DNA from: Terriglobia bacterium
GTDB lineage: Bacteria > Acidobacteriota > Terriglobia > Terriglobales > Acidobacteriaceae
Direction: 5' to 3'
Length of the DNA stretch: 64,000 nucleotides
NCBI GenBank assembly: GCA_020073015.1
Contig: JAIQFZ010000007.1
Coordinates: 1-64,000, forward strand
Position 1 is the stretch's first letter. Each line of letters begins with the position of its first letter. The translations under genes and the position numbers were made by a program. This document shows, piece by piece, positions 1 through 64,000 of this stretch. The notes under the pieces were generated by a model, which saw only the letters and a list, made by a program, of their open reading frames with translations, did not search any database and was not told where the DNA came from.

Positions 1-78
1 GTCCCACGGGTGGGCGAGTGCGTGGCTCACCGCTATGGCGGGCCGCTATTCATCCGAGATAAGAACCGGATGCGCTAA
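1..78 (+). CDS. possible C-terminal tail of a gene entering from the left
   Basis: Frame 1 is open from the window edge to a TAA at 76-78 and would encode a 25-residue basic tail ending KNRMR. Too little is present to name a family, and chance alone could give an open frame this long. The following 270 bases carry no convincing gene. Confidence 0.25.
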   Translation, partial: VPRVGECVAHRYGGPLFIRDKNRMR

Positions 79-314
79 TCAGCGCCCGTCCGGGTCTGTG
101 CGGGGGGCAGCCAGCAATGGCTGTCCCTACCGCGATCAATAGCTACCCTCAGATGAGGCGTGAGCTTTCGGCAGGACTGCATGACTTACCTGGAGGGTCA
201 CCAGGCCTACGAAGGGGTACTTTGCACTCCGCGAACGATGTAGTCAGGCCGGGGCGTGTCGGGACACCGCTGTCAAGAGCGCGTCTGTCAGACTGCACCT
301 GGGAAGGCCGAACC

Positions 315-343
315 TTGACAGATGTGCGTTCGCTGGGTATTAA
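315..343 (+). promoter_or_regulatory. sigma70-type promoter, likely leaderless
   Basis: TTGACA at 315-320, a 17-base spacer, and TATTAA at 338-343. The expected transcription start (about 350) falls on or just before the ATG at 351, and there is no Shine-Dalgarno sequence, so the mRNA of the next gene is probably leaderless. Confidence 0.6.
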
Positions 344-350
344 AGACTTT

Positions 351-764
351 ATGAGTTGGGCATGTCCGCGCTGTGATCGGACCTTTCGTCAGGTCAATCA
401 ACGTCACGCGTGCGGGGTCGGCAGCGCTGCTACCTTGCTTAAAAACAGGCCACCGGCACTTGCCGATCTCTACCGGAGACTCGAGACCACCGTAAGGGGC
501 TTTGGCGACGTGGAGGTAGTCACACGTAACCGGTACGCGCTGTTCCGGACGACACGCATCTTTGCGGACCTGACGGTCATGCGGGATGCGCTGCGCGTGG
601 TGATTCACCTCGGTCGCAAGGCCGGCGCACCGTACTTCATCAAAATCGGGCGAAGCGGCAACCGCGTCTCACACGTCGTCCTTGTCCGAACCGCCAAGGA
701 CCTACGCACGATCATTCCGTTCTTGCGTGAAGCGTTCGACCTCGCCGTGAGTGAAGAGTCATAA
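351..764 (+). CDS. DUF5655 domain protein with N-terminal zinc-finger-like motif
   Basis: A 137-residue protein. The N terminus has WACPRCDRTF followed by NQRHACG, giving a Cys-x2-Cys...His-x-Cys zinc-ribbon-like cluster (residues about 4-22). The remainder, with the RNRYALFRTTRIFADL and YFIKIGRSGN segments, resembles the DUF5655 family, whose biochemical role is unknown. The frame is open upstream to 117, but the ATG at 351 is preferred: the Zn motif begins there and a good promoter lies immediately before it. A GTG at 324 is an alternative. The next gene is 780 bases away and convergent, so this is a single-gene unit. Confidence 0.7.
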   Translation: MSWACPRCDRTFRQVNQRHACGVGSAATLLKNRPPALADLYRRLETTVRGFGDVEVVTRNRYALFRTTRIFADLTVMRDALRVVIHLGRKAGAPYFIKIGRSGNRVSHVVLVRTAKDLRTIIPFLREAFDLAVSEES

Positions 765-845
765 AACCTACTCCTCTGTTCACACGTGCACCGCAGCGGT
801 CGGTTCTCAGCAGACACCTCGGAGCGTTAACTGTTGTAAACAGGC

Positions 846-974
846 GTGGCTGTTGAAATAGGAACCAAAGCAGTAATTTCAGCGAATTCGAGCGTCTACG
901 GCGAACGAACATTCAATAACTTACGAACAAATTTCGTTGTTGAAATTCCCTGGAAAGAGTTTTTCAACAGCCAC
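846..974. mobile_element. MITE-like element with 13-bp terminal inverted repeats
   Basis: GTGGCTGTTGAAA at 846-858 is exactly inverted at 962-974 (TTTCAACAGCCAC). The element is 129 bp and is flanked on both sides by AGGC (842-845 and 975-978), which fits a 4-bp target duplication. Tips containing TGTTGAAAA are typical of several transposase-mobilised elements. No transposase is encoded, so it would be a non-autonomous or internally deleted copy. Confidence 0.55.
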
Positions 975-1040
975 AGGCGTTTGCCCTCACAACCAGACGG
1001 GTGGCCCAGATCTCTGGCACACGCAAGTCAGAACCGGGGG

Positions 1041-1073
1041 GTGGCCCACGTCTCGCGTTTTCGAGACGTTGGA
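1041..1073. repeat. palindromic repeat, family C (TCGCG-TTTTCGA core)
   Basis: Imperfect hairpin CCCACGTCTCG / CGAGACGTTGG around a short loop. A diverged copy with the same core is present at 49485-49520, so this is a dispersed family and not a local terminator. Confidence 0.5.
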
Positions 1074-1276
1074 TGTGTCCGCAGTAGAACACCTTGACAA
1101 TAAAGTCCGCCGCATTGTGACGCACGTCCTTGACGTTCCTGCAGCCCAGAGATAACATATCGACAATCTCTATAGCTCAAGCGCGGTTTGAAAACTGCAC
1201 CCTCGACCCGAAGCTCAGGCGTCGTTCGAGGGAAAAGGGGCCAAATAGGGCCCCTCGCCCACGAATTCCGCGCATT

Positions 1277-1416
1277 AAGCTCTTTGAAATCTAGATTTTG
1301 CCAGCGATCGCAAAGGTTAACTGATTGATTCTAAAGGATCGCCAATCCTGGCGTGCCAGGTAAGTCCTTTGTTGTCTAGATTTTGCCTGTAACTTCTTTG
1401 CGCTCTAGATTTTGGA
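1277..1416. repeat. three 26-bp direct repeats (AAGTCTTTG-n3-TCTAGATTTTG)
   Basis: Copies lie at 1277-1302, 1362-1387 and 1391-1416. Each has a conserved left half ending CTTTG, three variable bases, and an invariant TCTAGATTTTG. The spacings are 85 and 29 bases. The interval between copies 1 and 2 contains a partial motif in the opposite sense (GATTCTAAAGGA near 1327). No flanking gene uses it obviously. Confidence 0.6.
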
Positions 1417-1542
1417 GTGTTTTGACCCCCTAACTCCATGATTCCAAAAGACCGGAGGGGGGTACCCACTATACTAACTAGTCAAGATACCAACTAGTAA
1501 ATAGACGCAAGAACCAGGGACCGCCGCAGAGTTAGTTTGGAC

Positions 1543-2262
1543 TTAGTACCGCAGATACCCGATCCCCACGCGCATGTGGTGCAGCAGGCTGTCAGGCATA
1601 GTCATCGCGATCGTTAGCCCCAAAACGGCATGCACGATTCCGATCGGGTAGATGGAACGATACCGCCGGAACATCTCGCAGCAGAACAACCCGCCCACCA
1701 AGGTGAAAGTCGTGAGGATGGGACTCGGTAAGTGGGCCGCCGCAAACAACGTGGCGGTGGTCCAAACCGCCGTCGAACTTCCAAACAGTTCCTCGCAGCG
1801 TGTAAAGAAGAACGATTGCAGCATGAATTCCTGGACCAGCGCCCATACCATGTACTGCCACGCTAAGTGCAGGCTGGGCCACGTGGGGTTCGCTGGAATC
1901 TGGCCTCCTGCCCCTCGCACGGCAAACACCAGAACCACAGCGGTTGCAAAGCTCGCCGCCAGAATCAGGCCCGCTCCGAAGCCGGTTGGCAGTCCCAGGC
2001 CCAGTCGCTGAATCGACGGCCGGTCCACTGCAGCAAATACGAGAACGGTAACGGCAGTCACGAAGACCCACTTGTTCTGCCATGCCAGCCCCGACGACCA
2101 TAACGCACGTTCCATGAATCCATACGCAATAATCAACTGGAACCATGCGAAGGGGCGACGATACGCCTCCGGAACCTCCCAAGCGCGGAACCAGATACCC
2201 ACCCTGGGCATCGGCATGCTCGGAGCTGCCCCACCCTCAAAAGTTTTCGACTGAACCGCCAT
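1543..2262 (-). CDS. CPBP-like multi-pass membrane protein, degenerate active site
   Basis: A 239-residue protein with about six to seven hydrophobic segments and the layout of the CPBP (Abi/Rce1-like) intramembrane glutamic protease family. Motif 1 reads VQEFMLQ where active members have EExxxR, so the first Glu and the Arg are both replaced by Gln. Motif 2 (AAAHLPSP) and motif 3 (IVHAVLG) keep their His residues. It may therefore be a non-proteolytic member. The frame is open upstream to 2388, but that part overlaps ndh on the other strand; the ATG at 2262 leaves a 28-base divergent intergenic gap. Confidence 0.65.
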   Translation of the reverse strand: MAVQSKTFEGGAAPSMPMPRVGIWFRAWEVPEAYRRPFAWFQLIIAYGFMERALWSSGLAWQNKWVFVTAVTVLVFAAVDRPSIQRLGLGLPTGFGAGLILAASFATAVVLVFAVRGAGGQIPANPTWPSLHLAWQYMVWALVQEFMLQSFFFTRCEELFGSSTAVWTTATLFAAAHLPSPILTTFTLVGGLFCCEMFRRYRSIYPIGIVHAVLGLTIAMTMPDSLLHHMRVGIGYLRY

Positions 2263-2290
2263 GGCTTGAATCTCTATATAGAGGGGAGAA

Positions 2291-3613
2291 ATGGACGCCC
2301 AACAGAAGCAGAGAGTGGTGATTGTGGGGGCCGGCTTCGGAGGCTTGACGGCAGCGCGCCGCATCGCCCGGCTGCCCGTCCAAGTCACGGTCGTCGACCG
2401 GAAAAACCATCACACCTTCCAACCTCTGCTCTACCAGGTAGCCACCGCCGGCCTATCGCCGGGCGAAATCGCCGCTCCCATCCGCTGGATATTAAGAACC
2501 TCTTCCAATGTTGAAGTGTTGCTTGAAGAAGTGCTCGATTTCAACCTGGAGCAAAAAAAGGTCATCACGAAGGACCAGACCCTGGACTACGACTATCTCA
2601 TACTCGCCTCCGGCGCGACTCACGCTTACTTCGGTCACCCGGAGTGGGAGCCCCTCGCCCCTGGCCTGAAGACCATCGAAGACGCCCTCGAGATCCGCCG
2701 CCGCGTCCTGCTGGCTTTCGAACTGGCGGAGCGGCGTGCCGCCAGTGGGCAGGGAGAGATGCCGCTCAACTTCGTGGTCATCGGAGGTGGCCCCACCGGC
2801 GTTGAACTGGCAGGGACGCTGGCGGAAATCGCCCGCCACGCCCTGAAACACGAGTTCCGAGCCATCCGGCCCGAACAAACTCGCATCCTGCTCATCGAGG
2901 GCAGCCATAGGGTATTAGGCACCTATTCCGAAGAACTGTCCCAGAAGGCCAAAGAGCAGTTGGAACGCCTCGGGGTCGAAGTGCGGACGTCCAACCTGGT
3001 GACTCGCATTGAGCCGGGCGCGGTCGTCATTGGCGAGGAGAGGATCCCAGCCCAAGTAGTCCTGTGGGCCGCAGGCGTCGCAGCCTCGCCCTTGGGCCGC
3101 CGGTTAGGCGTTCCCATCGACCGTGCCGGGCGCGTGCTCGTCCAACCCGACCTGAGTATCCCCGGCCATCAGGAGGTCTTCGTCATTGGGGACCTGGCGG
3201 CTCTGGCGGACGAGAGCGGCAAGATGCTCCCGGGCGTGGCTCCCGTGGCCATCCAGCAAGGCGAGTATGTGGCCAAGACGATCGCCCGCGACCTGGAACA
3301 TCAGCCCCGACGCAGTTTCCATTACCACGACAAGGGCAGCTTGGCCACGATCGGCCGCGCCGCCGGCGTCGCCCAGTTCGGCAATCTCAAGCTTTCCGGT
3401 TACTTTGCCTGGCTGGCATGGCTGTTCATCCACATTTTTTTTCTGATCGGTTTTCGTAATCGCCTGCTCGTCATGATCCAATGGGCGTGGTCGTATCTCA
3501 CCTACGAGCGGGGCGCGCGCCTCATCACCGGGAGCAACCAATTGCCAGGATGGACTGAGCCGCCGGAGAAAGCCGCCGAGACAGACATTCCCGCGGGCCA
3601 GTCACGGGGATGA
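2291..3613 (+). CDS. ndh: type II NADH dehydrogenase (NDH-2)
   Basis: A 440-residue FAD- and NADH-binding flavoprotein that passes electrons from NADH to quinone at the inner face of the membrane without pumping protons. Residues 9-17 hold the FAD-binding GAGFGG motif. A second Rossmann motif (GGGPTG, about 165-170) binds NADH, and the VFVIGDLA segment is the C-terminal FAD contact. The C terminus (about 375-415) is aromatic and hydrophobic with a basic tail, as expected for the amphipathic membrane anchor of NDH-2. The ATG has GAGGGG (2281-2286) eight bases upstream. Its stop overlaps the next start as ATGA. Confidence 0.92.
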   Translation: MDAQQKQRVVIVGAGFGGLTAARRIARLPVQVTVVDRKNHHTFQPLLYQVATAGLSPGEIAAPIRWILRTSSNVEVLLEEVLDFNLEQKKVITKDQTLDYDYLILASGATHAYFGHPEWEPLAPGLKTIEDALEIRRRVLLAFELAERRAASGQGEMPLNFVVIGGGPTGVELAGTLAEIARHALKHEFRAIRPEQTRILLIEGSHRVLGTYSEELSQKAKEQLERLGVEVRTSNLVTRIEPGAVVIGEERIPAQVVLWAAGVAASPLGRRLGVPIDRAGRVLVQPDLSIPGHQEVFVIGDLAALADESGKMLPGVAPVAIQQGEYVAKTIARDLEHQPRRSFHYHDKGSLATIGRAAGVAQFGNLKLSGYFAWLAWLFIHIFFLIGFRNRLLVMIQWAWSYLTYERGARLITGSNQLPGWTEPPEKAAETDIPAGQSRG

Positions 3614-5250
3614 TCACCCGTCCTCCCTGCCGATATAATCAGAATGTCTTGAAACGCGCGGTTGTCCTCATCCTTACTGTGCCCTTGCTCCTTGTGGCAT
3701 ACCTTTATGCCCAAGGGAGACCCGCCTCTGGCCGGACGCTGGTCGTTGTTCCCTTCGAAAACACTTCTCCCACACCCGGCTTGGAATGGCTGAGCGAGGC
3801 CTTTCCCGAGGCTTTCCACCAGCAGCTCAATTCTCCCGTTGTGTATGTGGCCAGCCGCGACGAGCGGCTGCGCGCTTACGATCGCCAGGGCATCCCGGCA
3901 AATCTGCATCCTTCGCGCGCAACGCTCTACCGTCTGGCCGAGCAGATGGATGTCGACTACGCGGTGCTGGGGTCGTACAGCTATGACGGCGTGCATCTAA
4001 CTGCCACCGCCCAGTTACTCGATATGCGCGCTCAGAAGCTGCTGCCGGCAGCGACCGAAACCGGACCGCTCACCGATCTCGGCAACCTGCAATCCGCGCT
4101 TGCCTGGGATCTGCTTCGCTTGATCCGCACCGATTTCTCCCTGCCCAAAGAGAAATACGTGGCCAGCGTTTCTCCCGAACGCTTAGACGCCCTTGAGAAC
4201 TACATCCGCGGCATGCTCGCCGTCAGTGGGGAAGAAAAAGTGCAGTACTACAAAGAGGCCGTCCGGCTCAACCCCGCATATCCCGAAGCATGGCTCGAGT
4301 TAGGCAAGACCTACTTCGCCCAGCACACCTACGAACCCGCGATCAGTGCCCTCAGCCAAGTCCCGTCTTCTTCCGCGCTCGCGCGTGAGGCAAATTTCTA
4401 TCTTGGTCTCGCCGCTTTCAGTCATGGAGACTTCGCCAGAGCCGAAAACGCGTTTCAATTCGTTGCCACTCGCTTGCCGCTGGCCGAGGTCTACAACAAC
4501 CTCGGAGTCGTCGCGGCCCGCCGTGGACGCAAGAACTCCGCCGAGTATTTTGAAAAGGCCATCCGCAACGATCCAAGCGACCCGGAGTACCATTTCAACC
4601 TCGCCATTAGTCTCAGTCTCGCCGGTGACCGCGCCGGCGCTGCCCGCGAATTGCGCACTGCCCTCGATCGTCGTCCGAGCGACCTCGAGGCCAAGGCCCT
4701 GCTCGACTCCCTGACCCCTCCTGCGGCCGGGGTTGTGGCGGCCGCATCCATCGCCAAGGCGCCGGCGCAACGCATGAAACACAACTACGACGAAAACACC
4801 TTCCGCCAGATGACCGTGCAGATCCAAAGCTGGGCAGAGCAGCAATTCGCCCGTTCGGATCCCCGTTCCCACGCCCGCTATCACGTCGAGTTGGGCCGCG
4901 AGTTATTGGCCCATGGATTTACCGCCGAAGCAGAGAGCGAGTTCAACCACGCGGCCATGGTCGATTCCGCCAGCACCGCGCCCCTCACCGGCCTCGCCGA
5001 GGTTTCTGTTGCCCGCGGTGACGCCCGCGAAGCCCGAACTCGGGCGGAGGCCTCCTTGCGCCTGCGCGAGTCTGCCGATGCATACGTTGTTCTCGCCGGG
5101 CTCGATTTGAGCGAGAATAGAGGTGAAGCCGCCGCCCAGAATGTGAATCGGGCCGTACAACTGGAACCCGGCAACCTCGCGGCCCAGAACCTGAAGCGCG
5201 CCGTAGCAGCCAAGCTCGCGGAGAAAGCGCAGCCACTGCCGCAACCATGA
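3610..5250 (+). CDS. TPR repeat protein, exported or membrane-anchored
   Basis: A 546-residue protein. Residues about 15-35 form a signal peptide or signal anchor. Residues 40-170 (starting LVVVPFENTS) resemble the nucleotide-binding-like fold seen in CsgG/FlgO-type and adenylate-cyclase-associated TPR proteins, and the rest is at least seven TPR-like helical pairs. It probably acts as a periplasmic scaffold. The ATG overlaps the ndh stop (ATGA). A TTG at 3649 is an alternative start, because a TATAAT lies at 3634-3639 and the signal peptide starts right there. The stop overlaps the nfeD-like start (ATGA), so the three genes are translationally coupled. Confidence 0.75.
   Translation: MITRPPCRYNQNVLKRAVVLILTVPLLLVAYLYAQGRPASGRTLVVVPFENTSPTPGLEWLSEAFPEAFHQQLNSPVVYVASRDERLRAYDRQGIPANLHPSRATLYRLAEQMDVDYAVLGSYSYDGVHLTATAQLLDMRAQKLLPAATETGPLTDLGNLQSALAWDLLRLIRTDFSLPKEKYVASVSPERLDALENYIRGMLAVSGEEKVQYYKEAVRLNPAYPEAWLELGKTYFAQHTYEPAISALSQVPSSSALAREANFYLGLAAFSHGDFARAENAFQFVATRLPLAEVYNNLGVVAARRGRKNSAEYFEKAIRNDPSDPEYHFNLAISLSLAGDRAGAARELRTALDRRPSDLEAKALLDSLTPPAAGVVAAASIAKAPAQRMKHNYDENTFRQMTVQIQSWAEQQFARSDPRSHARYHVELGRELLAHGFTAEAESEFNHAAMVDSASTAPLTGLAEVSVARGDAREARTRAEASLRLRESADAYVVLAGLDLSENRGEAAAQNVNRAVQLEPGNLAAQNLKRAVAAKLAEKAQPLPQP
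3634..3639 (+). promoter_or_regulatory. possible internal -10 element
   Basis: TATAAT directly upstream of the possible TTG start at 3649. No convincing -35 hexamer was found, so a separate promoter for the TPR gene is only possible. Confidence 0.35.
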
Positions 5251-6557
5251 AAACGTCAAGATGCTTCGCCTCGCTCCTTCGCTGCTCCGTCTTCTTCTTT
5301 CTCCTCGTCGCCTGCTGCTCCGCCGACGTTCTGAAGGTTGTGGTCAACGACGCTATCCAGCCGGTGACCGCCGAGTATATTGCCCGCGCCCTGGACGTCG
5401 CTGCCGCTAACCACGACCAGGCGGTCCTGATCGAGATGAACACCCCCGGCGGACTCGTGGATTCGACGCGAGAGATCATCGAAAAAATCGTGGCTTCTCC
5501 CGTCCCCGTCATCATCTACGTGACGCCCAGTGGGAGCCGCGCCGCCTCGGCTGGCTTCTTCATCCTCGAATCCGCCGACGTCGCCGCCATGGCGCCCGGC
5601 ACCAACACTGGCGCGGCGCATCCCGTCATCCTGGGCGGCCCCAAGATGGACGATGTCATGAAGCAGAAAATGGAGAACGATGCCGCCGCGTTGATGCGCT
5701 CCGTCGTCGCCAAGCGCGGACGCAACGTCGAAGTCGCCGAGAGCACCGTGCGCGAATCCAAGTCCTTCACCGACCAGGAGGCGCTCGACAAAAAACTGAT
5801 TGAGTACGTCGCTCCCAGCGAGCAAGACCTCTTCCATCAACTGAGCGGGAAAAGTTTCAAGCGTTTCGACGGCACCACCGTCACGCTCAACCTCACGGAC
5901 CAGCCCGTGCGCGACTACCGCATGACGCTCAAGCAGCGCATCCTTACGTACATCATGGACCCGAACGTGGCGTTCATCCTGCTGGCCATTGGAGCCCTCG
6001 CCCTGTACGCGGAATTCAACCATCCAGGAGCTGTCATTCCCGGTACGGTCGGCGTGGTGTTCATCCTGTTGGCCGCCTTTGCATTGAATTTGCTGCCGGT
6101 CCGTTTCGCGGCAGTCGTTATGATCGCGGGCGCATTTGTGCTCTTTGCGCTCGAGGCCAAGTTCATCACTCATGGGGTCCTGACCATCGGCGGAATCTCG
6201 CTGCTGGTCATCGGCGGCCTGCTCCTGGTTGATGCTCCCATCCCCGAAATGCGCGTCCGCCTGGTGACCGCGCTCGCGGTAAGCATCCCGCTCGGCATCA
6301 TCACCGCTTTTCTGATGAGTATTGCGGTGCGCGCCCGCCGCAACAAGATCGTCACCGGTGAGCAAGGGCTAGTCGGAGAGATCGGCATAACCCAATCCGC
6401 CCTGTCACCGTCTGGAAAGATCTTCGTTCACGGAGAACTTTGGGACGCCGTCTCTTCCGTTGAAATCCCGGCCGGAGAGCGCGTCGTCGTTCGCCGGGTC
6501 GATGGACTCATTCTCCGCGTCGATCCGGTCCCCGTGGTCAGGCCCGTGATGGCGTGA
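5247..6557 (+). CDS. NfeD family membrane-bound serine protease (ClpP class)
   Basis: A 436-residue protein: signal peptide (1-26), a ClpP/SppA-like serine protease domain (about 30-210), four to five membrane segments (about 235-360), and a C-terminal OB-fold NfeD domain (about 370-436). The motif SRAASAGF contains the candidate nucleophile Ser101; a Lys in the MKQKMENDAAA segment is the likely general base of the Ser-Lys dyad. Family members cleave the C terminus of stomatin-like partners, and a slipin gene follows at 6799. The gene overlaps the upstream TPR gene by four bases. Confidence 0.88.
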   Translation: MKTSRCFASLLRCSVFFFLLVACCSADVLKVVVNDAIQPVTAEYIARALDVAAANHDQAVLIEMNTPGGLVDSTREIIEKIVASPVPVIIYVTPSGSRAASAGFFILESADVAAMAPGTNTGAAHPVILGGPKMDDVMKQKMENDAAALMRSVVAKRGRNVEVAESTVRESKSFTDQEALDKKLIEYVAPSEQDLFHQLSGKSFKRFDGTTVTLNLTDQPVRDYRMTLKQRILTYIMDPNVAFILLAIGALALYAEFNHPGAVIPGTVGVVFILLAAFALNLLPVRFAAVVMIAGAFVLFALEAKFITHGVLTIGGISLLVIGGLLLVDAPIPEMRVRLVTALAVSIPLGIITAFLMSIAVRARRNKIVTGEQGLVGEIGITQSALSPSGKIFVHGELWDAVSSVEIPAGERVVVRRVDGLILRVDPVPVVRPVMA

Positions 6558-6579
6558 ACAGAACGGTAGCGCCGGCACC

Positions 6580-6660
6580 TTGCCGGCTGTCCCGAAGCCT
6601 GCCCTGAGCTTGTCGAAGGGGCGCCCCGCCTTCGGCGCGGCGGGCGAAGTCAAAGGAGAC
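6580..6660. repeat. dispersed repeat with CCTGAGCTTGTCGAAGG core
   Basis: Between the NfeD-like and slipin genes lies CCTGAGCTTGTCGAAGG, followed by a GC-rich imperfect palindrome (GCCCCGCC...GGCGGGC). This core is a common intergenic REP-like sequence in many GC-rich bacteria. It could act as a stem-loop separating the two transcription units. Confidence 0.5.
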
Positions 6661-6752
6661 TCGGTAAACGTCTCGACCCGCTTCCCAACCGGCCGAATCA
6701 CCTTTGCTAACTCTCCTTGCTCGTCCTCACATCGCTCGGCTCCCACTTGCGC

Positions 6753-6758
6753 TACAAT
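6753..6758 (+). promoter_or_regulatory. candidate -10 element before slipin
   Basis: TACAAT, 40 bases before the slipin ATG. No good -35 at 17 bases. It suggests the slipin-SPOR pair has its own promoter. Confidence 0.35.
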
Positions 6759-6798
6759 CCGCTCAGACCCTTAAACAGAAGTCTCCTGGAGGCTCACA

Positions 6799-7590
6799 AT
6801 GGAACTCGGGTTCCCCGTAGTCACTGTTGCCATCGTCATCGTCATCATCTACCTCCTGAGTTCCATCAAGGTCCTTAAGGAATATGAGCGCGGCGTGATC
6901 TTCCGCCTCGGTCGGCTGCTCGGAACCTCGAAAGGCCCGGGCATCATCCTGGTGTTCGCCCCGGTGGACCGCATGGTGCGCATCTCCCTCCGCCAGGAAG
7001 CCCTCGAAGTCCCGCCCCAGGACATCATCACCCGCGATAACGTCACCCTGAAGGTCAACGCGGTCATCTTCCTGCGGGTCATCGATCCGAACAAAGCGGT
7101 GGTCGAAGTCTCCAACTACGTTTACCAGACCTCGCAGTTCGCCCAGACCACGTTGCGCTCCGTTCTCGGCGAAGTCGAACTCGATGAACTCCTCGCTCAT
7201 CGCGAGAAGATCAACCTCCGCTTGCAAAGCATCCTCGACACGCACACCGCGCCCTGGGGTGTAAAAGTCGCCAACGTGGAAGTGAAACAGGTGGATATGC
7301 CCGAGTCCATGCTGCGGGCGATGGCCAAGCAAGCCGAGGCCGAGCGCGAAAAGCGCTCCAAGATCATCCACGCCGAAGGCGAGTTCTCAGCCGCCCAGCG
7401 TCTAGTCGATGCCGCACACCTCTTGTCCACGGAACCCGTCAGCGTGCAGTTGCGCTATCTGCAAACCCTCACCGAGATCGGGGTCGAGAAGAACACCACC
7501 GTCGTCTTCCCCGTACCGGTTGATTTCTACTCCGGAATTCAGAAGTTGCTGGCTGGCCCGCCCGCGCCCGCCAAGCCGGCAGGGAGCTAA
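6799..7590 (+). CDS. slipin (stomatin/Band7 SPFH protein)
   Basis: A 263-residue integral membrane scaffold. One N-terminal hydrophobic helix (about 5-22) is followed by an SPFH/Band7 domain (about 25-190) with the typical [10 protein letters not shown] opening and [13 protein letters not shown] motif, and a coiled coil rich in Ala and Glu ([19 protein letters not shown], about 175-195). Slipins form membrane microdomain oligomers and are genetic partners of NfeD proteases; the NfeD-like gene is immediately upstream. The ribosome binding site is TGGAGG before the ATG. Confidence 0.92.
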
Positions 7591-7608
7591 AACGCAGCAT
7601 TACTTCCT

Positions 7609-8208
7609 ATGCCTACTGTGGAACAGGACACGGAAATCACTCTCGGCACCGGCCGCATGCTGGCTTTGTTCTTTGGCCTCGTACTGATTTGTGCCGTCTT
7701 CTTCGCGGTCGGTTTCTCTCTCGGGAAGAAGGCCTCTACCGTCGGCTCTGCTGCCATAACGGCACCTTCCAATGAGACTCCTGCAACGATTGTCCGCCCC
7801 TCGGCGGCCAAGAACACGCAACCCGTACCCTCCGCGGGAGACCTCAGCTTCTACAAAACCGTAGGTGAGAAATCCGCCGACACAGGACTTGCCGCTCCTC
7901 CGGACTCCCAGCCACAAACAGCTGCCAGGTCCTCTGCCGAACCGCCGAAAGCCGATACCGGCGCCGCCCCACCCACACCGGCGAGTGGCAGCTACTACGT
8001 TCAGGTTGCCGCCGTAAGCCGCCAGGAAGATGCCGACGCCCTGGTCGAAGCCCTGAAGAAGAAGCAGTACCCCGCCTTCTCTGCCAACAACAGTCCGGCC
8101 GACAAGTTTTATCACGTGCAGGTCGGCCCGTATGCCGACCTCAAAGAAGCGGAGGCCATGCGAGCCCGCCTGATCAGCGATGGCTACAACCCGATTGTCA
8201 AGAAATAG
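7609..8208 (+). CDS. SPOR domain membrane protein
   Basis: A 199-residue bitopic protein: a short cytoplasmic N terminus, one membrane helix (about 18-40), a Pro/Ala/Ser-rich linker (45-125), and a SPOR domain (about 128-199) starting YYVQVAAVSRQEDA. SPOR domains bind glycan strands lacking stem peptides, usually at division septa. It lies 18 bases after the slipin stop, so they are probably cotranscribed. The link with the peptidoglycan-recycling genes further on is only thematic. Confidence 0.88.
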   Translation: MPTVEQDTEITLGTGRMLALFFGLVLICAVFFAVGFSLGKKASTVGSAAITAPSNETPATIVRPSAAKNTQPVPSAGDLSFYKTVGEKSADTGLAAPPDSQPQTAARSSAEPPKADTGAAPPTPASGSYYVQVAAVSRQEDADALVEALKKKQYPAFSANNSPADKFYHVQVGPYADLKEAEAMRARLISDGYNPIVKK

Positions 8209-8352
8209 CTGCTAGCTTGAGGCTCTACACCTTGTTGCAGAGTCAGGGGCAGTGTTCTTCCTTTGGCGATGCCGCTTGGGTTTCGGAACTGCGGTCACCT
8301 AGGGCTGGGACATGTGCTAGAAGCCAGCAGCGATCTGTTACTCTTCCTCATC

Positions 8353-8652
8353 ATGCCTCTCTCCGCCGCGCACCTCGACCGATTCCTCCACGCGATCGCT
8401 GATCCCACCCGCCGTCGAATTCTGGAGGCTCTTAAAGAAAAGGGTGGGAACTCCCTCGGCAAAGACATCGGCCTGTGCGCCTTCGACATTGAGCAGCGTG
8501 TCAAACTCGCGCAGCCTACGGTTTCTCATCACATGCGGATTTTGGAGAAGGCCAGCCTGGTGTTGGCCACCCGGGAAGGACACTGGCGCTGGTACCGGCG
8601 CAACGAGAGATTGCTGTCTGAAATGATACGATACTTGAAGAAACAGATCTAA
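8353..8652 (+). CDS. ArsR-type winged-helix transcriptional regulator
   Basis: A 99-residue winged helix-turn-helix. The segment AIADPTRRRILEAL is the ArsR signature helix and QPTVSHHMRILEKASLV is the recognition helix region. An insertion (GLCAFDIEQRVK) precedes the recognition helix, and no canonical metal-binding CVC motif is present, so the signal is unknown. The frame is open to 8263, but the ATG at 8353 starts where family homology starts. It is separated from the kinase gene on the opposite strand by 15 bases. Confidence 0.75.
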   Translation: MPLSAAHLDRFLHAIADPTRRRILEALKEKGGNSLGKDIGLCAFDIEQRVKLAQPTVSHHMRILEKASLVLATREGHWRWYRRNERLLSEMIRYLKKQI

Positions 8653-8667
8653 CTTTCAGATAATAAA

Positions 8668-11600
8668 CTACATACCAGCCCTAGCAGTGGCGGATCTTTC
8701 TTCTGTCTTTCCAGGCTCTCCCTGCTCCTTTTGCAGCAAGCCCCGCACCTGCGAGATCAGATCCGCTACCTCAAATGGTTTCGCGAGCCACGGCACACCG
8801 GCCTCCTGCAAGAAACTGCGAGTCGGGGGATCGGTGACGCTCGAGAACGTCAGGAGAAGTTTCTTCTCCATGCCGGCGCAGTGAGCCGCGAGCCAGGCAT
8901 GCATTTCCTGTGCGCTGCACCCGCCCGGCATGCGCCCACTCATCACGATCACATTAAAGGAGCCGCTCTGGAGCCGTTCCTTGGTTTCATCCACGTTCAT
9001 CGAGGTGGTCACCTCTGCGCCCGCGCCCACCAGCACATCACGCTCAAACTCAAGCACCGCTTCCTCGTCTTCCACCAACAGGACGCGCCCTTTTAGCAGC
9101 GCTTCCCGTCGCGGAGACGGGACTGCCTCCACCGGCGCCGGTTTCTCGCTCGCGCGTAAGCGGACTTCAATGGTCGCGCCGCCCTCCTCCCGGTTGCGCG
9201 CAACAATCTCTCCGCCGTGTTCCTTCACGATGCCATAGCAAATGCTCAGTCCCAGGCCGGTTCCCTTGCCCACGGATTTCGTGGTGTAAAACGGATCGAA
9301 AATGCGGTTGGGATCCTTGATCCCGGGGCCGCTGTCGTCGAACACCACGCAAACAAAGTTGTCCTTCCTTAAGGCACGGACCTTGAGTACGCCGCTGCCG
9401 CTGCCCTCGAGCATCGCATCCAACGCGTTATTGATGATATTCAGGAAGACTTGCTCCAACTGGTGAGGATCCGCCACCACCGAAGGCAGGTCCTCAGGAA
9501 CGTCGCGCTCCAGCGTGATGTTGCTCACCTTCAAGTCGTACTCGCGCAACGCAAGCGATTCGTCGAGCACTTTCCGCAGGTCCACTTCGTTTTTCTGAGG
9601 CTTACGCTGCCGCGCAAACGAAAGCAGGTTTTGCACAACCCGGTGGGTCCGCTGGGCCTGCTTGAACAGTTTCCGCACGTAATCGGTCGACTGCGGATCC
9701 AGACCCGCGCCTTCCAGCAGTTGCGCGTAGCCCAGGATCGCTGTCAGCGGGTTGTTCAACTCGTGCGCCACTCCCGCAATCAACTGTCCCACGGCCGACA
9801 TTTTCTCGCTCTGCAGCAGCTGCTCTTGCGTCTTCCGCAAGTCTTCGTAGGCACGGCAGGTTTCCTCGTACAGTTGCACTTTTTCGATGGTGGTGGCCAG
9901 TTGCCGGCTGATCGCCACCAGCAGGTTTTCGTCGTTACTCGAGTAGTGCCGATTTCCCTTGCTGGCAATGCCCATGATGCCGATCGGCTTGTCCTTGCTC
10001 CACAGCAGGACCCAGATCCAGTACGGCAAACGGTCCGCGCACGCAAACTCCACCACCGCCGGCGGCAAGTGCGGCACGAAGTCCTGGGTCACCACTTCTG
10101 CCCGCGATCGCATCACCAGATCGCCGAAGCCCTCCGGAAAGTTCACTTCCGACATTTTGATGCGCGCTTCGCTGCGCGGTCCCCAACCGGCTCGCCGCCG
10201 GTAGGTTCCCTCCGCACCGGCCGCCAGATACACCGAGCCCGTTTCCGCCCCAAACAGCGAAATCACCTGGCGCAAGGTTAAGTTCAGGATTTCATCCAGA
10301 TCGAAGGATTGCGTCGCGATCACGGCCATCGCATTGAGCGCATTCAATTCGCGATTGCGCCGGCGCATCTCGTCTTCCGAGCGCTTCTTTTCTGTAATGT
10401 CGAGCACAAATCCCTGATAGCGCTCGATCTGTCCGCCCGCATCCCGGGTCGCGAAGCAACTCTGCGCCACCGTCAGCAGGGTCGCGTCTTTGCGGCGTAC
10501 CGTGACTTCAAAATTTCGCACGTAGTTGTGCGCTTCCAGTTCCTTGCGGAATGCCTCCCGCTCCTCCGTCACGGCGTACAGCACGCTGCCCAGATCGAGC
10601 GCCATCAATTCATCGCGGTTACTGTAGCCCAGCATGGTCACGAAAGCATCGTTGCAATCGATCAACGTGCCGTCCAGCGTGGCGACGAACACACCTTCCT
10701 GGGCCTGCTCGAACAGCATGCGGTACTTCTCTTCCGCCGCGTGGTGTTCGGTCGTATCGCGGACCACGTGAATCGTGCCCTTCTGCTGGCTTCCCTGCTC
10801 CGCGTACGACGAGGTCGAGACCAGCGACTGGCCTCCAAAGCAGGGGTCCTGCCCCTCACTGAGACCCGGCCCGCGTTCACAATACGGACATCCACTCCAA
10901 GCCTGCTGGTTGGGCAGCACGGCATCGCACAGGTTACCTAGCACGTCCGCCGGTGCGCGTCCCAGCCTCTGCAGCAATACCTGATTGGTTTTGAGAATGT
11001 GAAAGTCGGCGTCGTGCGCCAGAATCAGGTCCTGGATGGAATCGAAGGTGTTCATCCACTGCCGCTGGGAACGCAACACCTGCTCCAGCAAACGCAGGTT
11101 TTCCACCGCAATGCCCAGCCTCTGCGCGGCCGTTTCCAGGAACTCCAGCTCTTCCAGGGTGTGGCGCGGGCTTCCCGAGCACCCCAGCGAGAGCATCCCG
11201 ATCACCGATTTCTTGCCCTGCACCGGCAGCATCACCAGGTGTCCGACGCCCTGCTTCCGGATCTGGGTTCGCATCTCCTCCGGAACGTCCGCCGGCCTCA
11301 GCACCGCGACCCGGCTCTCTTCGAAAACCCGGCCCAGCGTTTCGTCCATTTCAGCCAGTCCGATGGCCCGCAGGAAATCCCCCGACAATCCCACGTGCTG
11401 CGTGGGCGTCAGTTGACCTGCTTCCATGAGCGCAAACCATGCCGCCTTTGCCCCGGTCACCGCCTTCAATTTTTCTAGAGCCGCCTGCATCATGGGCCCG
11501 TGGTTTTGCGCTCGCGAGATCGTCCCCGTCAACTCATTCAGGACCTCGAGGCGACGCGTCCGCACGCGCGAGTCGTCCAGCACCAGAACAATCATGCTGG

Positions 11601-12198
11601 CGCCGAACAGCACCTCGGCCAGCAGATAACCTTCATTGGGAATGTGGCTGGTGTAGGGAGGCCAATTCAGATTCAGGGTCAGCAATCCGGCGCTGAACAG
11701 CAACGGACCAACCCCCATGCGTCCCAGTCGGTAGCGCATCAGTTCCAGGGCTGCCCAGACCGCAATCAGCCGGCACGCCACTTCCAGCCCGATCCCCAGC
11801 GCCGGCGAGTCCCCAAAGTACAAGGGTCGCAGACCCGCGTACACTACCACCACCCCGGCTACCACCGCCAGCGTGGTCAGCAATCGCCGCGCCTGCGTCG
11901 ACATCAGCGCTGCCGCAGCAAACAACCCTACTGCGAGCACAAAATCCGCCTGCGCGAATGCCGCCATCGACTTCGACGCACCCGGCAGATCGCTCGCTCG
12001 CGCCGACCAGAGGAATACTCCGTAAGCAATCCACCCCAATCCCCAGGTCAGCAGGTAACGTTCCCGGAACGAGCGGAAGAAGAGCAGGCTGACCACCACC
12101 ACGATCAGGGCGGCCGTCTCCCTCGCCGTCAACCACGGGATGGTCAGCGCCCCAACCGAATTCCCAAATAGCCAGGCCGGATTCATAGACAAGCGCAC
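8668..12198 (-). CDS. hybrid sensor histidine kinase with degenerate receiver
   Basis: A 1176-residue protein: six to seven N-terminal membrane helices (about 20-215), GAF (about 230-375), PAS segments (about 380-620), a second GAF (about 640-790), HisKA with the phospho-acceptor His812 in VAHELNNP, HATPase (ALDAM N-box, GTGLGLS G-box), and a C-terminal receiver (about 1045-1165). The receiver has the acidic VEDEE patch and the AKPF lysine, but the phosphorylatable Asp is Ser1087 (VIVMSGRMPGG). It is therefore unlikely to be a phosphorelay acceptor. The GTG start at 12198 has a weak AGG; ATG 12186 is possible. A divergent HD-GYP response regulator follows and is the likely partner. Confidence 0.88.
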   Translation of the reverse strand: MRLSMNPAWLFGNSVGALTIPWLTARETAALIVVVVSLLFFRSFRERYLLTWGLGWIAYGVFLWSARASDLPGASKSMAAFAQADFVLAVGLFAAAALMSTQARRLLTTLAVVAGVVVVYAGLRPLYFGDSPALGIGLEVACRLIAVWAALELMRYRLGRMGVGPLLFSAGLLTLNLNWPPYTSHIPNEGYLLAEVLFGASMIVLVLDDSRVRTRRLEVLNELTGTISRAQNHGPMMQAALEKLKAVTGAKAAWFALMEAGQLTPTQHVGLSGDFLRAIGLAEMDETLGRVFEESRVAVLRPADVPEEMRTQIRKQGVGHLVMLPVQGKKSVIGMLSLGCSGSPRHTLEELEFLETAAQRLGIAVENLRLLEQVLRSQRQWMNTFDSIQDLILAHDADFHILKTNQVLLQRLGRAPADVLGNLCDAVLPNQQAWSGCPYCERGPGLSEGQDPCFGGQSLVSTSSYAEQGSQQKGTIHVVRDTTEHHAAEEKYRMLFEQAQEGVFVATLDGTLIDCNDAFVTMLGYSNRDELMALDLGSVLYAVTEEREAFRKELEAHNYVRNFEVTVRRKDATLLTVAQSCFATRDAGGQIERYQGFVLDITEKKRSEDEMRRRNRELNALNAMAVIATQSFDLDEILNLTLRQVISLFGAETGSVYLAAGAEGTYRRRAGWGPRSEARIKMSEVNFPEGFGDLVMRSRAEVVTQDFVPHLPPAVVEFACADRLPYWIWVLLWSKDKPIGIMGIASKGNRHYSSNDENLLVAISRQLATTIEKVQLYEETCRAYEDLRKTQEQLLQSEKMSAVGQLIAGVAHELNNPLTAILGYAQLLEGAGLDPQSTDYVRKLFKQAQRTHRVVQNLLSFARQRKPQKNEVDLRKVLDESLALREYDLKVSNITLERDVPEDLPSVVADPHQLEQVFLNIINNALDAMLEGSGSGVLKVRALRKDNFVCVVFDDSGPGIKDPNRIFDPFYTTKSVGKGTGLGLSICYGIVKEHGGEIVARNREEGGATIEVRLRASEKPAPVEAVPSPRREALLKGRVLLVEDEEAVLEFERDVLVGAGAEVTTSMNVDETKERLQSGSFNVIVMSGRMPGGCSAQEMHAWLAAHCAGMEKKLLLTFSSVTDPPTRSFLQEAGVPWLAKPFEVADLISQVRGLLQKEQGEPGKTEERSATARAGM

Positions 12199-12267
12199 GA
12201 ATGCCTAGCTTTGTAAATACCATGCGCCGCCCCCACCGTGACCGGATTTCCGCCCCCCAATGGTTAC

Positions 12268-12296
12268 TTTCGGAATGTGAATTCCTGGCCTAAAAT
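12268..12296 (+). promoter_or_regulatory. candidate promoter of the HD-GYP regulator
   Basis: TTTCGG at 12268-12273 and TAAAAT at 12291-12296 with a 17-base spacer, 24 bases before the ATG. Confidence 0.4.
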
Positions 12297-12320
12297 GAGC
12301 GATACATTCTAATCAGGACT

Positions 12321-13421
12321 ATGGCTCTTGACCGCATTCTCGTGGTGGACGACGAAGAGACGATCCGCGAAATCGTTTCTTCCATGCTCGCCAGCGCGCA
12401 GTTCCAGACTCGCCAGGCCTCCAGTGGGGTCGAAGCTCTGGCCCTGCTCGACTCCGGCGAAGAATTCGATCTCATGCTCTCCGACCTGATGATGGCGGAA
12501 ATGGACGGGATCGCCCTGCTCGAGCGCACCAAGGAGCGTTTTCCCTCCATGCCGGTCGTGATGGTCACCGCCGTCCACGACATTCAGGTGGCCCTGCAGG
12601 CCCTGCGCAACGGCGCCTACGACTACCTGCTGAAGCCCTTCGAGCGCGAGCAATTGCTGGCCACGGTGCGCCGGGCGCTCGAGACCCGCCGCCTCAAGCG
12701 CGAAAACGACGCGTATCGCACCAATCTCGAAGCACTGGTGTCGGCCCGCACCCAGCAATGGAAAACCGCTCTTGCCGACCTGGAGCGCTCCTACGACATT
12801 ACCCTGGAAGCGCTGGGCGACGCGCTCGACGCCAAAGACGCCGAGACGCAAGGCCACTGTAAACGAGTCACCGCCTTCACCATCGCCATTGCCCGAAAAT
12901 TGGGCCTGCCCAAAGAGGAGATCAGCGTCATCGCCCGTGGCGCGTTTTTGCATGACATTGGAAAGATGGCCATCCCGGACGACATCCTGCGCAAGCCCGC
13001 CAAGCTCACGGAGGATGAAATGGCCCTCATGCGCGAGCACGCCTATTCGGGATATAAAATTGTCAGCAAGATCCCCTTCTTGGCCGAAGCCGCCGAAATC
13101 GTCTACTCGCACCAGGAGTGGTACGACGGAACCGGCTATCCCCGCAGACTCAAAGGGGACGAAATCCCGCTCGGCGCACGCATTTTCTCCATTGCGGATA
13201 CGCTCGACGCTATGACCAACCGTCGTGTCTACCGCCCGGCCCAAAGCTTTGAAGCCGCGCGCAAAGAGATTGAAAAATGGTCGGGACGCCAGTTTGACCC
13301 CCAAATCGTGCGTGTGTTCCTCGAAATGCCCGACAAGATCTGGGAAGATCTTAGGAGAGATATCGACAGCCAGATCGCGGGCTTTCCTCATCATATGGCG
13401 GCCGTCAAAACCTCCCGCTAG
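12321..13421 (+). CDS. response regulator with HD-GYP c-di-GMP phosphodiesterase
   Basis: A 366-residue protein. Receiver domain 1-120 with acidic pair DDE (10-12), phospho-acceptor Asp55 (LMLSD) and the LLKPF lysine. A helical linker (125-170) leads to the HD-GYP domain (about 170-345) with HD at 211-212 (HDIGK), the HQEWYDG motif and GTGYP at 270-274. HD-GYP enzymes hydrolyse cyclic di-GMP to GMP. All catalytic signatures look intact. It is divergently placed from the hybrid kinase at 8668-12198, which suggests that kinase phosphorylates it. Confidence 0.93.
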   Translation: MALDRILVVDDEETIREIVSSMLASAQFQTRQASSGVEALALLDSGEEFDLMLSDLMMAEMDGIALLERTKERFPSMPVVMVTAVHDIQVALQALRNGAYDYLLKPFEREQLLATVRRALETRRLKRENDAYRTNLEALVSARTQQWKTALADLERSYDITLEALGDALDAKDAETQGHCKRVTAFTIAIARKLGLPKEEISVIARGAFLHDIGKMAIPDDILRKPAKLTEDEMALMREHAYSGYKIVSKIPFLAEAAEIVYSHQEWYDGTGYPRRLKGDEIPLGARIFSIADTLDAMTNRRVYRPAQSFEAARKEIEKWSGRQFDPQIVRVFLEMPDKIWEDLRRDIDSQIAGFPHHMAAVKTSR

Positions 13422-13601
13422 CAGACGTGCCCGCCCCGATCCACTGCCAACTCTTGCTTCTGGCCGGGCATCGTTTTCTCCTTCCCCCCTCATCCAACCT
13501 GTAGACCGATCACTCCAGGCCGGACTTCCAAGTGCATCTTTGCCGTTCTTGGAGATTTCTGGTTTTTCGTGGGAGGATCGGAATACTCACACGGGGTGAT
13601 T

Positions 13602-14246
13602 ATGTCCGCGCGTTCATCTTGCTTCGGGATGTCTCTTTTGCTGGCGACCAGTTCCCTGTTTGCTCAGTCGCTCGATCCGGCGATCGCGCCGATGGCGCCG
13701 CCCAACGCAATCCCGGAAGGCACCACCTTCCTGGTGCGGCTGGAAGACAAACTCGACACGACCAAGCTTCAGCAGGGCAAACATTTCAAAGCCAAGCTGG
13801 CGGAAGATCTCACCTCGGCGAACGGTAATGTCATTCCGCGCGGGAAGAAGATTAAAGGCCACGTCAGCTCCGTCGAGCAGGGCCTCCACGCCCGCATTCT
13901 TCTGAGCTTTGACGAGATCGAAACCAACCACGGATGGGTGCCCCTGATCGCCACCGTGACCGGAGTGCCCGGAGAACATGGCGTCAAAACGTCCGCTTCC
14001 GAAGGTGAAATCGAACGCAAGGGTATGAGCAAGAAACATGAGATCGAAGCGGTGGCAGTCGGTGCAGCAATTGGCACCGTAGCCGGCGCGGCCGCGGGCG
14101 GTGGGAAGGGGGCCGGAATCGGCGCCGGTGCTGGTGCAGGCGTGGGCGCGTTAGTCGGCTTGCTCAGCGATCACGATCTCCGGCTCGAGAAAGGCACCAC
14201 GCTTGAGGTCCGGCTCGACCACGCGCTGCAGGTACCTTCTCACTGA
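13602..14246 (+). CDS. exported glycine-zipper envelope protein
   Basis: A 214-residue protein with a signal peptide (1-23, ending SLFAQ). A beta-rich domain (about 40-130) has the pattern of a bounded barrel (GTTFLVRLEDKLDT, IPRGKKIKGHV), and a glycine zipper (about 148-188) of repeated G-A-G-x-G-A units is followed by a short conserved tail. Glycine zippers insert into or stabilise membranes. The start at 13602 has GGGGTGA just upstream. It shares its order of elements with the protein at 15250-15948, so the two are probable paralogues. Function unknown. Confidence 0.75.
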   Translation: MSARSSCFGMSLLLATSSLFAQSLDPAIAPMAPPNAIPEGTTFLVRLEDKLDTTKLQQGKHFKAKLAEDLTSANGNVIPRGKKIKGHVSSVEQGLHARILLSFDEIETNHGWVPLIATVTGVPGEHGVKTSASEGEIERKGMSKKHEIEAVAVGAAIGTVAGAAAGGGKGAGIGAGAGAGVGALVGLLSDHDLRLEKGTTLEVRLDHALQVPSH

Positions 14247-14256
14247 CCCGTTCTCC

Positions 14257-14281
14257 GTAGAGACGCGGCTTGCCGCGCCTC
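14257..14281. repeat. palindromic repeat (GTAGAGACGCGGCTTGCCGCG)
   Basis: Stem CGCGGC/GCCGCG at 14264-14277, in the 211-base gap after a gene stop. It resembles short intergenic repeats found in many genomes. No long T-run follows, so terminator function is doubtful. Confidence 0.45.
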
Positions 14282-14405
14282 GCCTCGCCAGCGCACGAGT
14301 ACGATTCACAAGGGCTACCAAGCGGGGGGCACGATTCCACGTGGCCCCTTTCCCCCCACCCGCGCAACGCCTCGTGGGCAACCCGCCGTATGCAACCCGG
14401 CGCGC

Positions 14406-14436
14406 TTGCTACGTTCCCTAAGTATGGGTGTATAAC
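14406..14436 (+). promoter_or_regulatory. candidate promoter of the SIMPL gene
   Basis: TTGCTA (14406-14411), a 19-base spacer, and TATAAC (14431-14436), 21 bases before the ATG. Confidence 0.4.
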
Positions 14437-14457
14437 GAAGGCTCTCGGAGACTTTCA

Positions 14458-15180
14458 ATGAAAATTACTTTTCTTGTTCTCGCCAACGTCCTGATGCTAA
14501 CCGTGCTGGCCGAAGCGCAGAGTCCCACCCTGACCGCCATTCCGAATACCGTGTTTGTTGGCGCCGACGGCAAATTTGAGACCAGCCCGGATACCGCCCT
14601 GATCCAATTCAACATCTCCGCCCAGGCCGAGACGGCCAAAGAAGCCTACGACCAGGCCTCCCGGGAAGCCGACGCCACCCGTCAAGTCCTGCGCTCCAAC
14701 GGCATCGATCCCAAATCGGCCGAGATCGGCTTCTTCTCGCTCAACCCCATCTACGACTGGAAGAATCCCAAGCGGAAAATTATCGCCTACCAGGTTACGA
14801 CGAGCGTCAGTCTGAAGCTCAAAGACTTCTCGAAGATCGGCCCTGTCACCCAACAACTGGCCGATGCCAGCGTCAGTGAAAGCCAATCGCTGAGCTACAC
14901 CCTCGATTCCACCGAAGAAGCGAAGGTGAAGGCCGTCGCGGATGCCTATCACCGCGCCCGCGCTTCGGCGCAGTCTCTCGCTACGGCCAGCGGGCGCACC
15001 CTTGGAGAACTCTCCTATGCTTCAGTGGACACCTCCGAGAACATTCGCGTGTACGCGCCCATGCAGCGGCGCGCGATGCCGATGGCCATGGCAGCCGCAA
15101 CCCCGGCGCCAACCGAAGAGTTCACGCCCCAGAACGTCACCGTGACCGCCCACGTGAATGCCATGTTTGTGCTGAAGTAG
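14458..15180 (+). CDS. SIMPL (DUF541) domain exported protein
   Basis: A 240-residue protein with a signal peptide (1-20, cleavage near AEAQ). The body is a DUF541/SIMPL domain: the opening region with VSVTGxG-like strands, FNISAQAETAKEAYDQA, the IGFFSLNPIYDW strand, and the AYHRARASAQSLATASGRTLGEL helix typical of the family. SIMPL proteins (e.g. E. coli YggE) are periplasmic and linked to oxidative stress, with no known reaction. The ATG at 14458 begins the signal peptide. Confidence 0.88.
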   Translation: MKITFLVLANVLMLTVLAEAQSPTLTAIPNTVFVGADGKFETSPDTALIQFNISAQAETAKEAYDQASREADATRQVLRSNGIDPKSAEIGFFSLNPIYDWKNPKRKIIAYQVTTSVSLKLKDFSKIGPVTQQLADASVSESQSLSYTLDSTEEAKVKAVADAYHRARASAQSLATASGRTLGELSYASVDTSENIRVYAPMQRRAMPMAMAAATPAPTEEFTPQNVTVTAHVNAMFVLK

Positions 15181-15183
15181 CCG

Positions 15184-15209
15184 GTGTGGCGCGGACACTC
15201 CTGTCCGCG
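15184..15209 (+). repeat. palindromic repeat, family A (GTGTGGCGCGGACA-CTCC-TGTCCGCG)
   Basis: Perfect 8-bp stem CGCGGACA/TGTCCGCG with a CTCC loop, preceded by GTGTGG. It starts three bases after the SIMPL stop. Other copies: 21514-21539, 33982-34007, 44302-44325 and (inverted) 49633-49658. Confidence 0.75.
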
Positions 15210-15249
15210 AATCCGAGAGGATCAGCGAAAGTGGAAGGTAGGTGAACCG

Positions 15250-15948
15250 CTAGTCGCGAACAATGACCTCACGCCGGGCAGAAATACGGCTCGGATCGAC
15301 CGTGACGTCCCGTTGGATCTCCATCTCGATCGAAGTCCCTGGTGTCAGCATCACGTCGGCGCCCCGCGAGAGCATTCCGATCGCCAAGCCGGCTAAACCG
15401 CCAACTCCCGCGCCAATCCCAGCTCCTTTGCCTCCGCCAGTTACCGCTCCGATCACCGCGCCCGTGCCGGCGCCTTGCGCAACTGACCCGACCTTCTTCC
15501 CGACATCGCTATCCTGGCGAATCGTCCCTTCCGAATCTTTCATCGTGGTCTTTTCCGCGCCCGGCGTGTTCTCCACCGTACCGCCCAGCATCACCGTGTA
15601 GCCGCTGGGGTAAATCATCGAGGTGAAGTGCACGAGCAACTCGGCGCGCCCCTTGACGTGCCCGCCGCGCCGAACCCGCGTGATCTTTCCCTGGATGTAG
15701 GTCCCCGCCGGAATCACGACCCGGTCGTTGACCACAAAAGGAAAGGCAGTCTCTGCGTATACCGGGTCTCCTTCCTTAGCGGTCTTGGTCGAAATCCCCT
15801 GCTTCAGCGACAGGGGCACCCTGGTGCCGGCCGGAATGGTCAGCCTCGGTTTCTGCGACTCCACCGAAGGCGCAGCCGGGTCTGGAGTCAAAGTTGATTG
15901 TGCAGCCGCGATACCCGCCAGCAGCACGCAAAGCACAAGGCTTTTCAT
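15250..15948 (-). CDS. exported glycine-zipper protein, paralogue of 13602-14246
   Basis: A 232-residue protein with a signal peptide (1-16). Residues 35-130 show the IPAGTRVPLSLKQGISTKTA and VVIPAGTYIQGKI motifs, matching the barrel-like region of the upstream paralogue. A glycine zipper (about 158-195) starts AGTGAVIGAVTGGGKG, and the tail is LTPGTSIEMEIQRDV. The same order of elements is seen in TrbI/VirB10-like C-terminal regions, but no membrane anchor or VirB10 context is present. It is convergent with the SIMPL gene. Confidence 0.75.
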   Translation of the reverse strand: MKSLVLCVLLAGIAAAQSTLTPDPAAPSVESQKPRLTIPAGTRVPLSLKQGISTKTAKEGDPVYAETAFPFVVNDRVVIPAGTYIQGKITRVRRGGHVKGRAELLVHFTSMIYPSGYTVMLGGTVENTPGAEKTTMKDSEGTIRQDSDVGKKVGSVAQGAGTGAVIGAVTGGGKGAGIGAGVGGLAGLAIGMLSRGADVMLTPGTSIEMEIQRDVTVDPSRISARREVIVRD

Positions 15949-16100
15949 GGTATGTGTACCTCGTGAAGAAATTGGAGACAGCGCATGTGATCTCTGATGC
16001 GCACAGTCGGCCAGCAGGTTACCCGGTGGTGATACCGATCGAAACAGTTCCCATCAAGGCGAGCTTACTGGTTGTATGGCACTGGCGACTGCCTGCTGCT

Positions 16101-16373
16101 CTAGCCACCGCTCCTCCGGCCCCGGTTTTCCAGCACGTTGCCCATGAACTGCGATTGCAGCTTTTGCGCGCACCCTTCCCCGCAAACATGGAGCGCTCCC
16201 TCGCGCACCGCCAACTCCTCGTCCCAAGGCGCCAGATGGACCACCGGAATCTTACGCTCATCAAACGAGGTCCACATCACCCACCAACGGTCGCTGACTC
16301 CTTTCAGCACGCCACAATTGGGGCCAGCACAACGGAAGAAGGGATTGGGAGTAAAAGGAAGAGTCTCCGGCAT
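16101..16373 (-). CDS. small protein with putative treble-clef zinc site
   Basis: A 90-residue protein with CAGPNC near the N terminus and CGEGCAQK near the C terminus, a Cys-x4-Cys / Cys-x3-Cys arrangement that could bind zinc. The middle is Trp-rich (DRWWVMWTSFD). The frame is open to 16439, but the ATG at 16373 follows a promoter-like sequence at 16395-16423. I do not recognise a named family. Confidence 0.6.
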   Translation of the reverse strand: MPETLPFTPNPFFRCAGPNCGVLKGVSDRWWVMWTSFDERKIPVVHLAPWDEELAVREGALHVCGEGCAQKLQSQFMGNVLENRGRRSGG

Positions 16374-16394
16374 AGAAAACCTGCGTACTCCAAA

Positions 16395-16423
16395 ATTGTA
16401 TCTGAGGAGTACTTGCCGGTCAC
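16395..16423 (-). promoter_or_regulatory. promoter of the small zinc-site protein
   Basis: On the minus strand, GTGACC (16423-16418), a 17-base spacer, and TACAAT (16400-16395), 22 bases upstream of the ATG at 16373. Confidence 0.45.
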
Positions 16424-16446
16424 CCGCCGTTTGGGTCAATGCGATT

Positions 16447-17955
16447 CTATGTGCCGGCCGTGACCGAGGCAGATTGTCCCCCAGCCCGGGCCGCCGACAC
16501 CTCTTTAATGCCGGCCTGGATGGCGTGCTCCAGATCCAGATGTGGCACCGGAGATACCGCCGCCGCCTGGTAGAACTTCAGCGCGTCTTCGGGCCGGTTG
16601 AGTCGCTTCAGATAGATCCGGGCCGCCGCCATCTGCGCCATCAGCGCCGTCCGTTCTGAGGGATAGGCTTGAATCAGGCTCTCTAACTCGCTCAGCGCCC
16701 GGTCATAACTTTCCCGCTCCTCGAGCATTCGGCAAAGCTCAAACCACGTCGCGGCCGGCAGCTTCTGGCCGCCTGAGTTCAGGAAATCCTCGTAGTCCTG
16801 CCACGCTCCATCGGGGTTCTTAGCCTTCAAGTGCAACTCACAGGTTTTCGCCGTCGCTTGCTGGTATGCCGGAAGTTCACTTCTGCGCCAGTGGATCTGC
16901 CGCAATAGATTCCATCCGTCCATCGAGTTGGGCTTGGCTGAAAGATAGGGTTGCAACACCGCCACGGCCTCATCCAACTGGCCCTGTTCCAAGTGCTGGT
17001 TCGCGCGCTCAATCTCAGGGTCGCACGCCCAGGTTAGCTCTTTCTCAACCTTCTTGTTCACATGCGTCTCAAGTCCCGAGTAACGCAGCGCCACCGCCCC
17101 CAGCGCGCCGAAGGCAAAGCCGCCCACGTGCGCCCAGTGCGCAACTCCGCTCGCCTTGCCGAACAGAGAACCGTAGAAGACCTCCATGAGCACCCACAAG
17201 GGCAACAGCCAGTAAGCCGCCGCCTTAAACCGGTAAGTACGGAAGAACCCGAAGATCCACAGCAGTTCGATCTTCATTTTTGGGAAGCGCACCAGAAACG
17301 CACCCATCAGAGCCGCCACTGCGCCCGAAGCCCCCACGCAGGGAATGATGCTCCCCGGATTCGTCCAGGCATGAAACTGCAACGCCGCCGCGCCCGCAAT
17401 CAGATAGAACGCCATGTACAACGGCCGGCCCCACACGTCTTCGAGCACAAATCCCGCCAGCCACAGAAACCACATGTTTCCGATCAGGTGCAGCCATCCG
17501 CCATGGAGAAAGTTCGCCGTCACATAAGTGATCGCCCGCGGATGTGCCGGAACGAATGCGTACTTCTCTTGCAGGGAGCCCGTAGCCAACTCCGAATATT
17601 TCGCGCTCAGCGAGTCCATCTCCGCCTGCAAAGCCGCCGGCTCCTCCACCAACCGGATCCTCGCGTCCCATCCGTCAATCAGATCCCGCGTTGGGCTCTG
17701 AACCTGGGTCCACTCGGTCGGATTCTCGGCTTTGAAGCCCTCCACCAATTGCCGTGCCTCCGGAGACATATTCAACTCCGGATGCATACCAGCCAGCAGA
17801 ATGATGTGCGCCTTGGTGCTGCCCAGTTCCGGCGACTGCTGTTCCATCGTTCCGTGAGTGATCAGGAAGATCAGCGTGTTGAGCACGATCAGCCCAATCG
17901 TGATGACGGGCCACCGCCGTGCCTCCATATTTTCGTGTCGGATGGGAATCAGCAT
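16447..17955 (-). CDS. rhomboid intramembrane serine protease with TPR tail
   Basis: A 502-residue protein. After the first membrane helix (about 15-36) comes an unusually long loop of about 95 residues. The rhomboid core follows: HGGWLHLIGNMW (His-x4-His-x3-Asn), the nucleophile Ser210 in GASGA, and the catalytic His276 in HWAHVGGF. Residues 310-490 are soluble with TPR-like helical repeats. Rhomboids cleave membrane-protein helices; the TPR tail may recruit substrate. The start ATG 17955 has GAGGAG upstream; the frame is open to 18006. Confidence 0.88.
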   Translation of the reverse strand: MLIPIRHENMEARRWPVITIGLIVLNTLIFLITHGTMEQQSPELGSTKAHIILLAGMHPELNMSPEARQLVEGFKAENPTEWTQVQSPTRDLIDGWDARIRLVEEPAALQAEMDSLSAKYSELATGSLQEKYAFVPAHPRAITYVTANFLHGGWLHLIGNMWFLWLAGFVLEDVWGRPLYMAFYLIAGAAALQFHAWTNPGSIIPCVGASGAVAALMGAFLVRFPKMKIELLWIFGFFRTYRFKAAAYWLLPLWVLMEVFYGSLFGKASGVAHWAHVGGFAFGALGAVALRYSGLETHVNKKVEKELTWACDPEIERANQHLEQGQLDEAVAVLQPYLSAKPNSMDGWNLLRQIHWRRSELPAYQQATAKTCELHLKAKNPDGAWQDYEDFLNSGGQKLPAATWFELCRMLEERESYDRALSELESLIQAYPSERTALMAQMAAARIYLKRLNRPEDALKFYQAAAVSPVPHLDLEHAIQAGIKEVSAARAGGQSASVTAGT

Positions 17956-18231
17956 CGCCCACGCTCCTCGTCGCCGCCGGTCGCGCTCCACCTCACACAG
18001 CGACAAACGTCCGTCAGCTTACAGAAAACAAAAGTGAAAAGGCAGATAACAAGGGGAGATACGACTTAGGTAACCCGGAGACACAAGTCCCTGTGACTGA
18101 CACTCGCAGGCTGCATTCTTCAGACCGGGTGGAGCAGACTTTCGAGGCCTGTATAGCCCGAGCCCCGGAGGGGCGACCGAATGCCCTCGCGGACTCTGCA
18201 AGCCATACTCTTTCGAACAATTGATAGTGAG

Positions 18232-20616
18232 CTACTTGTACAGCAGATACTTTTCGCGCAATCTCACGAACTCATCCAGCCTGTCTTGCCATCCTTCCGC
18301 AATCCGCCGCGGATCCTGCCCCGCTCCCAACGCCTCAAACGCCGCCTGATTCACGAGTAGTTCTTCCATTCGCTCCATCTTGAAATCATCAGGATAGAGC
18401 TTGTGAAGCGCGGCGGCCAACTCCATCCCTAGTTCTGGAGCATCCAGAGTATTTCGTTCCAAGACCAGAATGTTCACCCCTTCACACCGCAGCCCAGCGA
18501 AGTTACTCGACGAAGGCGTGAACGCAGTCGGCACAAACCGCACACTCTGGATCCCGCGTCCGTTCAAGTAAGCTGCCAGTTCCCTGCCCTTGATCCACGG
18601 CGCACCGATCACTTCAAACGGCGTATCGGTGCCGCGGCCGACAGAAACGTTTGTCCCCTCGACCAGGGCCACGCCCGTATAAAGTGTCGCCTCCGTCAAA
18701 CTTCGTAAATTCGGCGACGGATTCACCCATGCGAGTCCGGTCGAATCAAACCAGTCACCGCGCTGCCATCCCTCCATCGACACAATTTCGAGGTGAGCAC
18801 CCAAATGGCGCTCCGCATTGAACATCTTTGCCAGTTCGCCCAGCGTCATCCCATGCCGTACTGGTACGGGAAAATAGTTCACGAAACTTCCCCGTCCCTC
18901 GTCCGACACCGGCCCCTGCACGAACGACCCCGTGATCGGATTGGGCCGATCCAGAATCACCACCTCAAGGCCTGCTTTCGCGGCCGCCTCCAGGAAGTAT
19001 CCCGTTGTGGCTTCGTAGGTGTAGAACCGCGCACCTGCGTCCGCCAGATCAATCACCACCGCATCCAGTCGCTTCAGCACATCGATCGGCGGGCGCCGTG
19101 CCGCCTCGCTCGCCCCGTACACGCTATACACTGTGATCCCGGTGGCAGCGTCCTTGGTATTCTTAATGTCGGTTGTGTCGAGTGTGCCGGTCACCCCATG
19201 CTCGGGACTGAAGATCGCATCGAGCGAGATTCCCGGCACGTTGGCCAGCACGTCGATCGTGCGCCGCCCTTCGGAATCCACGCCCGTCTGATTCGTCAGC
19301 AGACCGATGCTGCGCGGACCGCCGCCCTTCGCCGGATGCAGCGCCCGAAACTCCGTCTCCTCGAGCACGTCAATCCCGGTCTTCACGGCCCCGTTCCGCA
19401 CCGCCAGTTTCCGCGCGGCGCTCTGCATTTCGTTGTAGCCGGTCGCAGAAGCGAGCCGCATCTTCTCCGCCTCACTTGGATCCAGCGCGAGCGCAGCTGC
19501 GACTGCCGTTGCGACCTTCGTCCGCAGCGACACCACACTTCCCTTTTCCTTCCCTGGCACTGCATTCATGTGCGCCGCGTTCGTCAGCAGCACGATATAT
19601 GTCCTCGTCGTGGGATCAATCCACATTGAAGTCCCCGTGAATCCGGTATGCCCATAGCCGCCCACTGGCAATAACTCCCCGCGGTTCGTAGAAAACGGTG
19701 AATCGATGTCCCACCCAAAGCCGCGCACCGCCGTGCCCGTCGCCGGCTGTTGCGGCGAAGTCATCTTGGCAACCGTCGCCGGAGTCAGCACGCCCCGCCC
19801 ACCGTCGAGCAGCGCCTGCGCAAACCGCGCCAAGTCGTCCGCGGTCGAAAACATCCCGGCCTGCCCTGCCACTCCCTCCATGCGCCGCGCCGTCGGATCA
19901 TGTACCACTCCGCGCAACAAGTGGTGATTCTCATCTTCCTCCGTCGGAGCAATGCGCGGCATCCATGAAGCTGGCGGCAGGAATCGCGTCTCCGTCATCC
20001 CGAGCGGCGCGAACACATGTTTCGCCGAGTACTCATCCAGCGATTCGCCCGAAAGCCGCTCCACCAGCGCTCCGAGGACCACAAAATTGATGTCGCTGTA
20101 GACAAAAGAAGAACCCGGAGCCCGCTCCGGCGCGATCTCAAACGCCATCCGGTACCCCGTCTCTTTGCCTTCCCACCGTTTCGCGAGGTCAAGATCCTCC
20201 GGCAGCCCCGAATAATGCACCAGCAACTGTCGGATCGTGATGTCCTGCTTCCCGTTCTGTCCAAACGCCGGCAAATACTTCGCCACCGGATCGCTCATCC
20301 GGAACTTGCCCTGCTCCCAAAGCTGCATGATCGCCGTCGTAGTCGCAACGACCTTGGTCAGCGACGCGCAATCAAACACCGTCTCAGGCGTCATCGCCTC
20401 CCGCCGAGGCACAATCGCCCGGTGCCCATATGCTTTGCGATACACCACCTGCCCGTCATGGCCGACGATCACCACCGCTCCAGGAATCTGCTGCTCGGCG
20501 ATGGCATCATTGATGATGGGGTCAAGAGTGGTAAGGCGAGAGTCAAGCGCACCCTGACCGAGAGCTGTCGCGCAACCCAGAAGAACAAGCGTCAGAATTG
20601 TCGATGTCAGTTTCAC
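18232..20616 (-). CDS. serine hydrolase (AmiE-like) fused to exo-N-acetylmuramidase NamZ
   Basis: A 794-residue exported protein. Signal peptide 1-20. Residues about 25-385 are a beta-lactamase/transpeptidase-fold serine hydrolase with the SLTK (Ser-x2-Lys), YSDIN (Tyr-x-Asp/Asn) and HTGFTG motifs. Residues about 405-794 are DUF1343, the family of NamZ (GH171), which removes MurNAc from the non-reducing end of glycan fragments; typical segments are SPEHGVTG, YEATTGYFLE and EGTNVSVGRGT. In Bacillus subtilis, AmiE (YbbE, hydrolase) and NamZ (YbbC) are separate genes beside murQ; here they are one chain, and murQ lies 1.4 kb away. It probably trims wall fragments outside the cytoplasm. Confidence 0.9.
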   Translation of the reverse strand: MKLTSTILTLVLLGCATALGQGALDSRLTTLDPIINDAIAEQQIPGAVVIVGHDGQVVYRKAYGHRAIVPRREAMTPETVFDCASLTKVVATTTAIMQLWEQGKFRMSDPVAKYLPAFGQNGKQDITIRQLLVHYSGLPEDLDLAKRWEGKETGYRMAFEIAPERAPGSSFVYSDINFVVLGALVERLSGESLDEYSAKHVFAPLGMTETRFLPPASWMPRIAPTEEDENHHLLRGVVHDPTARRMEGVAGQAGMFSTADDLARFAQALLDGGRGVLTPATVAKMTSPQQPATGTAVRGFGWDIDSPFSTNRGELLPVGGYGHTGFTGTSMWIDPTTRTYIVLLTNAAHMNAVPGKEKGSVVSLRTKVATAVAAALALDPSEAEKMRLASATGYNEMQSAARKLAVRNGAVKTGIDVLEETEFRALHPAKGGGPRSIGLLTNQTGVDSEGRRTIDVLANVPGISLDAIFSPEHGVTGTLDTTDIKNTKDAATGITVYSVYGASEAARRPPIDVLKRLDAVVIDLADAGARFYTYEATTGYFLEAAAKAGLEVVILDRPNPITGSFVQGPVSDEGRGSFVNYFPVPVRHGMTLGELAKMFNAERHLGAHLEIVSMEGWQRGDWFDSTGLAWVNPSPNLRSLTEATLYTGVALVEGTNVSVGRGTDTPFEVIGAPWIKGRELAAYLNGRGIQSVRFVPTAFTPSSSNFAGLRCEGVNILVLERNTLDAPELGMELAAALHKLYPDDFKMERMEELLVNQAAFEALGAGQDPRRIAEGWQDRLDEFVRLREKYLLYK

Positions 20617-20695
20617 ACTTGCTGTGACTGTACACGACCGCGAAGAAAGGCCTCAAGTGTTGGAAGTGCGCGAAAGCACTGCCGGTAACAATACT

Positions 20696-20750
20696 CACGT
20701 AGGGACGGCCGCCCCCGGCTGTCCAGCGGAGCGCAGCTCCGCAGCGTCGG
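20696..20750 (+). repeat. palindromic repeat, family B (CACGTAGGGACGGCCGCCC...)
   Basis: CACGTAGGGACG followed by two GC-rich stems, including GCGGAGCGCAGCTCCGC. Further copies: 22935-22990 (+), 59353-59399 (-) and 62289-62335 (-). It lies in the divergent gap between the NamZ fusion and the second serine hydrolase. Confidence 0.7.
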
Positions 20751-20780
20751 CGAACTAATCGGAATGTGCTCTCGCTCCGT

Positions 20781-20809
20781 TTGCCTCCACCCCCCGCCTT
20801 TGCTATAAC
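20781..20809 (+). promoter_or_regulatory. promoter of serine hydrolase-murQ unit
   Basis: TTGCCT (20781-20786), a 17-base spacer, and TATAAC (20804-20809), ahead of the TTG start at 20834. Confidence 0.55.
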
Positions 20810-20833
20810 CCGATCAGGCCTCCGAGACCGCCC

Positions 20834-22018
20834 TTGACCGCGACCCAGAACCCGCCTGCCGGCTTCTCCTTCCTCGTGCGCAACAGCGCCGCGCAGGACG
20901 CTCGCTTCGGCACAGCCTTCGCGCTCCTGGAAAACGCCATCGCCGCCCGCGCCTTCCCCGCCTGCTCGCTAGCCGTCACCCTCCGCGGAGAACTCATCGC
21001 CCACAAAGCCCTCGGCCACTTCACCTACGATCCCGCATCGCCCGCCGTCGCAACCGATAGCATCTTCGACCTGGCCTCCGTCTCAAAAGCAGTCGCCACC
21101 ACCACCATGGCCATGATCCTCTATGAACGCGGCCTCCTTGATCTTGAAGCGCCGGTCACCGCCATCGTCCCCGAATTCGCCGGGGACGACCCGCGCCGCA
21201 GCGAGGTCACCCTGCGCCAGCTTCTAGCGCATTCCTCCGGCCTGCCTGCCTACGAGAAACTCTACTTGCGCGCCCAGACGCGCGCGGAACTTCTTCAAGC
21301 GGCGTCCTCGACCGAACTCACCGCCGCCCCCGGCACGCTCGCCGAATACAGCGACATCGGTTTCATCATCCTAGGTGTGGCCCTCGAGCGCCTGGCCGAC
21401 GAATCCCTTGACGTCTTCTGCCAGCGAGAAATCTTCGGCCCCCTGGCCATGTCGCACACCACCTACAATCCGCCCAAATCCTGGCGCGATCGAATTCCCC
21501 CCACCACCAACGAGTGTGGCGCGGACACTCTTGTCCGCGCAGCAGCCGACCCCGCCACAAAGTCAGCCCCAAGCACATTCCGCGGCAAAGTCATCCAAGG
21601 CGAAGTCCAGGACGAAAACGCCAGCGTCTTAGGCGGCATAGCCGGACAAGCTGGAGTCTTCTCCACCGCCGAGGACGTAGCCGTCTTCGCCCACGCCATG
21701 CTCAACGGTGGATACCCCATCCTCCGCGCCGACACCGTCAAACTCTTCACCCGCCGCGAGTCCAGTCCCGAAGAAACTTCCCGAGCCCTGGGCTGGGACA
21801 CGCCTTCGGCACCGTCGCAGTCCGGCAAGTATTTTTCCCCGCGCTCCTTCGGCCACCTCGGCTACACCGGAACCTCGCTGTGGATCGACCACGACCGCCA
21901 ACTTTCGACAACCTTGTTGACGAACCGCACTTGGCCCGACTGCCAGAACCAAGCCATCAGGCAGGTGCGCCCCGCGTTTCACGACGCGGTGATGGAAGCC
22001 TTGGAGAAGAAAGCCTGA
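20834..22018 (+). CDS. serine hydrolase (beta-lactamase fold), AmiE-like
   Basis: A 394-residue protein without a signal peptide. SVSK (in FDLASVSKAVATT) is the Ser-x2-Lys motif, YSDIG the Tyr motif and HLGYTGTS the third motif. It is a paralogue of the first half of the 18232-20616 protein: both share HSSGLP/HYSGLP, GIAGQAGVFST/GVAGQAGMFST and GYTGTSLWID/GFTGTSMWID. It probably acts on muropeptides in the cytoplasm, beside MurQ. A family A palindromic repeat is inserted in frame near residues 227-236, in a region where the paralogue is shorter. The start is TTG. Confidence 0.85.
   Translation: MTATQNPPAGFSFLVRNSAAQDARFGTAFALLENAIAARAFPACSLAVTLRGELIAHKALGHFTYDPASPAVATDSIFDLASVSKAVATTTMAMILYERGLLDLEAPVTAIVPEFAGDDPRRSEVTLRQLLAHSSGLPAYEKLYLRAQTRAELLQAASSTELTAAPGTLAEYSDIGFIILGVALERLADESLDVFCQREIFGPLAMSHTTYNPPKSWRDRIPPTTNECGADTLVRAAADPATKSAPSTFRGKVIQGEVQDENASVLGGIAGQAGVFSTAEDVAVFAHAMLNGGYPILRADTVKLFTRRESSPEETSRALGWDTPSAPSQSGKYFSPRSFGHLGYTGTSLWIDHDRQLSTTLLTNRTWPDCQNQAIRQVRPAFHDAVMEALEKKA
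21514..21539 (+). repeat. family A palindromic repeat inside a coding sequence
   Basis: GTGTGGCGCGGACACTCTTG continuing TCCGCG, with the perfect stem CGCGGACA/TGTCCGCG, inside the serine hydrolase gene. It encodes roughly CGADTLVR and keeps the frame open. Confidence 0.8.
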
Positions 22019-22941
22019 AGCGCAGAACGATAAGTGCGGATCTCCGATACCTCGCCACCGAGAAAACCAACACTGCCTCGGCCGACCTCGACCGCAAGTC
22101 CGCGCTCGAAATCGCCCGCATCATCAACGCCGAAGACGCCAAGGTCGCCGCCGCCGTAAAGCACGCCTTGCCGCAGATCGCGAAGGCCATCGACTTGATT
22201 GCCGCCGCGCTCAGCAAGCGCGGGCGTCTGATCTACGTCGGCACCGGCACCAGCGGACGCATCGCCGCGCTCGACGCCGCCGAATGCCCGCCCACCTTTG
22301 ACACGGATCCAAGCCTGGTTCAGTTCCTCATCGCCGGCGGACCGAAGGCGTTGGGCGCCGCCGTCGAAGCCGACGAAGACTCCCGCAGGCTGGGACGAAA
22401 GGAAATCGCGAAGAGAAGACCGCGCAAGAACGACGTTGTCGTGGGCGTAGCCGCCAGTGGACGGACTCCCTTCACAGTCGCCGCCCTTCAGTACGCCCGC
22501 TCGCAGGGCGCGAAGACCGTCGCGGTCACCTGCAACCGCAACTCCCAGCTGGAAAGGGCCGCCCACGTCGCCATCGTTGCCGAGGTTGGCCCCGAAGTCG
22601 TCGCCGGCTCCACTCGCATGAAAGCGGGCACCGCGCAAAAGATGATCCTGAACATGCTCACCACCGGCGCCATGGCTCGCCTCGGGTATGTCTATGGCAA
22701 CCTCATGGTCAACGTTCACTTGAAGAACGAGAAGCTTGCCGAGCGCGGGGTAGGAATCCTGGAACAGGCCGCGGAACTTGATCGCCGCGAGGCTCGCAAG
22801 CTTTTGTCCGCTGCCGGAAACCGCGTGCCCGTGGCCCTCGTGATGGCAAAAGCTGCCGTCAAGCCGGCCCAAGCCGCCGCTGCCCTGAGGAAGTCCGGCG
22901 GCCACGTCCGCAGAGCGATGACACTAGCAAAGCCCACGTAG
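22015..22941 (+). CDS. murQ: N-acetylmuramic acid 6-phosphate etherase
   Basis: A 308-residue SIS-domain lyase that splits the lactyl ether of MurNAc-6-P, yielding GlcNAc-6-P and D-lactate, in cytosolic wall recycling. The N terminus ATEKTNTASADLDR matches the MurQ opening (TExxNxxSxxID). The phosphosugar loop GTGTSGRIAALDAAE and the EVVAGSTRMKAGTAQK motif are intact. No ATG, GTG or TTG lies in frame between 21931 and the conserved start; the best start is a CTG at 22015, overlapping the upstream stop as CTGA, with GGAGAAG six bases before it. The stop codon lies inside a family B repeat. Confidence 0.9.
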   Translation: MKRRTISADLRYLATEKTNTASADLDRKSALEIARIINAEDAKVAAAVKHALPQIAKAIDLIAAALSKRGRLIYVGTGTSGRIAALDAAECPPTFDTDPSLVQFLIAGGPKALGAAVEADEDSRRLGRKEIAKRRPRKNDVVVGVAASGRTPFTVAALQYARSQGAKTVAVTCNRNSQLERAAHVAIVAEVGPEVVAGSTRMKAGTAQKMILNMLTTGAMARLGYVYGNLMVNVHLKNEKLAERGVGILEQAAELDRREARKLLSAAGNRVPVALVMAKAAVKPAQAAAALRKSGGHVRRAMTLAKPT

Positions 22942-22990
22942 GGACGTCCGCCCTCGGCTGTCCAGCCGAGCGAAGCTCGGCGCCTTTCGG
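22935..22990 (+). repeat. palindromic repeat, family B, overlapping the murQ stop
   Basis: CACGTAGGGACG at 22935-22946 with following stems AGCCGAGCGAAGCTCGGC. The TAG of CACGTAG is the murQ stop codon. Confidence 0.7.
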
Positions 22991-23091
22991 CGTTACAAAC
23001 TAAACTCCGCGTTACATTTCTAGCCGCCACCCTTCGGCAATCCTAGCTAGAATGAAAGCGGCGCCCCGACTCCTCAGGAACCACGCAAGCT

Positions 23092-24393
23092 ATGGATAAG
23101 CTCGTAATCCGCGGCGGCAACCCCCTGCTCGGCACCGTCCGCATCAGCGGCGCAAAAAACGCGGCGCTGCCCTGCATGGCCGCTGCCCTGCTCACCGACG
23201 AACCCGTCATCCTCGAAAACATCCCGCAAGTCCGCGACATCGAGACTACCCGCAAACTGCTCGCCGCCATGGGGGCCGAAGTCGAACTCGGCTACGGACG
23301 CGCGCACCACCGCACCACCATCTGCGCCAAGACCTTGGCCGCGCCCGAAGCATCGTACGAACTGGTCAAGACCATGCGCGCTTCTACGCTCGTCCTCGGC
23401 CCGCTGGTGGCCCGTTGCGGGCGCGCCCGCGTCTCACTCCCCGGAGGATGCGCCATCGGCGCCCGCCCCATCGACCTCCACATTAAGGGTCTGGAGCACC
23501 TCGGCGCAAAAATCACGCAGGAGCACGGCTACGTCGAAGCCGCGACCGACCGTCTCCAGGGCGCGGAAATTGTGTTCGACAAAATTACCGTCACCGGCAC
23601 CGAAGACCTGCTCATGGCCGCCACCCTCGCCGACGGCGAAACCGTCATGCAGAACTGCGCCCGTGAGCCGGAGGTCGCCGACTTGGCCGCGCTGCTCAAC
23701 GCGATGGGCGCAAAAATCCACGGTGCCGGCACGTCCACCATCCATGTGAAAGGCGTCAGCAAACTCCACGGCGCCAAGCACCGCATCATCCCCGATCGCA
23801 TCGAGGCCGGCACCTTCATCGTGGCTGGAGCAATGACCGGCGGAGACCTCAACATCGCCGGCTGCGACTCTCACCACCTCACCGCCATCCTGCAGAAACT
23901 CGCCGAAACCGGCGTGAAAACCGCCGTCAAGCCCGACTCTGTCCGCGTCATGGGAGATCAGCCGCTCAAAGCCGCCGACCTGAATACCGAAGAGTATCCC
24001 GGCTTCCCCACCGACATGCAGGCGCAATACATGGCGCTCGCCACGCAGGCGGAAGGCACATCGATTGTCGTGGAAAATATTTTCGAGAACCGCTTCATGC
24101 ACGCCCAGGAACTGGTTCGCATGGGCGCCAACATCAAGATCGAAGGACGCCGCGCCATCGTCCGCGGCAAAACTCCGCTCAGCGCCGCTGCCGTTCTGGC
24201 CTCGGACCTGCGCGCCTCAGCCTCGCTCGTCCTCGCCGCCCTGGTCGCCGACGGCGAAACCATCATCGACCGCGTTTATCACCTCGACCGCGGTTACGAA
24301 AATATCGAAGAGAAGCTGAAGGGTGTCGGTGCGGAAATTCGACGCGTGGGTGACTTGCTTCCCAAGCGTGCTGTAGGGCTGACGAGAGATTGA
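23092..24393 (+). CDS. murA: UDP-N-acetylglucosamine 1-carboxyvinyltransferase
   Basis: A 433-residue EPSP-synthase-fold enzyme that transfers enolpyruvate from PEP to UDP-GlcNAc, the first committed step of peptidoglycan synthesis in the cytosol. KNAALP near residues 22-27 is the substrate-binding lysine/asparagine. The active-site loop [12 protein letters not shown] carries Cys120, the residue attacked by fosfomycin, so the enzyme should be sensitive at that site. Length and motifs are normal. It stands 150 bases after murQ across a repeat and may have its own promoter. Placing murA beside recycling genes links de novo and salvage routes. Confidence 0.96.
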
Positions 24394-24472
24394 ATCAGCA
24401 GCGACTCCTGTCCAACTTTTCACACTAACTCAAGATAGTGCGGAACGATTGTTTTCCATTTTGAAATGGAAA

Positions 24473-25189
24473 TCACGATGGCTGCTGTCGTCCACCAGGG
24501 CCCTTGCGAGCCAAGACCTGGTATTGAGCACCTATCGGCAACTTGTATACCCTCCGCTCCAAAGGCCGAAGGGATTTCAGAAATGCCGGGAAAATGAACA
24601 GGAAATCGGTGGAAAGGATTTCAAACCCAGCATTCTGTAGTAGACGCTTTGTTTCGTCGGCGGCCAACATTTGCGCATCTTCGTCGAAAGCGCAACGAGA
24701 CATCACGTAGCGCGCAGCGGGACTCCACGGATTGTTTTCCCAAAGAGAGAAGATTCCGCCCGGGCGCAAGCGGCCATACACGTAGTCTAAAGCAGCGGGC
24801 CTTGCTGGCTTTTCAATGTGGTGGAATACGCCATTGCAATACGCGAGGTCGAACTCTCCGGAACTCGTAGTCTCACTCACTGTCGCAAACTGCAGGTGAT
24901 TTGCGCCGTAGTGCTCGCGTGCCTTGGCAACGATCTTGGGCGCCACGTCAACACCAAAAACCTCGCGGACGTTGAGCATGGATGCCAGGAGCGGCGTCGA
25001 GGATCCGTTCCCGCAACCGTAGTCCAGTCCGCGGCGTGGTTGTTCGCCGAGTGCCATCAAGCATTGGCCAAGCCATGTCATCCGCTCTTTGCAGAAATAA
25101 TCCTTGGCCAGGCCGGTCACCGCAAGCGCGTGATCCAGAGCATGGTCATAGGAGTCTGCGTACGCATCAAACAGAGGTGTGCCACTCAT
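24473..25189 (-). CDS. SAM-dependent class I methyltransferase
   Basis: A 238-residue protein. The SAM motif LDYGCGNGSSTPLL (about 55-68) and the acidic FGVDVA strand end are clear. NGVFHHI and RLRPGGIFSLWENNP are post-motifs of the methyltransferase 11/12 group. The substrate is not evident. It is the last gene of a four-gene minus-strand operon; its ATG overlaps the GT2 stop (ATGA), so it probably modifies a lipid-linked or glycan product of that operon. Confidence 0.85.
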   Translation of the reverse strand: MSGTPLFDAYADSYDHALDHALAVTGLAKDYFCKERMTWLGQCLMALGEQPRRGLDYGCGNGSSTPLLASMLNVREVFGVDVAPKIVAKAREHYGANHLQFATVSETTSSGEFDLAYCNGVFHHIEKPARPAALDYVYGRLRPGGIFSLWENNPWSPAARYVMSRCAFDEDAQMLAADETKRLLQNAGFEILSTDFLFIFPAFLKSLRPLERRVYKLPIGAQYQVLARKGPGGRQQPS

Positions 25190-26445
25190 CTCTTTACCAG
25201 TCCTAGCACGCTAAGAAAGAAGCTCGAAAACACCGTTTGGAACCCAATCGTCAGGCAGATCGTTCCGGGAGTCACCACTCGCAATGTCCGAATCGGGTCG
25301 AGCGGCCCAAAACCGCGCCTTTCCCAATAGCCAAGCGCCACCATGGAAATGATCAACCCGAGAGCAACGAGGACGCCGCCCACCGCAAGCCCGGTCTCGA
25401 GAGTGATTCGGAAAGCCCGGTGAAACTTCGCGTCCTTGGGCAAGAGGCCATGCGTGATCGCGAACACTTTCGTGAAGACGGCGAAGGTGACAGCTTGATA
25501 CCCAACGAACATCATAATGGCGGCATAGATCATCGTGTGGATGTCGAACCCGACCCTGCCGATAAAACGTGGCCCCGGCAACAACCAGAGACTCAACAGA
25601 AGTCCCAAAGTCATCAGCAGCCCCCCGGGATAGAGAAACAGCCAACGCGGGCTATACAGCAACATAAATCTCAAGTGCCGCCAACCATCTCGCCAGCGCC
25701 GAAGATGGGGTGGCCGGCTGCGCCCGTCCGGACTCAGCGTCGTCGGGACTTCGGAAATTTTCAGCTTCAACAAGGTCGCCTTCACGATCATTTCCGACGC
25801 AAATTCCATGCCGTTGGTTCGCAAGTCCATCTTCTGGAATGCGCCGGCTGAAAACCCGCGCAGCCCGCAATTGAAATCGCCGATCGGGGAGCCGAAGAAG
25901 AGCCGGCCCAGCGCTGAGAGAACCGGAGTCCCGAGCCAGCGATTTAACCACGGCATCGCTCCCGGCTTGATCTCCCCGCGAAAACGGTTCCCCATCACCA
26001 GTTCGCTTCCGCCCCGAAGCTCCCTCACAAACGGCAGCATATCGCTGAAATCGTAGCTGTCGTCGGAGTCACCCATGATGATGTATTTGCCGCGAGCGGC
26101 CCGACTGCCATAGATTAGGGCCGCTCCATACCCTCGAATCGGAACGTCAACAACTCTGGCGCCGCAACTGCGGGCGATTTCCTGGGATCCATCGGTGGAT
26201 CCGTTGTCGCTGACGACAATCTCGCCCCGCACCTGATTCGCATCCAGAAAACCTTGCGCCTTTCGTATGCAGACTTCCAACGTCTCGCTCTCGTTCAGGC
26301 ACGGCATCAGGATCGTTACCTCAGGGTCCGACTGATCTTCGCCTGTAACCGAGGTCCCGTAATTTACCGACACCTTGCCGATGCTGACCGATTCATTCCG
26401 GGCTGATTTGGCGTTCACCTCTGAAATCTCGCGCAATTCACTCAT
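25186..26445 (-). CDS. GT2 family glycosyltransferase with C-terminal membrane segments
   Basis: A 419-residue protein. Residues about 45-270 are a GT-A fold: VTILMPCLNESETLE at the start, NGSTDGS, and the metal-binding GDSDDSYD. About four hydrophobic segments follow (280-410). The architecture matches polyprenyl-phosphate sugar synthases (dolichol-P-mannose synthase type), which load a sugar onto a lipid carrier for GT-C enzymes; two GT-C-like proteins are encoded directly upstream. It overlaps both neighbours by a few bases. Confidence 0.88.
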   Translation of the reverse strand: MSELREISEVNAKSARNESVSIGKVSVNYGTSVTGEDQSDPEVTILMPCLNESETLEVCIRKAQGFLDANQVRGEIVVSDNGSTDGSQEIARSCGARVVDVPIRGYGAALIYGSRAARGKYIIMGDSDDSYDFSDMLPFVRELRGGSELVMGNRFRGEIKPGAMPWLNRWLGTPVLSALGRLFFGSPIGDFNCGLRGFSAGAFQKMDLRTNGMEFASEMIVKATLLKLKISEVPTTLSPDGRSRPPHLRRWRDGWRHLRFMLLYSPRWLFLYPGGLLMTLGLLLSLWLLPGPRFIGRVGFDIHTMIYAAIMMFVGYQAVTFAVFTKVFAITHGLLPKDAKFHRAFRITLETGLAVGGVLVALGLIISMVALGYWERRGFGPLDPIRTLRVVTPGTICLTIGFQTVFSSFFLSVLGLVKR

Positions 26446-28228
26446 TGGCTTCCCTTTTTTGAAACCCTCGATAAATCAGGCCGGTTCCCAACGTAGCCAT
26501 GCCCAACAATCCCACCAACCATCCATTCAGGTTGACTGGACGGAGTGCAGGGGAAAGATAGGACACCCAGAGCGGCCACGGTCTAGGCAAGTAGAAGATC
26601 TTATAGTTGCGCATCCAGCCGGGCGCTAGACTGCGATCCACCTGAGGGGGAGGCCCCAGAAGCGTGTACGTACACCACTCTGTCGCCGGTATGGAGTTGA
26701 AGAAGCGGGCGGTTGGCGGTAGCCCCTTGCTCAGCGACATCATCTCACCAACTCGTTCCAATAGAGCACTGTGTTTGAAATAGACCCAGGAATCTTCGGC
26801 CCAGAAGTAGTCACGAAATCCTTTTTCGAAGAAGAATCGCTGATTCTCCACGCTGAGCGCCATGACCTGGACCAGTAGACCCAGCCCAACCGCCGCGACG
26901 ACGAGTTCCCTGCGAACCCGGCTCAACGAAACGAAGGGGAAGGCCAGCGACCAAAGGGGAACAAGAACTGCCAAGTAACGGGGCCCCCAGCACCAGTCTC
27001 CCCCGACAAAGCAAATGCAGGACAAAAACAACATCAGAAACAGGCTGGCCATCAAAACTGCGACCGCAGTCTCCCGATGCCGTCGCCAAAGCGGTCCCAT
27101 TCCCAGGATGCCCAGTATGATAGGGGGGCTGTAGAGAAAAATGCTCTTGCCGGGGCTGACCAGCAGCGTCAAGAAGCCAGCTAAGGGGTTTCCGAATAGC
27201 GGATAGGTATTGGCTGTGATCGACCTCATTTTGCCGTTTTCCAGCCAAGACCCAAAACGAAGGTCGTTGTACGCCAATGAGAGCACTACCCCCACTCCCA
27301 CACCCGCAAGAAACAGACCATAGCGTATGCACGAGGAGCGGGCCTCGCTGGGTCGGTCCCATGCCGTACGAACCATAGTCCATGCCGATTGGAACGTTTG
27401 TTGAATGGCCGAGACGACTCGCCAGAGAATTGATTCCGGCTCTGTCAGCGGCGCGGGCGTGAACGAATTGTCTCCAGCCTTCCAGGCAAGCGTCGAGAGC
27501 GCAAGGGCAGGGATGATCAGCAGAAAGTATTCCTGATAAAGAACCAGCACACCGGCCATCAACCCGCCGGCTGCAGCGTGTGCCGCAGACTTGCGCCGGG
27601 CGCCCACGAATCCCAGATAGACGGCTGCCAGGGCAAAAAAAGCGTGCTGCGCATTGTCGAAGGTAGAGTTGGAAGCGGGCCAGATAAGAGTGGCGAAGCT
27701 GCTCACCATCGTCCAAGCAACGGCCCTTCGCGTCGTTACCCCCAATTCCAGATAGAACAGGAACAGGATGGGGGCGATCGCGGCCCCAAAAATCGAGGAG
27801 GTTAGAGAGAAAAGAAATTGACTCGGCTGAATGTCAGGCGCACTCGTGTAGAGACCCAACCACACCAGCGGCATCGCAAACACCGAACCGGGCGCTCCAT
27901 AGTAAGAGTAGCGGAGTCCGTGTCGCCCCGGCACACTCATGATAGGCCCAATCCAGTTATCCTTAACGATCGGTTGTCCATTCGCCAGCAGGTTGTACGC
28001 CACATCGAAACGCGCCTGCCCGTCGACGATGTCAATCCGCCCCGGGCTGGTCAGCACGTAGAGGGCGAGGACGAACAGAAAGATGCCGCTCGCGATCCAC
28101 CACTTTGAGCTCCGTCGGTTTGTTTCGCCCTCTTCGGACAGAGGCAATACTCGTACGAGCATATTTCGATCGAGATCAACCCCGATCCCGGCCCGCGGGG
28201 TTCTTCGTTCGGTCGAAACCCTGCTCAT
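26438..28228 (-). CDS. multi-pass GT-C-like membrane glycosyltransferase
   Basis: A 596-residue protein with about 11-12 membrane segments. After the first helix (about 45-65) the first periplasmic loop carries acidic residues (GRIDIVDGQARFD) in the position where GT-C enzymes keep their catalytic Asp. It probably transfers a sugar from a polyprenyl-phosphate donor on the outer face of the membrane. Donor and acceptor cannot be told from sequence. The gene overlaps its neighbours (ATGA at 28225-28228, eight bases at 26438-26445), so the operon is tightly coupled. Confidence 0.75.
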   Translation of the reverse strand: MSRVSTERRTPRAGIGVDLDRNMLVRVLPLSEEGETNRRSSKWWIASGIFLFVLALYVLTSPGRIDIVDGQARFDVAYNLLANGQPIVKDNWIGPIMSVPGRHGLRYSYYGAPGSVFAMPLVWLGLYTSAPDIQPSQFLFSLTSSIFGAAIAPILFLFYLELGVTTRRAVAWTMVSSFATLIWPASNSTFDNAQHAFFALAAVYLGFVGARRKSAAHAAAGGLMAGVLVLYQEYFLLIIPALALSTLAWKAGDNSFTPAPLTEPESILWRVVSAIQQTFQSAWTMVRTAWDRPSEARSSCIRYGLFLAGVGVGVVLSLAYNDLRFGSWLENGKMRSITANTYPLFGNPLAGFLTLLVSPGKSIFLYSPPIILGILGMGPLWRRHRETAVAVLMASLFLMLFLSCICFVGGDWCWGPRYLAVLVPLWSLAFPFVSLSRVRRELVVAAVGLGLLVQVMALSVENQRFFFEKGFRDYFWAEDSWVYFKHSALLERVGEMMSLSKGLPPTARFFNSIPATEWCTYTLLGPPPQVDRSLAPGWMRNYKIFYLPRPWPLWVSYLSPALRPVNLNGWLVGLLGMATLGTGLIYRGFQKREANE

Positions 28229-30201
28229 TTCCCCTCCGTCGCTGCCAACCGCATCTTCGCTTCCGTGCTATCCGGATTCAGGCGCAGCACTTCCTGGTAC
28301 TGGGCGCGCGCAGCGGGGATATGTCCGCTTTGTTCCAGCGACTCGCCCAGCCAATAGTGGTAGTCCCAGACCTTCGGATCTATTGCTGCCGCTGCTGCCA
28401 GGTAAGCCTGTGCCTCGCGATTTTTGCCCTCCTGCAGCAATGCCCTTCCCAGATAGTGCTTCGGCCCTGCCGCCTCCGGAGCCCCTTCGATCGCGTGCGA
28501 GAGCAAGCGCTCCGCCTCGGCGTACTGCCCGGCCATCAAATGAATGTTTCCGCAGTTGTAGAGGGCCGAATACAGATCGGGTTCCTTTGCCAGGATCTGA
28601 TCGCACAATGCAAGCGCCTTTCCGAAATCCCCCATGCGTCCGTACAGCCCGGCAACCGAGGCCATGCCCGTCTCAGACTTCGCATAATCCGGACTGATCA
28701 GCAGAGCCTTCTGCAGCATCACCCGTCCGGCGTCAAATCGTCCCGCGCGAATATAAGTCTCCGCCAGCGCCATGGCCGAATAGCCGTACTCCGGGTGCTC
28801 GCGCACCGCCCACTCGGCCAGTTCAATCGCCCTGTCATACGCTCCCCGCTGGCTGTACTCGGCGGCAAGGCCCACGGCGGTATATGGGTTACCCGGATAC
28901 AATTTCTGCCCACGCAACAACACCAGAAAATAGCTGTCCCAGTACACCTGTTGCGAAAGTGAGGCCACCACATAGAAACTGCACAGCGCCACCGTCGCGC
29001 CCACCTGCACACGCTTCGCACTCCATCCCTTGATCGACGGCAGCAGCTGCAATCCCTTGGCCGCCAGAATCGCGAATCCGATCGAAGGCAAATAAATGTA
29101 CCGGTCCCGGACAAAATCCCCATTCCCAAAATTCCGCAGGTACAACGCCGGAGCCAATCCCACCAGCAGCCACAGCCCGGCGAACGCAACCGTCGAATCC
29201 TTCTCGCGTCGGTTCCAATACCACAAAACAACCAGCACCAGCCCCAGCACCACCGCCGGCACAACCACGGGCTTGAGAATTGCCCCAGTAACATAGGGCG
29301 TGTAATAGAGTCCCGTCAGACCAACGGGAACCAGCAACTGCCGCAGATACAAAGCCAGCACCAGGGGCAAAGTCCGAACTACATCCATCATCCCGTGACC
29401 GGTATCGAACTGCCCCGTCGAGTGCAGCAACGCATGCTGCCGCAGCAACACGTACCCCAATGTCACCGCCGCATACGGAATCGCCTCGATCACCGCCCCG
29501 CGCAGTCTCCGCCCCCGTGACGCCTTCTCAGCCGCCGGATGCAACCACGCATAGATCGCCACCAGCGCCGTAAACGCCACCGCCATTTCCTTTGTCAGCA
29601 GCGCGCACATCAGCAGTGCCAACGACGCAATCCACCACGCCCTTCTCTTCTTCCCCGCTGAATCCCGCCCGTTCAGGAATGCCACAAAAGCCAGCGCCGC
29701 AAACATCGCGACCATCGTGTCCGAAGCCGCGGAAATCCAAGCCACTGTCTCGATATGGATCGGATGCAGCGCGAAGATCAGCGCCGCCAGCGCCGCTGTC
29801 CAATACTCCAATCCCAGCTTTCGCGCCAGCCAGAAGACCGACGCCACCGCCCCGACATGGAGCACGATCGCTCCCAGGTGCCATCCCCACGACCGCAGCC
29901 CAAACAGTGTGAAATTCAGCATGGACCACGCCACGAATAACGGCCGGTAGTACACCTGATGGCGAGCCACGTGATACCACAGGTCGCTGCTGAACGCCCG
30001 GGGCAGATTGCTCCATGCCCGGATAATTGGGTTGTTGACGATCTGTGGCCAGTCGTCCCACACGAATTCAAAGAAGAGCGTGCCGCTGTAGAGTACTAAA
30101 GTAACTATGCCGAGCGTCGAAACAAGTACCCATGGCCTTCCCAGATACTCAGCAAGTAGCTCCAACGCAGTAGGTTCTGAATGGTTGTGTGTCTCGTCCA
30201 T
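28225..30201 (-). CDS. GT-C-like membrane protein with TPR domain (TMTC-like)
   Basis: A 658-residue protein. About 10-11 membrane helices occupy residues 28-415; FVWDDWPQIVNNP in the first loop holds the Asp-Asp pair typical of GT-C/TMTC-type enzymes. Residues 430-655 are five to six TPR units (for example the segment beginning AVGLAAEYSQRGAYDRAI). Such proteins are O-glycosyltransferase candidates that use lipid-linked sugars. It is the first gene of the minus-strand operon and lies back to back with the arabinose-lipid operon; the shared gap is 174 bases. Confidence 0.82.
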   Translation of the reverse strand: MDETHNHSEPTALELLAEYLGRPWVLVSTLGIVTLVLYSGTLFFEFVWDDWPQIVNNPIIRAWSNLPRAFSSDLWYHVARHQVYYRPLFVAWSMLNFTLFGLRSWGWHLGAIVLHVGAVASVFWLARKLGLEYWTAALAALIFALHPIHIETVAWISAASDTMVAMFAALAFVAFLNGRDSAGKKRRAWWIASLALLMCALLTKEMAVAFTALVAIYAWLHPAAEKASRGRRLRGAVIEAIPYAAVTLGYVLLRQHALLHSTGQFDTGHGMMDVVRTLPLVLALYLRQLLVPVGLTGLYYTPYVTGAILKPVVVPAVVLGLVLVVLWYWNRREKDSTVAFAGLWLLVGLAPALYLRNFGNGDFVRDRYIYLPSIGFAILAAKGLQLLPSIKGWSAKRVQVGATVALCSFYVVASLSQQVYWDSYFLVLLRGQKLYPGNPYTAVGLAAEYSQRGAYDRAIELAEWAVREHPEYGYSAMALAETYIRAGRFDAGRVMLQKALLISPDYAKSETGMASVAGLYGRMGDFGKALALCDQILAKEPDLYSALYNCGNIHLMAGQYAEAERLLSHAIEGAPEAAGPKHYLGRALLQEGKNREAQAYLAAAAAIDPKVWDYHYWLGESLEQSGHIPAARAQYQEVLRLNPDSTEAKMRLAATEGK

Positions 30202-30331
30202 GCTCTGCGCCGCCGGCGGGCATTCCTTTCGCGGACTTCATCCGGACACAGATCGTCCCTGCTTCGAATTGGCCCATAGTAACTCCGCCTCTCTCTCCGC
30301 GCATGTTACTCAGGTTACCGTCGTGTGCCAT

Positions 30332-30360
30332 TTGACCCCCTGGTTCCCCCTCCCCTGTAT
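30332..30360 (+). promoter_or_regulatory. candidate promoter of the HAD-UbiA operon
   Basis: TTGACC at 30332-30337 with a weak CTGTAT at 30355-30360, 16 bases before the ATG at 30376. Confidence 0.35.
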
Positions 30361-30375
30361 GCGACCATCAGGCTC

Positions 30376-31836
30376 ATGGGATCTGTCACCGGAGCCAAGC
30401 TTGCGAAGGCGCCGACCCCGGTTCTGTGTGTGGACCTGGACGGCACTCTGATCCGCGGCAACCTCCTGTGGGAGTGTGTCCTCGCCCTCCTCAAGACTCA
30501 TCCCCTCACGCTCTTCCTGCTCCCTTTCTGGTTGCTTTCCGGCAAGGCCTTCGTCAAGCGCAAACTGGCGGCTACGACACATCTGGATCCGGCTCGACTT
30601 CCGTATCGGCAGGAAGTCATCGACCTGCTCCACCGGGAACGCGCCGAAGGCCGCCGCATCGCGCTGGTCACGGCCGCCGACCGCGAACTCGCCGACTCCA
30701 TCGCGCAGCACCTCGCTCTGTTCGATGAGGTCCATGCCAGCGACGGTCAACTCAACCTGAAGGGACACAACAAGGCAGCTTTTCTTGCCCAGCATTTCGA
30801 CGGACCGGGCTTCGAATATGTAGGCGACTCTGCTGCCGACCTTGACGTTTGGCGCAAGGCACGCGCCGCGTACGTCGTGGGTTCGAACCGTCGGGCCCAG
30901 CAAGCGGCCGCTGTCACCACGCTCAAGGCCGCCATCCTCGACCAGCCTGCCTCGTTTCACACCTGGATCAATGCTCTACGCGGACATCACTGGGCGAAGA
31001 ACGCGTTGCTCTTTCTGCCTCTGGCCCTCTCGCACAACTTGACGCTCGAACCACTTGCCCGCACCTTTCTCGCCTTTGCGCTCTATGGAGCCTGCGCCTC
31101 GGGCCTCTATATCCTCAACGACCTGCTTGATCTTCATTCCGATCGCGAGCACCCCTGGAAAAAGGAGCGCCCTTTCGCCGCCGGTGAGATTTCGATTCCG
31201 CAAGGCTTGCTCGCCTCGTTGCTTCTTCTTTCGCTCGCCCTCGGATTCGGATTTCTGCTCGACCTCCGATTCGGCGCCGCCTTGCTCGGCTACGCCACCC
31301 TCACCCTGTGGTACTCGCTTCATCTCAAGAAAATTGCCTTGCTTGACGTCTTTGTTCTTTCCAGTTTCTACAGTTTCCGCATCCTGGCCGGTGCCCTTAT
31401 TTCCGGTACCCCGCTGTCCCAGTGGTTCCTGGCATTCTCGTTGTTCTTCTTTTTAAGTCTGGCGATGGCCAAGCGCTATTCCGAGTTAGTCCACGCCCCC
31501 GATCTGCTGCAATCGGGGAACTCCGGGCGGGGCTACCGTACCGATGATCGAGAACTCCTGTTATCTCTTGGTGTCGGCAGCAGCTTCGCTTCCGTAGTCA
31601 TCTTGAGCCTCTACGTGCACGGCCAGGAAGTGCGCGTTCTCTACACCTCGCCAGAATTTCTGTTTCTTCTCTGTCCCATCGTTCTCTACTGGCTAAGCCG
31701 AAACTGGCTCCTGGCACACCGCGGAGAACTCAAAGAAGACCCCGTCACCCTCGCCGTCCGCGACCGGGTTAGTTACGGGGTGGCGTTCGCATCTTCCATC
31801 GTCATCGCCGCGAGCATGCTACACGTGAGCTTTTAA
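30376..31836 (+). CDS. HAD phosphatase-UbiA prenyltransferase fusion (DPPR synthase-like)
   Basis: A 486-residue protein. Residues about 10-195 are a HAD domain (VDLDGTL nucleophile motif, GDSAADLDVW acidic motif). Residues 200-486 are UbiA-type with eight to nine helices; NDLLDLHSDREHP is the Asp-rich prenyl-diphosphate motif and KKERPFAAG matches the KxRPxAAG seen after it in decaprenyl-phosphate phosphoribosyltransferases. The predicted role is to join polyprenyl phosphate to phosphoribosyl diphosphate and then remove the 5-phosphate (HAD part). Start 30376 follows a promoter-like sequence; a GTG at 30325 is possible. The stop overlaps the next start (TAATG). Confidence 0.85.
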   Translation: MGSVTGAKLAKAPTPVLCVDLDGTLIRGNLLWECVLALLKTHPLTLFLLPFWLLSGKAFVKRKLAATTHLDPARLPYRQEVIDLLHRERAEGRRIALVTAADRELADSIAQHLALFDEVHASDGQLNLKGHNKAAFLAQHFDGPGFEYVGDSAADLDVWRKARAAYVVGSNRRAQQAAAVTTLKAAILDQPASFHTWINALRGHHWAKNALLFLPLALSHNLTLEPLARTFLAFALYGACASGLYILNDLLDLHSDREHPWKKERPFAAGEISIPQGLLASLLLLSLALGFGFLLDLRFGAALLGYATLTLWYSLHLKKIALLDVFVLSSFYSFRILAGALISGTPLSQWFLAFSLFFFLSLAMAKRYSELVHAPDLLQSGNSGRGYRTDDRELLLSLGVGSSFASVVILSLYVHGQEVRVLYTSPEFLFLLCPIVLYWLSRNWLLAHRGELKEDPVTLAVRDRVSYGVAFASSIVIAASMLHVSF

Positions 31837-33197
31837 TGTCTGGTCAATCGGCAGCATCGTTGCAGAAAAAACGCGCCGTCGCCTTGCCCACCGAACAATA
31901 TCTTTCGTGGGGTCGTTACCCGAAGACTGTCCATCAGCATGTCCACCGGCCCGCATGGAATGACCAGTTGCCGGACATTCTTCGAACCGCCGCGCCCGGT
32001 TCCCTGCTTCCCTACGGCCTCGGCCGCAGCTATGGTGACTCTTGCCTCAACGCCGGCCGGGAACTCATCGATTGCCGCCGCCTCAATCGCATCCTCGGCT
32101 TCGATCCGGATACGGGCATGGTCCGCTGCGAAAGCGGCGTCACTCTTTCCGACATCCTCGAGGTCTTCCTTCCCAAAGGCTGGTTTCTTCCCGTCACTCC
32201 CGGCACGCGCTTCGTGACGGTCGGCGGCGCCATCGCCAACGACGTGCACGGCAAAAACCATCATCGCGCCGGAACCTTCGGAGCGCACGTCCGCCAGCTC
32301 GGCCTGCACCGCTCCAGCGACGGCTTTGTCATTTGCAGCCCCGACGAAAATCCCCGCATGTTCCAGGCCACGATCGCAGGCCTCGGCCTCACCGGTGTGA
32401 TTGCCTGGGCCGACATTCAACTGAAACGCGTAGCCGGACCGTGGATCGACGCGGGTGCGGTGCCGTTTCATTCCCTGCAATCATTTCTCGACCTCAGCCG
32501 CGAAAGCGATGGCCGCTTTGAATACACCGTCGCCTGGCTCGACTGCTTCGGCGGGAGAAACACCCGCGGCATTTTTTTCCGCGGCAATCATTCGGAACAG
32601 CGGGGACAGAACTCCCGTCCGAAATGGGGTCCGAAATTGCCGTTCGCGCTTCCCGCCGTGGCGCTCAACCGCTACACCATCAAAGCATTCAATAGTTTTT
32701 ACTACCATGTTCACGCCGCCGACCAAGGCGCCTCCCTGGTTCGCTACGACTCGTTCTTCTACCCGCTCGATTCCATTCGCCAATGGAATCTGCTCTACGG
32801 CAAAAGCGGCTTTCTGCAATATCAATGCGTCGTCCCGGAAAATAATCTCGAAGCTCTCGAGGAGATCCTCGATCGCATCGCCCGCTCCGGCATGGGTTCA
32901 TTCCTGGCAGTCCTCAAGCAATTCGGTTCCGCACCACCCGCCGGCCTGCTCTCCTTCGCTCGCCCCGGACTGACCCTGGCCCTCGACTTCGCCATGCGCG
33001 GCGAGCCCACGCTTCAACTCCTGCGCTCCCTCGATGAAGTCGTCCGCCAGAGCGGCGGCGCTCTTTACCCCGCCAAAGACGCACGGATGAGCCCCGCTCT
33101 TTTCGAAGCATCGTTTCCACGCTGGCGCAGTTTTGTTCCTTGCATCGACCCGACGATGTCCTCGTCGTTCTGGCGGCGGGTCACGGAGGCCGAATGA
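31836..33197 (+). CDS. dprE1: DprE1-like FAD-dependent decaprenylphosphoryl-ribose oxidase
   Basis: A 453-residue VAO-type flavoprotein. GLGRSYGDSCLN and PGTRFVTVGGAIANDVHGKN are near-identical in layout to mycobacterial DprE1, including the HGKNHH FAD-loop signature. The catalytic lysine aligned with Lys418 of M. tuberculosis is Lys414 (LYPAKDAR). The residue at the place of Cys387, target of benzothiazinones, is Ala382 (LTLALDF). It would oxidise the C2 hydroxyl of polyprenylphosphoryl ribose to a keto intermediate. It is coupled to both neighbours by overlapping codons. Confidence 0.88.
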   Translation: MSGQSAASLQKKRAVALPTEQYLSWGRYPKTVHQHVHRPAWNDQLPDILRTAAPGSLLPYGLGRSYGDSCLNAGRELIDCRRLNRILGFDPDTGMVRCESGVTLSDILEVFLPKGWFLPVTPGTRFVTVGGAIANDVHGKNHHRAGTFGAHVRQLGLHRSSDGFVICSPDENPRMFQATIAGLGLTGVIAWADIQLKRVAGPWIDAGAVPFHSLQSFLDLSRESDGRFEYTVAWLDCFGGRNTRGIFFRGNHSEQRGQNSRPKWGPKLPFALPAVALNRYTIKAFNSFYYHVHAADQGASLVRYDSFFYPLDSIRQWNLLYGKSGFLQYQCVVPENNLEALEEILDRIARSGMGSFLAVLKQFGSAPPAGLLSFARPGLTLALDFAMRGEPTLQLLRSLDEVVRQSGGALYPAKDARMSPALFEASFPRWRSFVPCIDPTMSSSFWRRVTEAE

Positions 33198-33976
33198 CCA
33201 TCACCATGCGCTCCTCGACTCCGCACATCGCCCGCATGCAAAAGATCGTTGTCCTCGGCGCAACTTCCGGCATCGCGCTCGAAATCCAGCGCCAACTCGC
33301 TCGTCAAGGACGCGAGTTACTTCTGGTCGCCCGCTCGCCGCAGCGTCTCTCAGAACTGCAATCAGACCTGCTGGCACGCGGCGCCCAGCAAGTCCTCACC
33401 GTCGCCGCCGACCTGGCCCAAGTCCAGCATCACGCGGACATCTTCGGCTTTGTCCGACAATCCTTCCCCGATTTCGACACCGTCCTCCTCGCCTACGGCG
33501 CCATGGAGGACCAGAAAACTTCGGAAGCATCAATCGACGTGTTGCTCGACGAACTAAATGTCAACTTCGTCAGCGCGGCCGCGCTTCTCACTCTCTTCGC
33601 CGCCGACCTCGAGCAACGCCGCACCGGATGCCTCGCCGCCATCACCTCCGTCGCCGGAGACCGCGGCCGCCGCTCCAACTACGTGTACGGCTCCGCCAAA
33701 GGCGCGCTCTCTCTCTTCCTCCAGGGACTCCGCAGCCGCCTTCATCCCGCCGGCGTCACAGTCATCACCATCAAGCCCGGCCCGGTTCAGACTCCCATGA
33801 CCGATCACCTGGCAAACTCCTCCCGCTTCGCTCCACCCGAGCGCGTCGCGCGCGACATCATCCGTGCCCTAAACCGCCGCTCCCCGGATGTCCTCTACAC
33901 CCCATGGTTCTGGCGCCCCGTCATGTCCGCAGTCCGCCACCTGCCTGAAACCCTCTTCAAACGTCTGGCCTTCTAA
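33194..33976 (+). CDS. dprE2: DprE2-like short-chain reductase
   Basis: A 260-residue SDR. VVLGATSGIALEIQRQLA is the NAD-binding glycine motif. The AYGAMEDQ strand and the active-site Tyr/Lys in NYVYGSAKGAL (YxxxK) are present, and the serine is in AITSVAGDRG. The C terminus (YTPWFWRPVMSAVRHLP) is like that of DprE2, which reduces the 2-keto lipid to polyprenylphosphoryl arabinose. The ATG overlaps the dprE1 stop (ATGA). The frame is open 54 bases further upstream, inside dprE1. Confidence 0.86.
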   Translation: MTITMRSSTPHIARMQKIVVLGATSGIALEIQRQLARQGRELLLVARSPQRLSELQSDLLARGAQQVLTVAADLAQVQHHADIFGFVRQSFPDFDTVLLAYGAMEDQKTSEASIDVLLDELNVNFVSAAALLTLFAADLEQRRTGCLAAITSVAGDRGRRSNYVYGSAKGALSLFLQGLRSRLHPAGVTVITIKPGPVQTPMTDHLANSSRFAPPERVARDIIRALNRRSPDVLYTPWFWRPVMSAVRHLPETLFKRLAF

Positions 33977-33981
33977 CTATG

Positions 33982-34007
33982 GTGTAGCGCGGACACTCCT
34001 GTCCGCG
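33982..34007 (+). repeat. palindromic repeat, family A
   Basis: GTGTAGCGCGGACACTCCTG continuing TCCGCG, five bases after the dprE2 stop, with the stem CGCGGACA/TGTCCGCG. It could serve as a stem-loop at the operon end, but there is no T-run. Confidence 0.75.
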
Positions 34008-34352
34008 TATTCAGTCTGCGCCTGCGTACACGTCTCCACCGCAGACCAGGGGTGGACCAAGCCTCCCGCGTGTCCGTGAGAAGTCGTTTGGCGGAGAAAA
34101 GTTCGGGGTCTTGGAAGACCATCCCCCATCCATTCCCAATTCGGGAGTCTCAAGCGGCTCGCTTTGTGACCCATGTCACTGTGTGCGGCCACGTTAAAGG
34201 TTCATAAAGGTCTAGGGACCGGAATGCGCTAGTTTCAAGTCGGGTCCTGAATCACCAGGCGCAGCAATGCGTTCCTGCCTCCCGGGCACTCTGGACATCT
34301 TTACGGGTCCTGATGTGATGTCCGGTGCGAGAGCAGAAAAAGGGGCCAGCTC
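34008..34352. other. gene-free leader region upstream of hybrid kinase
   Basis: No coding potential. Two hairpins can be drawn: GGACC/GGTCC (about 34217-34248) and GGACATC/GATGTCC (about 34291-34320). The decamer CGGGTCCTGA occurs twice (near 34242 and 34303). No known riboswitch consensus was recognised. Confidence 0.4.
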
Positions 34353-37300
34353 ATGAGCGCCGCTGGTTCGACGAAATCGCTGTTCGGCCCTCCCCCTTCC
34401 GGAATACGTGGCTGGCTCTTGCGTTACAGTTTCGCCGTGCTCGCGGTTGCGGTCGCCGCCGGCATCCGCTACTGGCTGGGAACTTTCGGACTCACTGCCC
34501 CTTACATCACCTTTTATCCCATCGTCATGTTGGTCGCGATCGCGGCGGGGCTTGGACCGGGGTTGCTGGCCACCTTGCTCTCCCTAACCACGGCTGCCCA
34601 TTTCTTTCTTGCGCCGGCCGGATTCGCCGTTGAAAGTCTGGGTGACCGGATCGGGATGGCGCTCTTCCTGGTCATGGGGGCCACCATCAACGTGCTCGCA
34701 GAAGCGATGCGCCGGCGCGACCTGCAACTCAGACGCAGTCGAGCGGATCTCGACCGCGCCCAGGCAGTCGCTCAGGTTGGGAGCTGGAATCTCGACATCG
34801 CCAACAATGTGCTCACCTGGTCCGACGAAACTTACCGGCTGTTCCAGGTCCCGATCGGCGCGCCCTTGTCATTGGAAGCGTTCCTCGACCGAGTACATCC
34901 CGGGGACCGCCAGCAAGTCTCGGATGCATGGAGCGCTGCCCTCAAGGGGGCGCCGTATGACATCGAGCACCGCATTCTGGTTGATGGCAAGACCAAGCGG
35001 GTTCGGGAGAGAGCAGAGGTTGAATTCGGAGCCGGAGGCACACCACAATTCGCGACCGGCACCGTCCAGGACATCACCAAGCGCAAGCAGGCCGAAGAGA
35101 ATCTGCAAAGGTCCACCGCGGAAATCGAAGACCTCTACAACCGCGCCCCCTGCGGCTACCACTCCCTCGACAAAGACGGCGTCTTCGTCCGCATCAATGA
35201 TACCGAGCTCGATTGGCTTGGTTACACGCGCGAGGAAGTCCTGGGGAAACTCAACGTTGCCGGCTTGCTCACACCCGAGACGCGCAAGACTTTCGAGGAA
35301 AATTACCCGAAGTTCAAGACCACCGGGCAGGTGAAGGACCTGTCCCTCGAACTGGTTCGCAAAGATGGTACCGTCATGCCCGTCCTGGTCAGCGCGACGG
35401 CCATCCGGGATTCAGCCGGCAATTTCCTTATGAGCCGCTCCACCGTCTACGACATCGCCGAACGCAAGCAGGCGGAAGAAGAGTTGCAGAAAAGCAAGAA
35501 GGACTGGGAACTTACATTCGACGCGGTTCCCGACCTCGTAATGCTGTTGGACGCGGACAATCGCATTCTGCGCGCCAACCAAGCCCTGTGCTCGTTCCTT
35601 GGTCTGGAGCCCAATGCGCTCCTCGGCAAACACTGCTTTGAGGTGGTCCACCATCAAACTTCGCCTCATCGGGACTGCCCGTTGAAGCGCATGCTGATCA
35701 CTGGACAGGGACAGCAAGGGGAAATTACGGAGCCCAGCCTGGGCAAAACCTTCGATGTGAGCGTGACCCCCGTTTGGGACGGAAAGACCTTCCGCGGGGC
35801 CGTGCACGTCATGCGCGATATCACGGCTCGCAAGCGCGCCCAAGAACGCCTGCGCCAACAACTGAGAGTCAACGACGCCATGTTCGACCAGGCGATCAGT
35901 TGCTTCGTTCTCCTTGATCCGGAGTTCAACTTCATTCGCGTCAATGAGGCCTATGCCAAAGCCTGCCACCGCAAGGTAGAGGAGTTCCCCGCCCACAACC
36001 ATTTCGAATTCTATCCCTCCGATGCCAAGACCCTCTTCGATGAAGTGGTGCAGACCGGCCGTCCCGTTCAAGTTCTCGCCCGGCCTTTTTCTTTTCCCGA
36101 CCAGCCCGAGCGTGGCACGACCTACTGGGACTGGACCCTGCAACCCATTTTCGACGAAACCGGAACCCTGGAATTCCTGTTCCTTTCCTTGAACGAGGTT
36201 ACCGAGCACGAACGGGCCCAGCAGGATCTCAAGGAATCGCAGCGCGAGCTTGCCCTTAAGCACGAGCAGGTGCGCAAGGCTTCCCTCTACACCCGCAGCT
36301 TAATCGAGGCCTCCCCCGATCCTCTGGTCACCATCAGTCCGGAAGGCAAGATCACGGATGTGAACGAGGCCACCGAAACCGTCACCGGACTTTCCCGGGA
36401 ACGCCTCATCGGCAGCGACTTTTCCGACTACTTCACGGAACCCGACCAGGCCCGCGAGGGCTACCAGCAGGTTTTCGAAAAGGGCTCCGTCCACGACTAT
36501 CCCCTAGCCATCCGCCACGTCTCGGGCCACATTACCCACGTCCTCTACAACGCCTCCGTGTTCAAGAACCAGGCCGGACAGGTGGAAGGGGTCTTCGCCG
36601 CCGCACGCGACATCAGCGAAAGGAAGACGCTCGAAGAGCAGTTGCTCCAGGCCCAGAAACTTGAGGCCATCGGGAGGCTCGCCGGAGGCGTGGCCCACGA
36701 CTTCAACAACATTATGGCCGTGATTCTCGGCTTTGCCGGGCTGATCCTGGAACGGCTGGCCCCCGATCACCCCATCCGGCAGCCGGTCGAAAACATTCAG
36801 AGGGCGGCCGAACGTGCCGCCGGAGTCACCCGGCAACTCTTGGCTTTCAGCCGCAAGCAGGTCATGAAACCCAAGGTTCTCGAGCTCAACGATCTGATCA
36901 CGGAAGCCTCGAAAATGCTGGCGCGCCTCATCGGTGAAAACATCGACCTCGTCCTCAAGCTCTCCGCCGAACTGGCTCACGTCAAAGTCGATCCCGTTCA
37001 GATCGAACAGGTGCTGATGAACCTCGCCCTGAATGCCCGTGACGCCATGCCCAAAGGTGGCACGCTCACCATCACCACTGCCAATGCCGAGCTCGACCAC
37101 GAATATCAGCAGATGCATGCGCCCGTAGTTCCCGGACAGTACGTCATGGTCTCAGTCTCAGATACCGGTATCGGCATGCAGGAAGCGACCCGCTCCCACA
37201 TCTTCGAGCCCTTCTTTACCACCAAACCCATGGGCCAGGGTACTGGCCTCGGGCTTTCCATTGTTTATGGAATTGTCAAGCAAAGCGGAGGCAACATTTG

Positions 37301-37793
37301 GGTTTACAGTGAAGAAGGACAGGGCACAACCTTCAAGATCTACCTTCCCGCGATCGATGTTCCGAAGGAGATCGTATGCAAGCCCGAACTGGCGATCACT
37401 TCTTCGCCCGGTTCCGGAACCATTCTTGTGGTCGAAGATGAAATTGCGCTCGCGGAACTTACCCGCGCCGTGCTCGAAAGACAAGGATATTCCGTATTGG
37501 CCGCCAACAGCGCCGAAGAAGCTCTCAACCTGGCTCGCAGCCATCAGGGCCCGATTCAATTGCTCCTCACCGATATCATCCTCCGCGGACGAATGGACGG
37601 ATTCGAGCTGGCCTCGCAACTTCGGGCCGAGCGTCCGGAAACGAAAATACTCTATATGTCCGGCTACAGCGATGCCCTGAATTCCTCGCGTCGCGAAGTT
37701 GATCCGAACGCAATCCTGATCGAGAAGCCTTTCACCACCCAGGAGCTTCGCGCCAAGGTTAGCGAAATCTTGACCACAAAACTCTCTGCCTAA
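34353..37793 (+). CDS. multi-PAS hybrid sensor histidine kinase
   Basis: A 1146-residue protein. The N terminus has a DUF4118/KdpD-like four-helix membrane domain (about 20-115) followed by a coiled coil. Five PAS domains run from about 130 to 760, most ending in a PAC motif such as DITKRKQAEE. HisKA has phospho-acceptor His782 (GGVAHDFNN). HATPase has NLALNARDAM, DTGIGM and GTGLGLS. A C-terminal receiver (about 1025-1146) has an intact acceptor Asp1074 (LLLTDIIL). PAS3 contains a Cys-rich insert (HQTSPHRDCPLKRM). Ligands and downstream partner are unknown; no output regulator is adjacent. The GGGGCC before the ATG is a plausible ribosome binding site. Confidence 0.9.
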   Translation: MSAAGSTKSLFGPPPSGIRGWLLRYSFAVLAVAVAAGIRYWLGTFGLTAPYITFYPIVMLVAIAAGLGPGLLATLLSLTTAAHFFLAPAGFAVESLGDRIGMALFLVMGATINVLAEAMRRRDLQLRRSRADLDRAQAVAQVGSWNLDIANNVLTWSDETYRLFQVPIGAPLSLEAFLDRVHPGDRQQVSDAWSAALKGAPYDIEHRILVDGKTKRVRERAEVEFGAGGTPQFATGTVQDITKRKQAEENLQRSTAEIEDLYNRAPCGYHSLDKDGVFVRINDTELDWLGYTREEVLGKLNVAGLLTPETRKTFEENYPKFKTTGQVKDLSLELVRKDGTVMPVLVSATAIRDSAGNFLMSRSTVYDIAERKQAEEELQKSKKDWELTFDAVPDLVMLLDADNRILRANQALCSFLGLEPNALLGKHCFEVVHHQTSPHRDCPLKRMLITGQGQQGEITEPSLGKTFDVSVTPVWDGKTFRGAVHVMRDITARKRAQERLRQQLRVNDAMFDQAISCFVLLDPEFNFIRVNEAYAKACHRKVEEFPAHNHFEFYPSDAKTLFDEVVQTGRPVQVLARPFSFPDQPERGTTYWDWTLQPIFDETGTLEFLFLSLNEVTEHERAQQDLKESQRELALKHEQVRKASLYTRSLIEASPDPLVTISPEGKITDVNEATETVTGLSRERLIGSDFSDYFTEPDQAREGYQQVFEKGSVHDYPLAIRHVSGHITHVLYNASVFKNQAGQVEGVFAAARDISERKTLEEQLLQAQKLEAIGRLAGGVAHDFNNIMAVILGFAGLILERLAPDHPIRQPVENIQRAAERAAGVTRQLLAFSRKQVMKPKVLELNDLITEASKMLARLIGENIDLVLKLSAELAHVKVDPVQIEQVLMNLALNARDAMPKGGTLTITTANAELDHEYQQMHAPVVPGQYVMVSVSDTGIGMQEATRSHIFEPFFTTKPMGQGTGLGLSIVYGIVKQSGGNIWVYSEEGQGTTFKIYLPAIDVPKEIVCKPELAITSSPGSGTILVVEDEIALAELTRAVLERQGYSVLAANSAEEALNLARSHQGPIQLLLTDIILRGRMDGFELASQLRAERPETKILYMSGYSDALNSSRREVDPNAILIEKPFTTQELRAKVSEILTTKLSA

Positions 37794-38174
37794 TCCACTT
37801 CGTGGCTGCACGTCAATCTCGTCGCTCTACAAGCCACTGATTGCTGACCACCAACCACTGCCTCCGGCCCGCCCCTTCCCATTAGTCACTGCAGTATGTG
37901 AGCGCCGTCACGGCAGCCGCCACGACACCCGTCACATGCTCTCCAGTGTCCTCGTTGGCCATTCGGCAGGGAGTTACAAAGATTTGCTCCTTTAGCGCAA
38001 GGGGTTTCCACTTGCGGTGGCCGAATTGACAGCCGCACCTTCGAGGCGTATTTCTTGTGAGTCAACGTGTAGCGCCAGCTGCGACCCGGCGTCCCCCAAA
38101 CAATCAGCTGGCGTCAGATGTGACCGTCCCGCGCTAGCGGGCCTCTCAATCCTTCTTCCAGGAGATGTCACTCT
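37794..38174. other. gene-free region upstream of S53 protease
   Basis: No credible gene on either strand; the long minus-strand frame from 38885 is an antisense shadow of the protease gene. Short palindromes occur: CGCAAG/CTTGCG near 37998-38020 and CCCGC-GCTA-GCGGG at 38128-38141. CCAGGAGATG before the protease start gives an AGGAGA ribosome binding site. Confidence 0.4.
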
Positions 38175-40271
38175 ATGTGTTGCAAAACGACAAAGTACGT
38201 CCTTTCTGTTTTTGTTGCGTGCATCGCACTCGCTCTGATCGCCCTCCCGGCTTTCGCCCAGGGCGCGAAGGCAGGACGATCGCTGCCCCACCCTCAACTC
38301 CTTGGTCCAGAAAACCTGTCCAAGCAAATCACCGTGAACGTCTGGCTCAAGCAGCACAATAAAGCTGCCTTCGACGAACTGGTCCGTCAGATGTACGACA
38401 AGAACTCCCCGACCTATCACCACTGGCTCACGCCTAACGAATACAAGTTGAAGTTTGCTCCCACGGACGCGGAAGCGGCGACCGTTCGCCAGCACCTCGC
38501 GAATAACAATCTGAGCGTGGTTTCCACCGACAAGTTCAACCACGTGGTGACCGCTCGCGGTACTGTCGCCGATGTGCAGCGCGCCTTCGGCGTGCAGTTG
38601 AATCGGGTTACCGTCAATGGCGCCGTTCATCGCATGCCCGCGGCGGAGCCCGCTATCGCTGGTCCCGCTGCACCACTCGTCGCGACCGTTCAGGGCTTGG
38701 CCGACCTCAGCTACCACAACTACTTCCAGCGCCGCATCGACCCTGATACCGGCAAGCCTGAGCCCATGGTTCCGGTCAAGAGTGCTGCGGCTGCTCCCAC
38801 CAGTTCTGTTGTCAAGTTCTTCAATGCCAACTGTTACGGTGCCCGCCAGACGAAATTCTTCACGACTCCCGGTGGCGGCCCCCATGCCGTGTACTCCGGT
38901 GCCCGCTACGGCAACAACATCAATGCCGGCCCCCCGAATCTACCGCCTTGCGGCTATGACGCTCCCCAGATCCAGGTCGCTTACGGCTTGAAGGCTCTCT
39001 ACAGCCAGAAGATCGGCAAGCAGCGTCTGGACGGTACCGGCCAGACCGTCGTCATCGTGGATGCTTTCGGAAACGACAACATCCTGAACGACAGCAACAT
39101 CTTTAGCCAGATCAACGCTCTTCCACCCCTGACCTCCGGCAATTTCCAGATCTTCTATCCCACCGGTCCCGCGTCCTGCGGCGGTGTCTGCGGTAGTTGG
39201 GCGGACGAAACCAGTCTGGACGTGCAGTGGGCCCATGCCGTGGCACCGGGAGCCAATATCGCTCTCGTGCTGGGCGTAGACAACTCCTTCACCGCCCTCG
39301 ATCTGGCCAACCTCTTTGCGATCGAGAACCTTATCGGCCCGGTCATCTCCAACAGCTTCGGCATCCCGGAGATCGTGCTGGCCCAGTATCTGCCTTCTGA
39401 ACTGGTGGTCGAAAACAGTCTGACTCAGCTCGCTGCTGCCCTAGGCATCTCCCTAGATGTTTCGACTGGGGACGCCGGCGACAACCTCATTCTCGACAAT
39501 GTGAACTTCGGCATCGACTCGGTTTCGCCCGGCGCCAATGCCGATTCTCCGTACGCGACCGCCATTGGCGGTACCAGCCTGTTCCTGAATTCCGATCGCT
39601 CGATTAAATTCCAAACTGGTTGGGGCAATAACTTAACCCGTATCGCCGATGTCACGCCCAATCCACCGGTGATTCCACCTCTCCAACTCGGATTCCAGGG
39701 TGGCGCTGGCGGCGGCGAAAGCCAGGTCTATGTCAAGCCCCCCTACCAGGGTGGCCTGCCAGGGGTGGGTCGTCAGACACCGGATATTAGCTACGTCGCC
39801 GATCCGTTCACCGGGGTTGAGTACATCATCACTGATCCCGCACAGGGACCGCTCATCGGCGTCGTAGGCGGCACTAGCCTCTCCTGTCCCATGTTCTCGG
39901 CTCTCTGGGCAATTACTACCCAGGCAGCCGGAACCTGGCTCGGACAGGCAGCGCCGCTGCTCTATAGCCTCCCGCCCGATGCGATCAACGACGTGCTCGC
40001 CGTTACTTCACCCGACAACGTAACCGGCACGGTCTACATCCCTAAGAATCCGCCCTACACCGAGTCCGCCGACTCGCTGGCGGCGCCCTTGGATGGCACC
40101 ACCGATTACATCAGCGCGCTCTATAACTCGCCGTTCTCGACGCGCTGGTTTGTCATAACCTTCGGTACCAACTCCTCGCTGACCACCGGCCCTGGATGGG
40201 ACAACACCACCGGTCTGGGCACCCCCAACGGCGCGGCCTTCGTCGCAGACGTCGTCGGCTCCCTTCCTTAG
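38175..40271 (+). CDS. S53 family peptidase (sedolisin-like), secreted
   Basis: A 698-residue secreted acid-type serine-carboxyl protease. Signal peptide 1-29 (ends AFAQ). An activation pro-domain follows (about 45-180), with VWLKQHNKAAFDELV and SPTYHHWLTPNEY typical of the pro-kumamolisin domain. The catalytic domain carries Glu345 and Asp349 (ETSLD), an oxyanion Asp in STGDAGDN, and Ser568 in GGTSLSCP. All catalytic residues look intact. Expected role: extracellular protein breakdown. It is followed by a strong terminator, so it is a single-gene unit. Confidence 0.92.
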   Translation: MCCKTTKYVLSVFVACIALALIALPAFAQGAKAGRSLPHPQLLGPENLSKQITVNVWLKQHNKAAFDELVRQMYDKNSPTYHHWLTPNEYKLKFAPTDAEAATVRQHLANNNLSVVSTDKFNHVVTARGTVADVQRAFGVQLNRVTVNGAVHRMPAAEPAIAGPAAPLVATVQGLADLSYHNYFQRRIDPDTGKPEPMVPVKSAAAAPTSSVVKFFNANCYGARQTKFFTTPGGGPHAVYSGARYGNNINAGPPNLPPCGYDAPQIQVAYGLKALYSQKIGKQRLDGTGQTVVIVDAFGNDNILNDSNIFSQINALPPLTSGNFQIFYPTGPASCGGVCGSWADETSLDVQWAHAVAPGANIALVLGVDNSFTALDLANLFAIENLIGPVISNSFGIPEIVLAQYLPSELVVENSLTQLAAALGISLDVSTGDAGDNLILDNVNFGIDSVSPGANADSPYATAIGGTSLFLNSDRSIKFQTGWGNNLTRIADVTPNPPVIPPLQLGFQGGAGGGESQVYVKPPYQGGLPGVGRQTPDISYVADPFTGVEYIITDPAQGPLIGVVGGTSLSCPMFSALWAITTQAAGTWLGQAAPLLYSLPPDAINDVLAVTSPDNVTGTVYIPKNPPYTESADSLAAPLDGTTDYISALYNSPFSTRWFVITFGTNSSLTTGPGWDNTTGLGTPNGAAFVADVVGSLP

Positions 40272-40600
40272 TCCAAACTGGTGTACTCAGAACCATAAGC
40301 AGGCTGGCTCGATTCCAGCCTGCTTTTTTCTCGCCAATCGAAATGTGGGTGCCCACTTATTCACGTTTGTTGCGAATGAGTGGGATTGTCACAACGTGCG
40401 AGACACAAGTCACCGTCAAGCTCGAACTCTTGTAGTTACTCCAGTGAGCGTGATCGTAGGGCTGCACCGTCGGCCACGAAATGTTCGTGCCCTTTCCGGA
40501 AAACCCGGGGACAGACGGAACGTTCCCTGATCTTTCTGCACCTACCTCGCTGCTGTTGGCGGCGGTGGACCACTGCGAACAGACTGCAACCTCAACCAAG
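40272..40600. other. gene-free intergenic region
   Basis: Lies between two facing terminators (40297-40330 and 40601-40626). Apart from them I see no gene or repeat family that I can name; the frames here are short and featureless. Confidence 0.45.
40297..40330 (+). terminator. intrinsic terminator after S53 protease
   Basis: Perfect 11-bp stem AAGCAGGCTGG/CCAGCCTGCTT, 7-base loop, then a T-run. Confidence 0.92.
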
Positions 40601-40626
40601 AAAAAAGGGCCGCCCAAGCGGCCCTT
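40601..40626 (-). terminator. intrinsic terminator after pnp
   Basis: Stem AAGGGCCGC/GCGGCCCTT (40605-40626) with a 4-base loop; on the minus strand it is followed by a T-run. It stands 44 bases beyond the pnp stop. Confidence 0.9.
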
Positions 40627-40669
40627 CTCGCTTCACAAGAAACTAGCAACCAGAAACCAGCAACAGCTC

Positions 40670-43081
40670 CTACCGTCGGCCTCCGCGACCACCGCCGTGG
40701 TGGCCGCCTCCGTGCCCGCCGCCCGGCCCGCGTCCGCTGCTGCGACCGCCCCGCCGGCGCCGATTGCGATCGCCGCCACGTCCGTCCCGCCCGCCTTCAG
40801 GACGTGCCGTGCTCGGAACCGGCTGCCCTGTTTCCGCATCCACCCGGTTGAAGTTCGGTTCATCGTCATCGCTGAACTCCGCACCCCCTTCGATTACGGC
40901 CGTCGGCGAGCCTTGTGCCACTGCCGGTGCTGGGGTCGGCGCTCCTTCCACTTCTGGAGGGGGAGTCCCCCCGCCCATCTTCGCGCGCTGCTCTTTCAGA
41001 ATCGCTTTGCGCGACAGCTTGATCCGGTTGCCTTCGACGGCCAGCACTTTCACCAGCACCTGGTCGCCTTCCTTCAACTCGTCGCGCACATCTTTAATCC
41101 GATGTTCCGCAACTTCGCTGATGTGCAGCAACCCATCCAGCCCCGGCAGAATCTCGACGAACGCGCCGAAATCCGCCAGTCGGCTGACCTTCCCGAGATA
41201 AGTCTTCCCGACCTCAGCCGAAGCCGTCAGGTCGCGAATAATCTGCAGCGCCTTGTTCGCCGACACTTCATCGTTCGAAGCTACGTTCACCTTGCCCGTA
41301 TCTTCGACGTCGATCTTCACGCCCGTCTGCTCGATGATGCTCCGGATCATCTTGCCACCGGGCCCAATCACGTCGCGGATCTTGTCCACCGGAATCTGCA
41401 AGGTGTAAATGCGAGGCGCGTACGCCGAAACCTTGACCCGCGCTTCGGTGAGAACTTCGTCCATCTTGCCGAGGATGAACAGCCGGCCGCGCTGCGCCTG
41501 GGCCAATGCCTCTCGCATGATCTGCGGTGTGATCCCGGCCACCTTGATATCCATCTGCAGCGCCGTGATCCCGTCTTTGGTTCCGGCAACCTTGAAATCC
41601 ATGTCGCCGTAGTGATCTTCCGCGCCCGCAATGTCGGTCAGGATGGCATAAGCGTCGCCTTCTTTGACCAGCCCCATCGCCACGCCCGCCACCGGAGCCT
41701 TCAGCGGAACACCCGCGTCCATCAGCGCGAGAGACGCGCCGCAAATGGTCGCCATCGAAGATGACCCGTTCGACTCCAGAATGTCGGAAACAACCCGCAT
41801 GGCATACGGCCAATTCTCTTCCGTCGGAAGCACCGCTGAAACCGCCCGCTCCGCCAGTGCTCCGTGCCCAATCTCGCGTCGCCCAGCCCCACGCAGAAAC
41901 GCCACTTCCCCCACCGAAAACGGCGGAAAATTATAATGCAGCATGAAGCGTTTTTTGGCTTCGCCTTCGAAGCCCTCCAGACGCTGCATATCGTCGCTGG
42001 TGCCGAGTGTGGTCGTAACCAACGCCTGGGTCTCACCGCGGGTGAAGATCGCGCTGCCGTGGGCTCGGGGCAGAACACCGGCTTCGATCCAGATTTCGCG
42101 GATCTGGTCGAAGGCGCGTCCGTCGGGACGCCGCTTGTTGCTGATGACCTGGTCGCGGAAGATGCGCTCGCGCAGGATCTCGTAGTACTTCTTGAGCTTC
42201 GCCTTGCCCAGGGCATCGTCCTCGGGAAGCGCAGCCAGCAATTCCTTCTCCAAGACCCGAACCAGTTCGTAGCTCTCGGATTTCGGATGCTTCTCAGTGT
42301 CGAGACTTTCCGCCAGACGCTTGCCGATCTTCGATTCCAGACCCTTGAAATAAGCCTCGTCGAATTCGGGCAGCGTCACCTGGCGCTTCGGTTTGCCGGC
42401 CTTGCTGCGGAGTTCGTTGATGCCGGCGCAAATCTTCTTGATCTCGGTGTGGCCGAACTCGATCGCGTCCACCACCGTCTCTTCTTTTACTTCCTTCGCG
42501 GCCGACTCGATCATCACGATGGCGTCGGAGGTTCCGACGACCATGATGTTGAGCAGGCTCTCGCGCATTTCCGAGTAAGTCGGGTTGACGATGAAACGGC
42601 CTTCCACCAGGCCCACGCGCACGGCGCCAATCGGGCCAAGGAACGGAATATCGGACAGGGTCAGGGCCGCCGAAGCCGCATTGATGCCGACCACGTCAGG
42701 GTCATTCTCGGTGTCGGCCGAGAGCACGAATGCGATGACTTGGGTCTCGCACTTGAAGCCCTCTTGGAACATCGGACGAACCGGCCGGTCGATCTGGCGG
42801 CTGGTGAGAACTTCGCGCTCACTCATGCGTCCTTCGCGCTTGATGAAACCGCCGGGAATGCGTCCGCCGGCGTAGGTGTATTCCCGGTAGTCCACGGTGA
42901 GTGGAAAGAAGTCGATGCCTTCGCGGGGGTCGGGATTGGCGACGGCGGTGGCCAGCACCACGTTTTCGCCCAGCCGCACCACGGCGGAGCCGTGCGCCTG
43001 CTTGGCCAGTTTTCCGGTTTCAAATAAGAGGTTTTTCCCGCCGGTCAGTTCGACGGATACTTGGGTGGGTTCAGGCTTCAT
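40670..43081 (-). CDS. pnp: polynucleotide phosphorylase
   Basis: An 803-residue 3'-5' phosphorolytic exoribonuclease, core of RNA decay. Two RNase PH domains (about 1-225 and 310-550) flank a helical domain; the acidic residues in LTDIAGAEDHYGDMDF belong to the second, catalytic core. The KH domain has VIGPGGKMIRSI, and the S1 domain begins GKTYLGKVSRLADFGAF. The C terminus (about 700-803) is an unusual low-complexity tail, acidic first and then rich in Gly, Arg and His (RGG-like), beyond the usual E. coli length of about 711. AAGGAT precedes the ATG. The order rpsO-pnp is the widespread arrangement. Confidence 0.96.
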   Translation of the reverse strand: MKPEPTQVSVELTGGKNLLFETGKLAKQAHGSAVVRLGENVVLATAVANPDPREGIDFFPLTVDYREYTYAGGRIPGGFIKREGRMSEREVLTSRQIDRPVRPMFQEGFKCETQVIAFVLSADTENDPDVVGINAASAALTLSDIPFLGPIGAVRVGLVEGRFIVNPTYSEMRESLLNIMVVGTSDAIVMIESAAKEVKEETVVDAIEFGHTEIKKICAGINELRSKAGKPKRQVTLPEFDEAYFKGLESKIGKRLAESLDTEKHPKSESYELVRVLEKELLAALPEDDALGKAKLKKYYEILRERIFRDQVISNKRRPDGRAFDQIREIWIEAGVLPRAHGSAIFTRGETQALVTTTLGTSDDMQRLEGFEGEAKKRFMLHYNFPPFSVGEVAFLRGAGRREIGHGALAERAVSAVLPTEENWPYAMRVVSDILESNGSSSMATICGASLALMDAGVPLKAPVAGVAMGLVKEGDAYAILTDIAGAEDHYGDMDFKVAGTKDGITALQMDIKVAGITPQIMREALAQAQRGRLFILGKMDEVLTEARVKVSAYAPRIYTLQIPVDKIRDVIGPGGKMIRSIIEQTGVKIDVEDTGKVNVASNDEVSANKALQIIRDLTASAEVGKTYLGKVSRLADFGAFVEILPGLDGLLHISEVAEHRIKDVRDELKEGDQVLVKVLAVEGNRIKLSRKAILKEQRAKMGGGTPPPEVEGAPTPAPAVAQGSPTAVIEGGAEFSDDDEPNFNRVDAETGQPVPSTARPEGGRDGRGGDRNRRRRGGRSSGRGPGGGHGGGHHGGGRGGRR

Positions 43082-43198
43082 AGGTCATCCTTTTATATGG
43101 GCAGGAGTCCGCCCGCGCGGGCACGGAGTTCGCACGGATCGGCGGGTGCCAGTGGTTCGCGGTTGGGAAACGCACGTTAAATAGAGGCTCTCGGAGTC

Positions 43199-43224
43199 AA
43201 AAAACCGGCTCCCCACGGAGCCGG
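43199..43224 (-). terminator. terminator/stem-loop between rpsO and pnp
   Basis: Perfect stem CCGGCTCC/GGAGCCGG with loop CCAC, followed on the minus strand by a T-run. It ends most rpsO transcripts before pnp, or allows partial read-through. Confidence 0.88.
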
Positions 43225-43232
43225 CCGCGCTT

Positions 43233-43499
43233 TTATTTGCGGATACCGAGCTTGGATATCACGGTTTTATACCGTTCCGAGTCGTACTTCTTCAGGTAGT
43301 CCAGCAAACGACGCCGCTTGCTGACCAGCATGAGAAGTCCGCGGCGCGAGCCGTGGTCTTTCTGGTGCGTTTTGAAGTGCTCCGTTAATTGGCCGATGCG
43401 CTCGCTCAACAGCGCGATTTGTACTTCGGGGCTACCGGTATCGGTGGCATGCGTGCGGTACGAGTCAATCACGGATTGCTTTTGCAGTCTGGCTAGCAC
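43233..43499 (-). CDS. rpsO: 30S ribosomal protein S15
   Basis: An 88-residue protein, the normal length for S15, which binds 16S rRNA in the platform of the small subunit. The family core [12 protein letters not shown], the segment [19 protein letters not shown] and KRRRLLDYL are all present. The frame is open to 43574, but the GTG at 43499 places the N terminus where S15 begins. S15 binding to its own leader is a known regulation in other bacteria; not tested here. Confidence 0.95.
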
Positions 43500-43741
43500 T
43501 AACCTGTTGCGCTCCTGTTCCGTCTCATTTTCGTAACGTGTTCGAGGATAACATGTTGCCGAGGACAGTGGCAAGGCGCGCGAAACCCTTTCAGCGCCGA
43601 GACTCAGAGTGCGCCGAGGAAAAAAGCGGGCCCTTGGCTTTTGCTCCTCGGGCGGCGATCCGAGACCCGCCTTTGCTCACTGGACCGCAGTTGGAATCTG
43701 CGGGGATAGCCAAGTTTCCTCGTATGTGGCAAGCTTGGCTC

Positions 43742-43924
43742 ATGGCAAAGAGCAAACTGACCGCACGTGAAAAGTCCCGCCAGGAACGCGAACGGGCCAA
43801 ATCCCTGGAAGACCGCTCCCGGCAGCTAATGAGGAAAGCGGCACAACTCCAGCAAAAGGCTCAGCAGGAGGATATCCGCCAAGCCGCTGCGGGGATCCCG
43901 AAACAGGATACTGAGCTGAAGTAA
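43742..43924 (+). CDS. small charged coiled-coil protein
   Basis: A 60-residue, very Lys/Arg/Glu/Gln-rich helical protein (MAKSKLTAREKSRQERERAK and onward) that would form a single long helix. The frame is open to 43538; an ATG at 43724 is a second choice. No family is recognised. It is convergent with rpsU, with a hairpin between the two genes. It could be spurious. Confidence 0.45.
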   Translation: MAKSKLTAREKSRQERERAKSLEDRSRQLMRKAAQLQQKAQQEDIRQAAAGIPKQDTELK

Positions 43925-43931
43925 ACGAGAG

Positions 43932-43955
43932 GGCCGCTGCCTGGCAGCAGCGGCC
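43932..43955. terminator. hairpin between convergent genes
   Basis: GGCCGCTGC/GCAGCGGCC, 6-base loop, between the small coiled-coil gene and rpsU. There is no clear T-run on either side, so terminator strength is uncertain. Confidence 0.5.
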
Positions 43956-43969
43956 CCGATGGCTGCAAC

Positions 43970-44173
43970 TTAATCCGGCTCTCGGCGAACCTTTTTTCGA
44001 GCACGCTTGCGGGCCAAAGCTTCTTTCACCCGCCGTTTCGCGCCCGGCTTCAGGTAGTAGGAGTGACGCTTGACTTCCTTAATGATGTCTTCCGTCTGAA
44101 CCTTGCGCTTGAACCGACGCAGGGCGTTCTCGATCGACTCGCCCTCTTGCAATCGAACTTCTGCCAAATTCAT
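43970..44173 (-). CDS. rpsU: 30S ribosomal protein S21
   Basis: A 67-residue protein, basic throughout, with ALRRFKRKVQTEDIIKEVKR and HSYYLKPGAKRRVKEA matching the S21 family. S21 sits near the anti-Shine-Dalgarno region of 16S rRNA. The ATG at 44173 has GGGGGTG directly upstream; a TTG nine bases earlier would add three residues and is less likely. Confidence 0.93.
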   Translation of the reverse strand: MNLAEVRLQEGESIENALRRFKRKVQTEDIIKEVKRHSYYLKPGAKRRVKEALARKRARKKVRREPD

Positions 44174-44240
44174 CACCCCCAAACCAGCACATGTGTGCCT
44201 CTAAGAGCTTATCTCATTTCAAGAGGCTTGGCACCCGCTA

Positions 44241-44325
44241 GTGTGGCGCGGCATTCCCTTCGGCTCCGCTCAGGGCAGGCTCTGCCCGCGAGGGGTGGAG
44301 GGTAGGGCGGACTCTCCTGTCCGCG
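44241..44325 (+). repeat. compound of two family A-like palindromes
   Basis: A diverged copy starts GTGTGGCGCGGCA at 44241 and is interrupted by another GC-rich palindrome (CAGGGCAGGCTCTGCCCGCG). A second copy at 44302-44325 reads GTAGGGCGGACTCTCCTG continuing TCCGCG. The two appear nested. Confidence 0.6.
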
Positions 44326-44515
44326 AACTCTGGACCCGAGATGCTTCCACCCCCTCCGCCATCTTGCGCAACGACAGCACAGTGTTGAGGCGATCAGCGG
44401 AGTAAGCGGAGCAATCACCCACCCCGTGCGAGGACCGCAAGAAACGGGGCGCCCGAAGTTAATTTAGAGAAGTGCTTGGAGATCTTCTCAGCCAAGCCGG
44501 GGACACCCGCGACGA

Positions 44516-44521
44516 TATAAT
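44516..44521 (+). promoter_or_regulatory. -10 element before small exported protein
   Basis: Perfect TATAAT 15 bases before the ATG at 44537. The leader would be under 10 bases, so the mRNA is nearly leaderless. Confidence 0.45.
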
Positions 44522-44536
44522 CGTGATCTTCACCTT

Positions 44537-44983
44537 ATGAATAGAACAATGTTCATCTTGTCCCGAGCTGTCCTGATGGCCGGTGCCTTTTGCACGGCAG
44601 CCCCAGCGCAATCGAACCCGCAGTCGGCGCCCGGGTCGGCCCCTGCCGCGGCGCAAGCCGTGCCAGTGATCGATGGCGGAGCAGGCCCGTGCTCGGTTGA
44701 ATTCACCATCATCGCGGCCGACGGCAAGCCCGCCGGGGCGGCCACCGTCAAAGTTCACATCGCGTATGGCTTTGGCGGATTTCACAAGCTCGATCTCCAA
44801 GCCGGCACCAATTCGGACGGCAAAGTGAAGTTCACCGGACTGCCCTCGCGTGTCCGGCGCTCGCTGCTGGAGTTCGAGGCCTCCAAGGATCAATTGGTGG
44901 GGACGGCAACCTACGATCCTGCAACCGAGTGCCGGGGTAAACGGGAGGTCAAGCTAGGAAAGGCGAACGGAGGGTCGGACTGA
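44537..44983 (+). CDS. small exported protein with Ig-like beta domain
   Basis: A 148-residue protein: signal peptide (1-25, ending AAPAQ), a Pro/Ala/Ser-rich linker (26-45), and a beta-rich domain (about 48-140) with a VEFTIIAADGKPAGAATVKV repeat-like strand pattern, as in carboxypeptidase-regulatory/Ig-like folds. Two Cys (CSVEF and ECRGK) could form a disulfide closing the domain. Role unknown. Confidence 0.7.
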   Translation: MNRTMFILSRAVLMAGAFCTAAPAQSNPQSAPGSAPAAAQAVPVIDGGAGPCSVEFTIIAADGKPAGAATVKVHIAYGFGGFHKLDLQAGTNSDGKVKFTGLPSRVRRSLLEFEASKDQLVGTATYDPATECRGKREVKLGKANGGSD

Positions 44984-45090
44984 TAAAGTTACGTGGGCTG
45001 CGGCCAGGTGGCCCTGCCCTTGCCGCCATCTGTTCTCACGGGGGCACCCCTTCGGAGTTAGGATGAACGCGAAGCCCGGGCGACCCGCCC

Positions 45091-45576
45091 TCACAACTCC
45101 TCAAGCCTTACGACACGATCGGTTCGGAACGTCTTGAATGTCTCGTTATCAAAGGCACCCAGATAATCGTGGCCGTTGCTCCCGCGTCCTTTGCAGCACA
45201 GCCAGATGAAGCGCTGCGTTACGACACCCTCGTTGTCAGAGTATTCGAGAAAACACACTCGCTCGGGCCGGATTGTTTCTGTCCAAGTGATCTCATCAAT
45301 ACGAAAAGGGTTGTGAAACTCAGGTCGAACCGGCTTCTGGCTTTCGGGGAACGCGCCCTTTTGTATGTAGTCCATCAGCTCGGCTTCGGAGATGACTGCC
45401 ACTCCGATCTTTGCGGCTTTCCTTGCTTTGATGGTGTCGAAGCGCGAAGCCACCAGGTAGTTCACGTCGTAGGTAACACTGTCCGCAAATTTCGCGTTGG
45501 TATGCGTCTCTATCAGTTCGGCGGCTGACTTGCGTGGCATCGACAACGCCCCGGTGATTGCAACCCTCACCGCCAT
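45091..45576 (-). CDS. BRCT domain protein with WYL-like tail
   Basis: A 161-residue protein. Residues 1-75 form a BRCT domain of the DNA ligase/RFC1 type (VAITGALSMPRKSAAELIE, VNYLVASRFDTIKARKA, ISEAELMDYI). Residues 100-161 (VCFLEYSDNEGVV, FIWLCCKG, YLGAFDNETFKTFRTDRV) resemble the strand pattern of WYL-type sensing domains, including AF...R-F/RTDR. BRCT plus WYL-like is not a combination I know. It directly follows the lipoprotein gene (one codon apart) on the minus strand. Confidence 0.65.
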   Translation of the reverse strand: MAVRVAITGALSMPRKSAAELIETHTNAKFADSVTYDVNYLVASRFDTIKARKAAKIGVAVISEAELMDYIQKGAFPESQKPVRPEFHNPFRIDEITWTETIRPERVCFLEYSDNEGVVTQRFIWLCCKGRGSNGHDYLGAFDNETFKTFRTDRVVRLEEL

Positions 45577-46407
45577 CTACTCCTCCTTGAGCTCACTGTC
45601 GATCTGCGCCATCTCATGGGTAAAAAATTGGCCGGACTTCGTCCTTTGAACTGCATCGTCGAGAGCAGCCTCTTTCGATTCGAAGGGTATGCCGCCCTTG
45701 AAACCGTAGGCGGATTCGTCGTACCAGCACCAACGACCCATGTCTTGTAGCCATTTTTCATGGCACGCCCCGACATGTCTGGAAAGTGCTTCTCGCAGCA
45801 TTGCATCCCGCTTGCGGGCACGTTCGGGCTCGCCTTTGGCATATGCCTGGGCGCGCGCCTTGGCCTCTTCAATCCTCGCCCATCCGCAAGGCTCCGCGAC
45901 CGAGGTAAGCTTCTCGGCCAATCCGTTGACCTTGAACTCGACGGTCGTGGGCTGCTTCTGGAAGGGACTGTACTCGAACAGGAAGGAATCTGCCTTCACG
46001 AGCCGCTTGGCGAGGCCAATAGGATCGGGCGCAAACAAACCTTGATGGTCGGACGCCTCACTCCAACTCTGCTGTTGTGGCTTCGCATCGTCGAATTTGA
46101 TCCGCACTTTACCGTTGTCAACAATGTCATCGGTTCCTACGTATAGTTCAGTCTTGCCGCGAGTACACCGGATCGTAAGCATTGCACCGTGACCGCCGCT
46201 TTCGGCGAGCTTCGACAGATACACCGCTGGCGTATTGTCCATCTTGTCGGTCTCGGTGGAGACACGCCATCCCTTCAATTCATCCAGTGTTTTCTGTGCG
46301 GCGGAGAGTGTTCTTTCAACCTCGGCCTGAGATACCTTTGGCTCGGGCCGTTTGCACGAACTCCCGACAAGCACCAGAAGGATGGCCACGGCGCACGCAG
46401 GTCTCAT
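45577..46407 (-). CDS. lipoprotein with TagO/VasI-like beta domain
   Basis: A 276-residue protein with a lipobox LVGSSC (lipidated Cys18). Residues 25-165 hold strands such as LYVGTDDIVDNGKVRIKFDD and a later VEFKVNGLAEKLTSV, reminiscent of the TagO/VasI type of periplasmic domain (RxxxDxG...F...L..C); this is only a weak resemblance. Residues 170-276 are helical and charged, with a Trp- and Cys-containing patch (CHEKWLQDMGRWCWYD). It is cotranscribed with the BRCT gene. Confidence 0.6.
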   Translation of the reverse strand: MRPACAVAILLVLVGSSCKRPEPKVSQAEVERTLSAAQKTLDELKGWRVSTETDKMDNTPAVYLSKLAESGGHGAMLTIRCTRGKTELYVGTDDIVDNGKVRIKFDDAKPQQQSWSEASDHQGLFAPDPIGLAKRLVKADSFLFEYSPFQKQPTTVEFKVNGLAEKLTSVAEPCGWARIEEAKARAQAYAKGEPERARKRDAMLREALSRHVGACHEKWLQDMGRWCWYDESAYGFKGGIPFESKEAALDDAVQRTKSGQFFTHEMAQIDSELKEE

Positions 46408-46513
46408 CAGCCAAGCGTATTCTTGGAAGCTTTTGGAACGCAGTGTTTTAGCTCACATCGCTTCGTGATTGTAGGTCACATATTCCACATCGGATTCCTA
46501 CTATCCTGCTGTC

Positions 46514-46834
46514 ATGCAGATTAAGAAGAACGCAAATGTGGCAGTTGTGGTGCGTAAATCGTGGGCCCGGTTGGAAGGGATAAAGCTGTTCTTGCGACCA
46601 CCAGACGAAGTGCAAGGCACAGACGACAGTCATGTCATCTTCGCGAGAGTCCTCGATTCCAATGATGACCGAGGCTTTTGGATCGAACTCAACACCAAGA
46701 GACATCAGCAGGACCCTTCTGTCGAAAGGTTCGCTTTGATGATTCCGTGGCAAGAGTTGCTCGCCATCGTCCTCGCGAAGGACTTTTCTCCAGCTCTGGA
46801 AAAAGAAGCGCAAGCGATGGGATTTACAATGTGA
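46514..46834 (+). CDS. hypothetical protein, no recognised family
   Basis: A 106-residue protein without signal peptide or membrane segment. The sequence alternates strands (VAVVVRKSWARL, IKLFLRPPDE, HVIFARVLDS, RGFWIELNTK) and ends in an acidic helix (ALEKEAQAMGFTM). Composition and length fit a real small beta protein. It is followed by repeats and is convergent with the cysteine-ladder gene. Confidence 0.5.
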   Translation: MQIKKNANVAVVVRKSWARLEGIKLFLRPPDEVQGTDDSHVIFARVLDSNDDRGFWIELNTKRHQQDPSVERFALMIPWQELLAIVLAKDFSPALEKEAQAMGFTM

Positions 46835-46841
46835 GGGGTGT

Positions 46842-47060
46842 CCCGTCCTTGCGTTCTTTGCAAGGGCGGGTGGCGATGCTGCTGACACGATACTGTTCGT
46901 TCCGTTGTGCCAACATTTTTGCCTCCCACCCTTCTCGCAAAAAGCGCGAGAAGGATGGGGCACCCTCCGCCTTGCCGGGGCCAGCGAGATCAAAAACCAA
47001 AGCCTGGGCCACCCGCCGGGGCACCCCACCGCGAAAAGGATGGTACATCCGGCAGGCGGA
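46842..47060. repeat. cluster of family C-type palindromes
   Basis: Hairpins CCGTCCTTGC/GCAAGGGCGG (46842-46870) and CCCACCCTTCTCGC/GCGAGAAGGATGGG (about 46924-46958), followed by alternating GGTGG/CCACC-rich pieces up to the neighbouring stop. The same CCCACCCTTGC stem type occurs at 55492-55524 and 55696-55724. Confidence 0.6.
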
Positions 47061-47095
47061 TGGGTGGTCCACCCGCCTGCGGGCGCTTCCATCAG

Positions 47096-49072
47096 TTACT
47101 TGCAAAACGCGATCTGGTCATAGAGCGGGCTAGGGACACTGTCTCCGTTGGTCAGCAGCACGCCGACCTGCAGCGTGATGAGGTACGCGCAGTGAGCAAG
47201 AGCAGACACGGAGAAGGTGTGGGTGGCTGTCCCAAACCAGTCGCCGGGTTCCGGGATGGGCGGCAACGTGAAGGCATACGGACCTCCGGGGCCGGTCATG
47301 ACGATGCTGACGCCGTTCGGATCCAGGTTCGGATGCGCCGCGGTGAACAGCACCGTCAGTTGATTGGTGAGATGGCCACACGGATGAGCGATCAGTTCCG
47401 CAACGTCGACCATGCAGACTGCGAGCCGACCCGGGGGCTGCAAACCACCATCCCAGTCGGGATGGAGTGTGATGTTGTTGTACAACGTGTTGTCTATGGC
47501 GACGTGGATGCACGTGCCGCCGTCGGTTTCCGAGGCAGGGTTGCCGTGCTGGCGGATGCGCATCCGTATCCCGAAATAGACGTCTTGCGCGAGTGGGTGT
47601 GCTGCCGCCGCCCCCGCGAGGACTCCCGTCTCGTCCGCAGGGGTGAATGGAGCGAGTGATTGTGAAATCAACTCAATCATGTTGCCGTTGGAAGCGAACG
47701 CGCCAGCGGCAGTGAAAGCATTGTTCTCTTGCGGGACCTGGATCCAGCCGTCGGCGGCGATGGTCGCGACTAGTTCGTTCGGACCGACGATCCCGTTGAC
47801 GGTGTATTTCTTGGTATCCATGTGGGGAATCGGAAGTGGGTTGAAGTGTTCCCAGTGGCCGATCTCGGTCCGGGCAATCTGTGCCGGCAAGACGGGCGTC
47901 CAGGCGCCGGTCAGGTTGCCGGCGGCGTCGGTCGGAGCCGTTTCGAAGCGGTATTCCATTGCGACCCCACCCAGAGTTTGCGTGAGGATCCCGTTGAGCC
48001 GCAGCGTTGAGAAGAAAGCACGGTTGTCCGCTTTCGTAAGTCCGTTTCCGGTCAGTCCGCTATTCACGTCGGTGTCGTAGTCGTAGACTCCGATGGACGT
48101 GAACACCGGATACAGGCCCTCGGGTGGGCAGATCAGAATGCAGAACCGGCGACAGATCAGGTAGCAGACCCAGTGGCAGAGCTGAATGCAGAAGCGATGC
48201 AGTTCGAGTTCCTTCAGCAAAGCTCCCCAGGTTTTCCCGTCCCCTGAGCTGACGGCGGTAATCAACCGCTCTACCTCCGCCGGCTTCTGCGCCAGCCGCT
48301 GTGTCGCCTTCGCAAAGGCCAGGGCCTCTTCGAGGTGATTCTTGATTGGCTCCAGCGGAAACTCCCGGCAGAGCGTCAGGCAAACCAGAGTGCAACGCCA
48401 ACTGCAGAACCACTCGCAGATGGCATAGCAGAAGCGAATCAGGTCGGCGCCGCGGATTACCTCGGCCAGCTTCTCGGCGTCCCCGGCATTCGATGCGGCA
48501 ACCGCCCGGTCAAAAGCATCCTTGTGTTCGAGCAACCGGCGCAGAGCCTGGCCCGCCAACCGCAACTCGTCGGCCAGGTTCGGCCGCTCGATTTGGATTG
48601 GACTGCAAACCCAGCGGCAGATCAGCCGGAAATGCACGACACACAGCCAGTGGCAAAATAAGTGACACAATGGCTCGAGCTTGTACTCATTGACGATGCG
48701 CTCGAAGGCGTCCCGATTGCGCTTCTCCAGCACTTCCACCAATTCGCGTACGAGTTTCTCATTGGAAGTGATGCGCACGATCGCCTCTGCGAGCAGACGC
48801 GGGTTGGGCACCTCTTTGTACGGCTTGGGTGGCCCGCACAGTTCGAGGCACAAAAAGATGCACTCCTTGATGCGAATCCACTCGCACACCACTCGACATC
48901 GCGGAAACAAGCCGAGTCGCTTCAGAATGGCCTGAAACTCCTTCGCCTTGCCGGACCGAAACGCCTCATACGCTTCGCGAAATGCTTTCTCATCCTTCGC
49001 GAGACGCCCGATGACACCGACCCCCTCGAGGAGGTCGCGGAATGCGTCATAGTCGAACTCTTGACTTGCCAT
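47096..49072 (-). CDS. four-repeat cysteine-ladder protein with beta-rich C terminus
   Basis: A 658-residue protein without signal peptide. Residues 1-318 are four units of 77-80 residues: a charged helical part, then a hydrophobic helix with Cys at every fourth position. Cys positions are 59, 63, 71, 75, 79; 136, 140, 144, 152, 156; 215-235 in steps of 4; 295-315 in steps of 4. The two missing steps are Arg67 and Phe148. The second Cys is always followed by Glu/His-Trp. Residues 322-658 are beta-rich with five more Cys and no family I recognise. Placing the Cys on one face of a helix suggests metal or redox chemistry, as in Cys-lined copper-storage bundles, but this is inference. GGAGGA lies four bases before the ATG. 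Confidence 0.85.
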   Translation of the reverse strand: MASQEFDYDAFRDLLEGVGVIGRLAKDEKAFREAYEAFRSGKAKEFQAILKRLGLFPRCRVVCEWIRIKECIFLCLELCGPPKPYKEVPNPRLLAEAIVRITSNEKLVRELVEVLEKRNRDAFERIVNEYKLEPLCHLFCHWLCVVHFRLICRWVCSPIQIERPNLADELRLAGQALRRLLEHKDAFDRAVAASNAGDAEKLAEVIRGADLIRFCYAICEWFCSWRCTLVCLTLCREFPLEPIKNHLEEALAFAKATQRLAQKPAEVERLITAVSSGDGKTWGALLKELELHRFCIQLCHWVCYLICRRFCILICPPEGLYPVFTSIGVYDYDTDVNSGLTGNGLTKADNRAFFSTLRLNGILTQTLGGVAMEYRFETAPTDAAGNLTGAWTPVLPAQIARTEIGHWEHFNPLPIPHMDTKKYTVNGIVGPNELVATIAADGWIQVPQENNAFTAAGAFASNGNMIELISQSLAPFTPADETGVLAGAAAAHPLAQDVYFGIRMRIRQHGNPASETDGGTCIHVAIDNTLYNNITLHPDWDGGLQPPGRLAVCMVDVAELIAHPCGHLTNQLTVLFTAAHPNLDPNGVSIVMTGPGGPYAFTLPPIPEPGDWFGTATHTFSVSALAHCAYLITLQVGVLLTNGDSVPSPLYDQIAFCK

Positions 49073-49366
49073 GGTTCCTCCATAAGTTTGACGGATCGTT
49101 GGTGGGGAACAATTAAAAGAGGGCGCCGCCCAACTCATCCCGCCAAGGGCGGAGGATATGAGGGCGCATAACTCGGTGCGAAGGGCCCAAGGATCAACTA
49201 CAAGGGAAGAAGGTTAGAACACGGGGAAGACAGCGCCACTGCAGGGAAGAAGTTACGAGACGGACGCAAATTATGATCGTGATTCCGACAGATGTCAAGC
49301 GTAGAGATACCTTTTGTTCCTGGGCGGCTGGCCCGGGCTATTGTTACTCTCGACGGTGGCCCCTCC

Positions 49367-49391
49367 AAGCCCCCGCTTGGGCGGGGGTTTT
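49367..49391 (+). terminator. terminator-like hairpin with no gene before it
   Basis: AAGCCCCCGC-TTGG-GCGGGGGTTTT: a 7-bp GC stem with flanking A-T pairs and a short T-run on the plus strand. No plus-strand gene precedes it, so it may end an antisense or unannotated transcript. Confidence 0.4.
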
Positions 49392-49484
49392 CTTCGGGTC
49401 GGCGCACCCACAGGCGGGTGGCCGACGTTTGGGCGGTGACGATAGCGCGCCGAGTTGTTAGTGTCGGCAGAAGAAGAGACGGGG

Positions 49485-49520
49485 GTGCCCCAGGTTTCGC
49501 GGTTTTCGAAACGTGGGACG
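49485..49520. repeat. palindromic repeat, family C
   Basis: GTGCCCCAGGTTTCGCGG continuing TTTTCGAAACGTGGGACG, an imperfect hairpin that shares its TCGCG-TTTTCGA core with 1041-1073. Confidence 0.55.
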
Positions 49521-49632
49521 CCGAACTGCCGGCCCCTCAGTTTGCACAATCGCCGCGTCGTTAACCTCGCATTTGACGAACGAAAGAATGGAGACGGATC
49601 GGGAAAAGCCAGTTGGTGCCTCCATCGGCAGG

Positions 49633-49658
49633 CGCGGACAGGAGTGTCCGTGCTACAC
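49633..49658 (-). repeat. palindromic repeat, family A, inverted
   Basis: CGCGGACA-GGAG-TGTCCGTG followed by CTACAC; the reverse complement gives the usual GTGTAG start. Confidence 0.7.
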
Positions 49659-49667
49659 GAGACGTTG

Positions 49668-50147
49668 CTATTTTTCTCGCAGCAGGTGCCAGGCTTCTCG
49701 GTAGGCGCCGTAGAGGCCAGGAGTTAGAGGGTAGTCGCGAGGTGCCAGAAGGAGAGTGGTGTGGCCCTGGGCAACGGCGATGGGGACGATAAACCAGCCG
49801 TCCTCGGGAATGATGTGGGCGACAATAAAATCAACTTCCTCGGGTCGATACGGAACCAGGCCTCCGTGTGTGCGACGGCGGCAATTGACATGGTAGCGGC
49901 CGTTACGAAGCGTGGTCGTGGCTTTGACTTGGATGCGCCAGAGGCGATGTCCGGCTTCGAGGATGAAGTCGTAGCGCTCGCTGTCGCCGTAGGGCTTGGC
50001 CACGTGGAAACCCTGGGTGGCAGCTTTGTAAACGAACGCCAGTTCGGAAAGTTCTCCGCGGCGCTTGGTGGTGAGTTCGCGCTCGCGGGCAGTCTTTGGC
50101 CCCTGGGAGCGGGATCGGCCCGCGCCCCTGCTTCTCTTACTTTGCAT
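49668..50147 (-). CDS. PD-(D/E)XK-like nuclease domain protein
   Basis: A 159-residue protein with a basic N terminus (KRSRGAGRSRSQGPK) likely to bind nucleic acid, a helix (TKRRGELSELAFVYKAATQG), then PYGDSERYDFILEAG and RIQVKATT. The order Glu...Asp-x(n)-Gln-Val-Lys fits the PD-(D/E)XK fold as in group I-intron-type and Holliday-junction-resolvase-like nucleases. It may be a DNA-repair or restriction-like enzyme; the substrate is unknown. A terminator-like hairpin lies in its leader. Confidence 0.7.
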   Translation of the reverse strand: MQSKRSRGAGRSRSQGPKTARERELTTKRRGELSELAFVYKAATQGFHVAKPYGDSERYDFILEAGHRLWRIQVKATTTLRNGRYHVNCRRRTHGGLVPYRPEEVDFIVAHIIPEDGWFIVPIAVAQGHTTLLLAPRDYPLTPGLYGAYREAWHLLREK

Positions 50148-50159
50148 GAGTCCCCAAAT

Positions 50160-50189
50160 AAAAAAGGCACAAGCGGATGGCTTGTGCCT
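50160..50189 (-). terminator. terminator hairpin in the nuclease leader (possible attenuator)
   Basis: Perfect 10-bp stem AGGCACAAGC/GCTTGTGCCT with a 5-base loop, followed on the minus strand by a six-base T-run ending 12 bases before the nuclease ATG. Confidence 0.75.
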
Positions 50190-50202
50190 GGATTCTTTAC
50201 CT

Positions 50203-50216
50203 TACTATTTATAGTA
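50203..50216 (-). promoter_or_regulatory. palindromic operator overlapping a -10-like sequence
   Basis: TACTAT-TT-ATAGTA palindrome overlapping TATACT/TATAAAT on the minus strand, upstream of the attenuator-like hairpin. Confidence 0.5.
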
Positions 50217-50464
50217 TAGCAAATTCGATAGGGGTATTCCGAAGAGCTAACGGACAATATTTTCAGTGTGGAATGAGCGGGTTAGAGGAAAAAGGGCGGT
50301 TTGGGGGCTTGACAAGAAAACGGTTGCTGGTCGCCCGTGGCTGGTTTTCCAGTCAAATCCCACAGGAGGTGGGCTTATGCCAAAATATTTGTACCTTGCG
50401 GCCTGCCTGGGAATCTCACAGAGGAGAGTAAGCGTTTGAATCCATCATCAGGAGACACTAGGGA

Positions 50465-50806
50465 ATGAAAGTGAATCGGCTTGTGACTGCGGTACTCGGG
50501 ATGCAATTGCTGGCGGGACTGGCGACTGTGCCAGCGCTGGCTGCAGGTAAGAGTCAAACTCTGACCGGACAGGTCAGCGACGCGATGTGCGGAGCGAAAC
50601 ATCAGATGGGCAGTGCTGCCGAGTGCACGCGCGGCTGCATCAAGCACGGCTCAAAATATGCACTGGTGGTGGGGGACAAGGTGTATACCCTTGAGACTTC
50701 CGACCAGGCCACGCTGGACAAACTGAACGACCTGGCCGGGGCGTCCGCGAAAGTTACGGGAGACGTGGACGGGGACACGATTGCGGTGAAGTCGGTGGCA
50801 AAGTAA
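50465..50806 (+). CDS. small exported protein (DUF5818-like)
   Basis: A 113-residue protein: signal peptide (1-27, ends ALAAG) followed by a compact beta domain: LTGQVSDAMCGAKHQMG, ECTRGCIKHGSKYALVV, KVYTLET and AKVTGDVDGDTIAVKSV. It has three Cys after the signal peptide, with Cys-x3-Cys in the second segment. This is a common short exported family of Acidobacteria with an OB-like fold; function unknown. The strong terminator behind it makes it a single-gene unit. Confidence 0.75.
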   Translation: MKVNRLVTAVLGMQLLAGLATVPALAAGKSQTLTGQVSDAMCGAKHQMGSAAECTRGCIKHGSKYALVVGDKVYTLETSDQATLDKLNDLAGASAKVTGDVDGDTIAVKSVAK

Positions 50807-50854
50807 AGCAGTATTTCGTGGTTCGTAGTTCGTAATCCGTTCTCAGACAAAACA

Positions 50855-50887
50855 AAACCCGGTGGCTTCGGCCGCCGGGTTTCTTTT
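50855..50887. terminator. bidirectional intrinsic terminator
   Basis: AAACCCGG(T)GGC-TTCG-GCC(G)CCGGGTTT stem with a UUCG-type loop, T-rich on the right and A-rich on the left. It serves both the small exported gene and the M48 gene. Confidence 0.9.
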
Positions 50888-50906
50888 GTTCTGAAATTGC
50901 TGATCG

Positions 50907-52028
50907 TTAATCCTGTTTCTGGTCGTCCCTGCGTTTCAGGGTCGGACGATCGTCGTCGTTGGTCTTGTCAGTGCTGCCGGTTTTGTCGGTGGTGGAGGTA
51001 CGGCGCAGGCTAGGCCGGCTCCCTTCCTTGTCGTCCAAAACCTTGTGGCGGTTCTCGATGACGGCCAGACGCGATTTCACATCGTCAAACTCAGAGGTGG
51101 AGACGACATACTGCGCGCGCGCCGGAAGAATCCGGCCGATCTCTTCCTGCGACTTCTCAATGCGATCCGGAGTCTGCGGATGCGACGCGAAGGCTTTGGC
51201 CAAGGTTCCGGGCTTCTTCTTCTCTTTCGCTTCCAGCTTTTCAAAGAAGCTGACAAAAGCCTGAGGATCGTATCCAGTCTTATACATGTACTGGAGACCG
51301 AGGTAGTCGGCTTCGGCTTCGAAGTTTCGCTGGAACTTCATGAAGGTGAGAGGGATGCCGAAACCGGCCGCTTCATAGACCGCGTAGCCTACGCCTCCAC
51401 CCACGAAGATCAGCGGGATGGTGCCGAGGCGGGCCCATTGTGCGCGCGTCATCTGGCGAGCGTAGTGGTGGGCGGCGACGTGGGCGATTTCGTGGGCCAT
51501 CACGCCGGCGAGTTCGGCTTCTTCATCGGCGGCCAGGATCAGGCCGGAGTTCACGTAGAAGAATCCGCCGGGCAGGGCGAAGGCGTTGACCTCGTCGGAG
51601 TCGATCACCTTGATGGTGAAGGGCACCTGGGCGTCGGAATTGCGCACCAGGTTCTGGCCGATGCGATTGACGTACTCGTTGACGACGGGGTCCTGAACGA
51701 GCTTGGCGCTGGCCTCAACCTGCTGGGCGTATTCGCGGCCGAGCTTGATTTCGGATTCCAGCGAATACCAGTTGCCCATGCCGCGGCCACCGATTTTGCG
51801 GTTACCGATCGCGTCCACGTCCTTCTCGCTGCCGTCGTGCTTGACTTTGCTGTCGTCGGGCTGCTGGATGGGGGGCGAGGTCTGGGGCGTGTTGGTGTCC
51901 GGAGCGGGCTCCTGCTGGGAAGCTTGATCTTTCGAATTCGGGTCCTTCTGGGTTTGGTCCTGAGCCCGCGCGGCGGGCACGACAAAAGCCAGTAAGGTTA
52001 GTGAGATCAACCATTTGCGGAACGACAT
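50907..52028 (-). CDS. M48 family zinc metalloprotease, exported
   Basis: A 373-residue periplasmic protease. Signal peptide 1-22. Low-complexity Gln/Asp/Pro region 25-75. The protease domain (about 85-330) has the zinc motif HEIAHVAAHH and a downstream Glu ligand in FEAEADYLGLQYM. The C terminus is charged. The domain resembles BepA/LoiP-type proteases, which act on outer-membrane proteins. The start ATG has GGGGGAG upstream. Confidence 0.9.
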   Translation of the reverse strand: MSFRKWLISLTLLAFVVPAARAQDQTQKDPNSKDQASQQEPAPDTNTPQTSPPIQQPDDSKVKHDGSEKDVDAIGNRKIGGRGMGNWYSLESEIKLGREYAQQVEASAKLVQDPVVNEYVNRIGQNLVRNSDAQVPFTIKVIDSDEVNAFALPGGFFYVNSGLILAADEEAELAGVMAHEIAHVAAHHYARQMTRAQWARLGTIPLIFVGGGVGYAVYEAAGFGIPLTFMKFQRNFEAEADYLGLQYMYKTGYDPQAFVSFFEKLEAKEKKKPGTLAKAFASHPQTPDRIEKSQEEIGRILPARAQYVVSTSEFDDVKSRLAVIENRHKVLDDKEGSRPSLRRTSTTDKTGSTDKTNDDDRPTLKRRDDQKQD

Positions 52029-52064
52029 GTGAACTCCCCCATCGGAAGCGGCAGACTTAGGTTG

Positions 52065-52070
52065 ATTATA
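52065..52070 (-). promoter_or_regulatory. -10 element of the M48 gene
   Basis: TATAAT on the minus strand, 36 bases before the ATG; the -35 is weak. Confidence 0.45.
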
Positions 52071-52166
52071 CGCCGCGTGGCAAGTGCCAGCGACACAGAA
52101 CCCTGTTTAGTTGGACGCAAGAAGAAGGTAGAAGGTTACTTGGGAATCTGCGACGGAGATGAGGGT

Positions 52167-52206
52167 CCGAGCTGCGCTCGGCGGGACGGGCAAGAATGCC
52201 CGTCCC
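52167..52206. repeat. double palindrome
   Basis: CCGAGCTGCGCTCGG followed by GGGACGGGCA-AGAA-TGCCCGTCCC (52183-52206, perfect 10-bp stem). The first part is similar to the second stem of family B. Confidence 0.6.
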
Positions 52207-52274
52207 CACACAGGAAGATTCCTTGGACGCGGGCTCGCTGAGTAGAGGAACGCAAGGTCGTCCCTCGACTCCGC

Positions 52275-52299
52275 AGGAACTTCACTTCGTGAAGTTCCT
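52275..52299. repeat. perfect 11-bp palindrome
   Basis: AGGAACTTCAC-TTC-GTGAAGTTCCT inside CTCGACTCCGC...GCTCGGGATGAC, a short dispersed-repeat type common in GC-rich genomes. Confidence 0.55.
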
Positions 52300-52356
52300 G
52301 CTCCGCTCGGGATGACACGGGTGCAAGGGTATACGGTGCGTAGCGAACTTCCGTTT

Positions 52357-52385
52357 TTGTGTTGGGGTTGGTTGGGGTGTACTAT
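52357..52385 (+). promoter_or_regulatory. promoter of the aminotransferase gene
   Basis: TTGTGT (52357-52362), a 17-base spacer, and TACTAT (52380-52385), 28 bases before the ATG at 52413. Confidence 0.45.
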
Positions 52386-52412
52386 GGCGCGTTTCTGGAA
52401 AGGCGGAGTTGC

Positions 52413-53702
52413 ATGCTGGATCGTCGGGGATTTCTTTCGTCGTCGCTGGCCGTGAGTGCGGGGTTGGCTTTTCGGGGCAGTTTGTGGGCGCAACTGGAAG
52501 CTTTGCCGTCGAAGCTGCCGGAGCGGTCACTGTATGACTCGAATGAGGACGCGTATTGGCGCGAGATGCGGAAGCAGTTTCTGATTCCGGCGGAGGAAGT
52601 GTATTTGAACAACGGCACGGTGGGGTCGAGTCCGGCGCCGGTGTTGCGGGCGGTGTTCGAGGGATATGAGGCGTGCGAGAAGTTGAACGAGGCCGATCCG
52701 GAGGACTATCCGATCTGGGGATACGCGTCGTGGAACCAGTTCCGCGATCCGCTGGCGGCGTTTGTGGGTTGCGACCGGAACGAGATCGCTTTGCTGCGGA
52801 ATGCCACCGAAGCCAACAGCTACATTGCGAACGGCGTCGATCTGAAGCCTGGCGACGAAGTGTTGATAACGGACCAGGAGCATCCCGGAGGCGAGCACCC
52901 GTGGGATTTGCGCGCCAAGCGCTACGGGATCGTGGTGAAGAAGATCACGCTGCCGAGGCCGGTAGACAATCCCGCGCAAGTGCTGAATCTGTTCAGCGAC
53001 GCGATCACTCCACGAACGCGCGTTTTGTTCTTCAGCCACATCAGCACATTCTCCGGAGTCGTGCTGCCGGCCAAGGAGCTGTGCGCGCTGGCTCGAAGCA
53101 AAGGAATTCTCTCAGCGGTCGATGGCGCGCATGTTCCGGGGATGATGCGGCTGAACCTGCACGAACTGGGTTGTGATATGTACTCGTCAAGTCCGCACAA
53201 GTGGCTGCAGTCGCCCAAGGGGTCGGGATTCCTGTTTGTACGCGATGAAGTGATTGACCGGGTCTGGAACACGATTGCGACCGAGGGCTGGGACGATGTG
53301 AAGATCCGAGCCGAAAGATTCCAGCGGATCGGGAGTTCGAATGTGCCGGCGCTGTGGGGATTGCGGGCATCGATTCAGCTGGCAAACGAAATTGGCATGG
53401 AGCGGATCGAGCGGCGGCACCGGCAGTTGTGTGACTACATTCTGGCGGCGATGCTCAAACGCGGCGCGGTGTCGTGGACTTCTCCGGATGCGACGCTGCG
53501 GTGCGCGATCGCGACCGTGAACGTGCCGCCGTTGCCGAGGATGGAGCTGGAAGAGTGGCTGTGGAAGGAAAAGAAAATCCGCATCCGTGGCGCCGATCCG
53601 CACAAGCTGCGGCTGTCGACGCCGTATTACATCTCGCGGGCGGATATTGACCGGTATCTGGAGGCGTTTGACGAGTTCAGGAAGAAGAAGGGCGTCGCGT
53701 GA
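52413..53702 (+). CDS. Tat-exported class V aminotransferase-fold PLP enzyme
   Basis: A 429-residue protein. The N terminus DRRGFLSSSLAVSAG is a twin-arginine signal. The catalytic domain is a class V aminotransferase/isopenicillin-N-epimerase type: NNGTVGSSP phosphate loop, RNATEANSY, TDQEHPGG, the PLP-stacking DGAHVPG with the pyridine-binding Asp, and the Schiff-base lysine in SSSPHKWLQ. The substrate (cysteine-type, amino acid or other) is not evident. The gene starts at the ATG giving the Tat signal; the frame is open to 52359. Confidence 0.88.
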   Translation: MLDRRGFLSSSLAVSAGLAFRGSLWAQLEALPSKLPERSLYDSNEDAYWREMRKQFLIPAEEVYLNNGTVGSSPAPVLRAVFEGYEACEKLNEADPEDYPIWGYASWNQFRDPLAAFVGCDRNEIALLRNATEANSYIANGVDLKPGDEVLITDQEHPGGEHPWDLRAKRYGIVVKKITLPRPVDNPAQVLNLFSDAITPRTRVLFFSHISTFSGVVLPAKELCALARSKGILSAVDGAHVPGMMRLNLHELGCDMYSSSPHKWLQSPKGSGFLFVRDEVIDRVWNTIATEGWDDVKIRAERFQRIGSSNVPALWGLRASIQLANEIGMERIERRHRQLCDYILAAMLKRGAVSWTSPDATLRCAIATVNVPPLPRMELEEWLWKEKKIRIRGADPHKLRLSTPYYISRADIDRYLEAFDEFRKKKGVA

Positions 53703-53830
53703 CCTCAGGGGTTCTAACGCGGGTTTATGAGCTCCGGCTCTGATCACTATTCACGATCCACTATCACCACCGCGAATCCTCGCAGGTCCTGTAAAATCGT
53801 CACCGCAGGTGGGGAGCGAGGAGGTGACCT

Positions 53831-55444
53831 ATGCGACTCATTCCAACTCTGGCGGTGGTGCTTCTACTGAACGTTAGCGCGCTTCTGGCTGATGAGGGCC
53901 ATCATCACGCGCTTAGCGAACAGGAGGTCGGCTCCGTGCACTTTACTACCTCTTGTTCGAAGGCCGTCCAGACCAGCTTTCAGCGAGCGGTCGCCCTGCT
54001 GCATTCGTTCCAGTACGAACAGGCGAGGGCTGCATTCAACGACATTTCCCGGCAGGATCCGCAATGTGCGATGGCGCAGTGGGGCGTTGCCATGTCGCAC
54101 TATCACGGACTGTGGCACAGCGGCGACCTGGCCGCCGGCCGCGAGGCGCTCCATCGAGCGCAGCAGACTGCGTCGCGCAATACCGCCACAACTCCACGCG
54201 AGCGCTCCTACATTGATGCGCTCTCCGAAATTTACAAAGAAGATGGGAAAGACGAGTACGCCCATGCGCAGGCCTGCGAACAGAAACTGGCGGCGCTGCA
54301 GGCTTCTTATCCCGACGATACCGAAGCCTCGATCTTTCACGCTCTGATGCTCGACGTCACCGCGCCCAAGACGGATAAAACCTTTGCCAACCAACGCAAG
54401 TGCGGTGAGATTCTCGAGCCGATTTTCGCCAAGCAGCCGAACCATCCCGGCGTGGCGCATTACATCATTCATTGCTACGACAGCCCGGCGCTAGCGGAGA
54501 AAGGCTTGGGCGCTGCGCGCAAGTACGCGACCATTGCGCCCGCGTCCGCCCATGCCAACCACATGCCGTCGCATCTGTTCACCCGCGTTGGATCCTGGGA
54601 CGAATCCATTCATTCCAACTTGCGTTCTGCTGAACTGGCCAGGGATGCCGAGGCCACGTCTTCCAACGGCGAAGCGCGCGACCAGCGCCTGCACGCCATG
54701 GACTATCTCGAATATGCCTACCTGCAGAGTGGACGCGTCAGCGATGCCCGCTCCGTCCTTGATCAAATGAACGCCCTGCCGCCTGTTTCCGGGCTCACGC
54801 TCACCGGCGACTACGCCCGGGCAGCGGTCCCCGCCCGCTACGACGTGGAGTTGGGCAAGTGGGAGGATGCCGCCCGCCTGCGCCCCATCGCCGACAGCGT
54901 TCCCTGGGCGCAAGCCATCACTTGGATGGCGGTTGGCCTGGGAGCGGCTCACTCTAACGATCGCACTCGCGCGTCCGAAGCAGAGCGGAACCTGGCCAGC
55001 CTCCGCGATGCCGCCCAATCGAAAAGTCCGTACTGGTCGAATCAGATCGAAGTCCAGCACCGGGAAGTGGCGGCATGGATTGCGCAAGCTTCTAACAAGC
55101 CTGATGACGCTTTGGCCGGCATGCGCTCCGCCGTCGAACTCGAAGAGAGCATGGACAAGGACGCCGTAACGCCCGGCGCGGTCGTCCCCGCCCGTGAGTT
55201 GCTTGCCCAGTTGCTGCAGGCCCAAGGCCGGCCGCAAGATAGTTTCGTGGAGTATGAAACCGTTCTGAAGACAGCTCCCAACCGTTTCAACGCGCTGTGG
55301 GGAGCGGCTTCCACGGCGGAGTCGACTGGCAACACGAGCACGGCCTCAACCTATTTCCGAAAATTAATCGGCATTGGAGTCGGCGCCGAGCGCCCGGAAC
55401 TGGAGACTGCACGCAAGAAGGTCGGAGTAGTAGCTCGAAACTGA
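53831..55444 (+). CDS. exported TPR-like repeat protein
   Basis: A 537-residue protein: signal peptide (1-20), a His-rich stretch after it (GHHHAL), then helical TPR-like repeats across most of the length. QQRAVALLHSFQYEQARAAF-type and DPQCAMAQWGVAMSHYH are typical of a TPR family widespread in Acidobacteria and Bacteroidetes. Several Cys (SCSKA, DPQCAM, QACEQK, RKCGEI, IHCYD) and the HANHMPSHLFTRVGSW segment are conserved-looking. No catalytic site is seen; it is likely a binding scaffold in the periplasm. Confidence 0.8.
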   Translation: MRLIPTLAVVLLLNVSALLADEGHHHALSEQEVGSVHFTTSCSKAVQTSFQRAVALLHSFQYEQARAAFNDISRQDPQCAMAQWGVAMSHYHGLWHSGDLAAGREALHRAQQTASRNTATTPRERSYIDALSEIYKEDGKDEYAHAQACEQKLAALQASYPDDTEASIFHALMLDVTAPKTDKTFANQRKCGEILEPIFAKQPNHPGVAHYIIHCYDSPALAEKGLGAARKYATIAPASAHANHMPSHLFTRVGSWDESIHSNLRSAELARDAEATSSNGEARDQRLHAMDYLEYAYLQSGRVSDARSVLDQMNALPPVSGLTLTGDYARAAVPARYDVELGKWEDAARLRPIADSVPWAQAITWMAVGLGAAHSNDRTRASEAERNLASLRDAAQSKSPYWSNQIEVQHREVAAWIAQASNKPDDALAGMRSAVELEESMDKDAVTPGAVVPARELLAQLLQAQGRPQDSFVEYETVLKTAPNRFNALWGAASTAESTGNTSTASTYFRKLIGIGVGAERPELETARKKVGVVARN

Positions 55445-55491
55445 AGCGTGCCCAGAGATGGCCCACCCTTTGCCCCTAACCACCCGAGGTT

Positions 55492-55524
55492 GCCCCACCC
55501 TTGCGTCCTGTGCAAGGGTGGGGC
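55492..55524. repeat. family C stem-loop, 13-bp perfect stem
   Basis: See 46842-47060 and 55696-55724 for related copies. The position soon after a gene stop could also give weak termination. Confidence 0.65.
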
Positions 55525-55695
55525 TGTCCATCAGATCGCTCCATAAGATTCTGGCTTATGCCCTTCTTCTGGGGGCGGAGGAGTTTCCGATAGTATGACT
55601 ACGACGGAGCCGGATCGGTTCTGGTGAACGAGCAACAAACGGTGAAACTGAAGCAGCAAACGACGAACAAAAGTTCGAATGACAGTCAAAGTCTT

Positions 55696-55724
55696 CCCAC
55701 CCTTGCAAAGTGCGCAAGGGTGGG
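55696..55724. repeat. family C stem-loop, 11-bp perfect stem
   Basis: CCCACCCTTGC-AAAGTGC-GCAAGGGTGGG, with the same stem as the copy 200 bases to the left. Confidence 0.65.
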
Positions 55725-55819
55725 GCAGCCTCAGTTGTCGTGGGAACTCACAGGTGGGCCAGCCCCCCGACACGGCTATCTAATCAGCCATAATCTCAAG
55801 CGCGTGCAGTAGAGTCCCC

Positions 55820-57109
55820 ATGCCACCACCCGCCACCGCCGCTCGCCTCGGTCCCATCCCCAGACTGGCGCTCGTCGTTTTTTTTCTGATCTCGACTGGA
55901 GTGAGTGGGCGACAAACGCTCTGGTATTTTTCACACGGCCCGACGGTCACAGATTTCAGAATATTCATGACCGGCATCGATATGATGCGCTCCGGCGAGG
56001 GCCACGATCTCTACCACTTTGATGCCCAGCAACGGGTTCAAACGCGTCTCTATCCCGAAACCAAGGGCAGTGGCCTGATACCTTTCAACCACCTTGCGTT
56101 CGAATTGTTGTATTACTGGCCAATCTCCCGACTCCCGTATCACAGCGCGCTGATCGCCTGGGCCATGATCAACGTGGTTTTCGTATTCCTCATTGGTTGG
56201 CTGCTCGCGCCTTATACGCAAGCGCTCCGACACACAGCAGGCGTACCGCTCGCTCTCTATTTGCTCGCATTTTATCCCGTCATATTTGCCATGGGACAAG
56301 GACAAGACTCACTTGTATTCTTCTTGTTACTCGTCCTGTCTTTGCGCGCCTTGGACACGGACCGCACGTTTCTTGCCGGATTTATTCTGGCGCTGGCCAG
56401 CTTCAAGTTCCATCTCGCACTGCTAATCCTCTTCTTCGTTTTCTTTTTGCCTGGAAAATGGCGTGGGCTGGCGGGCTTTGCCGCGGGTGGGGTTGTAGTG
56501 GGTGGAATCTCGCTGGCGATGGTCGGGCCTCACCTCATCCCCGAGTACCTTGCGATGCTCCGCAATCAGGGAGTCATGACGCCCTGGGGATTCATTCCCT
56601 GGTACATGCCCAATCTGCGCGGCTTATTGGAGTGGGGGCTCGCACCGCAGCTCGACCTCGGCAGCATTCTTCCCGTCATTTTCATGGCGTCCGCCGTCGT
56701 CGGTGTGGTGGCGACATGGCTCACCCTGCGCAGCCGCGCTCAGCAAGACCCCAGCCTCGCATACGCGGTGGCTATTCTGACCACCGTGCTACTCAGCTAC
56801 CACCTCCACATGCAAGACCTGGCCATGGCCGCCCTGCCGATGCTGGTACTGCTCGACAGAATGATCCGCGAGCGCACCATGCGTCCCGAGACTGCCGGTG
56901 CCGCAACCACGCATCGAACGTTCTCGCCAACATGGACCGCCAGTATGGTACTGGCCGTGGCCAGCCTTTATCTGTTCCGCATTGCCGGCGAGCCCTTCCC
57001 GGTCCTGCAAATTCGCGGCTGCTTGCTTGCTGTGCCGGTATTTCTTCTGTGGATGGTGGCTTTGCACGCGTGGTGCTCGATCCGGTCAACCGTACGGGTG
57101 GCAGCGTAG
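55820..57109 (+). CDS. GT87 (DUF2029)-like membrane mannosyltransferase
   Basis: A 429-residue protein with about 10-11 membrane helices. After the first helix, VTDFRIFMTGIDMM carries the Asp that is catalytic in GT87 enzymes such as PimE. HLYHFDAQ-like and FNHLAFELLYYWPISRLPY segments are typical of DUF2029. It would transfer a sugar from a polyprenyl-phosphate donor on the outer face. It is a single gene with no glycan operon around it, but the window encodes a GT2 donor synthase elsewhere. Confidence 0.85.
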   Translation: MPPPATAARLGPIPRLALVVFFLISTGVSGRQTLWYFSHGPTVTDFRIFMTGIDMMRSGEGHDLYHFDAQQRVQTRLYPETKGSGLIPFNHLAFELLYYWPISRLPYHSALIAWAMINVVFVFLIGWLLAPYTQALRHTAGVPLALYLLAFYPVIFAMGQGQDSLVFFLLLVLSLRALDTDRTFLAGFILALASFKFHLALLILFFVFFLPGKWRGLAGFAAGGVVVGGISLAMVGPHLIPEYLAMLRNQGVMTPWGFIPWYMPNLRGLLEWGLAPQLDLGSILPVIFMASAVVGVVATWLTLRSRAQQDPSLAYAVAILTTVLLSYHLHMQDLAMAALPMLVLLDRMIRERTMRPETAGAATTHRTFSPTWTASMVLAVASLYLFRIAGEPFPVLQIRGCLLAVPVFLLWMVALHAWCSIRSTVRVAA

Positions 57110-57221
57110 GCGAGTGGGTCCGTCGGAGCTGCGACGCCCTGAAAGAACGCCAGTTCCCCCTCGATACGTGCTGTTTTGCGGGCCGGTCTTTGTGGCAATC
57201 GTTCGATGGCTGAAAGCTGCT

Positions 57222-58355
57222 CTACGTCCAGCGGAACCAGCGCAATGCGAGGATGAACGAGATCCCTCCCCAGAGCGCGAGAATCAGAAGGCGCACCGAC
57301 TGCGACGGAAGTGAGGCGCCTTCGAGGATGGTGGCTCGCAGCGCGTCGTTGAGGGCGGTCAGCGGCAGGGCTTTGATGAAGGGCTGCGCCATGGCCGGGA
57401 AATGCTGGTAGGAGAAGAAGACGCCGGAGAAGATCCACATCGGCATCATCACCAGATTGATCAGGCCGCTGACGCTTTCAATTTTCTGCGCGCGGCAGGC
57501 AGTAAGCAGGCCGATTCCACCGAAGGCAATCGCGCCGAGCGTGCCCAGCAGCAGCACCGACACAATCGAGCCCAGCACGGGCATGTGAAACACCAGCACG
57601 CCGAAGCCGAGCAGCAGCGCGACTTCGATCACCATCAGGACCAGGCGGCTGCTGGTGAGGGCGAGCAGGAAGTCGGTGCGGCGCATCGGGGTGGCTACGA
57701 AGCGCTTCAGCAGCTTGCGCTGGCGCATCTCGACCAGCGCGAAGCCGATTCCCCACATGCCGGAGTTCATCAGGTTCATGCCGAGCAGGCCGGGGATGAG
57801 GAAGTCGATGTAGCGGGAACCGGGCTCGCTGGAGATTCTATTCGAGGTGGCGAGCGCGTCTTTGCGTCCCGCCGCAGCTTGAACGGCAGCATCGATCTCG
57901 GAACGCGAGAGCACGCTTTCGGGGCGCGACGGGTCGTAGTAATACGTGACGCTGCCATCGGGGTTGGGCTCGATCACCAGATCGACCTTTCCGAAATGAA
58001 AATCTTTGAGTGCCGCTTCGCGCTCGAGGACCGTCGCATGAATGGAAGAGTGGGCGGGCGACGACTGCAGCATGGCGAGGGTTTTGATGGCGCCGGCGTT
58101 TTGGACCACCGCGACCGAGGTGGTGTTGGCAGGCTTGTTGCGAAAAGCGATGCCGAGCCCAAAGGCCAGCAGCAGCGGAAAGCCGAACACCCAGAAGATG
58201 ATTTCCGGCTCACGTTTGAGTTCCAGCATACGAGCCCACAGCAGGTGCGTGTAACCGGACCAGCGTCCGTTGCGGCGCGTGGGAGCGGCGGGGATGGGCG
58301 GCCGACCTTCGAGTTTCGGAGTCTTGGGAATTGGCGTGGTGGTTTCGGTTGCCAT
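57222..58355 (-). CDS. ABC-2 type transporter permease
   Basis: A 377-residue permease with one N-terminal helix (about 50-70), an extracytoplasmic domain (75-190), and five helices (195-377), the topology of ABC-2/DrrB-NatB-like exporters. The ATG follows the stop of the ATPase gene immediately. Substrate unknown: drugs, lipids or ions are typical. Confidence 0.9.
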   Translation of the reverse strand: MATETTTPIPKTPKLEGRPPIPAAPTRRNGRWSGYTHLLWARMLELKREPEIIFWVFGFPLLLAFGLGIAFRNKPANTTSVAVVQNAGAIKTLAMLQSSPAHSSIHATVLEREAALKDFHFGKVDLVIEPNPDGSVTYYYDPSRPESVLSRSEIDAAVQAAAGRKDALATSNRISSEPGSRYIDFLIPGLLGMNLMNSGMWGIGFALVEMRQRKLLKRFVATPMRRTDFLLALTSSRLVLMVIEVALLLGFGVLVFHMPVLGSIVSVLLLGTLGAIAFGGIGLLTACRAQKIESVSGLINLVMMPMWIFSGVFFSYQHFPAMAQPFIKALPLTALNDALRATILEGASLPSQSVRLLILALWGGISFILALRWFRWT

Positions 58356-59288
58356 TTAGTCCTCCCGCAGATGGCGGCCGGTCAAGTTGACGAAGACATC
58401 TTCGAGGCTGGCCTGGCGCGTGCTCAGGTGTTCGAGTTGCTGGCCCTGATGATTCACTACTTCGAGCAGTGCTGGAATGGTAAGGTGCGGCTCGCGCACG
58501 TTGAGGCAGATGGTGCCGTTCTCGTTGCGCACGGATTCGACGCTGGGTAGAGCGCGCCAAGCATCGGTTCCCTGCCCGTTCGAGTTACCGCTGACTTCGA
58601 ACTCAACGACGTGATGGCCGCCGAGGCGGTCGATCAAGTCAGGTGGAGTTCCTTCGGCGATGATCTGGCCGTGATCGACGATGGCGAGGCGGTCGCAGAG
58701 GCGCTCGGCTTCGTCCATGTAGTGGGTGGTGAGCAGGACCGTGCCGCCCTTTTGCTGGAAGGCACGGACGATGTCCCAGAGCTGGCGGCGGCTTTGCGGA
58801 TCGAGTCCAGTGGTAGGTTCGTCGAGAAACAGAATGCGTGGGTTGCCGACCAGCGCGGTGGCTACGGCGAGGCGCTGCTTCTGGCCTCCGGAGAGCTTGC
58901 CGACCCAGCTGTCGGATTTCTCGGTGAGCTCGAGTTCGCGGAGAACGTCGGCGGCGGGGCGCGGTTCGCTGTAGAAACTGGCGAAGAGTTCGATGGTTTC
59001 GCGGACGTTCAGCTTTTCTGAGAGGCGCGTTTCCTGGAGGGAGATGCCGATCCACTCGCGCAACTGGCGCGGGTGGTCGGCCCAGGTGTGGCCGAAGATG
59101 CGGACGTCACCGGAAGTGGGCGCGAGCAGGCCTTCGAGGATTTCGATGGTGGTGGTCTTCCCTGCTCCGTTGGGACCGAGCAGGCCGAAACACTCGCCGG
59201 CTTCAATGCGCAGACTGACGCCGCGGACGGCTTCGACTTTGCCGTCGTAGGTCTTGCGCAGGTTGGTGCACTCGATGGGGGAGCCCAC
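58356..59288 (-). CDS. ABC transporter ATP-binding protein
   Basis: A 310-residue ATPase. Walker A GPNGAGKTTT, the Q-loop segment, signature LSGGQKQRLA, Walker B RILFLDEPTTGLD and the switch His in LLTTHYMDEAE are all intact. The C-terminal part (about 220-310) is the extra domain of drug/lipid exporters of the DrrA type. The start is GTG. It forms a two-gene exporter operon with the permease, adjoining without a gap. Confidence 0.93.
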   Translation of the reverse strand: MGSPIECTNLRKTYDGKVEAVRGVSLRIEAGECFGLLGPNGAGKTTTIEILEGLLAPTSGDVRIFGHTWADHPRQLREWIGISLQETRLSEKLNVRETIELFASFYSEPRPAADVLRELELTEKSDSWVGKLSGGQKQRLAVATALVGNPRILFLDEPTTGLDPQSRRQLWDIVRAFQQKGGTVLLTTHYMDEAERLCDRLAIVDHGQIIAEGTPPDLIDRLGGHHVVEFEVSGNSNGQGTDAWRALPSVESVRNENGTICLNVREPHLTIPALLEVVNHQGQQLEHLSTRQASLEDVFVNLTGRHLRED

Positions 59289-59352
59289 GAGCAGATTGTA
59301 GCGTAGAAGAGGGAACCAACTATGCGAAGAGAAGCTCGCTGCTGCTGCTGCT

Positions 59353-59399
59353 GCGGAGCTTCGCTCCGCTGGACGGACGTGGGCGTCCGTCCCTACGTG
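59353..59399 (-). repeat. palindromic repeat, family B
   Basis: On the minus strand: CACGTAGGGACGGACGCCC, then a GGAGCGAAGCTCC stem. It lies directly after the phosphoesterase gene stop. A short CTG/GCT run (59337-59354) borders it. Confidence 0.7.
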
Positions 59400-59405
59400 A
59401 TTCGT

Positions 59406-62183
59406 TCAGGGTCTATGCTGTGTGGTTGGCATGGGCGCGTCGCCTTTGGCGTTGCGCCATAGGATTGCGTTTAGCTTTTTCGCGTCGGCGGCGTCGGGAC
59501 GGGAGAAATCCATTTGTGAGGATTCTTTCGCTCCGGGCGCTTTCTTCTCGTTCACTTGATAGAGGAGGCCGCTGCGCAGATTCTTATCGTCGGCCTGGTA
59601 TGGCGGCTGCGTTCCCGGGCCGGAGAACAGCGGCGTCATGAGCGGGGCGTGCGCGTCGAACAGGTTCATCGGAGGAAGGCCGAGAAGTTCTTCCATGGTA
59701 TGGATCACGCTGACCGTCGTATAGAAGTGATGGTCGACAAACGGCTTCTCTGCACGCGGGGAATACTTGCTGATGACGAAGGCGATGGAGCGGTGGGCAT
59801 CGACGTGGTCGGCGCCGTCTTGCGCGTCGTCTTCGAGGACGAAGATGGCGGTGTCGTCCCAGTAGGGACTGTGGGAGACGGCATCGACCACGCGGCCTAA
59901 CGCTAGATCGTTGTCGGCAACGGAAGCTTGGGGCGAGGGCTTGCTGGGACGCGTGCCTCCGGTGTGGTCGTCGGGAAGATAGAGCAGGGTGAACTGTGGG
60001 AGTTGTTTTGGTGTCCCCTTCTGCTTCACGAACTCGTCGAACTCGCGCAGGAATTCGTCGGCTCGGAGCTGGTCGGGATAGTCGGTTTCGAAATCCGGGA
60101 AGAGTGGGTCGTAGTGGTCGCGCAGTGCGGCTTTGGTGGGACGCATGCGCTTCAGTTGTGGAATCGCCCATGGCCACGGGCTCGGGCCACCGCGCGGATT
60201 GCCGACGTTCTTGGGTAGGGGCTCACCTTTCTTGATTTCAGTCACCGGGCAGCTGGCCGAGGCGGACGAGGGTGTTCCCTGCTTCGGCGAACTTACCTTT
60301 TGGTTTTTGCACCAGACCGCGTGGATGAATTCTCCGTAGATGCGATAGGTGAAGGCGCGTTTCGCGAGGTTATCCCAGATGAAACCGGTGCCCGGATCGT
60401 CAACGTCGGGGATGTCGTGTTCGAGAGGTAGTTCGTCAGCCACGCTGCCGTCGGCGTCGTAGGTGCGCTCTTTGCTGCGATAACCGATGGGCCAGTTTTT
60501 CTCGTTGTAGTCGGAGGTAATCGAGGCAGTGGACCAGATGTGGCCGTCGCCGGAGACTTCTCCGCTGTCATAGAAATTGTCGAGCACGCCGAACTGGAGC
60601 GCGAGCTTGTGCTCGTTGGGCGTGATATCGGCGCCGTACATGGTGAGCGATGGGTCGCCGTCACCTACGGGCAGGTCACCGAGGATTTGATCGTAGGTGC
60701 GGTTCTCTTTAAGAACGTAGATCACGTGGCGGATGGGATTGCTTCCGGCGGCGAAAGTGAACTTGCCGGGATCGACGCGGAGAAGGTTATCTTCTTCGAC
60801 TTGATGTGTGTAGGCGGCGAGGTTTTTGTCGATGTCGGCGAGGCTGAGGCGCTGGATGGAGCCGCCGATCAAGGTTGGAATGTAGGGGTGTTCCTTTCTT
60901 TTCCGTTCACCTTTCAGCGTGCCCTGCATGTTGTTGGGGCCGCTACTTTCTCCTTTGGCGGTGGCGATGAGCAAGTCGTTGCCAGCGATGGCGAGCGCGC
61001 TGGGATACCACTCGGTGGGGATGAAGCCGAGGGGAGGAACCTCGTGCCATTCTTTTGCCGCATTGAGATCAAAGACGACGATCGCATCGAGCGACGCGCA
61101 CGCAACGAACAACCGCTTGCCGTCAGGCGAAAGCGCGCCGGCTTGTGGGACCGAGCCCGCGTGGCCCACAAGATTCTCGAAGTTGGCGCGGAAAAGATGT
61201 TCCGTCTTGCCGTTTTTCAGATCAAGGGCGACAACGAAATCGAGGTCGGTGTTGCTCAGCGTGACGTATAGCTTATCTTCGTCAGGACTGAGCAGCATGA
61301 CCGTCGGGTGCGTACTGGGTGCAGTTGGATCCGTGCGGCCGAAAACGTCGTACCAAGCCTCGACCTTGCCCGTTTCAAGATTTACCTCAGCAACGGTAGA
61401 CGCGTTCCACAGGCTGACCCAGGCCTTGGTGCCTGCTTTGTTCGCGATCACTGTATACGGATATGCGGCGGGAACGTAGCGACTGCGGCTTAGGTCGAAG
61501 GACTTAAGAATCTGGCCGGAGGTGGTGTCGAGGACGATGACGTTGTCGGAAAGATTGTTGGCAACGAGCAGGCGGTCGCCCTTGGGGCCGGGGAGAACGG
61601 CGAGTCCTGCGGGGTATGGGAGAGCGGTTCCGGCGGGAGTTTTGCGAACGCCGTAAGCGACTTCTTTGCCTTCGGCGAGGCGCTGTGGAGGGATTTTGAT
61701 GAAGCGCTCAGGCGCGACTTGACCGTCCGTGAATTTGTAGACCGCGATGCCGTTGCCGGTGCTCTTTGGCTTCTCGCCGGTTGGGTCGGTAATCGAGCCC
61801 ATCGACGCGTAGAGGTGTTTGCCTTCGCGCGAGAATGCGAGGCCAAGGAAGTAGCTCTGGCGGGTGGTCTCCTCGTCGCTCAGTCGGTCGTCGGGGAAGT
61901 CGTGGAGCTGATTGTTGCTGAGATCGAGAATGGCGATCGACTGGCGTGCGCCGGTTTCCTGTGTGCCGTATCCCTGGTTGAGTAGCGCGGCATAGCGGCC
62001 GTCGGGACTGAGGGCGATGGTCGCGGGAAAGCTATTGGTGCGGGCGAGGTAGCCGGGGACGGGGAGCGTCAGGCTCTTACTGGTCGGAAGATTGATGCGG
62101 CGCGAGCGATCAGCAGCGCGTGCCACCACGAACACGACTAGAACCGCCGAAAGAGCAAGCGAGATAACGGCAAACTTTTTCAC
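59406..62183 (-). CDS. beta-propeller plus alkaline-phosphatase-like phosphoesterase
   Basis: A 925-residue exported protein. Signal peptide/anchor 1-23 (KKFAVISLALSAVLVVFVVARA). Residues about 40-455 are a seven-bladed YncE-like beta-propeller (YAALLNQGYG, SPDGKRLFVAC, LLVANNLSDNVIVLD). Residues 475-880 are a phosphoesterase/alkaline-phosphatase fold with YVLKENRTYDQILGD, GDGHIWSTASITSDY and IFVLEDDAQDGADHVDAHR, carrying metal-ligand-type Asp/His. The substrate is unknown; related enzymes hydrolyse phosphate esters. The GTG at 62183 gives the best signal peptide; an ATG at 62213 and a longer frame to 62282 are possible. Confidence 0.85.
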   Translation of the reverse strand: MKKFAVISLALSAVLVVFVVARAADRSRRINLPTSKSLTLPVPGYLARTNSFPATIALSPDGRYAALLNQGYGTQETGARQSIAILDLSNNQLHDFPDDRLSDEETTRQSYFLGLAFSREGKHLYASMGSITDPTGEKPKSTGNGIAVYKFTDGQVAPERFIKIPPQRLAEGKEVAYGVRKTPAGTALPYPAGLAVLPGPKGDRLLVANNLSDNVIVLDTTSGQILKSFDLSRSRYVPAAYPYTVIANKAGTKAWVSLWNASTVAEVNLETGKVEAWYDVFGRTDPTAPSTHPTVMLLSPDEDKLYVTLSNTDLDFVVALDLKNGKTEHLFRANFENLVGHAGSVPQAGALSPDGKRLFVACASLDAIVVFDLNAAKEWHEVPPLGFIPTEWYPSALAIAGNDLLIATAKGESSGPNNMQGTLKGERKRKEHPYIPTLIGGSIQRLSLADIDKNLAAYTHQVEEDNLLRVDPGKFTFAAGSNPIRHVIYVLKENRTYDQILGDLPVGDGDPSLTMYGADITPNEHKLALQFGVLDNFYDSGEVSGDGHIWSTASITSDYNEKNWPIGYRSKERTYDADGSVADELPLEHDIPDVDDPGTGFIWDNLAKRAFTYRIYGEFIHAVWCKNQKVSSPKQGTPSSASASCPVTEIKKGEPLPKNVGNPRGGPSPWPWAIPQLKRMRPTKAALRDHYDPLFPDFETDYPDQLRADEFLREFDEFVKQKGTPKQLPQFTLLYLPDDHTGGTRPSKPSPQASVADNDLALGRVVDAVSHSPYWDDTAIFVLEDDAQDGADHVDAHRSIAFVISKYSPRAEKPFVDHHFYTTVSVIHTMEELLGLPPMNLFDAHAPLMTPLFSGPGTQPPYQADDKNLRSGLLYQVNEKKAPGAKESSQMDFSRPDAADAKKLNAILWRNAKGDAPMPTTQHRP

Positions 62184-62288
62184 GTGCGAAAGGCCTCGGG
62201 AGGGTTGTACCATCCTGGCGCCAAGGGAAGCAAACAGGAGAAGAACATCAACGGCGCGTCCAGCAGGCCGGAAAGACCGCACGCACCT

Positions 62289-62335
62289 GCCGAGCTTCGC
62301 TCAGCCGGACAGCCGAGGGCGGCTGTCCCTACGTG
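62289..62335 (-). repeat. palindromic repeat, family B
   Basis: On the minus strand: CACGTAGGGACAGCCGCCC, then AGCGAAGCT stems. Lies between the transketolase and phosphoesterase genes. Confidence 0.7.
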
Positions 62336-62364
62336 GACGGAGTACAAGCGACGATGAATCTGCT

Positions 62365-64000
62365 CTAGCCCACCAAATGCACTTCCGACACTGGCTCTCC
62401 GGAGCGCGATTTCTTCACACCGATCAGCTCAACCGCTTTGGCGGCGATGTGTTCGGCGGAGACTTCGAATTCCTTGATTAACTCCCAGGGGGCGCCGGAA
62501 TCTCCGAAGCGGTCTTTTACTCCGATGGCGCCGGTGATGATGGGGATGCCGTAGAGCACGGGCGATTGCGTAATGGCGCTCGATACTGGCCACGCCAAGG
62601 CGCCGATCTGGTGCTCTTCGGCGGTCAGAACAACGCTGGTGTCGCGGGCGGCGCGGACGATGGCTTCGGTGTCGAGCGGCTTGAGGGTGTGCAGGTTGAG
62701 GACGCGGGCTTCGTAGCCGAAGTCCTGCTTCAGGATCCAGGCAGCACGCATGGCTTCTGGCACCATGGGGCCGCAGGCGATGATGGTCAGGTCTTCGCCC
62801 TCGTCGCGGTATTCGGATTCGAGTTTGGTTTCAAAGGCCTCGATGAAGTTGGCAGCCTCCTTGCGCAGACGAATCACGTTGGCCTTGCCAAAGACGAAGG
62901 GCGTTTTTTCGTCGGTGACGATGGGCGTGGCTTCGCGGGCGAAGCGGATGTACTTGGGGCCGACGTGCCTGAGCAGCAGGTAGTCGGTGGCTTTGCGGGT
63001 CTCGACGATGTCGCAGGGGACGACCACATTCATGTTGGGCAGTCCGCACATGGCGAACAGATCTTCGAGCGCCTGGTGAGTAGCACCGTCGGGGCCGACG
63101 CTCACGCCGCCGTGGGCTCCGGCAATCAGGACGTTGAAGTTGCCGTAGCAGACGGAGGTGCGAATCTGGTCGAGATTGCGGGCGGCGGCAAATGTGCCGT
63201 AGGTTCCGAACACGGGCAGCTTCCCTTCCTTGGCCAGTCCGGCAGCAGCGGCGGTGGCGGATTGCTCGGCGATGCCCATGCTGATCCAACGCGCTTTGCG
63301 TTCCGGTTTGTTGGCGTAGAACTCGCTGATGGTGATCGAGCCGGAGATGTCGAGGCCCAGGCAAACGACGCGCGGATCGTCGCCGTTGGCGGCGAGCGAC
63401 TGGCCGAAGCCGAGGCGCGTGGGCTTCATCTGCACTTTCATGGTGTCGGCGGCATTCCACCAGTAATTGCGGTGGAACTTGGGCATCTTGGCTTCGAGTT
63501 TGCGCTCGACTTCGGCTTGATATTGCTTGGCGTGGGCGAAGAGTTGCTCGACCGGGATCTGGCCGTCGAGACCGAGTTCCTTCAAACCTTTGTTTAGCTC
63601 TTCGAGGTTGGGCGCTTTGCCGTGCCATCCAGCCTGATCTTCCATGAAGCTGACGCCTTTGCCCTTGACGGTATCGGCGATGATGACGGTGGGCTTGCCG
63701 CGACCGGCTTTCGCCTTTTCTAGCGCCTCGACTACCTGCTTCATGTCGTGTCCGTTGATGGTGAGGACTTCCCAGCCGAAGCTGCGATATTTTTCTTCGA
63801 GCGGTTCGACGTTCATCACGTCTTTCACCCAGCCGTCGATCTGAAGGCGGTTGCGGTCGACGATGCCGACCAGGTTGTCGAGCTTGAAGTGGCCCGCTTC
63901 CATCACGGCTTCCCAGATCTGGCCTTCCTGCTGCTCGCCGTCGCCCATGATGCAAAAAACGCGGTGATTTTTCTGGTCCAACTTGCCGGCGAGCGCTATG
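62365..64000 (-). CDS. tkt: transketolase, 5' end outside the window
   Basis: At least 545 residues are visible and the frame is open to the window edge, so the N terminus is missing. The thiamine-diphosphate motif GDGEQQEGQIWEA...DRN is present, followed by the pyrimidine-binding domain with GMAEQ-type IAEQSATAAAAG and the phosphate-binding YIRFAREATP region. The C-terminal domain follows (LTAEEHQIGALAW). Transketolase moves two-carbon ketol units in the pentose phosphate pathway and is cytosolic. Both halves are on one chain. DXP synthase is excluded by the motif pattern as far as I can judge. Confidence 0.92.
   Translation of the reverse strand, partial: IALAGKLDQKNHRVFCIMGDGEQQEGQIWEAVMEAGHFKLDNLVGIVDRNRLQIDGWVKDVMNVEPLEEKYRSFGWEVLTINGHDMKQVVEALEKAKAGRGKPTVIIADTVKGKGVSFMEDQAGWHGKAPNLEELNKGLKELGLDGQIPVEQLFAHAKQYQAEVERKLEAKMPKFHRNYWWNAADTMKVQMKPTRLGFGQSLAANGDDPRVVCLGLDISGSITISEFYANKPERKARWISMGIAEQSATAAAAGLAKEGKLPVFGTYGTFAAARNLDQIRTSVCYGNFNVLIAGAHGGVSVGPDGATHQALEDLFAMCGLPNMNVVVPCDIVETRKATDYLLLRHVGPKYIRFAREATPIVTDEKTPFVFGKANVIRLRKEAANFIEAFETKLESEYRDEGEDLTIIACGPMVPEAMRAAWILKQDFGYEARVLNLHTLKPLDTEAIVRAARDTSVVLTAEEHQIGALAWPVSSAITQSPVLYGIPIITGAIGVKDRFGDSGAPWELIKEFEVSAEHIAAKAVELIGVKKSRSGEPVSEVHLVG

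What the first reader, a model, noticed from the sequence alone, without database searches (positions are those of the whole stretch)
48128..48898. Four cysteine ladders: Cys at every fourth residue on one helix face, repeated four times
The 47096-49072 protein contains four units of 77-80 residues. Each ends in a helix-like stretch with the pattern C-x3-C-(E/H)-W-x-C-x3-C-x3-C-x3-C; two of the four are complete and two lack one Cys (Arg67, Phe148). That gives 22 Cys within 257 residues, with Glu/His-Trp fixed after the second Cys. The i, i+4 spacing puts the thiols on one helix face. Four such helices could form a Cys-lined bundle, loosely like copper-storage proteins, whose Cys-x3-Cys motifs bind many Cu(I). 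There is no signal peptide, so reduced thiols in the cytosol are plausible. A beta-rich domain of about 340 residues with no recognised family is attached. I know no described family with this pattern.
Basis: partly seen in the sequence, partly recalled or inferred. Interest (0 to 1): 0.9.

Follow-up and report, generated by a model that had tools for sequence, protein, structure and literature searches.

The report
Paired-cysteine helix ladder protein family
A scattered bacterial protein family carries helices with a cysteine at every fourth position, and comparing relatives suggests that these cysteines belong together in cross-helix pairs, like the rungs of a ladder, which makes chemical staples (or two-thiol metal sites) likelier than one shared cysteine pool.

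Summary
In detail: minus-strand gene 47096-49072 (658 aa) has four ~78-residue units, each ending in a helix with Cys at every fourth position, 22 Cys in residues 59-315. It is a conserved family with no model in the libraries searched. I found it in 19 genomes (11 proteins with four ladders, 8 with two), of the window's phylum and of Actinomycetota, sparse in every sample. AlphaFold2 models the ladder domain confidently (pLDDT 93, pTM 0.90); no convincing PDB match. The C-terminal part resembles two Ig/FnIII-type sandwiches.

New result: in the ladder domain, Cys gained or lost among relatives change mostly in pairs. Ladders 1 and 2 pair antiparallel (79-136, 75-140, 67-148); 24 of 25 missing-Cys cells have the partner missing.

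Best reading: a multi-rung stapled helix hairpin (disulfides, about 42%); main rival, two-coordinate soft-metal rungs (30%). A control on copper-storage proteins also shows correlated losses, most variable C-domain Cys are not paired, and 19 of 19 members lack a recognisable signal peptide, all against a firm disulfide claim. Function untested.

The parts
47096..49072 (-). whole gene, 658 aa, stop codon 47096-47098
   Evidence: GGAGG ribosome-binding site at 49077-49081
48836..49045 (-). unit 1 (residues 10-79): three helices plus ladder helix 1
48605..48832 (-). unit 2 (residues 81-156)
48368..48601 (-). unit 3 (residues 158-235)
48128..48364 (-). unit 4 (residues 237-315)
48836..48898 (-). 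ladder 1: Cys59, 63, (Arg67), 71, 75, 79
48605..48667 (-). ladder 2: Cys136, 140, 144, (Phe148), 152, 156; inferred antiparallel partner of ladder 1 (each pair of residue numbers sums to 215)
48368..48430 (-). ladder 3: Cys215, 219, 223, 227, 231, 235
48128..48190 (-). ladder 4: Cys295, 299, 303, 307, 311, 315; presumed antiparallel partner of ladder 3 by homology with module 1-2 only
47099..48112 (-). C-terminal beta-rich part (residues 321-658), Ig/FnIII-like, low-confidence model; Cys565 and Cys628 kept in 9 of 9 four-ladder rows that reach there

Best explanation
A stable, mostly helical scaffold in which ladder helices are stapled in pairs by rows of Cys-Cys bonds: ladder 1 antiparallel to ladder 2 (five rungs here: 59-156, 63-152, 71-144, 75-140, 79-136; the sixth, 67-148, replaced by Arg and an aromatic) and ladder 3 antiparallel to ladder 4 (six rungs, 215-315 to 235-295). 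The stapled domain carries Ig/FnIII-like sandwiches that probably bind something outside or at the surface of the cell. Shown: the ladders, their conservation, a confident helix prediction, paired gain and loss of Cys in the ladder domain. Inferred: that the pairs are disulfides, that ladders 3-4 pair like 1-2, that the protein meets an oxidising place although it has no recognisable signal peptide, and the binding or scaffold role.
For: Among 11 four-ladder proteins, 10 ladder-domain columns vary between Cys and another residue; 8 of the 10 form four pairs with identical patterns: 67/148, 75/140, 79/136, 199/313; row shuffles give 4 or more such pairs in 0.04%. In the map 'ladder 1-2 and 3-4, antiparallel, in register', 24 of 25 missing-Cys cells have a missing partner; the best of the other maps tried has 18 of 21, all from the single 67/148 difference. 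Read by eye on the trees, the 79/136 pair was lost separately in L001 and L065, and the matching pair (80/139 of the two-ladder alignment) in L057. Among two-ladder proteins another pair (115/150) occurs in L049 and L050 only, and a C-domain pair (345/378) in L043, L063 and L057 only. Antiparallel helices with CXXXC joined Cys1-Cys4 and Cys2-Cys3 are the known alpha-hairpinin arrangement (PMC7191063, passages). Six rungs are sterically possible for right-handed wrapped helices. Confident AF2 model. Purifying selection, dN/dS about 0.13 to L044 with dS 1.64.
Against: None of the 19 N-termini shows a signal-peptide-like hydrophobic stretch in a crude scan, so a reducing cytosol is the default. 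The row shuffle ignores relatedness, and 24 of 25 counts sequences, not events. Exceptions in the ladder domain: Cys299 is Ala in L001 while its supposed partner Cys231 stays; a Cys at column 117 in L046, L064 and L047 has no partner. No variation supports the 3-4 pairing; the only change there is that exception. [quoted passage not shown] alignment poor there); the window protein has five Cys in that part, an odd number. The copper-storage control (12 proteins) also gave 8 identical column pairs, so correlated loss is not unique to disulfides.
Confidence: 0.42

Rival explanations
1. Cytosolic soft-metal store or buffer: the same Cys pairs stay reduced and each holds a Cu(I), Hg(II), Ag(I) or similar ion in two-coordinate S-M-S fashion, so one four-ladder protein holds about 11 ions or more.
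For: No recognisable signal peptide in 19 of 19 (crude scan). Pairwise loss also fits two-ligand sites, and Csp proteins show correlated losses. In L047 the gene follows an HlyD_D23 (CusB or HlyD type) and an ACR_tran efflux gene; in L049 a tyrosinase (copper enzyme) gene lies downstream on the same strand; in L044 two ArsA-type ATPases lie upstream. Most Cu(I) sites in MtCsp3 use two Cys (PMC5171941, passages).
Against: No Csp-type Pfam hit at E up to 1 in 16 members. Such neighbours were seen at 3 of 19 loci, though only 27 neighbouring proteins were profile-tested; none among the window's four tested. In Csp3 most Cys bridge two Cu (PMC5171941) and three variable columns change unpaired in my control; in the ladders here losses go by twos across helices with one exception. 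The isolated pairs 199/313 and 115/150 are odd for a store.
Confidence: 0.3
2. Redox-responsive cytosolic protein: the thiol pairs are reduced in resting cells and zip up into disulfides on oxidative stress, changing what the Ig-like part or a partner does.
For: Leaderless yet paired Cys; a sigma-factor-type gene next door in L043 and a sigma-like one (just under the Pfam cut-offs) in L055, and BTAD regulators in L002 and L057, suggest regulated expression.
Against: No neighbour is shared by most of the 13 loci compared; 11-12 pairs are far more than known redox switches use (recalled).
Confidence: 0.1
3. Cys serves only as a small residue for tight right-handed helix packing, like small-xxx-small motifs.
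For: The i+4 repeat of small residues suits right-handed close packing (recalled; geometry).
Against: Ala or Ser stand at only 6 of 360 ladder positions in the 19 proteins; 9 of 12 invariant columns over 16 members are Cys, and replacement mostly occurs in pairs.
Confidence: 0.05
4. The Cys are modified, for example cross-linked by a radical SAM enzyme, as in Cys-Xaa-Xaa-Xaa repeat target peptides.
For: Weak TIGR04117 score, E 0.67 in 1 of 16 members; a radical SAM gene near L046.
Against: A radical SAM gene was seen near only that locus among the 27 neighbours tested; score not significant.
Confidence: 0.03

Closest known systems
alpha-hairpinins (plant peptides with two CXXXC motifs)
   Same: Two antiparallel helices with i, i+4 Cys joined crosswise first-to-last (PMC7191063, passages); here inferred from paired Cys loss.
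   Different: Short plant peptides with two disulfides; here up to six rungs per helix pair, tandem modules, a four-helix unit, Ig-like part, bacteria, no recognisable signal peptide, no sequence relation shown.
copper storage proteins Csp1/Csp3 (four-helix bundle copper-binding proteins)
   Same: 18-19 Cys on helices in Csp3 (22 here), CXXXC motifs, Csp3 leaderless (PMC5171941, passages).
   Different: Csp chains in the PDB are mostly 108-133 residues with mixed Cys spacing and free core thiols; here strict i+4 ladders, a repeat of about 78 residues, cross-helix pairs, added beta domains; no Pfam hit.
TIGR04117, Cys-Xaa-Xaa-Xaa repeat radical SAM target peptides
   Same: Cys at every fourth residue (from the family's name).
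   Different: E 0.67 in 1 of 16 members; radical SAM gene seen near one locus only.
RbmA and other tandem FnIII/Ig-like proteins
   Same: Best VIA match of the last domain, Z 7.7, rmsd 2.9 over 95 residues.
   Different: Common fold, 8-10% identity, Z below the level that means kinship; no ladder domain known to me there.

Membership tests
Csp copper storage proteins | sequence profile of the family | tested here: not met
   Pfam-A scan of 16 members lists no Csp-type family at E up to 1; NCBIfam likewise
Csp copper storage proteins | fold: single four-helix bundle | tested here: inconclusive
   16-helix confident model; Foldseek best E 0.041, VIA best Z 3.6, rmsd 5.5 over 133 residues, to glypican-1
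Csp copper storage proteins | many Cu(I) bound by free core thiols | not testable with these tools
   needs purified protein
alpha-hairpinin-type stapled hairpin | Cys of two helices paired antiparallel | tested here: met
   indirect: paired gain and loss for ladders 1-2; pairing of ladders 3-4 not tested by variation; no distances measured
alpha-hairpinin-type stapled hairpin | pairs are disulfides | not testable with these tools
   no coordinates, no chemistry
alpha-hairpinin family proper | short peptide with two CXXXC motifs only | tested here: not met
   complete members are 446-787 aa with 2 or 4 long ladders
TIGR04117 Cys-x3 repeat peptides | NCBIfam model score | tested here: not met
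   E 0.67 in 1 of 16
bacterial Ig/FnIII-like domains (C-terminal part) | beta-sandwich fold | tested here: inconclusive
   VIA Z 7.7 but ten-residue mean pLDDT only 25-72 there; Big_13 E 0.14 in 1 of 16
known anti-phage defence proteins | PADLOC model | tested here: not met
   0 families in 16 members at E up to 0.1

The most novel reading that the evidence does not exclude
A new protein architecture: an alpha-helical cystine ladder, long helices zipped side by side by five or six consecutive disulfides and repeated in tandem, displayed with Ig-like domains and reaching its oxidising site without a Sec or Tat signal.
Probability: 0.3. Interest if true: 0.8.

Novelty: new variant of a known kind. 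Interest (0 to 1): 0.62.

Why it matters
It is a conserved family found in 19 genomes that the libraries used here do not name, with a confidently predicted helical domain for which a Foldseek search of the PDB and its second look gave no convincing match. The rung map gives exact, cheap tests (which Cys goes with which), and either answer is interesting: a multi-rung disulfide-zipped helix pair in leaderless bacterial proteins, or a soft-metal binder with ordered two-thiol sites unlike Csp. As a scaffold it could also interest protein designers.

Tried and rejected
Profile and sequence libraries gave nothing significant: Pfam, NCBIfam, PHROGs, PADLOC, PDB sequences. CATASP scored at best E 0.11 in 2 of 16 members, under its cut-off in the one scored row I saw; treated as chance. 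No relatives on plasmids, phages (15) or viral contigs (16, 72, 73) with the single proteins tried. No Csp fold appears among the listed Foldseek or VIA matches; that is not evidence of difference.

Conserved operon partner: not found. All-against-all comparison of the ORFs of 13 of the 19 loci (188 ORFs, ladder genes included) showed no other gene shared by most; the other loci were only checked against selected neighbours. Local links only: DUF1360 downstream in L046 and L047 (above the family cut-off in 1 of 16 ladder genomes), BTAD regulator beside L002 and L057, CHAT-TPR protein near L046, L064 and L055.

'All Cys on one face': rejected for a straight helix. Covariation as proof of disulfides: weakened by my own control and by the mostly unpaired C-domain Cys.

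Literature: searches of the held library for CXXXC with copper storage, DUF1360, Acidobacteria Cys repeats, alpha-hairpinin, disulfide ladder, CxxxCxxxC, cystine ladder, DUF326 showed nothing that by title or start of abstract describes this family; two lists were capped (15 of 19 shown, 8 of 55). Only PMC7191063 and PMC5171941 were opened, as passages.

Full report
What is there. The gene is on the minus strand, 47096-49072, 658 aa, with a GGAGG site just before ATG 49072. Four units of about 78 residues each end in a ladder with Cys at positions 0, 4, 8, 12, 16, 20; ladder 1 has Arg67 and ladder 2 Phe148 in place of one Cys. Shuffled sequences reached at most 2 ladders in 5000 trials against 4 seen.

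A family. tblastn-confirmed relatives are in a Solirubrobacteraceae MAG (L001), a Thermoleophilaceae MAG (L002), a Bryobacterales MAG (L003) and the isolate Specibacter cremeus (L004). A profile of 22 units found the family in 8 of 399 genomes of the window's class, 3 of 297 of its phylum, 8 of 270 of its family, and in 2 of 299, 2 of 345 and 2 of 268 genomes around L001 and L004 (Actinomycetota); the single protein found it in 2 of 101 close relatives. These samples overlap and include the centre genomes, so they must not be added. In all, 19 genomes: 11 proteins with four ladders (window, L001, L002, L003, L004, L044, L046, L047, L055, L064, L065) and 8 with two (L043, L045, L048, L049, L050, L056, L057, L063). 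L003 and L064 are incomplete at the C end as used. The distribution is patchy even within the genus.

No known family. Pfam, NCBIfam, PHROGs and PDB sequence searches of the window protein gave nothing significant, nor did Pfam, NCBIfam and PADLOC on 16 members.

Structure. AlphaFold2 on the full protein with 6 rows: mean pLDDT 66.2, good in the ladder part, poor after residue 316. Residues 1-318 alone with 5 rows: pLDDT 93.0, pTM 0.90; 16 helices, four per unit, the ladders being helices 56-79, 133-155, 212-234 and 292-314. Foldseek against PDB: best E 0.041, none at 0.001 or below; VIA second look at its matches: best Z 3.6, rmsd 5.5 over 133 residues; viral library: none at 0.001 or below. 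This does not prove a new fold. The C-terminal part resembles tandem Ig/FnIII sandwiches: VIA Z 7.7, rmsd 2.9 over 95 residues for 551-658 against RbmA, Foldseek best E 8e-4 to RelA; the model there is weak and the fold common.

The pairing result. I aligned the 11 four-ladder and 8 two-ladder proteins separately and listed every column with a Cys. In the ladder domain of the four-ladder set, 10 columns vary. Eight fall into four pairs with the same pattern: 67/148 (Cys only in L065 and L055), 75/140 (lost only in L055), 79/136 (lost in L001 and L065), 199/313 (Cys in 7 of 11). The first three join ladder 1 to ladder 2 in antiparallel register, residue numbers always summing to 215. In the ladder domain of the two-ladder set 4 columns vary, as the pairs 80/139 (lost in L057) and 115/150 (L049 and L050). 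In the C-domain of that set 345/378 agree (L043, L063, L057), and 249/274 are Cys in L043 alone. Row shuffling gives four or more identical pairs in 0.04% for the four-ladder set and two or more in 0.5% for the two-ladder ladder domain. Under the antiparallel 1-2, 3-4 map, 24 of 25 missing-Cys cells have a missing partner; the best of the other maps tried has 18 of 21, all from the one inherited 67/148 difference. On the trees I read by eye about six paired changes in the four-ladder set and two in the two-ladder ladder domain, against two unpaired ones: Ala for Cys299 in L001, and a Cys at column 117 in L046, L064 and L047. Pairing of ladders 3 and 4 rests on homology, since the two-ladder module and both halves of the four-ladder protein align; no paired loss was seen there.

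What does not fit. [quoted passage not shown] Many are in one protein, the alignment is poor, and most have no convincing partner; only Cys565 and Cys628 stay together (9 of 9 rows that reach there). The window protein has five Cys in that part. The pairing claim is therefore made for the ladder domain only.

Control. I ran the same count on 12 plasmid-borne copper-storage homologues, hand-picked from 30 listed rows of 483 records. There 11 columns vary and 8 column pairs have identical patterns: one block of four columns lost in two haloarchaeal proteins, one pair in Pantoea, one pair at an alignment end; three columns vary unpaired. So co-loss also happens at metal sites. What differs is that in the ladders losses go by twos, across helices, in one register.

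Geometry. In a simple two-helix model (ideal helices, constants recalled) all six rungs come within disulfide range for right-handed wrapping of 9-12 degrees per residue with normal helices (100 degrees per residue), 6-12 with helices underwound to 97, and 3-9 with helices underwound to 95; straight or left-handed pairs allow 0 to 4. Such wrapping is strong. This is a feasibility estimate, not a structure; no model coordinates were available.

Place and neighbours. None of the 19 N-termini looks like a signal peptide in a crude scan. No neighbour is shared by most of the 13 loci compared. Local links: DUF1360 just downstream in L046 and L047 (the L046 score 20.7 is just under the cut-off 21); BTAD regulators beside L002 and L057, 47% identical; CHAT-TPR genes near L046, L064 and L055, the first two being one genus; a Sigma70_r4 gene just before L043 and a sigma-like gene, slightly under the Pfam cut-offs, beside L055; an HlyD_D23 (CusB or HlyD type) and an ACR_tran gene before L047, a tyrosinase after L049, two ArsA ATPases before L044. 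Only 27 neighbouring proteins were profile-tested in all. In the window the four tested are a PDDEXK_5 nuclease, a BRCT protein, a VasI-like protein and a weak DUF5818 match.

Reading. The Cys of ladders 1 and 2 are pairwise partners (my confidence about 0.85). Whether they are disulfides (0.42), two-coordinate soft-metal sites (0.3) or a redox switch (0.1) is open. For disulfides: isolated pairs outside the ladders and the alpha-hairpinin precedent (PMC7191063, passages). Against: no recognisable signal peptide, the control, and the C-domain Cys. For metal: leaderless, two-Cys Cu(I) sites in Csp3 (PMC5171941, passages), a few metal-type neighbours.

Selection. dN/dS is 0.13 between window and L044 (dS 1.64, near saturation) and 0.04-0.11 in three two-ladder comparisons; the L046-L064 row of that call was mis-framed and is discarded, and the window-L002 value, 0.44, is unreliable at that distance.

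Noticed in passing
L003 7989-9807: Mosaic: against the window protein the ladder domain is 40.9% but the C-domain piece 75.0% identical, and the reading frame breaks between the two parts. Domain exchange or an assembly fault.
   Followed up: partly
L046 6502-6831; L047 10610-11029: DUF1360-type protein with a CxxC motif directly downstream of the ladder gene; could be a thiol partner. Seen only in this lineage.
   Followed up: partly
L002 498-1271; L057 3677-4483: BTAD-domain regulators, 47% identical to each other, next to the ladder gene in two genomes found through Actinomycetota searches.
   Followed up: partly
L046 10051-13767; L064 3736-6000; L055 11075-13924: CHAT-TPR proteins close to the ladder gene, with a sigma-like gene between in L055; base rate of CHAT genes in these genomes not measured.
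   Followed up: partly
L047 3647-7942; L049 3498-4934; L044 5136-7220: Metal-type neighbours: HlyD_D23 plus ACR_tran efflux genes, tyrosinase, ArsA ATPase pair.
   Followed up: partly
L043 7358-8110: Sigma70 region 4 protein about 80 bases upstream of a two-ladder gene, same strand.
   Followed up: no
L065 937-3297: 787-residue member whose part after the ladders looks by eye unlike the other C-domains, so the ladder domain may have changed partners.
   Followed up: no
window 45580-46407: Protein matching VasI (type VI secretion, E 5.6e-8); the surroundings were not checked for a secretion locus.
   Followed up: no
window 49671-50147: PDDEXK_5 endonuclease-like protein upstream of the ladder gene.
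   Followed up: no
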